Assembly: GCA_016281925.1 (NCBI GenBank)
Contig: JAEEJP010000113.1
Span: 1-32,175, forward strand
DNA length: 32,175 bases
Reading direction: 5' to 3'
Source: Methanomassiliicoccaceae archaeon
Lineage (GTDB): Archaea; Thermoplasmatota; Thermoplasmata; Methanomassiliicoccales; Methanomethylophilaceae
Each line of letters starts with the position of its first letter. Position 1 is the stretch's first letter. The notes beneath the pieces are model-generated. The model was not told the origin of the DNA. It ran no database searches and was given only the letters and a program-made list of their open reading frames with translations. Shown piece after piece: positions 1-32,175 of this stretch. The position numbers and the translations under genes were made by a program.

Positions 1-356
1 AGGGCTTTCACTGCCTGGGCGATCTCTTCGCAGATTGCCTTTCCCTTTCCGACGTCCATGATGGCGACGGATGCGGCAGGCTTGTTGAGTCCGATGGCCT
101 TTCCGAGCTCGGCCTTGCTGGGGACGTAGACATAGGGGACGTTCCTCTCCTCGCAGAGAGCGGGGATGTGGGCGAGGATTTCCGGGGGCTCGACGTCGGT
201 GGCCATGATGACCATGGACGCGGCTCCGCGCTCGACGACCTTAGTGACCTCGTTGGTCCCTTTCTTGACCTTTCCGCTGTCTTTGGCGGATTCCGCGAGG
301 GTGTAGGCTTTGTCGGAAAGCTCCTTTGGCGTGTCGAATTTAACGTATATAGACAT
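1..356 (-). CDS. rpl7ae: Ribosomal protein L7Ae (3' end cut by window edge)
   Basis: This is the archaeal multifunctional RNA-binding protein L7Ae, which binds kink-turns in 23S rRNA, in box C/D and H/ACA guide RNPs and in RNase P RNA. The visible 118 residues begin MSIYVKFDTPKELSDKAY and contain the family core KKGTNEVTKVVERG, then MATDVDPPEI, HIPALCEERNVPYVYV and the C-terminal helix. The normal length is about 120 residues, so only a few residues are lost at the left edge. The start at 356 is preceded by a purine-rich Shine-Dalgarno (GAGGT, 364-368 on plus) at seven-base spacing, so this transcript has a leader. A TATA-like TTAAATAG lies at about 436-443, over the stop codon of the upstream gene. 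The ORF track missed the gene because it has no stop in the window. Confidence 0.95.
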   Translation of the reverse strand, partial: MSIYVKFDTPKELSDKAYTLAESAKDSGKVKKGTNEVTKVVERGAASMVIMATDVEPPEILAHIPALCEERNVPYVYVPSKAELGKAIGLNKPAASVAIMDVGKGKAICEEIAQAVKA

Positions 357-435
357 GATTACTACCTCATTCTGGCGCTTAACGCACCGTCATTATTCAT
401 CGGGCCTCGTAAGGCAATGCCCCAATCTGCTGATA

Positions 436-1095
436 CTATTTAACAACCGCGCAGAGGCCTCGGCGGTTGGCGATGAACCTGCGCAGAGCCGGATGGAGGT
501 TCAGAGAGCCCACCACGACCTCGGGGGTGCGGCGCGCGGCATAGCGGTGCAGCAGCGCGGAGGCGACGAGCGACGCGGCGGTATTGCAGATCATGTCGCG
601 CATGGTGTCCATGGGGCTGTACTGCATGTTGATGCCGGTCACCGTATCCACGGCGTACTCCAGAAGCTCCCAGTAGACGCTGAACCCCACCATTATCAGG
701 GCCACGAAAATGGCCAGGGATCTCCCGGCGAAGTCAACCTTCCCGCTCATCACATGATAGCACAGCATGGTGAGGAAAACGCAGGCCGTGACCACCGCGG
801 AAGACAGAGAATGGGTGATGTTGTCGTAGAAATACAGCTCGTCGTACGAGAAATACAGGACACCGAACGCGTGGAGGGCGACCGCGATCAGAATGAGGAC
901 CGTGAACGGGGCGGGAAGGCTGAGGATCCCGAAGCGCTTCATCGCTATCGGGGCGAGACATATGAAACTGCAGAATATCCCGGTGTTCCTCTCGTAATCG
1001 TGGCAGAACCCGTTGAGATAGGCGTGCAGACAGAGGGTCAGCATGGCCGCGAAGACGGCGACGCAGGCTATCTCGTCGTACGGGACCTTCCTCAT
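436..1095 (-). CDS. Multi-spanning membrane protein, DUF2238/YjdF-like
   Basis: The product is a 219-residue integral membrane protein with about six hydrophobic segments. The pattern YFYDNITHSLSSAV, then SVYWELLEYAVD, then SPMDTMRDMICNTAASL resembles the DUF2238 (YjdF) layout, where Asp/His, Trp-Glu and a late Asp lie in or next to membrane helices. That family has no established biochemical role. The track ORF reaching 1653 is too long: its first part is antisense to the upstream gene. The start chosen is the ATG at 1095, which overlaps the preceding stop as ATGA, so the two genes are translationally coupled. The gene ends in TAG, the rarer stop here. The family match is from memory of the motif pattern and is moderate only. 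Confidence 0.75.
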   Translation of the reverse strand: MRKVPYDEIACVAVFAAMLTLCLHAYLNGFCHDYERNTGIFCSFICLAPIAMKRFGILSLPAPFTVLILIAVALHAFGVLYFSYDELYFYDNITHSLSSAVVTACVFLTMLCYHVMSGKVDFAGRSLAIFVALIMVGFSVYWELLEYAVDTVTGINMQYSPMDTMRDMICNTAASLVASALLHRYAARRTPEVVVGSLNLHPALRRFIANRRGLCAVVK

Positions 1096-1733
1096 GCCGT
1101 CTCCTCCGTCAGAGACTCCTTGGGGACCCCTTTGAAATAGAAGTATCCTGCCGTGAAGAGGACGAAACCGACGATGGCAGCGACAAGGGAGAACGTCATT
1201 ATCAGGCCGTTGGCCCAGTGGGTGATCTCGCGCGTCGGGAGCTGATAGCCTTCCAGAGGATACCCGTTGCAGTACATCCAGATATATTCGTAGAACATGA
1301 AGATGCCGGAGACGGCGAGCGTAACCATCATGGACAAGGCCAGCATCCACGCTTTGCCTATCGTGAAACGCCCCGCGGCGTCCGCTGCGACCAGAACCGC
1401 GAACCCGGAAGCGAAGCTCTGGATGGACATCGACAGCGACGAAAGATACGTGAACAGAGGTATCCCCGAGAGGACGATGGTGCCGTCCGAAAGCGGGAGG
1501 AACCATTCGTCGGCGGCTATGAAAACCAGCTGGAGGACGGAAGGGACGATGGTCCATGCCAGCAATCCCGAGCGCAGCCCTCTGTCTGTCCCCAAAACCT
1601 TGTGGCAGAACAGCGCGAACACAGCGAAAGCTGAGACCGCCATCCAGAACCATTCACCTCTGGCGCAGGAAATGGCTGCGACTGCCGCCGATAGGGCGCA
1701 CGACACCGCTGCCACCGCGTTCCTTCCTGCCAT
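1092..1733 (-). CDS. Unknown multi-spanning membrane protein
   Basis: The product is a 213-residue protein with about six membrane segments, for example WFWMAVSAFAVFALFC, SGIPLFTYLSSLSMSIQSF and GLIMTFSLVAAIVGFVLFTAG. It has no family motif I recognise. The ORF track extends it to 2765, but the first 340 residues there are antisense to the glycosyltransferase gene. The ATG at 1733 fits a TATA-like GGTTTTAATCT centred 25 nt upstream, so this is probably a leaderless start. The stop overlaps the next start (ATGA at 1092-1095), which suggests the two membrane proteins form a complex or act together. It is transcribed divergently from the GT4 gene across 108 bases. Confidence 0.72.
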   Translation of the reverse strand: MAGRNAVAAVSCALSAAVAAISCARGEWFWMAVSAFAVFALFCHKVLGTDRGLRSGLLAWTIVPSVLQLVFIAADEWFLPLSDGTIVLSGIPLFTYLSSLSMSIQSFASGFAVLVAADAAGRFTIGKAWMLALSMMVTLAVSGIFMFYEYIWMYCNGYPLEGYQLPTREITHWANGLIMTFSLVAAIVGFVLFTAGYFYFKGVPKESLTEETA

Positions 1734-1752
1734 GCGCGAGGCACGATGATTC

Positions 1753-1763
1753 AGATTAAAACC
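1753..1763 (-). promoter_or_regulatory. TATA-box promoter of the membrane-protein pair
   Basis: On the minus strand this reads GGTTTTAATCT, centred about 25 nt upstream of the ATG at 1733. The spacing fits archaeal TBP/TFB initiation and leaderless transcription. Confidence 0.5.
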
Positions 1764-1811
1764 GTATCGATTGGTCTCTGCGCCCGGAAGACCGCCGGCC
1801 ATCCGGTGAAC

Positions 1812-1820
1812 CATTATATC
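1812..1820 (+). promoter_or_regulatory. TATA-box promoter of the GT4 operon
   Basis: CATTATATC is centred about 26 nt upstream of the ATG at 1842. This supports a leaderless start there and argues against the earlier in-frame ATG at 1746 used by the ORF track. Confidence 0.55.
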
Positions 1821-1841
1821 AACCATCATCATCCCGAACTC

Positions 1842-2963
1842 ATGCGCATAGCGATGGTCACCGACAGCTATTACCCGACAAAGGACGGGGTCGTCACGTC
1901 TGTCTCCATCGCTAAGAGAACCCTCGAGAAGAGAGGGCACGAAGTGTTCATAGTCGCTCCGGACCCGGGAGAGAAAGACCGCCTGGAAGGAGTGATCTAC
2001 ATAAAATCCATAAAATTCAGATCGTACGACGGATACTTCATACCGATAATGCCTTCCACGGCCCTCAGAAAGCTCGAAAAGCTGCGCATAGACATCATCC
2101 ACATCCACGGGGTGGCCGTCATGGCCCTCAGAGGCCTGCTTTACAGCCGCCAGCTGAAGGTGCCTTCCGTCATGACCTTCCATACCATGGTCGGAGACGT
2201 GCTGGACTTCTACTGCCCCGTCAATCTGAACATGGGATTCGTGAAGAAATGCGCCTGGAAATACATCCGCGCCGTGGTCAAAAGAACGGATGCGCTGATC
2301 CTCCCGAGCCCCAGCATAGAGAAGGAGCTGCTTTCGCTGACCTCCCCCAAAAGGACGGAGATCATCCCCACCGGGACCGACGTCGAGAGATTCCATCCGG
2401 GCACGGACGGTTCCGCCTTCAGAGAGAAATACGGCCTGAAAGGTAAGGTCGTGGCTTCCGTGGGGCGGCTCTCGTACGAGAAAAACATAGACATGGTCAT
2501 AAAGGCCATGAAAAACATCGACGCCATGCTTCTCATCGTCGGAGACGGCCCCGCCGGCCCGGAGCTGAAGGGGCTGGCCGGGGAGCTCGGCATGGGGGAC
2601 AAAGTCGTTTTCACGGGATACATAGAGAATAAAGACGTGAACTATGCCTACGCAGCATCCGACATGCTGGTTTCGGCCTCCAGGTTCGAGACCCAGGGGC
2701 TGTCGGTGCTGGAAGCCATGGCTTCCGGGCTGCCCGTGGCATGCTGCGATGCCAGAGCCTTCCATGACATCATCCGCGACGGAGAGAACGGGTTCCTGTT
2801 CCGTGGCGAGGAGGACTGCGCGGACGCCATCAGAAGATGCCTGGACGCATCCGACGACGTGAGACGCAATTCTCTGGCCACCGCTCTGGACAATTCCGAG
2901 GAAAAAACCGCGGAACGCCTGGAAAAGCTCTATTCGGAGCTCATAGAAGCCGGGAGGAAATGA
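1842..2963 (+). CDS. GT4-family glycosyltransferase
   Basis: The product is a 373-residue retaining GT-B glycosyltransferase that would transfer a sugar from a nucleotide-sugar to a lipid or glycan at the inner membrane face. The N-terminal domain opens MRIAMVTDSYYPTKDGVVTS, with the Gly-containing acceptor-side loop. The C-terminal domain holds GRLSYEKNIDMVIKAM, LLIVGDGP and the donor-site E-x7-E motif in ETQGLSVLEAMASGLPV. Overall it resembles diacylglycerol glucosyltransferase and PimB-like enzymes, but the sugar and acceptor cannot be read from sequence. The start at 1842 is preferred over 1746 because the domain begins there and a TATA box sits at the leaderless distance. It heads a three-gene operon. 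Confidence 0.9.
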   Translation: MRIAMVTDSYYPTKDGVVTSVSIAKRTLEKRGHEVFIVAPDPGEKDRLEGVIYIKSIKFRSYDGYFIPIMPSTALRKLEKLRIDIIHIHGVAVMALRGLLYSRQLKVPSVMTFHTMVGDVLDFYCPVNLNMGFVKKCAWKYIRAVVKRTDALILPSPSIEKELLSLTSPKRTEIIPTGTDVERFHPGTDGSAFREKYGLKGKVVASVGRLSYEKNIDMVIKAMKNIDAMLLIVGDGPAGPELKGLAGELGMGDKVVFTGYIENKDVNYAYAASDMLVSASRFETQGLSVLEAMASGLPVACCDARAFHDIIRDGENGFLFRGEEDCADAIRRCLDASDDVRRNSLATALDNSEEKTAERLEKLYSELIEAGRK

Positions 2964-2966
2964 AAT

Positions 2967-3554
2967 ATGGGGACGGTATCAGATTTCATATACGGGCTGT
3001 TCGGGGATTACGGGGACGCGGGCCTTCTGATCTGCGTCTTCCTGATTTTCCTCATAGACGCCCTGATATTCCCGGCGCTCCCGGAAGTTTTCTTCATCTT
3101 AGGCTATGATTACAATCCGACGCCGACGTATGGCGTGCTCCTGATAGCCATGGCCATAGCGGCCGAGCTCATAGGCGTGTTCTCGCTGTATTTCGTCGTG
3201 AAACGCATCCGCATCCCGAAGAAGATAAAATCATTGGTGGACAGATACGTAGGTTTCCTAGTGGTCAGCGACGAAAAGATACTGCTTGTCAACAGGATCG
3301 CGCCGATGATCCCCTTCGCCGGCGCGTTCATCGCGATGATAGATTCGTGGGACCCCAAGAAATGCGCCGTCTACATAGTGATCGGATGCATCGTCAAATA
3401 CGGCGTAATACTGCTGGCGACCGGCTACTTCTACGCTTACTTCAGCGGACCGGTGGCTTTCAGGGTCACGGTGGTCTTCGTGCTCGCAGTGATCGCCGTG
3501 AGCCTGACCGCATCATACATACGCAAAAGAAAGAGCGGATGGGATAAGGCATGA
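2967..3554 (+). CDS. VTT/DedA-like (SNARE-associated) membrane protein
   Basis: The product is a 195-residue polytopic protein lying three bases after the GT4 stop and overlapping the next GT4 start as ATGA. Hydrophobic segments occur around residues 15-40, 55-80, 105-125, 130-155 and 165-185. The central stretch DRYVGFLVVSDEKILLVNRIAPMIPFAG resembles the re-entrant Arg/Pro-rich loop of DedA/VTT proteins, several of which flip polyprenyl-phosphate or phospholipids. Recycling or flipping a lipid carrier would fit its place between two glycosyltransferases, but that is an inference and the family assignment is tentative. Confidence 0.65.
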   Translation: MGTVSDFIYGLFGDYGDAGLLICVFLIFLIDALIFPALPEVFFILGYDYNPTPTYGVLLIAMAIAAELIGVFSLYFVVKRIRIPKKIKSLVDRYVGFLVVSDEKILLVNRIAPMIPFAGAFIAMIDSWDPKKCAVYIVIGCIVKYGVILLATGYFYAYFSGPVAFRVTVVFVLAVIAVSLTASYIRKRKSGWDKA

Positions 3555-4660
3555 GATTCGTCGATGTGAACCCGTTTTTCTTCCCTTACAGAGGGGGCAT
3601 AGAGCGCAGGATGGACGATCTGGCGAAGCGCCTGTCGGAAAAGGGCCATGACGTGACCATACTCACTTCCAGGCTCCCGGACACCGAAGAAGAGGAAAAA
3701 TCGCCCTCGGGATACCGCATTGTCCGCCTGAAATCCAGATTCATGGACGTCTACAATCCGCCATACGTATCCACGCCCGGGGTCCTGGATGCCCTGGACT
3801 CGCTGGACGCCGATGTCGTGAACTACAACTACCGCTGGGCACCGTCCTGGAACGGCGCTCTGGGCAGATATTCCGGGCCGAAGCTGTTCACCTGCCACAA
3901 CATGTGGGGGGAAGGCATCGGCGCCGCGGCAAAGCTTTCCGAATTCAACGACGGGCGCTTCATGAAGAAGGTGCTGCCGTCGTTCAGCCATGTGGCGTGC
4001 GTCAGCAGGTACGTGCAGAAAGAGACAATTGCGCGCGGATGGCCGGCAGAGAAGACGTCGTTCGTCCCGTGCTGCCTTTCCGGGGAACCAGAGACGAACA
4101 CCGCTCCGGAAGGGGATTACATACTCTCTCTCGGCCGCATAGTCAAGACGAAGGGCCTGAAATACATGGTCGAGGCCATGAAAGACGTCGATTCCAAGCT
4201 CATCATATGCGGGAAAGGGCCGGAATCCAAGAACCTCGGGCGCCAGATCTCCCGCCTCGGGCTGCAGGACAGGATAGAGATGCGCGGATTCGTCGAGGAA
4301 GACGAGAAGAACCGCCTCATGGACGGCTGCAAGTTCTTCGTGATGCCGTCGCTGTTCGAATCGTTCGGATTGGCCGCCATCGAGCTCATGTCCCACAGGC
4401 GGCCGATAATCAGCACCGACGTCAACGGGCTGCCCGACACCGTCGGCAAAGGCGGCATAACCGTGCCTCCGAAGGACCCGGCGGCTCTGGCCGAAGCCAT
4501 GAACAGGCTCCTTTCAGACGGCGGCCTGAGGGAAAAGATGGGAGAGCTGGCTCTGGAGCAGGCGAAATCATACTCCTACGGCAGATTCGTCCCGAAATAC
4601 GAGAAGATCCTCGAAGACGTGGCCGCAGGAAGGCCTACCGAGCCGGATCTTCCGGAATGA
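3551..4660 (+). CDS. GT4-family glycosyltransferase
   Basis: The product is a 369-residue GT-B enzyme. The N-terminal domain begins MRFVDVNPFFFPYRGGIERR, the typical Gly-Gly acceptor loop of GT4 enzymes. The C-terminal domain has LSLGRIVKTKGLKYMVEAM, LIICGKGPE and the E-x7-E donor motif in ESFGLAAIELMSHRRPII. The start overlaps the preceding membrane-protein stop (ATGA), so translation is coupled. As the last gene of the operon it probably extends the same glycan or glycolipid as the first. Donor and acceptor are not identifiable. Confidence 0.9.
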   Translation: MRFVDVNPFFFPYRGGIERRMDDLAKRLSEKGHDVTILTSRLPDTEEEEKSPSGYRIVRLKSRFMDVYNPPYVSTPGVLDALDSLDADVVNYNYRWAPSWNGALGRYSGPKLFTCHNMWGEGIGAAAKLSEFNDGRFMKKVLPSFSHVACVSRYVQKETIARGWPAEKTSFVPCCLSGEPETNTAPEGDYILSLGRIVKTKGLKYMVEAMKDVDSKLIICGKGPESKNLGRQISRLGLQDRIEMRGFVEEDEKNRLMDGCKFFVMPSLFESFGLAAIELMSHRRPIISTDVNGLPDTVGKGGITVPPKDPAALAEAMNRLLSDGGLREKMGELALEQAKSYSYGRFVPKYEKILEDVAAGRPTEPDLPE

Positions 4661-4670
4661 AATGATAAAA

Positions 4671-4686
4671 CCGCCCCGGAGGGCGG
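4671..4686. terminator. Hairpin between convergent genes
   Basis: CCGCCC-CGGA-GGGCGG is a perfect six-base stem between the GT4 stop (4660) and the ilvE stop (4697). On the plus strand it is followed by a weak T-run (ATGATTTT). It could end transcription from either side, although archaeal termination relies more on T-tracts than on stems. Confidence 0.45.
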
Positions 4687-4696
4687 GAAATGATTT

Positions 4697-5626
4697 TCAG
4701 TTGACGTAATCCAGCCAGCACTCGTACTCGGGGACTTTGCCGGTGGCGATGTCGTGGAATCTGGCGTGGATCTTCTGGGAGACCTCGCCGATCTTCCCGG
4801 TCCCGATGGGCCTTCCGTCGATGCAGGTGACCGGCGCGATCTCGGCCGCGGTCCCAGTCATCCAGACCTCATCGGAAGAGATGAGATCGAACCTGGAGAT
4901 CTGGGTCTCGAGCACGTCGTACCCCATCTCCCTTGCGATCTTGATGACGGAATCCCTGGTTATCCCTTCGAGGATGGATTCGGCGGACTGGGGAGTGAGA
5001 ATCTTCCCGTGGCGGTACATGAAGATGTTCTCCCCGGTGCATTCCGCGACGTGGCCGACGGAGTTGAGCATGACGGCCTCGTTGGCTCCGTGGGAGATCG
5101 CCTCCCTCTTGGCGAGGGTTGAGGTCACATATGCCCCGTTGACCTTGGCTCCGGCGGGTCCGCAAAGGTTGTCGGGCCTCTGCCAGGAGGAAGTTATGAG
5201 CTTCGCTCCCGCGTCGGCGTCCTTTCCGAGGTAATTGCCCATGTGGACGCAGGTGATGGCGAAGGAAACGGGAACCTTGACGGGGTTCAGCCCGGTCTCC
5301 TCTCCGCTGAGGAAAACGCAGGGCTTGATGTAGTCGACAGCCGTCCCGTTGGCTCTGACGGCATCCTTGATGGCCTCGCAGATGACCTTCTCGCCGTATT
5401 CCTTGCCTCCGAACTCGAGCTTGAAGCCCATCATCTTGCACCCGTCGACCAGCCTCCTGACATGGTCCTTGAGCCTGAACACGGCGGGCCCCTTGGGAGT
5501 CTGATAGACTCTGATGCCTTCGAAGACGCCGGTGCCGTAATTGAGGGCGTGCGCAAGGACATGGACCTTGGCGTCCGCCCAGTCGACGAGCTTTCCGTTG
5601 AGCCAAATCTTCTCTGTCTTATCCAT
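4697..5626 (-). CDS. ilvE: Branched-chain amino acid aminotransferase
   Basis: The product is a 309-residue fold-type IV PLP enzyme that interconverts branched-chain 2-oxo acids with valine, leucine and isoleucine. Family hallmarks are KIWLNGKLVDWADAKVHVLAHALNYGTGVFEGIRVY near the N-terminus, AYVTSTLAKREA (carrying the PLP lysine region), NEAVMLNSVGHVAECTGENIF and EVWMTGTAAEIAPV. Length and motif order are normal. An AAGGTG Shine-Dalgarno lies just before the ATG at 5626, 20 bases after the ACT-domain gene, so the two form an operon. Confidence 0.96.
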   Translation of the reverse strand: MDKTEKIWLNGKLVDWADAKVHVLAHALNYGTGVFEGIRVYQTPKGPAVFRLKDHVRRLVDGCKMMGFKLEFGGKEYGEKVICEAIKDAVRANGTAVDYIKPCVFLSGEETGLNPVKVPVSFAITCVHMGNYLGKDADAGAKLITSSWQRPDNLCGPAGAKVNGAYVTSTLAKREAISHGANEAVMLNSVGHVAECTGENIFMYRHGKILTPQSAESILEGITRDSVIKIAREMGYDVLETQISRFDLISSDEVWMTGTAAEIAPVTCIDGRPIGTGKIGEVSQKIHARFHDIATGKVPEYECWLDYVN

Positions 5627-5645
5627 TGATCCACCTTATTGGAGC

Positions 5646-6008
5646 TTAAAGTGCATTCAGTGCCTTGACGTATCTCTCGGGCTTGCTGCGCTCGATGAGC
5701 TCTTCCACCTGATCGGATCCGCCGACGACGCCGACGTTCCCGCTGGAAGTGGAGAGCAGCGCGTAAGCCGACTGCCCGGACTCCGGGACCAGCTCGGTCT
5801 CGTACACGTCCTGAAGCTTCTGGAGCCTGCCTATCGCTGTTTCGGCGACCGCCCTGTCGATGACGGACAGGACTATGCGGGATTTCCCGGGGCGCTCGCA
5901 CTTGCCGACGACGATCGTCTCGACGTTGATTTTGTTGCGGGTGAATTCCCCCATGACCCTCTGCATGACTCCGAACTCGTTCTTGACGATCAGCGAGATG
6001 ACATACAC
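5646..6008 (-). CDS. ilvN: Acetolactate synthase small-subunit-like ACT-domain protein
   Basis: The product is an ACT-domain regulatory protein, probably the valine-sensing small subunit of acetolactate synthase. It reads YVISLIVKNEFGVMQRVMGEF, then INVETIVVGKCE and a second part ending in QVEELIERSKPERYVKALNAL. At 120 residues it is shorter than bacterial IlvN/IlvH (about 160), with a reduced C-terminal domain. The ORF track starts at ATG 6041, but a TATA box sits at 6046-6055, so that ATG would lie upstream of the transcript. The in-frame GTG at 6008 has GAAGGTG five bases before it and starts exactly at the first ACT strand, so it is preferred. The catalytic subunit is not in the window. 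ilvE follows. Confidence 0.82.
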   Translation of the reverse strand: MYVISLIVKNEFGVMQRVMGEFTRNKINVETIVVGKCERPGKSRIVLSVIDRAVAETAIGRLQKLQDVYETELVPESGQSAYALLSTSSGNVGVVGGSDQVEELIERSKPERYVKALNAL

Positions 6009-6045
6009 GGCTGCACCTTCGTTGCCGTGTAACCTATGCACGGAT

Positions 6046-6055
6046 ACTTATAAGT
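6046..6055 (-). promoter_or_regulatory. TATA-box promoter of ilvN-ilvE
   Basis: The ten-base palindrome ACTTATAAGT predicts initiation near 6025 on the minus strand, between the ATG at 6041 and the GTG at 6008. It decides the choice of the GTG start. Confidence 0.6.
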
Positions 6056-6078
6056 TAAGAGAAAGAGGAAAAACCGGG

Positions 6079-7116
6079 TCATCCGGCGTCTTTCAGTATG
6101 AATTCGACCGCATCGGAGAAAGAGACGCCGTTCCCGACCCTGAAAGTCCTGCACCCGAGGCGGCGGCCGAATTCCATGTCCGCATCCGAATCCCCCACCA
6201 TATACGACCTGAGGGGGTTCACAGAATGCTTCCTTATGGCATCCAGCCCCATCCCTATGCGCGGCTTGCGGCATCCGCACTTCTCGTCCGGCCTGTGCGG
6301 GCAGAAGAATATGCCGTCGATGCGGCCCCCGCCGGCCTCGACTGTGCGCCGCAGCTTGGCATGGATCGCGTCCAGCTCCTCCATCCCGAAGTATCCGCGG
6401 CCCAGGCCGGACTGGTTCGTTATCAGGATCACCTTGAAACCGGCGGCGCTGAGCCTTGCGATGCCTTCCGGCACGTCGCCGTACGGAACGAAAAGATCCG
6501 GATCGCTGCAGTACGGAACATTCGGGGCCAGGGTGTCGTCCCTGTCCACGAAGACCGCTCGACTGCCGAACAGCTCCCGCTCCACGATGCCGCACACTAT
6601 GTGCGACGCGCAGAGGTACCCCTCCTGGATGCGGGGGGTCTCTTTGGACGGGATTATGACCGGGACGTCGGCGATATCCCTGAGCTTCCCGCAGTCCCCG
6701 GTGAACGAGATCACCTTGGCTCCGCGGGCGTGCGCCTCCTCGGCCGCCAGAATGACGTTCTCGGAGTTGCCCGAAGTGGAATAGCAGACGGCGACGTCTC
6801 CCGCGCGGCACATGGCCTCGATCTGCCTTTTGAAAACGATGGAGAACGAGTAGTCGTTCCCGATGGCCGTCACCGGGACGATGTTGGAAAGAGCGATCCC
6901 CGGAAGCGCCGGGCGCTCCATGAGGTATCTTCCGGAGAACTCCGCCGCTATATGCGCGGCATCGGCTGAGGAGCCTCCGTTGCCCATGAAATAGGCATGC
7001 CCGCCGTTTCTGAAGGCCTCGGCCAACACATCCGCCGCAGCGCGAATCTGGGCGGGATTTATGCGGGATATTACGCTGGAACTGGTCGCAAGCTGCTCAG
7101 ATATGGGATCACTCAT
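6079..7116 (-). CDS. gmhA-gmhB: Fused sedoheptulose-7-phosphate isomerase / heptose bisphosphate phosphatase (GmhA-GmhB)
   Basis: This 345-residue protein joins two steps of ADP/GDP-heptose synthesis. Residues 1 to about 182 are a SIS-domain GmhA: MGNGGSSADAAHIAAEFSGR, PVTAIGNDYSFSIVFKRQIE, STSGNSENVI and PSKETPRIQE all match the isomerase. Residues about 185-345 are a HAD phosphatase of the GmhB type: FVDRDDTL (nucleophile D191, acid/base D193), LITNQSGLGRGYF, the zinc loop C272-P-H with C280-G-C282, and GDSDADMEFGRRLG. The substrate would be D-glycero-D-manno-heptose 1,7-bisphosphate. The ATG at 7116 overlaps the hddA stop by eight bases, and the first 30 residues of the track ORF are spurious. 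In most organisms these are separate proteins. Confidence 0.9.
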   Translation of the reverse strand: MSDPISEQLATSSSVISRINPAQIRAAADVLAEAFRNGGHAYFMGNGGSSADAAHIAAEFSGRYLMERPALPGIALSNIVPVTAIGNDYSFSIVFKRQIEAMCRAGDVAVCYSTSGNSENVILAAEEAHARGAKVISFTGDCGKLRDIADVPVIIPSKETPRIQEGYLCASHIVCGIVERELFGSRAVFVDRDDTLAPNVPYCSDPDLFVPYGDVPEGIARLSAAGFKVILITNQSGLGRGYFGMEELDAIHAKLRRTVEAGGGRIDGIFFCPHRPDEKCGCRKPRIGMGLDAIRKHSVNPLRSYMVGDSDADMEFGRRLGCRTFRVGNGVSFSDAVEFILKDAG

Positions 7117-8131
7117 TCGGATACCTCCAAGAAGTCGCACCGTGCGGCTCGAACATGAAATCCGTGACGATGGCCTTCTCGTTGGCATCCTGCAGTGCTT
7201 CTGCAACCTTATACTTGCGGTCGTAATCGCATATGAAAAACATGAATCCCCCGCCGCCGGCGCCGGAGACCTTTCCTCCGATGGCCCCCGCTTTCAGCGC
7301 CGAGTCATACATGCCGTCGATCGTGCTGTTGGATATTTTGTTGGAGAACTGCTTCTTGAACAGCCAGGATTCGCGGAGAAGCTTTCCTGCGCGGGTTATT
7401 TCCCCCCTTCCGATGGCGTTGGCCATCTCGGAGGCGATTCTTTTGGATTCGTCGAGGGCCCTTTCGTTGTCCCCCTTGACGAAAGCCTTCATCTGGGAGT
7501 CTATTATGTCGCCCGAGTTGCGGGTCGCGCCCGTGTAGCACAGAAGCGTGCGCGCCTGAAGCTCGTCAACTATGTCCTTGCTGACGCGGACGTTCTCTAT
7601 CTCGGCGCTGTCGCCCTTGAACTTCATGAGATTGAATCCCCCGAAGACGGCGGCATACTGGTCCTGGCGCCCGCCCTTGAATCCTAGCTTCTTCCTTTCG
7701 AGATCGAAAGCCAGCTTGGCCATGTCCTTGGCGGATAACCTTTCGCCGGTCCATTCGCAGAAGGCGGAGATGATGGATACCATGACGGTGGAAGATCCCC
7801 CGAGGCCGGAACCTGGCGGCACTTCGGACTGCATTATGGCGTCGAAACCGCTGTCGACGCCGAAATGGTCGGCCACGACGTTCACTATGTCGAGATTCCC
7901 ATCGAGAACGAACGGGCCGTTGGCCAGATCGGCCCTGAAATTGCCGTAGAAGGATGATCTGGCGGTTCTCTCGCCGTCGGCCCTCGGAATGAGCGTGCAA
8001 TAAGTGTACTTATTAATCGTAGCGTTGAAGACCACGCCGCCTTTCTCGGTAGCATATGGGTCAACGTCCGTTCCTCCACCCGCCAAACCTATTCTTAGGG
8101 GGGCTCTGGCGCTGTAATGTATCCCATCCAT
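7109..8131 (-). CDS. hddA: D-glycero-D-manno-heptose 7-phosphate kinase (GHMP family)
   Basis: The product is a 340-residue GHMP kinase that would phosphorylate heptose 7-phosphate at C1. The N-terminus ARAPLRIGLAGGGTDVDPY is the signature of the HddA/fucokinase subgroup. The ATP-binding motif 2 is VPPGSGLGGSSTVMV (about residues 105-119) and motif 3 is KVSGAGGGGFMFF near the C-terminus. Another diagnostic is LGFKGGRQDQYAAVFGGFN. It is the first gene of the hddA-gmhAB operon, with an eight-base overlap, so isomerase, kinase and phosphatase are made together. A fucose or related sugar kinase role is possible, but the GmhA-GmhB partner makes heptose much more likely. Confidence 0.9.
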   Translation of the reverse strand: MDGIHYSARAPLRIGLAGGGTDVDPYATEKGGVVFNATINKYTYCTLIPRADGERTARSSFYGNFRADLANGPFVLDGNLDIVNVVADHFGVDSGFDAIMQSEVPPGSGLGGSSTVMVSIISAFCEWTGERLSAKDMAKLAFDLERKKLGFKGGRQDQYAAVFGGFNLMKFKGDSAEIENVRVSKDIVDELQARTLLCYTGATRNSGDIIDSQMKAFVKGDNERALDESKRIASEMANAIGRGEITRAGKLLRESWLFKKQFSNKISNSTIDGMYDSALKAGAIGGKVSGAGGGGFMFFICDYDRKYKVAEALQDANEKAIVTDFMFEPHGATSWRYPNE

Positions 8132-8349
8132 CGATTCACCTTCTGCGCCGGCTTCCGAACCGGTTCAAACGGAAAGCCGACCTATCCCGTGAGAACTGAA
8201 CGCTCCGCTTACGTGATTCACATATATATAAGTACATATCGCTTATTCATATAATAATAATCTTTACCGCCAAAACAACTACCCTTATCCGGCGTCCGGA
8301 CGGGGTTCCCAACCGCCAAAAGCATATACCAGCGCCCGGTTGGATTGTC
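8132..8349. promoter_or_regulatory. Divergent promoter region hddA / Alg14-like
   Basis: This 218-base AT-rich gap separates two divergent glycan operons. On the minus strand ACTTATATATATG (8221-8233) would serve hddA with a leader of about 70 nt. On the plus strand AGCATATACC (8321-8330) lies 25 nt before the ATG at 8350, fitting a leaderless Alg14-like mRNA. The run CATATAATAATAATC (about 8248-8262) is further AT-rich sequence. I see no RNA gene or ORF. Confidence 0.55.
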
Positions 8350-8790
8350 ATGCGCGTTGATCTTCTGTGCAGCTGGGGCGGCCATCTGCAGGAGATGATG
8401 GAGCTCAGAGGCGCATGGGAAGCCTACGACTGCAGGTTCGTGACATACGAAAGCGTGCGCGCGGACGGCTTGGAAGAGCCCAAAATTCTTCTGGTGCCCC
8501 CATGGAAGAGCAGGATTCGCTTCCTCATCTCCCTGGCCAAAGCGCTCCCGAAAGTGCTCTTCGACAGGCCTGACGTTCTGATCAGCACCGGGATGGGGCA
8601 CGCGGACATATTCATGTTCCCGCTCTGCAGATTCCTGGGCGCGTATACGATCTACATAGAATCCGGGGCGAACATCACAGAGATATCGGGGTCGGCCGCC
8701 TTCATCCGCCGCTTCTGCGACCGCTTCATCGTTAGATGGGAAAGCCTGGCGGACCAGATAGGCGCGGAATACCACGGGGGGATCTTCTGA
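8350..8790 (+). CDS. Alg14-like glycosyltransferase subunit (membrane-anchoring half)
   Basis: The product is a 146-residue Alg14/PssD-like protein, the acceptor-side half of a split GT28-type enzyme. In eukaryotes Alg14 recruits Alg13 to add the second GlcNAc to dolichol-PP-GlcNAc; in bacteria PssD/PssE-type pairs add sugars to polyprenyl-PP glycans. Diagnostic features are the N-terminal loop CSWGGHLQEMMEL (usual form S-x-GGH), PDVLISTGMGHADIFMFPLCR and TIYIESGANITEISG. The start is supported by a TATA box 25 nt upstream. The Alg13-like gene follows directly, so together they would form one enzyme. Confidence 0.85.
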   Translation: MRVDLLCSWGGHLQEMMELRGAWEAYDCRFVTYESVRADGLEEPKILLVPPWKSRIRFLISLAKALPKVLFDRPDVLISTGMGHADIFMFPLCRFLGAYTIYIESGANITEISGSAAFIRRFCDRFIVRWESLADQIGAEYHGGIF

Positions 8791-9320
8791 TACTGGTAAC
8801 CATAGGTATGAACGACTATCCTTTCGGCCCGCTTTTCGAGAGGATGGACGGGTATGCCGGACGCAGCGGGAAAGAAGTGGTCCAGCAGGTGGCCGGAACC
8901 GGGTTCAGGGGGACCCACAGCAGATGCTTCGATTTCCTCCCGGACGGCGGCATGTCGGAACTATATGATGAAGCGGATCTGGTGGTCTGCCACGCCGGGA
9001 TCGGAACCATCCTCAACTGCCTCGAAAGGAGGATCCCGATGGTCCTAGTCCCCCGCACGGTCGTATGCCGGAACGCCGACGGGACCCCGGACGGGCAGGA
9101 AGAAGTCGCGGCGAAAGTCGAAGCCATGGGAAGGGCGGTCGCCCTCAGAGACCTGGACGGACTGGAGCCGGCCATCGAAGCGGCGGAGAAGCTGAACATC
9201 CCGCCGTACCGGCGCAACCGCGACCTCGAACTGTTCCTGTCCGCCCTTCTGGAGGAATTGTCCGCGAAAAAGAAGCCGGAAAACAAAAGAAAGAGCCGTA
9301 ACCGGCGGGCCGAGGCATGA
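8736..9320 (+). CDS. Alg13-like glycosyltransferase subunit (nucleotide-sugar-binding half)
   Basis: This is the donor-binding half that pairs with the preceding Alg14-like protein. The recognisable protein begins ILVTIGMNDYPFGPLFERMD, the first strand and Gly loop of GT28 C-domains, and continues FLPDGGMSELYDEADLVVCHAGIGTILNCLERRIPMVLVPR, the family's donor site with its conserved Cys-His-Ala-Gly. The C-terminus is a Lys/Arg-rich tail. The start is uncertain: ATG 8736 overlaps Alg14 by 55 bases, ATG 8808 would delete the first beta strand, and a CTG near 8787 or 8793 is also possible. The true N-terminus probably lies near 8787. Confidence 0.82.
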   Translation: MGKPGGPDRRGIPRGDLLILVTIGMNDYPFGPLFERMDGYAGRSGKEVVQQVAGTGFRGTHSRCFDFLPDGGMSELYDEADLVVCHAGIGTILNCLERRIPMVLVPRTVVCRNADGTPDGQEEVAAKVEAMGRAVALRDLDGLEPAIEAAEKLNIPPYRRNRDLELFLSALLEELSAKKKPENKRKSRNRRAEA

Positions 9321-9378
9321 CCGCCCGCAAACCGCATTGATTTTATGATAGGAGAATATAGGACGGTCTGTCTCTGCC

Positions 9379-10563
9379 ATGCTTCCAGACATCACCATAG
9401 GGATATGCGCGTACAACGAAGCGCAGAACATAGCGCGCTGCGTAAGCTCGATATATTCACAGAAGACGCCGGGATTCCGGGTCAAAGAAGTCATCATAGT
9501 GTCCAGCGGAAGCACGGACGGCACCGACGACATAGTACGCGAGCTCCAGAAAGAGCACGGAGACATCAGTCTGATCGTCCAGAAGAAAAGAGAGGGGAAA
9601 AACTCGGCCATAAACGCATATCTGGACGCTAAGACGTGCGGGCTGGTCGTCATGCTGAACGCGGACAACATTTTCGGCACCGAAGAGTCCCTCCTGCGCC
9701 TCATAGAGCCGTTCGAGGACGAGAAGATGGGGATGGTCGGCGGCCACCCGGTGCCCACCAACAGCAAGGACGACAGGATCGGGTTCGCCGTCCATATGCT
9801 GTGGAGCATGCACCACAACCTCGCCATGATCTACCCCAAAATAGGGGAATTGGTGGCGTTCCGCGACATAGGCACGCGCCTGGCCCTGGACCAGCAGTCC
9901 GACGAGGACCTCATCAGGATGAACCTCGAGAAGGCGGGCTACAGATGCGCCTACGCCCCGGACGCGATAGTCTACAACAGAGGGCCTGAGACCGAGGAGG
10001 ATTTCCTCAAGCAGAGGACCCGCGTGAACATCGGCGAGTGCAACATGAAGAAGAAGTACGATTACGACATCCCTTCATGGAACAGGAAATACGTTCTCAA
10101 AGCCCTGTTCGGAACGGTCCGCGACCTGGGATTCCATCCCCTTAAGATGCTTTATGTCGGCCGCCTGGAGATGAAAGCCCGCTCGGACGCCAAAAAATAC
10201 ATCGAAAACGGGAACTGCGACATGAACATCTGGGACCCGGTCGGCACGACGAAAAAGCTCCGATCGGACTTTCCTGCCGTCATCCCTTGTCTCGCCCGGG
10301 CCCACCGCGTCCCCGTCGGCGAGCACCGAATTCCTGACGGACGCGCCGGCGCATACCCTGCATCCCCTGCCGATTATGCTGTCTTCTATGGACGCGCCTT
10401 CTATCCTGCTTCCGCCGAGGACCACAACGCGCCTGAGACGGGACCCTATGACTTCGGATCCGCCCATTATCACGGCCGAATCGATGTGGGAATCCCTTGC
10501 AAAAGAGCCTTCCCCCACGAACACCGGGCCCGACGCGGATCCGCCCGATATGCGCGACAGTGA
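9379..10563 (+). CDS. GT2-family glycosyltransferase (real coding part ends near 10262)
   Basis: The product is an inverting GT-A glycosyltransferase. It opens MLPDITIGICAYNEAQNIARCV and has VSSGSTDGTDDIV, KREGKNSAINAYLD and the metal-binding region VVMLNADNIFG. A later acceptor-side block runs EEDFLKQRTRVNIGEC. About 294 residues, to DPVGTTKKL, look like genuine protein. The last 100 residues, roughly 10263-10563, are antisense to the nucleotidyltransferase gene and read as low-complexity Arg/Pro/His, so the natural stop appears to be missing. It follows the Alg13-like gene by 58 bases, which include TTTTATGATA and GAATATAGG, so it may have its own promoter. Sugar and acceptor are unknown. 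Confidence 0.8.
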   Translation: MLPDITIGICAYNEAQNIARCVSSIYSQKTPGFRVKEVIIVSSGSTDGTDDIVRELQKEHGDISLIVQKKREGKNSAINAYLDAKTCGLVVMLNADNIFGTEESLLRLIEPFEDEKMGMVGGHPVPTNSKDDRIGFAVHMLWSMHHNLAMIYPKIGELVAFRDIGTRLALDQQSDEDLIRMNLEKAGYRCAYAPDAIVYNRGPETEEDFLKQRTRVNIGECNMKKKYDYDIPSWNRKYVLKALFGTVRDLGFHPLKMLYVGRLEMKARSDAKKYIENGNCDMNIWDPVGTTKKLRSDFPAVIPCLARAHRVPVGEHRIPDGRAGAYPASPADYAVFYGRAFYPASAEDHNAPETGPYDFGSAHYHGRIDVGIPCKRAFPHEHRARRGSARYARQ

Positions 10564-11286
10564 ATCCCCGGGCTCCCTGGACGCCATGCACAGATTGGCC
10601 CTGACATAATCCGACGGCCGGCCGACGTCCATCCAGACGCCTTCCAGAGGGTATCCCATGAGCTTCCCGCCGGAGGCTATGATCTCAGGGAAGATCTCCT
10701 TGGAGAAATCGCAGAATCTTCCCGCCGGGATCCTTGCGAGGGCATCCCTGCTGACCACGTAGACGCCGGCGTTTATCAGGTCGGAGAACGTCTCCCCTTC
10801 CTTCATGCCCTCCCTGAACTCCAGTATCGAGCCGTCATCCGCGGTGCGGGCAACCCCGAACTCCCAGGGATTCGGCACCGGGACGAGGGCGACGGTCACC
10901 TCCGCTCCGGATCCGAAATGGCGGTTGACCTCCCCTTTGAGGTCTATGTCCGCGAAAACATCCCCGTTGGAGGCCAGGAAAACCGGATCCAGCCTGTTTT
11001 CCGCGAGTTTCAGCGCGCCCCCGGTTCCCATGGGTTCGCTTTCGTAGGAATACGATATCTTTATCCCCAGATCGGAGCCGTCGCCGAGCGCCTCCTCCAT
11101 CATCTCCGAGCGGTAGCCGCATGCCAGGATTATCTCCTCGATGCCGGCCCTGGCCATGGATCTCATGAGATACCATATGCAGGGCCTCCCGGCCACCGGA
11201 AGTATGGGTTTGGGGCAGCTCTCGGTGAGGGGGCGGAGCCTCGTGCCCTGGCCCCCCACCATTATGACGGCCTGCCGGACCCTCAT
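10075..11286 (-). CDS. Sugar-phosphate nucleotidyltransferase with left-handed beta-helix tail (candidate HddC)
   Basis: The protein activates a sugar 1-phosphate with an NTP. The catalytic domain begins RQAVIMVGGQGTRLRPLTESCPKPILPVAGRP, with the G-x-G-T-R-L loop and the Pro-Lys pair, followed by FLASNGDVFADID and GYPLEGVWMDVGRPSDYVRA. After about residue 235 come hexapeptide-like repeats (GPVFVGEGSFARDSHIDSAV, IEDSIIGRGCRVCAGASVRN). Bacterial HddC is shorter, about 230 residues, without this tail, so a GDP-mannose pyrophosphorylase-like role is also possible. It starts at 11286, overlapping the DUF89 stop (ATGA). The last 65-70 residues of the ORF, below about 10283, are antisense to the GT2 gene and are probably not native. 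Confidence 0.82.
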   Translation of the reverse strand: MRVRQAVIMVGGQGTRLRPLTESCPKPILPVAGRPCIWYLMRSMARAGIEEIILACGYRSEMMEEALGDGSDLGIKISYSYESEPMGTGGALKLAENRLDPVFLASNGDVFADIDLKGEVNRHFGSGAEVTVALVPVPNPWEFGVARTADDGSILEFREGMKEGETFSDLINAGVYVVSRDALARIPAGRFCDFSKEIFPEIIASGGKLMGYPLEGVWMDVGRPSDYVRANLCMASREPGDSLSRISGGSASGPVFVGEGSFARDSHIDSAVIMGGSEVIGSRLRRVVVLGGSRIEGASIEDSIIGRGCRVCAGASVRNSVLADGDAVGPGETRDDGRKVRSELFRRADRVPDVHVAVPVFDVFFGVRAGFHLQAADIKHLKGMESQVADRSEQGFENVFPVP

Positions 11287-12176
11287 CTGTCCATTCTCCT
11301 CCCGTTGAGGACGGCGAACACCGCGTTGGTCCCCTGGGGGACGCCCACGGATCTGGCGACCGGGACGCATTTGGCGCGGAGGATATGGATCACGGGCACC
11401 GGTATTGTCAGGTCGGAAACGCTCTCGTAGTTGGCCATGCCCTTCATTATTATCAGATCGGCGCTGGCCACGGCGTTCTTGGTTTCTTCCGGCGCGTTCT
11501 CCCAGTCGATTCCGACGTAGAATTTGCCGGTGTCATATATCTCGTCCAGATCCATGGCCAAGCCGGACCTCTCGACATCATCTTTGGTGACGTCGTTCAG
11601 GATGGGCTTCCCGCGGACCACTCCGATCACGTATTTCCCGTTCTTGCGGAGCTCCCTGATGAGGATCCTGTCGAGCTGGGACTCCCCGCAGTTGTCGAAC
11701 ACGTACACGACCCTTCTGGCTCCCAGAAGCAGCGAATTGATGAGCTCCTGGTCGTAAAGGCCGAGGCCTTCCGCCATGAACGCGTCGAACTTCTCGCCGA
11801 AATCCTCGGGGCTGTCCACAGTCTTGGCGTCGATCCCGAAATCCATAACGTTCCCGACCGCGGCGATGAGGATGGCGGTACCCAACCTGTTCTCGGAAGC
11901 GTCCACAAGGCCCTGCGCGCGCATTGCGAGGCCGTCGGCGATGTTGTCGGCGCTGACCTTTATCTTCTTGTAAGGGTCCTCCACCAGCATCTTGGAATAG
12001 GAGGCCTCGTGGACGGCCGTCCCTACTTCGGAGGTGGTCTTGTCCGGTCCCGTCGCCTTGGCCAGAGCTTTGACGCAGGCATCCATCGAAGCGTATTCGT
12101 CTATGCGGCTGTCCAGCCTGCACTGGAACAGCGCGCGTTTCATGAGGCAAGGTATGCAATCCGCCTGTATCTTCAT
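11283..12176 (-). CDS. DUF89/ARMT1-like damage-control phosphatase family protein
   Basis: This 297-residue protein belongs to the COG1578 (DUF89) family of metal-dependent phosphatases. Characterised relatives hydrolyse sugar phosphates or phosphopantetheine-type damage products. Diagnostic features are the N-terminal ADCIPCLMKRAL with paired cysteines, the metal-binding core VVYVFDNCGESQLDRILIRELRK around residues 155-178, VRGKPILNDVTKDD, and LIIMKGMANYESVSD near residue 250. Its stop overlaps the nucleotidyltransferase start by four bases, suggesting that it edits or supplies a sugar phosphate for that enzyme, which is an inference. AGGTG lies eight bases before the ATG, and GTTTGATAAG at 12210-12219 may be its TATA box. 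Confidence 0.88.
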   Translation of the reverse strand: MKIQADCIPCLMKRALFQCRLDSRIDEYASMDACVKALAKATGPDKTTSEVGTAVHEASYSKMLVEDPYKKIKVSADNIADGLAMRAQGLVDASENRLGTAILIAAVGNVMDFGIDAKTVDSPEDFGEKFDAFMAEGLGLYDQELINSLLLGARRVVYVFDNCGESQLDRILIRELRKNGKYVIGVVRGKPILNDVTKDDVERSGLAMDLDEIYDTGKFYVGIDWENAPEETKNAVASADLIIMKGMANYESVSDLTIPVPVIHILRAKCVPVARSVGVPQGTNAVFAVLNGRRMDR

Positions 12177-12299
12177 TTATGGCACCTGCGGCGTAATAGG
12201 CGTGGACCCTTATCAAACAATGCCGAGCGCGGCCCTGCCGGAGAAGATCTGCGGGCCGGGGATCCGGTATCCCTCCGCCTCGCGGGCGGAAAGGCCTCT

Positions 12300-12314
12300 C
12301 TTTAATTATTAAAG
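12300..12314. promoter_or_regulatory. Perfect 15-base palindrome, possible operator
   Basis: CTTTAATTATTAAAG has seven-base arms around a central T. It lies 20 bases before the TATA box of the zinc-ribbon/aEF1B operon, in the 188-base gap between that operon and the divergent DUF89 gene. Position and symmetry fit a dimeric regulator site, but AT-rich palindromes can also arise by chance. I see nothing else coding in the gap. Confidence 0.35.
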
Positions 12315-12333
12315 ATTAAAGACGGGCTATTCT

Positions 12334-12342
12334 CTTAAATAG
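12334..12342 (+). promoter_or_regulatory. TATA-box promoter of the zinc-ribbon/aEF1B operon
   Basis: CTTAAATAG is centred about 27 nt before the ATG at 12365, fitting a leaderless or nearly leaderless transcript. Confidence 0.6.
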
Positions 12343-12364
12343 GTGTAGCCATATCGGACGCACT

Positions 12365-12532
12365 ATGGCAGCCGACAAAATATGCTCTTCATGCGGTAAG
12401 AGGCTCATCGGCCACGGCAATACCTTCTTCAAATGCCCCAAGTGCGGGGAGTATGAGATCGGAAGGTGCGACCAGTGCCGCGACCAGGGCGTCCCCTACG
12501 AATGCAAGAAATGCGGATTCATTGGACCGTGA
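12365..12532 (+). CDS. Small two-zinc-ribbon protein (HVO_2753-like)
   Basis: This 55-residue protein is too short for the ORF track. It carries four CxxC pairs (CSSC, CPKC, CDQC, CKKC), enough for two zinc ribbons, and ends KKCGFIGP. Archaeal micro-proteins of this type are commonly encoded directly upstream of aEF1B, and the haloarchaeal member HVO_2753 is known to bind zinc. The gene is followed after nine bases by the aEF1B ATG. That conserved pairing suggests a translation-linked role, but the function is unproven. Confidence 0.9.
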   Translation: MAADKICSSCGKRLIGHGNTFFKCPKCGEYEIGRCDQCRDQGVPYECKKCGFIGP

Positions 12533-12541
12533 GGTGCTCAT

Positions 12542-12811
12542 ATGGGAGAGTTATTCGCCAAATACGAAATAATGCCCGAGAACCCCGACGTCGATATGAA
12601 GAAGGTTCTCGAGAAGCTCCCCTCAGTGCTTCCCGCCGGAGTCAAACTCCAGAAAACCGGTCTCGAAGAGGCTTTCTTCGGTATGATGAAGCTCACCGCC
12701 GAATTCATCATCGACGATTCCGACGAAGGCGTCGGAGGAAAGCTCGAAGAGGCCATCGGCGCTCTGGAAGGCGTCGGAGAGATCTCCTGCGTCGATTCCA
12801 CGGTGCTCTGA
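12542..12811 (+). CDS. ef1b: Translation elongation factor aEF1B (EF-1 beta)
   Basis: This is an 89-residue guanine-nucleotide exchange factor for aEF1A. It matches the archaeal EF-1 beta domain over its whole length: VLEKLPSVLPAGVKLQKTG, EEAFFGMMKLTAEFIIDD, GGKLEEAIGALEGVGEISCVDSTVL. GAGGTG lies just upstream of the ATG at the end of the zinc-ribbon gene, so internal genes of the operon use a Shine-Dalgarno even though the operon start is leaderless. Confidence 0.96.
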   Translation: MGELFAKYEIMPENPDVDMKKVLEKLPSVLPAGVKLQKTGLEEAFFGMMKLTAEFIIDDSDEGVGGKLEEAIGALEGVGEISCVDSTVL

Positions 12812-12818
12812 AACTCGG

Positions 12819-12855
12819 AGGGGGAAATCCCCCCGTTATTTTCATTCTGATTTTC
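12819..12855 (+). terminator. Transcription terminator after aEF1B
   Basis: A GGGGG-AAAT-CCCCC hairpin is followed by the T-rich GTTATTTTCATTCTGATTTTC, starting eight bases after the aEF1B stop. The stem plus T-runs is a good terminator, and the next gene has its own TATA box. Confidence 0.65.
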
Positions 12856-12937
12856 ATGCGCTCCGATGCCGGGGACAGCGCCTTTCTGAATTCTTTCGAA
12901 TCAGGTTTTATAGGACCATACGGATGGGAAACGGAAC

Positions 12938-13960
12938 ATGAAGGCCGGCACCGACCATTATGCCGCTTTGGCGATAGCCCTCGCCGCATTGATATTGATT
13001 GGGGGGTATCTCACGTACAGCCCGGGCATATATCGCGGCGCATCGGCGGAATGGTCGGACGGACACGTCGATTTCTCCGTGGAATGCAGCGGATCGGACG
13101 TGTATTCGGCGGTTCTCATCAGCGGCGAAAAACGCCTGGACCGCCTGTATATCTACGTCGACGAGAAGGCAGACGGCCTTTACGGAGAAGCCTGCGCCAT
13201 GGCCTCCGATGGCATGGCTCCCCTGGCGTTCGACAGGGGATATGCCGCGGAGCAGATAGCCCAGATGCTCCGCTTCAGAGGCTTCGGCCAGACCGAGACT
13301 GTGGATCGCGCCGGCCTGGAGGAGATAATAGCGAATACAGCCGGAGATCCGGAAGGGACCGGGATAATGTCGGTATCCTTCGCGCTTCCGTCATCTGTTT
13401 ACGCGGGAAATGACGGCGACCCCCTTCTGAGATGGATCCGCGGCGGGGGCAGCCTGTTCTGGCTGGGCTCCGAAGCCGGGAAATTCCACTCGGACGGGGA
13501 AGGGCTCCGCATGGTCCGGAACAGCGGGGAGCTCCTGTTCGGAAGCGCGGACGCGATCGACTCGTCCAGCAAAGACATCGCATCGTACATAACCGGGGAG
13601 ACCATAGACAACGGATTCCTGGATGCGCTTTCCCTCAAAGGCAGCACGACATTGTTCGGCCTCAGAGGGGGCCTCCAGCTCGGATTCGTCCGCGAAGGGC
13701 ATTCTTCCGTCGCCGTGGCGCCTTTCGGAAGCGGCAGCATAACGGTCTTCGCTGGAGGCCCGGACCTGGAGCAGTTCGACGACATCGGGCAGACGATAGC
13801 GTCTGGGATAGGGCCTGACAGCTCTGTCCTGGACTGGGAGGAGGGGAAAGTCTCCAGAGGGACGGCCAGAGGTTCGATGGATTCCGCCGGGCCCTGCCAT
13901 CTTTACGTATACATGGGCGGGACGTACACCGATTGGGGGAGAACGCTTTATGCGCCTTGA
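12938..13960 (+). CDS. Membrane-anchored extracytoplasmic protein of unknown function
   Basis: This 340-residue protein has one N-terminal membrane helix (about residues 8-30, YAALAIALAALILIGGYLTY) and a soluble remainder that is presumably outside the cell. The soluble part includes FDRGYAAEQIAQMLRFRGFG and LLRWIRGGGSLFWLGSEAGK, a layout reminiscent of DUF4350/ThuA-like flavodoxin-type folds found next to membrane glycosyltransferases. I cannot name the family. TTTTATAG at 12906-12913 is at the leaderless distance from the ATG. The stop overlaps the next gene by 11 bases, so it is the first gene of a surface-glycan operon. Confidence 0.75.
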   Translation: MKAGTDHYAALAIALAALILIGGYLTYSPGIYRGASAEWSDGHVDFSVECSGSDVYSAVLISGEKRLDRLYIYVDEKADGLYGEACAMASDGMAPLAFDRGYAAEQIAQMLRFRGFGQTETVDRAGLEEIIANTAGDPEGTGIMSVSFALPSSVYAGNDGDPLLRWIRGGGSLFWLGSEAGKFHSDGEGLRMVRNSGELLFGSADAIDSSSKDIASYITGETIDNGFLDALSLKGSTTLFGLRGGLQLGFVREGHSSVAVAPFGSGSITVFAGGPDLEQFDDIGQTIASGIGPDSSVLDWEEGKVSRGTARGSMDSAGPCHLYVYMGGTYTDWGRTLYAP

Positions 13961-15323
13961 GAAGACCGCGGGACGCTTCCGCCGCTGGGCGGAGAATGCC
14001 GGGCACCCGCTCCTGACGGTTTTCATGATCGGCCTGGCCGCGCGCCTGCTTATGATGGCGCTGGCGCTGGTCTTCGATTCGAACTATTGGGCGGTCGTGG
14101 TCCGCAACATCAACGCCGGAGGAGGCCTCTATGACATCGAGGGCTACTTCTACACCCCGGTCTGGGGCTACGTCCTCGGCCTTATGAACTCGTTCTCCAA
14201 CGCTTTCCTTGAGATAGGGGAGATGGGGGTCAAGGTGCCGGAGATAGCGTTCTTCGAGCAGAGCCCCAACCATACCATTTCGATCGTGACGTCTCTCGCG
14301 TTCGATTACTGCTCGAAAGCCCCTCTGATCCTGTTCGACCTCGTAGCCGCGCTTGCCGCCGGGAAACTGGCTGCGGAGCTTTCCGGGGACCGCATCCGCT
14401 CCGTGGCCGCATTCTCTCTGGTATGGCTCAGCCTGACCGTCATGGGTTCCTCCGGGATCATAGGGATGCCGGATTCCATCGGCGCCGCCTTCATGATGCT
14501 GTCGCTGCTTTTCCTCATCGGCAACAGATATTTCCTGATGGGGATGTGCTTCGCGCTGGCGGTGGCGACGAAATTCTTCCCCGTATTCCTGTTCATGCCT
14601 ATGGCCGCCTATTTCTTCGCTTCGGAAAAGGGATCCGGGAAAGCGGGCCTCCGTTTCCTTATGGCGGCGGCCGGAGGATTCGGCATCTTGGCGCTGATAT
14701 TCCTGCCGCAGCTCATGACCGGGGACATAACGGAATGCTTCAGATTCATAACGGACCGCACGGGATTCTCGTACGGCTCCGAAGGGGCGCCCCAGATCGA
14801 AGGGTTCACCCGGGTGGCCTGCTATGCCGCCATCTCGGCCGCCACAGTCTTCGCCGGCATATGGGTCGGCAAAGGCGGAAAGGAAGGGCTCAGGAAGAGG
14901 ATGTTCACGGGCGCTTTCATCTGCATGACGCTATGCATGCTGTATCCCCCGGCGCCGCAGTACCTGGTCGCCCTCATCCCCCTTCTGGCAATCCAGATTT
15001 CTACGGAAGACCGCAGGTTCATCGTGCCGTGGATCATAATCTGGATCAGCTCCGCCATAGTGTTCGCATCCACGGCGCCCACGAATCTCCTGCCGCTTTC
15101 CTTGGGGACAGGATGGCCGTCCCTGGATTCGATAATCGGCATGTTCGTCTTCCTGGACAGCAGCGGAGGCCTTTTCGACCACCTGAATCTGGTCTACGTG
15201 CTGGGATTCGCCGTGCAGTACGTAGGCATCGCGTCCATCGCCGCGATATATCTCCGCGGCAGGTCCGGAAACGGGGAGAAGACCTTTCCGGAAAACAGCG
15301 GGGACGAGGATACCGTTATATAA
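13950..15323 (+). CDS. GT-C fold membrane glycosyltransferase (GT87/PIG-M-like)
   Basis: This is a 457-residue polytopic protein with about ten or more membrane segments. It has the general layout of polyprenyl-phosphate-sugar-dependent GT-C enzymes: an early acidic loop after the first helix (FDSNYWAVVVRNINAGGGLYDI), then TPVWGYVLG, a long middle with AFALAVATKFFPVFLFMP-like helices (KFFPVFLF is typical of GT87/PIG-M proteins), and YPPAPQYLVALIPL. It would add a sugar on the outer face of the membrane. It overlaps the anchored protein upstream and is followed after 35 bases by the CDP-alcohol transferase. Donor and acceptor are unknown. Confidence 0.78.
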   Translation: MRLEKTAGRFRRWAENAGHPLLTVFMIGLAARLLMMALALVFDSNYWAVVVRNINAGGGLYDIEGYFYTPVWGYVLGLMNSFSNAFLEIGEMGVKVPEIAFFEQSPNHTISIVTSLAFDYCSKAPLILFDLVAALAAGKLAAELSGDRIRSVAAFSLVWLSLTVMGSSGIIGMPDSIGAAFMMLSLLFLIGNRYFLMGMCFALAVATKFFPVFLFMPMAAYFFASEKGSGKAGLRFLMAAAGGFGILALIFLPQLMTGDITECFRFITDRTGFSYGSEGAPQIEGFTRVACYAAISAATVFAGIWVGKGGKEGLRKRMFTGAFICMTLCMLYPPAPQYLVALIPLLAIQISTEDRRFIVPWIIIWISSAIVFASTAPTNLLPLSLGTGWPSLDSIIGMFVFLDSSGGLFDHLNLVYVLGFAVQYVGIASIAAIYLRGRSGNGEKTFPENSGDEDTVI

Positions 15324-15358
15324 TTGAGAAAGACAACGGTCAGGACGGTTCTGTTAAG

Positions 15359-16105
15359 ATGAGCATCGACTGGCGCCGTTATATCGAATGCCTGGACCAT
15401 TCGAACCTCAACGCTTCCGAGAGGTACGTTTACAACCCCCTGGCCGTCCCTCTCGGAGGGCTGTGCCTCAAAATCGGCGCCACACCCAACGCCATAACCG
15501 CTTTCTGGGGCCTGCTGATGTTCCTCGCCTCCGTAGGATTCTACTTCGGGGATTACGTCCTCAGCATACTGTGCGGGATCGCATGGGTCATCGCCTACGC
15601 CCTCGACTGCACCGACGGGCCCGTAGCCAGGTACACCGGTCTGAAATCCCCCCGCGGAGACTATCTCGACGGGGTGAACCATCGCGTGACGTATCCGATG
15701 CTGATGTTTTTCATCGGATATTCCGTGTTCGCATCCGGAGGAAGGCCTATATTCGGCTATGAATTCGATCCCATAGCATATCTTATCCTGGGAACCGCGG
15801 CTGGGATCGCCATGGTTCTGATAATAGATCTGACCAACATCTACAACCGCCTGATGCCGGACGCGGCCATAGACGGGAACGACGGCTCCCTCGGAGTGGA
15901 AGGGAAAAGATTCGCCGGCAGGAAAGGCATCGCGGCCCTTTTCATGCTGAACCCAGCGGCGTTCACGAACATGATCGTTCTGATCCCCATCTTCGCCGCG
16001 CTGGACCGCCTGGACCTCTTCATAATCTTCTACGGCATCGTGTATCCCGCCGGCGCCCTGTCCAGATACGTGATGTACCTCAAGAAGCTGCCCAAACCGA
16101 TGTGA
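15359..16105 (+). CDS. CDP-alcohol phosphatidyltransferase-family protein with altered active site
   Basis: This is a 248-residue membrane protein of the CDP-OH-P-transferase family. The signature D-x2-DG-x2-AR-x8-G-x3-D-x3-D is nearly complete: D83, D86-G87, A90-R91, G100 and D104. The final Asp, thought to be the catalytic base, is His108 (GDYLDGVNHR). The track ORF begins at 14423, but its first 312 residues are antisense or out of frame to the GT-C gene. The real start is the ATG at 15359. The neighbours are a GT-C enzyme, a flippase and LicD, so it may move a phospho-alcohol onto a glycan rather than make bulk phospholipid. Either a different chemistry or a subfamily variant could explain the His. 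Confidence 0.85.
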   Translation: MSIDWRRYIECLDHSNLNASERYVYNPLAVPLGGLCLKIGATPNAITAFWGLLMFLASVGFYFGDYVLSILCGIAWVIAYALDCTDGPVARYTGLKSPRGDYLDGVNHRVTYPMLMFFIGYSVFASGGRPIFGYEFDPIAYLILGTAAGIAMVLIIDLTNIYNRLMPDAAIDGNDGSLGVEGKRFAGRKGIAALFMLNPAAFTNMIVLIPIFAALDRLDLFIIFYGIVYPAGALSRYVMYLKKLPKPM

Positions 16106-16118
16106 ACCTGGTGCGAAG

Positions 16119-17663
16119 ATGGCTTTCAGCGGATTCTCACTGGAAAAGACCCCTCTGAACATGGTCACGAACACGGTCCGCACCGCGGTCATGGCCCTGG
16201 TCGGGATCTGGCTCATACCGTTCTACATAGATTCGCTGGGCACTGTCGCGTACGGGATAATCCCCGTGGCCACCACCATAACCTCGTACGTTATGATCCT
16301 GGCGGATTCTCTGGGCACGGCCAACTCCCGCTACATAACCCTGGCCATAAGAGAGACGGATGACGCCTCGCAATCGATATCCACCGCTCTGTTCGGGATC
16401 CTGAGGATATGCCTGGCACTGCTGCCGGCGGTGATTCTGATATCCATCGCGGCGCCGCATGCCATCGACATAAGCGGCAACGCCGCCGGCGACGTCCAGG
16501 CCCTGTTCCTGATGGTGCTGGGCGCGTCGGTGATCTCTGCGGTCCCGTCCGTGTTCTTCGGAGTGTATTCCGCGTTCAACACCCTGTATGTCTGGTATGC
16601 CGCCAGACTGATCTACACGCTCTCGCAGGTCGCCCTGATCCTGGTCATGTTCGAGTTCTTCGAGCCGTCACTGGCCCATGTCGGAGCCTCTTACCTGGCA
16701 TCGTCCGTCATACTCCTCGTCCTGGTTCTGATAACGGCCAAGCGCCAATATCCCAGGATGAGGCTTTCGCCGAAGCTCTACGACAGGAAGCTCTTCCGGG
16801 CCATGGGCAACCTCGGCGCGTGGGCCATAATAAACCGCGTCGGCAACCTGCTTTACATAGAGGCGTCCCTGATCCTGACCAACCTCTACCTGGGATCCGA
16901 AGCCGACGCGGGAGTGGCGATTATAGCGTCGCTGGTATCGATGATCCACACCGCCTGCTACTCGATCACGGCTTCCCTCGGGCCTCTGGTGTATGCGTGC
17001 TACTCAGACGGGGACATAGACGGGCTGAAGAGGCTGACCTCCGTCTCGATGAAATTCGTCTCGCTGATGATGGCCATGCCGCTGGCGCTGATCATCGTGT
17101 TCGCCCCGCAGGTGCTTCACGCCTGGGTGGGGGACGAATTCGGATATCTTTCGGCCGCAGTGGCCATCGCGCTGGCCGGGGACATAGCCGTGTGCGCCTA
17201 CACCGTGCTCCAGGACATACCCGTGATATATCTGAGGGTCAAGGAGCTGTCTCTGCCCACGTTCGCGTTCGGGATCCTTAACATAGCAGCCACAGCGGCC
17301 CTCCTGAGCTTCACGGACATGGGCGTCGACGGGGTCATCGCGGTATGGTTCGTCTGCACCATGGGATTCACCTTCTGGGCGATACCTCTGGCGGCGAAAA
17401 TGGTGGGGGCCCCCGTCATGCTCTATCTGAAGCCGATAGCCGGGGGATACTGCGCCATGGCGCTCTGCATAGGAGGCCTGTGGGCACTTTCCCAAGCGAT
17501 CTGGATACCCGGGACGTGGGCGGCGATAATCCCGCTCTTCGCAATTCTGTCCCTGGTTTACGCGTTCGCCGTGCTGCGCTCGTCCGGAAAGGGTGACAAA
17601 GAAGTCCTCCTTTCGATAATGCCCGAGGGGCTCAGAAGGATCGCCTCGAAGATCATGGGATGA
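16119..17663 (+). CDS. Wzx/MATE-like polysaccharide flippase
   Basis: This is a 514-residue protein with about 12-14 membrane segments, consistent with MOP-superfamily flippases that turn lipid-linked oligosaccharides to the outside. The N-terminus has TPLNMVTNTVRTAVMALVGIWLIPFYIDSLGTVAYGI, the usual first helices with a conserved Gly-x-x-Ala/Tyr-Gly turn. Later parts are typical of Wzx-like transporters (LGASVISAVPSVFFGVYSAFNTL, MGNLGAWAIINRVGNLLYIEASLIL). It begins 13 bases after the CDP-alcohol transferase, within the same operon. The substrate is probably the glycan made by the neighbouring glycosyltransferases. Confidence 0.87.
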   Translation: MAFSGFSLEKTPLNMVTNTVRTAVMALVGIWLIPFYIDSLGTVAYGIIPVATTITSYVMILADSLGTANSRYITLAIRETDDASQSISTALFGILRICLALLPAVILISIAAPHAIDISGNAAGDVQALFLMVLGASVISAVPSVFFGVYSAFNTLYVWYAARLIYTLSQVALILVMFEFFEPSLAHVGASYLASSVILLVLVLITAKRQYPRMRLSPKLYDRKLFRAMGNLGAWAIINRVGNLLYIEASLILTNLYLGSEADAGVAIIASLVSMIHTACYSITASLGPLVYACYSDGDIDGLKRLTSVSMKFVSLMMAMPLALIIVFAPQVLHAWVGDEFGYLSAAVAIALAGDIAVCAYTVLQDIPVIYLRVKELSLPTFAFGILNIAATAALLSFTDMGVDGVIAVWFVCTMGFTFWAIPLAAKMVGAPVMLYLKPIAGGYCAMALCIGGLWALSQAIWIPGTWAAIIPLFAILSLVYAFAVLRSSGKGDKEVLLSIMPEGLRRIASKIMG

Positions 17664-17678
17664 ATAGGCGACCGAACA

Positions 17679-17688
17679 ATACTAAATC
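17679..17688 (+). promoter_or_regulatory. Possible TATA box for licD
   Basis: ATACTAAATC is centred about 49 nt before the licD ATG. This gives a leader of about 24 nt, long enough for the GTGATG-type Shine-Dalgarno just upstream of the start. Confidence 0.4.
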
Positions 17689-17732
17689 GGAAGCCCGTTA
17701 CGGATTGAGGAACGAAACCCAGAAGTGATGCC

Positions 17733-18500
17733 ATGAACGAGACCCAGACCGCTCTCCTTTCGATGTACAAGGACATTAAAGAGGTCCTGGAGCGGAACGG
17801 GATAGAATTCTACTGCCATTTCGGTACCGCGCTGGGGGCGGTCAGGCACGGCGGGTTCATCCCTTGGGACGACGACGTGGATTTGGCCGTATGGGAAAGG
17901 GATCTTCCTGATGTGAACAGAGCTCTGGCCGGGGAGCTGGACCCCTCGGAATACTATTACCACATCCCCTCGGCGGACAACCACCCGCACGTCATCTCCC
18001 TGGCGAAGGGGAAGGAAGGCCTGAGGAACAGGGATGCGCCGTTCATAGACATCTTCCCGATATCGGATTATCCCTCGGGGAGGATCAGGCAGACGATCGC
18101 AGACGCCATGATCTGGGGGGACAACATTTCCATTTACGCGCTGGACCGCATCAGAAGCCCGGCCATACACAGGCGCCTGAAATGGACGCATGAAGCGTTC
18201 TACAGGCTGGCCCACATGGCGGCCGGCGGAAAATGCGGCCTGACCACGGTGTATTCCACCGAATTCAAAGGCTACATCTTCAGGAAAGAGGATTACGGCA
18301 GGCCTGTGATGCATGCGTTCGAAGACACCGAGATCCCCCTGCCGCAGGGATGGGACCGCATGCTGGAACATATGTTCGGGGATTATATGACCCCGCCGCC
18401 GGAGGGCCAGCGGAAAGGCGCGGGCGGATTCCCCTGCGGCGCCTGGATCGATTTCGAGGCCGGCTCCGGGAAGAAGCGATTTTCCGCATCGAGACTATAG
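17733..18500 (+). CDS. LicD-family phosphotransferase
   Basis: This is a 255-residue LicD-type enzyme of the nucleotidyltransferase fold, which in characterised cases transfers phosphocholine or another phospho-alcohol from a CDP-alcohol to a surface glycan. The core FYCHFGTALGAVRHGGFIPWDDDVDLAV holds the family's Gly and Asp-triad metal ligands, followed by APFIDIFPIS. The C-terminal region GGFPCGAWIDFEAG is less conserved. It ends in TAG, which matters if the host decodes TAG as pyrrolysine; read-through would add only a short non-conserved tail before TAA. It follows the flippase by 69 bases and completes the surface-glycan block. Confidence 0.88.
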   Translation: MNETQTALLSMYKDIKEVLERNGIEFYCHFGTALGAVRHGGFIPWDDDVDLAVWERDLPDVNRALAGELDPSEYYYHIPSADNHPHVISLAKGKEGLRNRDAPFIDIFPISDYPSGRIRQTIADAMIWGDNISIYALDRIRSPAIHRRLKWTHEAFYRLAHMAAGGKCGLTTVYSTEFKGYIFRKEDYGRPVMHAFEDTEIPLPQGWDRMLEHMFGDYMTPPPEGQRKGAGGFPCGAWIDFEAGSGKKRFSASRL

Positions 18501-18502
18501 TC

Positions 18503-19564
18503 TTATCTGCCCAGAACTTCCCCCAGAGCATCGAGCAGGGCGTCGTAATCCTCTTCCGAGAGGTTTCCGATGTGCCCCACGCGCAGGACCCTGCCGCGGA
18601 GATCCCCGCCGCTGGGCGTGACCGTGATGCCGTAGCTGTCCCTCAGCTTCAGGAACACGTCATACGCGTTGCCGCCGAACAGTATGGGGGTGACTGCGTT
18701 GGACAGGGGATAATCCGGCATGGGGATCCCCATCTCTGCGGCGCCCTTCCTGAAATATGCCGCAAGATGCGCCGTGCGCCCGATCCAGGTTTCCAGCCCT
18801 TCCTCGGAGATCTTCCTGAGCATGGCGTTCAGATCCAGCAGAATCCCCACGGCAGGGGTGAAAGGCGTCTGGCCCCTCTCCTGATCCAGGAGATGGTGCT
18901 TGAGATCCAGATAATAGAGGCCGGAATCCCTTCTGAGAAGCCTGTCCTTGTATATCCCGCGCCTCATCACCACCGCGGAGATCCCCGGGGCCAAGGAAAG
19001 CGCTTTCTGAGAGCTGATAATGACTGCATCGATCCCGTCCTTCTCCATGTCCAGCGGATCGGCCAGGAAAGAACTTATCGCGTCGACGATCAGATACATC
19101 CCTTTGCGCCTGCAGAACGCCGACAGCATCCCGATGTCATACAGCTGGCCTGTCGAGGTCTCGTCCATGTTCACCAGCATCCCCGAGTATTCCTTGCCGG
19201 AGAACGGCTCCAGATCCTCTTCCGACAGGGCTTTGCCGAACGGCAGGACGACGTCGTCGTGGGGTATGCCGTGGACGCCGCAGATCTCGGCGAAGCGCTT
19301 TCCGAACCCGCCGCCGCATATTATCAGAAGGCGGTCCCCGCGCCCGAAGAATCCCGCGACGGCGGCCTCCATCGCGCCCGTCCCGGATGCGGTCAGGAAT
19401 GCCGCTTTGGATCCTTCTCCGGCTCCGAGAAGCCTTTTCAAGATCGCTTCTGATTCCAGCATGGTCTCCGAGAACTGGTTGGTCCTGAAGTAAGGCAGCT
19501 GCTTCCCCGATCCCTCCAGGATTTCGGGGTACATCATCACGGGCCCGACTGTGAAAAGCCTCAT
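18503..19564 (-). CDS. Class V aminotransferase (alanine-glyoxylate/serine-pyruvate/AEP type)
   Basis: This is a 353-residue PLP-dependent fold-type I enzyme of the class V group. Its N-terminus MRLFTVGPVMMYPEIL is typical, with TASGTGAMEAAVAGFF in the cofactor phosphate-binding region, D161 in LIVDAISSF and the Schiff-base lysine K187 in IISSQKALSLAPG. Members use serine, alanine, glyoxylate or 2-aminoethylphosphonate, and sequence alone does not decide. The gene is tail-to-tail with licD, with only two bases between the stops. A TATA box (TCATAAATACC, 19592-19602) precedes the ATG by about 33 nt. Confidence 0.88.
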   Translation of the reverse strand: MRLFTVGPVMMYPEILEGSGKQLPYFRTNQFSETMLESEAILKRLLGAGEGSKAAFLTASGTGAMEAAVAGFFGRGDRLLIICGGGFGKRFAEICGVHGIPHDDVVLPFGKALSEEDLEPFSGKEYSGMLVNMDETSTGQLYDIGMLSAFCRRKGMYLIVDAISSFLADPLDMEKDGIDAVIISSQKALSLAPGISAVVMRRGIYKDRLLRRDSGLYYLDLKHHLLDQERGQTPFTPAVGILLDLNAMLRKISEEGLETWIGRTAHLAAYFRKGAAEMGIPMPDYPLSNAVTPILFGGNAYDVFLKLRDSYGITVTPSGGDLRGRVLRVGHIGNLSEEDYDALLDALGEVLGR

Positions 19565-19591
19565 CCTTATCGGCCCGAAAATGGGGAAACT

Positions 19592-19602
19592 GGTATTTAT
19601 GA
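19592..19602 (-). promoter_or_regulatory. TATA-box promoter of the class V aminotransferase
   Basis: TCATAAATACC on the minus strand is centred about 33 nt upstream of the ATG at 19564, implying a very short leader. Confidence 0.5.
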
Positions 19603-19629
19603 TAGGACAGAAGCAAATGGATTTGGGAC

Positions 19630-19662
19630 CCCCGGAAAACCCGGGGAAGGGGCCGGAGCCCC
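19630..19662. terminator. Tandem GC hairpins after malic enzyme
   Basis: Two adjacent stems, CCCCGG-AAAAC-CCGGGG (19630-19646) and GGGGC-CGGA-GCCCC (19649-19662), lie just beyond the malic enzyme stop. T-tracts are weak, so the terminator role is tentative. Confidence 0.4.
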
Positions 19663-19666
19663 GGGA

Positions 19667-21028
19667 TCACTCCCTGTATTCCTTGATGAAGCCGTCGGCC
19701 ATCATCTTGGCGGTGAGGGATCTGGATCTGGTGATCATGAATTCGGCCTTTTCGCGGAGCTCCTGCGCCGAGAGCTTGAGCCTGGCGACTCCCTGCTCCT
19801 GGGCCTTCATGCCGACCGCCACGGCCTCCTCGATGAAGGCGTTGGTCTCGGACATGGTGGGCACGATGTAATCCTCGGAGATTCCCTTCTCCTCGGCGGT
19901 CTTGGCCAGGGATCTGGCAGCGGCGATGCACATCTCGTCGGTGATGGTCTTGGCCCTCACGTCGAGCACGCCGCGGAATATTGCGGGGAATCCCATGGAA
20001 TTGTTGACCTGGTTGGGGAAATCGGACCTTCCGGTGGCGAAGACCTTGCATCCGTGCTCCTTGGCTTCCCAGGGCCAGATCTCGGGCACTGGGTTGGCGG
20101 TGGCGAAGATGATCGGGTCGTCTGCCATGAGATCTACGTATTCCGGAGGGATGGTCCCGGGCCCGGGCTTGGAAGCCGCGATTACGATGTCGGCGTCCTT
20201 GAAGGCCTCCTTCATGCCACCTGTCTTTCCGGCTCCGTTGGTCTTCTTGCAGATCTCCCACTTCTGCCTGAAGCTGCCCTCGACATCCTTCCTCTCGAGG
20301 TTGAGGATGCCCTTGGAATCGCACATGCACATGTTCTCGGGCTTGAATCCGGTGGCGAGCATCAGCCTGGCGATGGCGATGGAAGCCGCGCCTGCTCCGA
20401 TGACGGTGATGCGGGACTCCTCGAGCTTCTTGCCGACGAGCTTCATGGCATTGATGGCTCCCGCGACCTCGACGGTGGCGGTTCCCTGCTGGTCGTCATG
20501 CCAGACGGGGATCTTGCAGTCCCTCCTGAGCTCGTCCAGGATGTCGAAGCACTTGGGGTTGGAGATGTCCTCGAGGTTGATTCCGCCGAAAGAGGGCGCG
20601 ATGAGCCTGACGGTCTCGATGATCTTGTCGGGATCCTTGGTGTCCAGGCATATCGGGACGCAGTCGACCCCTCCGAGGTACTTGAACAGCATCCCCTTGC
20701 CTTCCATGACGGGCATGGCGGCTTCGGGGCCGATGTCTCCAAGGCCCAGGACACGGGTGCCGTCCGACACGACCGCGACGGTGTTCCACTTCCAGGTGTG
20801 CTCGTACACCATGTCGGGATTCTTCGCGATGTCCTTGCAGGGCTCCGCCACTCCGGGGGAATACCAGATCGCGAAATCGTCGAAATTCCTGACGCACGCC
20901 TTGGGGACGACCTCGATCTTCCCGCCGTAATATGGATGCATCTTCAGGGCGTCCTTGCCGGGCTTCTGGGCTCTCTCGAGCCTCTCTTCGGGGGTCAGAT
21001 CCTTGTAATCCTTCTTCTCTGCTGCCAT
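19667..21028 (-). CDS. NAD(P)-dependent malic enzyme
   Basis: This 453-residue enzyme decarboxylates malate to pyruvate and CO2 with reduction of NAD(P)+. Family motifs are ALKMHPYYGGKIEVVPKACV, WYSPGVAEPCKDI, VAVVSDGTRVLGLGDIGPEA, PVWHDDQQGTATVEVAGAINA and the Rossmann loop ITVIGAGAASIAIARLM. FATANPVPEIWP and NQVNNSMGFPAIFRG close the active site. The length matches the short bacterial/archaeal form without a phosphotransacetylase domain. The start at 21028 follows an AGGTGG Shine-Dalgarno; the track start at 21136 is too early. A TATA box (ACTTATAAATA, 21100-21110) implies a leader of about 50 nt. Confidence 0.95.
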   Translation of the reverse strand: MAAEKKDYKDLTPEERLERAQKPGKDALKMHPYYGGKIEVVPKACVRNFDDFAIWYSPGVAEPCKDIAKNPDMVYEHTWKWNTVAVVSDGTRVLGLGDIGPEAAMPVMEGKGMLFKYLGGVDCVPICLDTKDPDKIIETVRLIAPSFGGINLEDISNPKCFDILDELRRDCKIPVWHDDQQGTATVEVAGAINAMKLVGKKLEESRITVIGAGAASIAIARLMLATGFKPENMCMCDSKGILNLERKDVEGSFRQKWEICKKTNGAGKTGGMKEAFKDADIVIAASKPGPGTIPPEYVDLMADDPIIFATANPVPEIWPWEAKEHGCKVFATGRSDFPNQVNNSMGFPAIFRGVLDVRAKTITDEMCIAAARSLAKTAEEKGISEDYIVPTMSETNAFIEEAVAVGMKAQEQGVARLKLSAQELREKAEFMITRSRSLTAKMMADGFIKEYRE

Positions 21029-21099
21029 TTTGGTCCACCTTTGTCTACGAATTCCGTAAAAAACGGTTCGAATTTTATCATCAGTCATGCCTAATTGCA

Positions 21100-21110
21100 T
21101 ATTTATAAGT
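21100..21110 (-). promoter_or_regulatory. TATA-box promoter of malic enzyme
   Basis: ACTTATAAATA on the minus strand shares the ACTTAT core with the ilvN and hddA TATA boxes. Together with the AGGTGG Shine-Dalgarno it defines a transcript with a leader. The rest of the 273-base gap (21029-21301) holds only the divergent radical SAM promoter region, including GATATAAAC near 21195-21203. Confidence 0.6.
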
Positions 21111-21274
21111 AATCTGACGACGAACAACGTAGCCATCCTTACGATATGCGTTAGACCGGGCCGATGCCCTTGTTTTCTGCGATAACCGCGACTTTACGAT
21201 ATAAACATGGCTACAGGACGTGCCCGGGCTTTTGGATTGACTGCCGCCGGCCGCAGACCGCTCCGGGATACCGT

Positions 21275-21292
21275 CTTAATATCGGACGGCCA
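21275..21292 (+). promoter_or_regulatory. Promoter element CTTAATATCGGACGGCCA
   Basis: This AT-rich/GC-rich block begins 27 nt before the radical SAM gene start at 21302. It is 17/18 identical to the element before priL (23519-23536), and its ATATCGGACG core also occurs before the zinc-ribbon gene (12351-12360). Confidence 0.4.
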
Positions 21293-21301
21293 TCCGGGAC
21301 C

Positions 21302-23152
21302 ATGGCGAAGGAGATCTCTGTCGCTCTGATAGACGGCTACATCGACGATCCGGCGGCGCTCGGCGTGCCTCCTTACATATCGCCGATGATACGCTCCATC
21401 GCCGGAGCCGCCCTGGATGCGGGAGCCGACAGAGTGGAATACGTCTCCATAGACATGATCCGCAAGGGAAAAAAGATCCCGGACGCATCTGTCACTGTAG
21501 TGCTGTCCGGAAACACCGTCCCCGGTAAGTACCTCCGTTCGATGCCCATGTCCTCGAAAGAGCTGGAAAGCATCTTCCCCCGCCTGAAAGGATGGCGCAT
21601 GATCAGCGGATCGGCGGCGGACACTGCGGCCGCGGAGAAATTCGATTTTATCGTAAGAAAAGACCCTGCCGCATCCCTGTACGACGGGATGACAGGGAAA
21701 GAAGTAGGAGAGAGGCCCCGCACTCTTGACGAATGGAACAGATGGATGCTCCTGGGAGCGGATATCGTCGCTCAGCACCAGGATTTCCCGCAGCCGCTGG
21801 TGGCCGAGATAGAATCCTACCGCGGATGCCACAGATACTCCACGGGGGGATGCTCCTATTGCATAGAGCCCCTCAAAGGCAGGCCGCTGACCAGAAAGCC
21901 CGGGGACATCCTCGCCGAAGCCCGGAAGCTCAGGGATATCGGGGTAGCCAACATAAGAGTCGGAGGCCAGACATGCATAGTATCCTACGGCTCGGACGAC
22001 AGCTCCCCCGTCCCGAGGCCCGACCCCTCCGCGGTGAAGGAGCTTTTCGGAGGGCTCTCTTCCATGGGTTTCGATACCGTCCACGTGGACAACGCCGACG
22101 CGGCGGTCATCGCCACATACCCCGGCGAATCGCGCGAAGTCCTGGAGACCATCGCGGAATGCTGCACCGACGGGAACGTGCTCGCCTTGGGCATGGAATC
22201 AGCCGATCCCAGGGTGTACATGGAGAACAACCTGAACAGCACATCGGAGCAGGTTATGGCGGCCGTCAGGCTCATAAACGAGATAGGAAGCGCGAGAGGC
22301 CCCAGAGGGATGCCGAAGCTCCTCCCCGGGATAAACATAATATGCGGCCTGGACGGCGAGACCGCGGCCACCTACCGGATGGATCTGGACTTCCTCAGGA
22401 AGATCAGGGACGAGAATCTGATGGTCAGGCGCATAAACATCCGCCAGGTGCTTCCCGTAAGGCGCGAATTCAGCGTCAGAGTGGACCAGAGAAGGTTCAA
22501 GAGATTCAAGGAAGACGTCCGCTCGGAAATAGACCGGGCCATGCTCGAACGCATCGCGCCGTACGGCACCGTCCTCAGGGATGTCTACGCCGAGCTCAAC
22601 GACGGCAACATGACTTTCGGAAGGCAGATTGGCTCCTATCCGCTTCTGGTCGGGATTCCCTATAAAGTAGAGACCGAGAAATTCTATGACGTTTTCATAA
22701 CCGATTGGGGGTTCCGCTCGATTACCGGGGTGACATATCCGTTCGACATCAATAGCATGCCTCTCCGGGCTTTGGAATCCCTCCCCGGGATCGGAAAGAA
22801 AAGGGCGGCGAAACTGGTCCTCGAAAGGCCCTTCTCCGGCCCGGACGATCTTGCGGAAGCCATAGGGGACCCTTCGGTGACCGAAAAACTGCTGGAGATG
22901 ATCGGGCCCGCGATAGAGCGATGCCGTCCCGCCCGTGCTTCTCCCTTATGCCACCGATATATACGAGAGAGCCGTTTTTCCAGCCATGTCAATCTTCGTC
23001 ACCGTCGCTCTGATGGGATCCATCGTCGCGATGCTCATCGGCGGAATATTCGTCATCATGTATGTCCGCGGCTCCGGCAAAAAGGAAGCCTCCGAGATTG
23101 CCGGCCTGGCCCTCAGAACCGATCTCAGACCTGGGGATTTCATAGAGTATGA
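21302..23152 (+). CDS. Radical SAM protein with C-terminal helix-hairpin-helix (COG1031-like)
   Basis: This archaeal radical SAM enzyme has no established reaction. The cluster-binding motif is unusual: YRGCHRYSTGGCSYCIEP has cysteines spaced C-x7-C-x2-C instead of C-x3-C-x2-C. Further SAM-barrel features are VANIRVGGQTCI, VLALGMESADPRVYMENNL and LPGINIICGLDGET. Near the end, LESLPGIGKKRAAKLVLERPF is a helix-hairpin-helix, suggesting nucleic-acid binding. Real protein probably ends near residue 540 (MIGPAIERC); beyond that the frame runs 167 bases over the next gene with Arg/His-rich sequence. The start at 21302 is chosen from the promoter element and from MAKEISVALIDGYIDDP being the natural N-terminus. 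Confidence 0.82.
   Translation: MAKEISVALIDGYIDDPAALGVPPYISPMIRSIAGAALDAGADRVEYVSIDMIRKGKKIPDASVTVVLSGNTVPGKYLRSMPMSSKELESIFPRLKGWRMISGSAADTAAAEKFDFIVRKDPAASLYDGMTGKEVGERPRTLDEWNRWMLLGADIVAQHQDFPQPLVAEIESYRGCHRYSTGGCSYCIEPLKGRPLTRKPGDILAEARKLRDIGVANIRVGGQTCIVSYGSDDSSPVPRPDPSAVKELFGGLSSMGFDTVHVDNADAAVIATYPGESREVLETIAECCTDGNVLALGMESADPRVYMENNLNSTSEQVMAAVRLINEIGSARGPRGMPKLLPGINIICGLDGETAATYRMDLDFLRKIRDENLMVRRINIRQVLPVRREFSVRVDQRRFKRFKEDVRSEIDRAMLERIAPYGTVLRDVYAELNDGNMTFGRQIGSYPLLVGIPYKVETEKFYDVFITDWGFRSITGVTYPFDINSMPLRALESLPGIGKKRAAKLVLERPFSGPDDLAEAIGDPSVTEKLLEMIGPAIERCRPARASPLCHRYIRESRFSSHVNLRHRRSDGIHRRDAHRRNIRHHVCPRLRQKGSLRDCRPGPQNRSQTWGFHRV
22956..22964 (+). promoter_or_regulatory. TATA-box promoter of the small membrane protein
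   Basis: GATATATAC is centred 26 nt before the ATG at 22986, so that gene has its own leaderless promoter inside the apparent tail of the radical SAM ORF. This supports the real radical SAM stop lying upstream. Confidence 0.55.
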
Positions 23153-23501
23153 GACAGAAAAACAGGACACGGCAAGCGCCGAGAGGTATGAGATCGTCTC
23201 CGGAGAAGGCGGCAGATATTCTGTGAGGATCACGGACGCCGCCGGCGACAGGACAGAGATCATGTCGCCCGCGGAATTCCTCGGGAAGCTCCGCCGGAAC
23301 TCCCAGAAGATGTCCGGGATAAACTACAGGGAAGATGCTGTCCCCACGCGCTGGGGCAACGTCAGGTGTACCCTGTATGAGAAGGACTCCGGAAGGAAGG
23401 TCCTGTACATAGGGAATGACGGGATCCTCTACAAAGAGGAGGAGACCGAAAACGGCATCACCTCTGTGAGAAGCCTGAAGGACACGTCCCTGCTGGGATG
23501 A
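22986..23501 (+). CDS. Small membrane-anchored protein of unknown function
   Basis: This 171-residue protein has one N-terminal membrane helix (TVALMGSIVAMLIGGIFVIMYV) and a soluble, strand-rich domain beginning RTDLRPGDFIEYETEKQD. I do not recognise a family. The soluble part alternates hydrophobic and charged residues, as expected for a small beta-barrel. The track ORF starts at 22935, but the TATA box at 22956-22964 favours the ATG at 22986. It lies 41 bases before priL. Confidence 0.72.
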   Translation: MSIFVTVALMGSIVAMLIGGIFVIMYVRGSGKKEASEIAGLALRTDLRPGDFIEYETEKQDTASAERYEIVSGEGGRYSVRITDAAGDRTEIMSPAEFLGKLRRNSQKMSGINYREDAVPTRWGNVRCTLYEKDSGRKVLYIGNDGILYKEEETENGITSVRSLKDTSLLG

Positions 23502-23518
23502 TCCTTCTGCATCGATGC

Positions 23519-23536
23519 CTTCATATCGGACGGCCA
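23519..23536 (+). promoter_or_regulatory. Promoter element CTTCATATCGGACGGCCA
   Basis: This begins 24 nt before the priL ATG at 23543 and differs by one base from the element before the radical SAM gene. The placement fits a leaderless priL transcript, although read-through from upstream is also possible. Confidence 0.4.
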
Positions 23537-23542
23537 GGAAAC

Positions 23543-24592
23543 ATGGATGCGAGACTTTCAGCCAAATTCCCGTTCCTGAAGGAAGCCTCCGGATTCGCGG
23601 CGGAGAACTCCGCAGATCTGGGTTCCCTCATGACCTCGGAGAGCTACTCCCCAGCCCGCGCCCGCGGGAAGGAAAGGGTGCTGGACGCCATAAACTCGGG
23701 CGAAGTCACGTACAAACCCCTGATGAGGGATTACGACTGCCTCATGGAGGTCCTGTCGTATCCGTACGCCAGGATTCTGGTCTCTGTGATATGGGACAGA
23801 TATCTCACCAAAAGATACGCGCTCGGGGAGGCCGTCCGCATGAACAAAGTGCTCGCCGACGAAGACCGCCAGACTGTGCTGGAGGTCTCCGATGAGCTGG
23901 GATTCAAAGCGTCGACGGACGGGGACGGCATCATGCGCATGAAATTCCCGGACTATCTCATGCTTTCCAGCAGGATGAAAAGCGTGGACTGGAAGCTGAT
24001 CAACAGCGACGTCCGCTCCGGGATCGTTTTCCTTCCCAGAGAGAAATTCAACCGCCTGATGCAGAACGCCCTGCAGGACAAGATAGAGTCCGAGCTGCCC
24101 CTCAGGCCCCCGGAGGAGTTCCTCCCGTACCTGCAGAAGGATTGCGACGAAGTGAGAGCGGCATTGGAGGATGCCAAGATGAAGATGAGCCCGACCCGCG
24201 GGGAAGGGATGAAAGGCGAATACCTCCCGCCATGCGTCACGCATCTTCTGGAGATGGCGATGAAAGGCATCAACCTGCCCCACAGCGGAAGGTTCGCCCT
24301 GGTGACGTTCATGTCCGCCCTGGGGCTGGATTACGACGGCATCATCAGGATCTTCGCCGAATCCCCGGATTTCGACGAATCCAAATCGGAATACCAGATT
24401 AAGCACATCACGGGGGAGCTGTACGGAAGGGATGCGTATACCCCGCCGGAATGCAAGACCATGAAGACTGAAGGGCTCTGCTTCGAGCCGGACGCCCTGT
24501 GCGCGAAGATAAACCATCCCCTGAACTATTACAGGATAAAATCCAGGGGCCCCCGGAAAACGGATGCCGGGGCCCCCGGAAACAAAGCCTGA
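23543..24592 (+). CDS. priL: DNA primase large subunit PriL
   Basis: This 349-residue protein is the regulatory subunit of the archaeal-eukaryotic primase, which partners PriS to start primers at the replication fork. Four conserved cysteines that would ligate the iron-sulfur cluster are present: C231 (LPPCVTHLL), C304 (TPPECKTM), C313 (GLCFEP) and C320 (ALCAKINHPLNYYR). The last segment, ending NHPLNYYR, is diagnostic of PriL. The track start (23498) is rejected in favour of the ATG at 23543, where the domain begins. The C-terminal tail (RGPRKTDAGAPGNKA) is low-complexity and is encoded by a GC-rich repeat. The stop is directly adjacent to the convergent AIP synthase stop. Confidence 0.92.
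   Translation: MDARLSAKFPFLKEASGFAAENSADLGSLMTSESYSPARARGKERVLDAINSGEVTYKPLMRDYDCLMEVLSYPYARILVSVIWDRYLTKRYALGEAVRMNKVLADEDRQTVLEVSDELGFKASTDGDGIMRMKFPDYLMLSSRMKSVDWKLINSDVRSGIVFLPREKFNRLMQNALQDKIESELPLRPPEEFLPYLQKDCDEVRAALEDAKMKMSPTRGEGMKGEYLPPCVTHLLEMAMKGINLPHSGRFALVTFMSALGLDYDGIIRIFAESPDFDESKSEYQIKHITGELYGRDAYTPPECKTMKTEGLCFEPDALCAKINHPLNYYRIKSRGPRKTDAGAPGNKA
24546..24582. repeat. 14-base direct repeat with self-complementary core at the 3' end of priL
   Basis: GGGGCCCCCGGAAA occurs at 24546-24559 and again at 24569-24582, encoding part of the low-complexity PriL tail. The second copy with its flanks forms CCGGGG-C-CCCCGG. Since the priL and AIP synthase genes meet tail to tail with no spacer, the repeat may act as a terminator that sits inside coding sequence. 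Confidence 0.5.
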
Positions 24593-25246
24593 TCAGCTCT
24601 TCCTGTCCTCTCCGCAGAGGTTCCGCCATGTTATGATGGCCCTCTGGATGGCGGTGAGGTTCCCTACGACGGCGAACCAGAGCATCATTATCTCCAGCCA
24701 GTTCAGTTCGAACCCGGCTATCCCGAACGATCCGAGCCCGAACTGCATCATGACGAACTGTATGATCGGGAACAGCGTGGAAAGGACGACCCTGTCCGCG
24801 CGCCCCAGCAGCCCCGCATAAAGGCGCGGAGCCCCGATGGCCTGTGCCTGCGTCCCCATATACGAAGTCAGCAGGACGCCCACCAGAGCGGCCATCCCGA
24901 GATACGGGTCGCACCAGGCGCTCACCGCCACCCCGCCGATCATGAACACGTCCGCGTATCTGTCGAACACATGGTCCAGATAATCGCCTTTGCGGGAAGC
25001 TTTCCCGGCCAGTTTGGCCACTTTGCCGTCCAGCGCGTCGAAGTATCCCGACACGATCACTGATACGGCGCCCGCTATCAGCAGATATTCCTTCCCTTCG
25101 AACCCGCTGAAATAGAATATCACGCCGCACAGCAGCGCGATTATGAGCCCTATCCACGATATCAGATTCGGATTGACGTTTATCAGCCTCTTGGCCACCG
25201 GGGCCAAGGCGAAGTCTGCCCTCGCTCTCTGTCCGTCAAGAACCAT
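24593..25246 (-). CDS. Archaetidylinositol-phosphate synthase-like CDP-alcohol phosphatidyltransferase
   Basis: This 217-residue membrane enzyme probably condenses CDP-archaeol with L-myo-inositol 1-phosphate to make archaetidylinositol phosphate. The signature DALDGKVAKLAGKASRKGDYLDHVFD gives D70, D73-G74, A77, K78 (Lys in place of the usual Arg), G87, D91 and D95, so all the acidic residues are intact, unlike the homologue at 15359. The N-terminus MVLDGQRARADFALAPVAKRL is typical of the AIPS group, which confirms the ATG at 25246 even though it overlaps the AK6 gene by 64 bases. It is the last gene of a five-gene operon. Confidence 0.88.
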   Translation of the reverse strand: MVLDGQRARADFALAPVAKRLINVNPNLISWIGLIIALLCGVIFYFSGFEGKEYLLIAGAVSVIVSGYFDALDGKVAKLAGKASRKGDYLDHVFDRYADVFMIGGVAVSAWCDPYLGMAALVGVLLTSYMGTQAQAIGAPRLYAGLLGRADRVVLSTLFPIIQFVMMQFGLGSFGIAGFELNWLEIMMLWFAVVGNLTAIQRAIITWRNLCGEDRKS

Positions 25247-25761
25247 TTTTCCATCTCCTGAGACCAGTCGGCCGTCCCCGGGGGGAACTCCCCGCCGGAA
25301 GCCGCCGATTCGATCATATCCGCGACCTCCGCCGCGGTGTGCCCGGTGCAGTCTATCTCCGCCACCGGTATGTCTGTATCCATAGATTCGCACAGGATCA
25401 CGTCCAGAACCTCGGATCTGACGTTCTCCAAGACCTTGGATTCGCCGTATCCTCTGGCTCTGAGCCTCTCCGCGAGAACCTCCGGGGAACATCTGAGGAC
25501 GATTATGCGCCCGCAGTCCATGAAATGGGACAGATGCCCCTCCATGAACGTGATGCCTCCGCGCCCCCTCAATTCCTCCAGGGAATCGTTGAGGAGATCC
25601 AGATCCACCTCGCGGGTGTCCCTCCCCTCGTCCAGGTCCCCGAGAAGCCCGTGCGATATTATATGGGCTTTCAGGTCCACGACCTCGAAACCTCTGGAGC
25701 GGAGCACGGCCGATGCCGTACTCTTCCCGGTCCCCGGAGTGCCTGTGATCGCTATCAGCAT
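25183..25761 (-). CDS. AK6/Fap7-type adenylate kinase
   Basis: This 192-residue P-loop kinase of the AK6 (Fap7) family phosphorylates AMP to ADP and in several organisms also takes part in small-subunit ribosome maturation. The Walker A motif is MLIAITGTPGTGKSTA, followed by VVDLKAHIISHGL, ITFMEGHLSHFM, IIVLRCSPEVLAERLRARGY and IDCTGHTAAEVADM. The start overlaps the PfkB stop by seven bases. The C-terminus overlaps AIPS by 64 bases and ends in a Trp/Arg/Pro-rich tail, which may be a read-through extension. Confidence 0.88.
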   Translation of the reverse strand: MLIAITGTPGTGKSTASAVLRSRGFEVVDLKAHIISHGLLGDLDEGRDTREVDLDLLNDSLEELRGRGGITFMEGHLSHFMDCGRIIVLRCSPEVLAERLRARGYGESKVLENVRSEVLDVILCESMDTDIPVAEIDCTGHTAAEVADMIESAASGGEFPPGTADWSQEMEKWFLTDRERGQTSPWPRWPRG

Positions 25762-26675
25762 CCGGATATCTCCCCGAAATAAGGTTCCGCCCTCTCCAAG
25801 GCGGCCTCCCATGAGGGGGTATTCGTCAATGCGCCGACTTTCTCCACCGCGAAGGAAGCGACGGACGCGGCGATGACCAGCGCCTCCGGGATGCGGTATC
25901 CGCGATGCAGGGAAGCGTAGAATCCGGCCCTGTAGGAATCGCCGGCACCGGTGACGTCGGCCACCCTGTCCGCTTTCACCGCCGGTATCCTCACCGTCTC
26001 GTCCCCGATGCGCGCCCGGCTCCCGTCCGTCCCGTAAGTGCATACCACCAGACCCACGTCCGCATCCAGTATGCTTTCCTTGCCGATGTATCTGACGAGG
26101 GACTCCGATTCCTTGATGTTGCAGAACAGCGCGTCCGCATGGCCCAGAGCCGCGGGGAAATTATCCGGGTTCCATATGCGGTGGGACTCCTGGGCGGGAT
26201 CCAGGGATATGAACGCATCCGGGAGGCGCTCCATCATCCTGATGTAATATGACGGCTGGCCTGTGCAGAAATGCACGTACTTGGACTTGGAGGCCATGCC
26301 GTCGAGCGTGATGCCGGTATCGTCCGCGAATCCCTGGGGGCCCTGGTAGAACAGAACCTTCTGGACCATGTCCTGATCGTTGACTACGATGGCTTTCGAC
26401 GTATCATACCCGCTCACGCGGACGAAATCGTCCATCAGCAGGCCGGAATCCCTGATGTCTTTCTCGAACGAAGCCGGGAAATCCTCCCCTACGAACGCGC
26501 ATATGGCTGTGGGGCAGCCGAGCCTGGCCGCGGTCACGGCGATGTTGGTCCCGGTTCCCCCCAGCGTGGTGGCCGCGGACAGTACGTCTTCCGTGGTGCC
26601 GGCGGCCGGGAATTTCTTCACCCCCATTATCTGATCTATAGTTACATGGCCGTAGACGGACAGGAAAGGGATCAT
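25755..26675 (-). CDS. PfkB-family carbohydrate/nucleoside kinase
   Basis: This 306-residue ribokinase-fold enzyme has motif 1 as TTLGGTGTNIAVTAARLG (about residues 35-52) and motif 2 as VADVTGAGDSYRAGFYAS (about 240-257), with the catalytic Asp in GAGD. The start at 26675 overlaps the AhcY stop (ATGA) and the stop overlaps the AK6 start. Members phosphorylate ribose, fructose phosphates or nucleosides. Lying directly after S-adenosylhomocysteine hydrolase and before an adenylate kinase, an adenosine or nucleoside kinase role is the best guess, drawn from context and not from a residue signature. Confidence 0.87.
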   Translation of the reverse strand: MIPFLSVYGHVTIDQIMGVKKFPAAGTTEDVLSAATTLGGTGTNIAVTAARLGCPTAICAFVGEDFPASFEKDIRDSGLLMDDFVRVSGYDTSKAIVVNDQDMVQKVLFYQGPQGFADDTGITLDGMASKSKYVHFCTGQPSYYIRMMERLPDAFISLDPAQESHRIWNPDNFPAALGHADALFCNIKESESLVRYIGKESILDADVGLVVCTYGTDGSRARIGDETVRIPAVKADRVADVTGAGDSYRAGFYASLHRGYRIPEALVIAASVASFAVEKVGALTNTPSWEAALERAEPYFGEISGC

Positions 26676-27910
26676 GTCCCCTCCTTCCATCCGGTGATGT
26701 AGCTCACCTGCGAGTCGGTCAGGGAATCGATCTCCACGCCCATGGACTTCAGTTTGATGGACGCTATCTCGGAGTCGATCTCGTGCGGAACGGCATAGAC
26801 CTTGGGCTCCATCTCTTTGTAATGGCGGGACATATGGACGATGCCCAGCGCCTGGGTGGCGAAGCTCATGTCCATGATCTCGGCGGGATGGCCCTGCCCG
26901 GCGGCGAGGTTCATCAGGCGGCCCTCGGCTATGAGATACAGGCTGCGGCCGTCCTTCATCTTGTATTCGTCGATGAAGTCGCGGACCCTCTCGCACGATA
27001 CCGAGGCTTCCTGGAGGGCAGGCTTGCTGATCTCGTTGTCGAAATGCCCCACGTTGCCCAGCACGCACCCGTCCTTCATCGCGGCGATGTGCTCGGCGGT
27101 TATGATGTCCTTGCATCCGGTGACGGTGATGATGATGTCTGCGGCCTTCACGGCGTCGATCATCTTCATGACCTCGAGCCCGTCCATCTTGGCCTCGATG
27201 GCTTTGACGGGGTCTACTTCGGTGACGATGACGGACGCTCCGAGGCCTTTGGCCCTCATCGCGACGCCTTTCCCGCACCATCCGTATCCGGCGACGACCA
27301 GCCTCTTCCCGGCCACTATGAGATTGGTGGCGTTCATCCATCCGTCGAAGGCGGACTGGCCGGTCCCGTATCTGTTGTCGAACAGGAACTTCATCTTGGC
27401 GTCGTTGATGTCCAGGACGGGGAACTTGAGGGCCCCGTCGGCCGCCATCGCCCTGAGGCGCACCACGCCTGTGGTGGTCTCCTCGTTCGCCGCTTTCACC
27501 GTGGAAAGGACCTCTTTGCGGGAGGTGTGGGACATCGCGATCAGATCGGCGCCGTCGTCGATTATGAAATCGGGCGACATGTCGAGGACCGCATTGAGAT
27601 TGCGGTAGTATTCCTCGGACGATTCCCATTTTTTGGCGTATACCTTGAGGCCGAACTCCTCGCGGAGCGCCAGCGCCACAGAATCGTCGGTAGAAAGCGG
27701 GTTGCAGCTGGCCAGGCGTATCTCCGCGCCCGCGTCAGCGAGGGTCACTGCCAGCATACCGGTCTTCGCCTCCGTGTGCAATGCCATCCCGACCTTGAGT
27801 CCGGCGAGAGGCTGCTCGTCTATGAAGCGCTTCCTTATGTCCCTCAGGACCGGCATGTGGCTTTCTGCCCAGTGCAGCCTGAGGGATCCCCTTTTGAGCT
27901 CATCGTCCAT
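26672..27910 (-). CDS. ahcY: S-adenosylhomocysteine hydrolase
   Basis: This 412-residue, NAD-dependent cytosolic enzyme cleaves S-adenosylhomocysteine into homocysteine and adenosine, relieving inhibition of methyltransferases. Family hallmarks are MALHTEAKTGMLAVTLADAGAE, ASCNPLSTDDSVALAL, DNRYGTGQSAFDGWMNATN, the Rossmann loop VVAGYGWCGKGVAMRAKGLGA and NVGHFDNEI. The archaeal form lacks the bacterial 40-residue insert, which fits the length. It overlaps the PPS stop by 11 bases and the PfkB start by four. Some methanogen homologues prefer S-inosylhomocysteine, which would change the next step. Confidence 0.95.
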   Translation of the reverse strand: MDDELKRGSLRLHWAESHMPVLRDIRKRFIDEQPLAGLKVGMALHTEAKTGMLAVTLADAGAEIRLASCNPLSTDDSVALALREEFGLKVYAKKWESSEEYYRNLNAVLDMSPDFIIDDGADLIAMSHTSRKEVLSTVKAANEETTTGVVRLRAMAADGALKFPVLDINDAKMKFLFDNRYGTGQSAFDGWMNATNLIVAGKRLVVAGYGWCGKGVAMRAKGLGASVIVTEVDPVKAIEAKMDGLEVMKMIDAVKAADIIITVTGCKDIITAEHIAAMKDGCVLGNVGHFDNEISKPALQEASVSCERVRDFIDEYKMKDGRSLYLIAEGRLMNLAAGQGHPAEIMDMSFATQALGIVHMSRHYKEMEPKVYAVPHEIDSEIASIKLKSMGVEIDSLTDSQVSYITGWKEGT

Positions 27911-28664
27911 AGTATCGCTCCCTGAATTCCGACATGAGATTGTCGCATATGCATTCGACGGTCCTGCGGCGGCACTCCGAGGACGAGAATGCGCTTTTTA
28001 TCCTTCCGATCTCCTCTTCTTTCCCGCGGAGCTCGCCGATGAAACGGATGATGTTCTCCAGAGCCCTGGTCATCTCGTCGGAGATGGGGACGCTGGCCGT
28101 CTTCGAAGTGCGGGACAGCGGATTGAGATCTATGGAGATCACGGTCTTCCCCATGGATACGAGAGCCTCGGCGCGGTCTCCGTCCTCGATCGGCACAAGG
28201 ATCACGTCGCTGGAGAATATCCCCTCGCCGGTGCATAGGGCGCGGTCATGGTTCAGCCCCTGGATCCTGCGGTCCGGATCCCTCCCGAGAACCTTCTTAG
28301 CCCCTTTGGATTCGAGATAGGATATGATGTCTTCCATCCTCTCCGGGGTCCTGTGGAAAAGGTTGACCTCGATTTTCGCCGGGACCGCTTCGGCGAGCCT
28401 TATCAGATTGTCCGCGTCCAATGCGGCGGCGTTGCCGTTCACGCAGACCACCGGGTTTCTGGCCCCCAAAAGGAAAGCTGCGGCGGCTTTCTCCGCGTCT
28501 ATGGCGGCCTCCGTGCTCTTTTCGCCCATGAGATAATCGTAAGCTTCCCCGCGGCCGTGGGATATCAGGCCGGTAGGCGTGACCAAGCCTCTCTCCACCA
28601 TCTCGGCCAGACGCTCCCTGGTCACCAGGGATCTGTATCTGGGATGATCCTTCGGGATTTCCAT
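27900..28664 (-). CDS. 4-phosphopantoate-beta-alanine ligase (PPS)
   Basis: This 254-residue archaeal enzyme (COG1701) joins 4-phosphopantoate and beta-alanine with ATP to give phosphopantothenate in the archaeal CoA route. The N-terminus IPKDHPRYRSLVTRERLAEMVERGLVTPTGLISHGRGEA is diagnostic, followed by NPVVCVNGNAAAL, IEVNLFHRTPERM, GREPDRRI-like residues and SIDLNPLSRTSKTA. It is first in the operon. TATA ACTAAAATATGA (28684-28695) is 26 nt upstream of the ATG at 28664, so the start is leaderless; the track ORF to 29258 is antisense to the methyltransferase. Pantoate kinase is not in the window. Confidence 0.93.
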   Translation of the reverse strand: MEIPKDHPRYRSLVTRERLAEMVERGLVTPTGLISHGRGEAYDYLMGEKSTEAAIDAEKAAAAFLLGARNPVVCVNGNAAALDADNLIRLAEAVPAKIEVNLFHRTPERMEDIISYLESKGAKKVLGRDPDRRIQGLNHDRALCTGEGIFSSDVILVPIEDGDRAEALVSMGKTVISIDLNPLSRTSKTASVPISDEMTRALENIIRFIGELRGKEEEIGRIKSAFSSSECRRRTVECICDNLMSEFRERYYGR

Positions 28665-28683
28665 GCCACAAGTACTTACGCAC

Positions 28684-28695
28684 TCATATTTTAGT
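28684..28695 (-). promoter_or_regulatory. TATA-box promoter of the PPS-ahcY-pfkB-AK6-AIPS operon
   Basis: ACTAAAATATGA on the minus strand is centred 26 nt upstream of the PPS start codon, giving leaderless transcription of the operon. Confidence 0.6.
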
Positions 28696-28745
28696 GTTCT
28701 ATGGGCTTTGAAAGCGGCTGGAGGAATGTCCGGACCGTCATAAAC

Positions 28746-28753
28746 AAAATATC
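28746..28753 (+). promoter_or_regulatory. TATA-box promoter of the TrmJ-like gene
   Basis: AAAATATC is centred 26 nt upstream of the ATG at 28776, divergent from the PPS promoter within a 111-base gap. Confidence 0.55.
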
Positions 28754-28775
28754 GTAAGTCCACGTTGCGGCGGAC

Positions 28776-29648
28776 ATGCCTGAAATCCGCATAGTCGTCG
28801 TCGGAGCGAAATTCGAAGGCAACGTAGGCGCCATAGCACGGTCCATGGCGAACTTCGATGTCAAAGAGCTGTATCTCGTGAATCCCTGCGAGCTCGGGGA
28901 CGACGCATACCGCAGATCCAAGCACGGATCCCAGATCCTTGATGACGTCCATATCGTCACCAGCTTCGAAGACGCGGTGGAAGGCTGCTTCCTGGTGGTC
29001 GGGACCAGCGGAGTAACCACCAAAGGAGACAGGAACTACACCCGCGTCCCCGTCCCGGTGCGCGAATTCGCGGAGCACTGCAGAGGCTATCCCGAAAAGA
29101 TAGCCATCGTGTTCGGAAGGGAGGATATCGGCCTCCTCCAGGAGGAGCTGAACCTCTGCGACGTCCTGATTACGATACCTGCCGGAGAAGAATACCCTAT
29201 CCTCAATCTTTCCCACGCGGCCAACATAGTGATGTACGAGATATTCCAGGCGGAGCATTCGAGCAGGAGGGCGGAACCTGCGGACAGGGGCGAGAAAGAG
29301 CGCATGTTCGGGTTCTTCTCCGACCTTATGGATGCCATAGACTATCCTCCGAACAGAAGGGAAATGACCCGCATAATGTTCAGGAGGATGATGGGGCGCG
29401 CCATACCGACGAAATACGAGTACAACACCATCATGGGCGTCTTCGGCGACGCTTCGAAGATAATCAGATACGGGAAACCCTGGGAAAAAGACAGGAAGGA
29501 GCGAGGAGACCCCCGTCGCCCCTTGCGGATTTCATTGCGGCCTGGGAACGTGTTGTACCTGTCCGGCCGCCATCCGGGGGCTATCCCTTCCGCCGCCTCT
29601 TCAGCGGTGATGACGGCATCCCCGTTGTCGATGTCTATTATCCTGTAA
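28776..29648 (+). CDS. trmJ: TrmJ-like SPOUT tRNA 2'-O-methyltransferase (real part ends near 29510)
   Basis: This SpoU/SPOUT knotted methyltransferase probably methylates the 2'-OH of tRNA position 32, as known archaeal TrmJ does, using SAM. Motif 1 is VGAKFEGNVGAIARSMANFDVKEL, motif 2 is IAIVFGREDIGLLQEELNLCD and motif 3 is ITIPAGEEYPILNLSHAANIVMYEIF. A helical C-terminal domain follows (DYPPNRREMTRIMFRRMMGR). From about residue 245 (KPWEKDRKE) the frame enters antisense of the DUF362 gene and becomes Arg/Pro/Ser-rich until 29648, so the native stop seems to be missing. A TATA box at the leaderless distance supports the start. Confidence 0.88.
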   Translation: MPEIRIVVVGAKFEGNVGAIARSMANFDVKELYLVNPCELGDDAYRRSKHGSQILDDVHIVTSFEDAVEGCFLVVGTSGVTTKGDRNYTRVPVPVREFAEHCRGYPEKIAIVFGREDIGLLQEELNLCDVLITIPAGEEYPILNLSHAANIVMYEIFQAEHSSRRAEPADRGEKERMFGFFSDLMDAIDYPPNRREMTRIMFRRMMGRAIPTKYEYNTIMGVFGDASKIIRYGKPWEKDRKERGDPRRPLRISLRPGNVLYLSGRHPGAIPSAASSAVMTASPLSMSIIL

Positions 29649-31078
29649 CGGCCGCTCCCCATCCCTAGCTCTTTCATGTAGCTGAGCTGGCGGAGGCCTC
29701 CGCGGCTCTCTATGCGTTCCACCATCTCCTTCCCTCCGTTCTCCGGAAGGGAATAGACAATATCCACGCAGGCCATGTCCGCCGCCAGAATATCGAGGGA
29801 AGCCGCTATGCCTATGTCCGGGGTGACAACCGGCTCAGCCATGGTGCCTTCGCAATCGCATGACACAGACATATTTCTCATGACGTTCACGAAGCATATG
29901 CCGGGAGAGAAATGGTCCACCACCGATTTCGCCGATTCCGTCATCCTTTCCATGAGCTCGTCCCCGGTTATGGACCACATATCGGAGGAGCCTTCTGCTG
30001 TATGTATCTCCTTCTTTCCGATGCGCCCGTCCGCGCACCCTATGCCGATGTTCTTGTTTGATCCGCCGAAACCGCCCATGTCATGGCCTTTGAAATGCGT
30101 CAGCACGACCATCGAATCGTAATTCTCGAAGCCCTTCCCGACATGCATCTCTCTGAACCACTTTCCGCCTTCCACCGGAAATGTAATGGCTCCGTCCTCG
30201 TCTGCGATGTCCACAGGGCAGAACGTCCACCCGTTGGTCCTCAGAGTTTCGCGGTGGCTCTCCGTCGTATAGCGGTCGCCTTCGTAATATGTGTTGGTCT
30301 CCGCTATATGGGCGCCCGGCATCGATTCCGAAATGAGCTCCCTGATCCACGGCCTCGGTATGATGTTCGGCCCTTCCGCCTCGCCGGTATGGACTTTGAC
30401 GCATATCCTGCCCTTCAGAGTCCCTCTGACCCTTTCAAAAACCTTTTTCAGCCCTTCCGGCGACAGATCGCGCGTGAAATATACATCCGATGCGTCCCCT
30501 GCGCGGGGCGCTTGGCCGCCCTCTTTCCCATTGCCCTGCATGTCCTGCCCTTCTGCGCTCCCGTCGCATCCGCGCTTGACGACGCGCATGGGCCTGGCCA
30601 TCACCGACAGGTACTCCGGACGGCCGATGCCTTCCTCGGGAATGCGCCGGACCTCTTCGAAGCCGTGCTTGGCGTAGAATGCTATGGCGCGGCTGTTATA
30701 CGGGTTCACCACCAGCTCCGCTGCGGAGCATCCTTCGCTCCTGCCGGATTCCATTATGTATTCCATCGCCAGGGAGCTGAGGCCGGAGCCGCGGAATTCC
30801 GGAAGAAGATACAGCTTGCTTATTTCGAGGGTCTTCCCATCCGCTCTGAATGAGAGGTATCCCGCCCTCACACCCCGGAATATGATGTAGAAGAACCTGT
30901 ACCCCTGGGAGATGTGGTCTCTGACGGTCTCCGGGCCCATCCAATCCGGATAGAACTCGTCCACGCGCTTCCTGCCTCCGTCCACCAGAGGCGCGTAGAT
31001 CTCCACCCACATGGGATACGCGAAATGCGAGAGCTCTTCCGCCCCTTCCGGCCCGATAGGCTCGAACGACGCTTCCAT
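29342..31078 (-). CDS. GNAT acetyltransferase fused to a DUF362 domain
   Basis: This is a 578-residue open frame with two domains. Residues 1 to about 170 are a GNAT N-acetyltransferase: YLLPEFRGSGLSSLAMEYIM is the acetyl-CoA-binding motif A and NPYNSRAIAFYAKHGFEEV is the C-terminal motif. After a Gly-rich linker, residues about 195-495 are a DUF362 domain: ICVKVHTGEAEGPN, HIAETNTYYEGDRYTTESH, VLTHFKGHDMGGFGGSNKNIGIGC and PDIGIAASLDILAADMACVD. The ferredoxin-type cysteines often found in DUF362 proteins are absent. The last 65-70 residues, below about 29540, are antisense to the TrmJ-like gene and probably not native. Its substrate is unknown. Confidence 0.8.
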   Translation of the reverse strand: MEASFEPIGPEGAEELSHFAYPMWVEIYAPLVDGGRKRVDEFYPDWMGPETVRDHISQGYRFFYIIFRGVRAGYLSFRADGKTLEISKLYLLPEFRGSGLSSLAMEYIMESGRSEGCSAAELVVNPYNSRAIAFYAKHGFEEVRRIPEEGIGRPEYLSVMARPMRVVKRGCDGSAEGQDMQGNGKEGGQAPRAGDASDVYFTRDLSPEGLKKVFERVRGTLKGRICVKVHTGEAEGPNIIPRPWIRELISESMPGAHIAETNTYYEGDRYTTESHRETLRTNGWTFCPVDIADEDGAITFPVEGGKWFREMHVGKGFENYDSMVVLTHFKGHDMGGFGGSNKNIGIGCADGRIGKKEIHTAEGSSDMWSITGDELMERMTESAKSVVDHFSPGICFVNVMRNMSVSCDCEGTMAEPVVTPDIGIAASLDILAADMACVDIVYSLPENGGKEMVERIESRGGLRQLSYMKELGMGSGRYRIIDIDNGDAVITAEEAAEGIAPGWRPDRYNTFPGRNEIRKGRRGSPRSFLSFSQGFPYLIIFEASPKTPMMVLYSYFVGMARPIILLNIMRVISLLFGG

Positions 31079-31944
31079 GGATGGCCATCGCCAGGTAGCG
31101 TATATCGGTTGCGGAACCGCCGTCGGCTCCAGACCGAAAAGAAAACCACGATTTTGGTGTCTTCCCTGTCGTTCCTGCGGACTATGTCCGGGACTACCCC
31201 CGTCATGGCGGCCACTTTGTCGTAGATCGCATCGGATTCGGCGGCGCCCAGCTCCGAACTGACGGCCACGACGATCCTGCCCACGGGATCCACCACCGCC
31301 GGGACGGAGGAATCCACGGCTTTCTCTATCGCCGTTATGGGATTCAGCTCCGAAACATAGGCGAAAGTGTAGATCTTATCGAAAAACGTGGAGTAGAACG
31401 GCCCGGAAAGCATGTCAGCGATGCATTTCACGGTGAAAATGATGGAATGGGAGACCATCTTGAATATGCTGGGGGCTTTGGCGTCGGGGCACATCCTTAG
31501 GATCGCGTCGCCGTCGAGGAGATACATGCGGTCCGAACTGTCGGAAACCCTGCTCAGGACCTTCTGGGCCCTGCTCCGCCTGTCGGATTCGAAGGACATA
31601 GGCAGGCCTATCACCGAGATCGTCCTGCATCCGCATTCCTTGGCGCAGTCCAGGATCACCGGCACCATCCCGGTTCCCGTGCCGCCGCCCAGCATGGAGA
31701 ACACGACCGCCGAGCGGTAGCCTCTGAGCGCCTCTTTGATGGAACCCATGTTCTCGAAGGCTATCGAGAACGCCAGCTCCACGTCGCCGCGGCACCCCTG
31801 CATGTCCGGGGGAGCCAACGGTATCCCGCTGGAGCCGTTGGAATTGATCAGAAGGACCGGATATTCCAGCACCGGCTCCGATTCGGCGAAAATGCGGCAT
31901 CCGGCGCCTCCGCAGGCCACTATAAGGACATCGCGCATGCGCAT
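30868..31944 (-). CDS. Divergent FtsZ/tubulin-superfamily protein
   Basis: This protein of the FtsZ/tubulin fold reads VLIVACGGAGCRIF at the N-terminus, where FtsZ has a GGAG-N nucleotide loop, and has the tubulin signature FSMLGGGTGTGMVPV (residues 86-92 are GGGTGTG). ISVIGLPMSFESDRRSRAQKVL and MYLLDGDAIL match the FtsZ strands that follow. I cannot find the T7 loop N-x-D-x-x-D needed for GTP hydrolysis in polymers, so it may bind nucleotide without being a standard cytokinetic FtsZ. Native sequence seems to end near TKIVVFF, about residue 270; the rest (31150 to 30868) is an out-of-frame run over the GNAT gene. Starts at 31944 or 31938 are both possible. Confidence 0.75.
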   Translation of the reverse strand: MRMRDVLIVACGGAGCRIFAESEPVLEYPVLLINSNGSSGIPLAPPDMQGCRGDVELAFSIAFENMGSIKEALRGYRSAVVFSMLGGGTGTGMVPVILDCAKECGCRTISVIGLPMSFESDRRSRAQKVLSRVSDSSDRMYLLDGDAILRMCPDAKAPSIFKMVSHSIIFTVKCIADMLSGPFYSTFFDKIYTFAYVSELNPITAIEKAVDSSVPAVVDPVGRIVVAVSSELGAAESDAIYDKVAAMTGVVPDIVRRNDREDTKIVVFFSVWSRRRFRNRYTLPGDGHPWKRRSSLSGRKGRKSSRISRIPCGWRSTRLWWTEAGSAWTSSIRIGWARRPSETTSPRGTGSSTSYSGV

Positions 31945-31996
31945 TCTCCCGGAAACGATGGCAGCATGGTCTGCGTGACTGGTAAGACATGAAAAT

Positions 31997-32014
31997 CTGC
32001 CCGAACATGGGCAG
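31997..32014 (-). terminator. Terminator of the stalk-protein gene
   Basis: On the minus strand CTGCCC-ATGTTC-GGGCAG is a perfect six-base stem preceded by CTTTT and followed by ATTTTC. It lies 30 bases beyond the stop of the P1 gene. The remaining gap to the FtsZ-like start (31945-31996) shows no clear TATA box at the usual distance. Confidence 0.6.
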
Positions 32015-32043
32015 AAAAGGTAAAAGGTTTATGGATGTGAATC

Positions 32044-32175
32044 TCAGAATCCGAACAGTGCGCCAAGTCCGGCAGCTGCGTCCTCTTCGCTCACGGTCTC
32101 CTCTTCGGGCTCGTCGGCGGCTGCTGCTGCGGGTGCGGCGGCTGCTGCTCCGGCGGCGGGGGCGGCGGCACCGGC
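32044..32175 (-). CDS. rpl12: Ribosomal stalk protein P1 (L12e), 3' part only
   Basis: Only the last 43 residues are in the window: an Ala/Pro-rich hinge, an acidic stretch (ADEPEEETVSEEDA) and the end AGLGALFGF. The GLGALFG terminus is the conserved tail of archaeal/eukaryotic acidic stalk proteins, which recruits translation GTPases to the ribosome. The hinge makes the DNA look repetitive (GCGGCTGCTGCT) but this is coding. The gene continues beyond the right edge. Confidence 0.93.
   Translation of the reverse strand, partial: AGAAAPAAGAAAAAPAAAAADEPEEETVSEEDAAAGLGALFGF

Follow-up and report, generated by a model that had tools for sequence, protein, structure and literature searches.

The window, by which we mean the whole 32,175-nucleotide stretch of archaeal DNA analysed here, encodes a CDP-alcohol phosphotransferase-fold membrane protein in which the fourth aspartate of the family signature (D4) is replaced by a histidine, H108. 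The substitution is confirmed as real and, judging from alignments and trees, appears to mark a deep branch of the family that lacks D4, has mostly His in its place and extends over archaea and bacteria. Published accounts treat the fourth Asp as an absolutely conserved residue that serves as the catalytic base. We lean towards an active, Kennedy-type phosphotransferase that would move a phospho-head-group from a soluble CDP-head-group (CDP-X) onto a lipid or a lipid-linked glycan, and in which H108 would stand in for D4.

A histidine at the fourth signature position

The two family members of the window, and the signature of the first, are as follows.

15359-16105, plus strand: CDP-alcohol phosphotransferase-fold membrane protein, His-type (H108), 248 aa; from PF01066, an AlphaFold2 model and 20 His homologues
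15605-15682, plus strand: signature D83xxD86GxxAR-x8-GxxxD104xxxH108; from sequence and alignment
24593 to about 25249, minus strand: archaetidylinositol-phosphate-synthase-like enzyme with four Asp and GRADR in TM5; from NF040950 (138 bits) and sequence

The translation of the His-type gene contains DCTDGPVARYTGLKSPRGDYLDGVNHR, in which D1, D2, G, A, R, G and D3 of the canonical signature are all present and the D4 position is occupied by His, encoded by CAT at 15680-15682; the reading of H108 as the last signature Asp in the earlier note on this DNA thus holds. The protein scored 26.1 bits in a Pfam search with PF01066 (cut-off 22 bits) and 42.4 bits on NF040950, the archaetidylinositol phosphate synthase model, which is below the equivalog cut-off of 180. 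The minus-strand member retains DALDGKVAKLAGKASRKGDYLDHVFD with all four Asp, and its score on NF040950 is also below that cut-off. The archaetidylinositol phosphate synthases that it exemplifies share their Pfam family and first three Asp with the His-type protein, from which, however, D4 and the GRADR of TM5 are absent. The earlier note was right that the second member keeps all its Asp, but it did not state the strand; read on the plus strand, 24593-25246 contains no gene, the family member being encoded opposite. The genome to which the window belongs, assembled to about 1.96 Mb in 122 contigs, has one further all-Asp member.

The histidine is conserved

Of 102 genomes from the window's own archaeal family, 20 contain a clear homologue of the His-type gene. 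A separate scan of contigs yielded none with a single-sequence query but succeeded with an alignment-based one. The relatives that carry names are Methanomethylophilaceae or Thermoplasmata MAGs, many of animal-gut origin, which makes an archaeon of that family the most likely host; a gene of the His type (L054) is carried by the genome of Candidatus Methanomethylophilus sp. 1R26. In the larger alignment, each of the 20 rows from the family has His at the H108 position, as do the 18 sequences of alignment A1, and the signature residues D1, D2, G, A, G and D3 are invariant throughout. The gene of genome G068, 85% identical to that of the window, specifies the His by CAC and not CAT, and purifying selection on the His-type gene is shown by a dN/dS of about 0.13 between the two (NG86, 0.084/0.631).

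Conservation of the His among homologues, which the earlier note had proposed to check by alignment, is therefore borne out; that note had also considered a His unique to one decaying gene, or a sequencing error in the CAT codon. With His in 20 sequences from independent genomes, two different codons for it and the low dN/dS, we see practically no chance that error or decay accounts for it, despite the single in-frame TAG that each of the L017 and L018 genes contains. These TAGs (both genes at 1501-2151 of their loci) include one at a position where relatives have Gln, and another in-frame TAG is present in a LicC-like gene of the window's own genome (L109; G000:C56:43510-44232). The host archaeal group decodes TAG as pyrrolysine, so that those of L017 and L018 are not clear signs of decay; for all three genes, pyrrolysine read-through and early decay are both possible.

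A branch lacking the fourth aspartate

When D3 and D4 were masked, a tree of 65 sequences parted Asp-type from non-Asp-type enzymes with support of 98/85, the one exception being a Gly-type row on the Asp-type side. The unmasked tree held 47 non-Asp rows, 37 with His and 10 with other residues (Ile, Leu, Gly or Ala). On this tree the His state alone requires 4 changes (monophyly test), and our claim therefore covers the non-Asp branch and not one origin of His; the domain is short, with many long branches, and deep placement in the tree is uncertain.

The His signature, expressed as a codon pattern, was searched for in 237 genomes of a DPANN phylum (Nanoarchaeota/Woesearchaeota) and in 82 from the phylum to which a KSB1 bacterium belongs. 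The pattern gave 12 matches in 11 of the former and was present in 6 of the latter, against zero matches of a reversed control pattern in the same searches; the Asp-ending version of the pattern occurred in 86 of the 237 DPANN genomes. The His-type branch reaches far beyond LicD-type glycan operons: DPANN archaea and bacteria belong to it, and LicD is missing from some of its loci. Several DPANN relatives within the non-Asp branch (L065-L071) have Glu at D3 and Ile or Leu at D4, and so depart from the signature further still. In L051, a tandem pair of His-type genes (4890-6605, plus strand) follows a small nucleotidyltransferase gene, on a contig without LicD. A tblastn search of plasmids returned four distant relatives only, none of them His-type, and we found no viral relatives of the His-type protein; in the literature, we found neither a described His-type subfamily nor an archaeal CDP-alcohol/LicD system.

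The gene neighbourhood

The genes surrounding the His-type gene in the window are:

9379-10563, plus strand: GT2 glycosyltransferase of the same island; PF00535 1.8e-24; kept in 12 other loci; C-terminal extension of the ORF doubtful
12938-13960, plus strand: conserved protein, 340 aa, no Pfam family; upstream in the putative operon; kept in 11 other loci
13950-15323, plus strand: GT-C-like multi-membrane-span glycosyltransferase, 457 aa; weak GT87/PIG-M/ALG3 matches
16119-17663, plus strand: polysaccharide flippase-like protein, 514 aa; no Pfam match of its own
17733-18500, plus strand: LicD-family phosphotransferase, 255 aa; PF04991 E = 5.6e-21
18503-19564, minus strand: class-V aminotransferase, PhnW-like (2-aminoethylphosphonate aminotransferase-related); TIGR03301 140 bits, below the cut-off of 361

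The intergenic gaps between the GT-C-like, His-type, flippase-like and LicD genes are 35, 13 and 69 bases, which makes an operon likely. The setting among GT-C, flippase and LicD genes, proposed from the letters alone in the earlier note, stands: LicD is recognized directly by PF04991, and for the flippase and GT-C proteins, whose own scores lie under the Pfam cut-offs, homologues of the former (about 36% identity) exceed the PF01943 Polysacc_synt cut-off and a sister-genome orthologue of the latter exceeds that of GT87. Among the 20 loci, several of them on short contigs, 14 have flippase homologues and 13 LicD homologues. Two short ORFs upstream of the GT2 gene (8350-9320, plus strand) resemble, on reading by eye, the halves of an Alg14/Alg13-type glycosyltransferase.

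Candidate cytidylyltransferases and the proposed donor

Candidate cytidylyltransferases beside His-type genes are of three unrelated kinds: TagD-like in L041 and L042, IspD/TarI-like in L035, L037, L038, L045 and L049, and LicC-like in L037 and L050. A LicC-like nucleotidyltransferase is fused to an iron alcohol dehydrogenase in L044 and, adjoining the His-type gene of L052 (6053-7867, plus strand), to a CobD/HisC-like aminotransferase, a fusion that perhaps makes a CDP-amino-alcohol. For a neighbour test, the profiles were rebuilt each time so as to leave out the locus under test, and general sugar nucleotidyltransferases, taken as those whose E to the LicC-like profile exceeded 1e-30, were not counted. 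A candidate lay within a radius of 5.5 kb at 10/19 family loci and 8/15 outside loci, as opposed to 0/20 Asp-type controls (archaetidylinositol-phosphate-synthase loci of related genomes; 2/20 if weak matches are counted). Fisher tests against the controls gave 1.5e-4 for family and 2.7e-4 for outside loci, the loci being related. Because of this relatedness, because the profiles were derived from His-type loci, and because Asp-type enzymes such as IPCT-DIPPS also accompany cytidylyltransferases, the enrichment backs a CDP-X donor and not a role for the His. A nucleotidyltransferase is still present (weak in L051) in the LicD-free loci L038, L050, L051 and L052, and the donor thus need not serve LicD alone.

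We found no true cytidylyltransferase adjoining the His-type gene of the window; a LicC-like match at about 10.6-11.3 kb is mannose-1-phosphate guanylyltransferase-like and was excluded. The window's genome (G000), however, has two LicC-like copies in trans, on contigs C56 and C78, each adjoining an ATP-grasp enzyme. A LicC-like gene is present in 6/6 His-type genomes that have the class-V aminotransferase (G000, G061, G066, G067, G068 and G070) and in 6/96 other genomes (7e-7), the six being from one genus and not independent. In five genomes a LicC-like gene was found and a His-type gene was not detected, so that part of the product may serve LicD. In loci L111 and L112 (the C56 and C78 copies), L184, L185, L187 and L188, a LicC-like gene and its ATP-grasp ligase partner lie close to genes for large Sel1-repeat proteins; several of these loci hold further LicD genes, and together they make up a second surface-decoration island.

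Aminotransferase and LicC-like genes adjoin in L037, L180, L181 and L182. PntC and LicC enzymes carry out nucleotidyl activation of phosphonates and phosphocholine (PMC6697681), and the gene pair of these related loci, with its LicD neighbours, resembles an unfused PntC. L044 and L045 also carry a phosphonopyruvate decarboxylase and a PEP mutase that has a fused cytidylyltransferase domain. In L044, genes for the nucleotidyltransferase-iron alcohol dehydrogenase (10715-12475), a phosphonopyruvate-decarboxylase-like protein (12472-13581) and the PEP mutase-cytidylyltransferase (13578-14888) lie on the minus strand, a predicted route to CMP-activated hydroxyethylphosphonate in a gut archaeon. 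PEP mutase scored above the curated cut-off in 15 of the 102 family genomes, which suggests that phosphonate synthesis is not rare in gut methanogens of the Methanomethylophilaceae-type family, and is absent from most His-type genomes. The window's genome, about 86% complete, had no TIGR02320 match and in this differs from a PntC-type system; we therefore dropped a phosphonate head group for the window organism, keeping it for L044 and L045, and the head group in the former is probably an amino-alcohol or similar.

Predicted structure and the acceptor site

An AlphaFold2 model of the His-type protein (pLDDT 87.5) has the CDP-AP membrane helix-bundle fold, and its best solved structure matches (Foldseek) are AF2299 and IPCT-DIPPS. 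AF2299 of Archaeoglobus fulgidus (PDB 4o6m, 4o6n, 4q7c) is both the top profile match to the protein (1.7e-16) and the top fold match to the model (TM 0.72, probability 1.0). The two have in common the D1-D2-G-AR-G-D3 site and TPNQIT at the start of TM1, but AF2299 has Asp at D4 and an RxDxR-type motif in TM5, where the His-type family has PxxFTNM. The A. fulgidus IPCT-DIPPS (PDB 4mnd), a CDP-inositol phosphotransferase, shares the fold and takes as donor a CDP-activated polar alcohol supplied by a cytidylyltransferase, much as proposed here; unlike the His-type protein, it is fused to the cytidylyltransferase, has four Asp and uses a polar inositol-phosphate acceptor.

In Asp-type relatives, the last Arg of the TM5 motif (RxDxR/GRADR) is the equivalent of R155 of M. 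tuberculosis PIP synthase (MtPIPS) when aligned through R. salmoninarum PIPS, and R155 binds inositol phosphate (PMC4634129). This Arg is replaced by M205 in the window's protein, and the acceptor is thus probably something other than an inositol phosphate.

Mechanism and alternatives

We infer the activity, the role of H108, the donor, head group and acceptor in the window organism, and the order of events as follows. A soluble CDP-X made by a cytidylyltransferase would be bound by D83, D86 and D104 with metal ions; a hydroxyl of the lipid or lipid-linked glycan, at the cytosolic face, would attack the beta-phosphate, so that phospho-X is transferred and CMP released. H108 would substitute for the fourth Asp as general base, second-metal ligand or both. 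The flippase and GT-C neighbours may then act on the product, flipping and extending it, and LicD would probably add a second decoration from a similar CDP-X. The earlier note had suggested a branch that decorates glycans with phospho-alcohols: a branch marked by His, with relatives beside cytidylyltransferases, is what we find, but the glycan as acceptor does not stand as the choice, a lipid being equally possible.

Two known systems favour this Kennedy-type reading. In human CEPT1, His155 or His197, and not D4, has been proposed as the base (PMC10156783), which makes a His base chemically reasonable in this fold. The proposed logic is also that of the eukaryotic choline/ethanolamine phosphotransferases CEPT1/CHPT1 (8gyw, 8ero), soluble CDP-X and a lipid alcohol, although these keep four Asp and their sequence similarity is weak (7e-4). 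According to a prediction that its authors did not confirm, an alternative Bacteroidetes cluster of NTP transferase, CDP-alcohol phosphatidyltransferase and HAD genes produces CDP-inositol, which is then joined to diacylglycerol in a Kennedy-type step (PMC9246714). The Bacteroides locus L075 has the gene order of this cluster and, like His-type genes, falls in the non-Asp branch and has a nucleotidyltransferase neighbour; it differs by Gly, not His, at D4 and by its inositol lipid.

The enzyme might instead be active with H108 in a structural or acceptor-contacting role and with a phosphate of the substrate, D104 or some conserved acid (E181, for example) as the base, which we regard as unlikely. 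The D4 site indeed varies in other members of the branch, where Ile, Leu, Gly and Ala are tolerated and where His may accordingly not be essential everywhere; E181 is Glu in 18 of the 20 family members, though unconserved outside the family; and the CEPT1 proposal likewise places the base away from D4. That His is nonetheless the commonest residue at D4 over very distant non-Asp lineages suggests a chemical role for it.

In M. tuberculosis PgsA1, D4 is a Mg-2 ligand and the presumed base (PMC6506517), and in MtPIPS the conservative D4N substitution nearly abolished activity with substrate binding retained (PMC4634129), so that an enzyme without D4 might be inactive. The His-type protein would then be a pseudoenzyme that binds CDP-X or lipid as an accessory subunit, and the LicD transferase of the same operon could do the chemistry. 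We consider this improbable, because the remaining residues of the catalytic signature are invariant over the deep branch and because His-type genes adjoin nucleotidyltransferases in the four LicD-free loci.

Equally improbable, in our view, is a CDP-archaeol-using (AIPS/PgsA-like) enzyme that has acquired a new polar acceptor and forms an unusual archaeal phospholipid, in place of one with a soluble CDP-head-group. The known lipid-forming members of the family in archaea use CDP-archaeol, and the donor-site residues are common to them and to the His-type protein; the cytidylyltransferase neighbours, however, indicate a soluble CDP-X, the AIPS equivalog score falls far short of its cut-off, and the inositol-phosphate-binding Arg of TM5 is absent.

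Implications

Beyond the Kennedy-type reading for the window's protein, we propose tentatively, as possible rather than probable, that this unnamed deep branch of Thermoplasmata, DPANN and several bacterial groups, with D4 changed mainly to His, is specialized in decorating lipid-linked surface glycans with polar head groups activated by CDP or CMP (glycerol, ribitol-like groups, amino-alcohols or phosphonates), as a second, membrane-embedded route parallel to LicD. With a natural branch that does without D4, it can be tested directly whether this residue serves in catalysis as base or as metal ligand, and annotation based on motifs may mislabel His-type genes as phospholipid synthases. For the organisms themselves, the finding points to phospho-decorated surface molecules in gut methanogens, phosphonate-bearing in some species.
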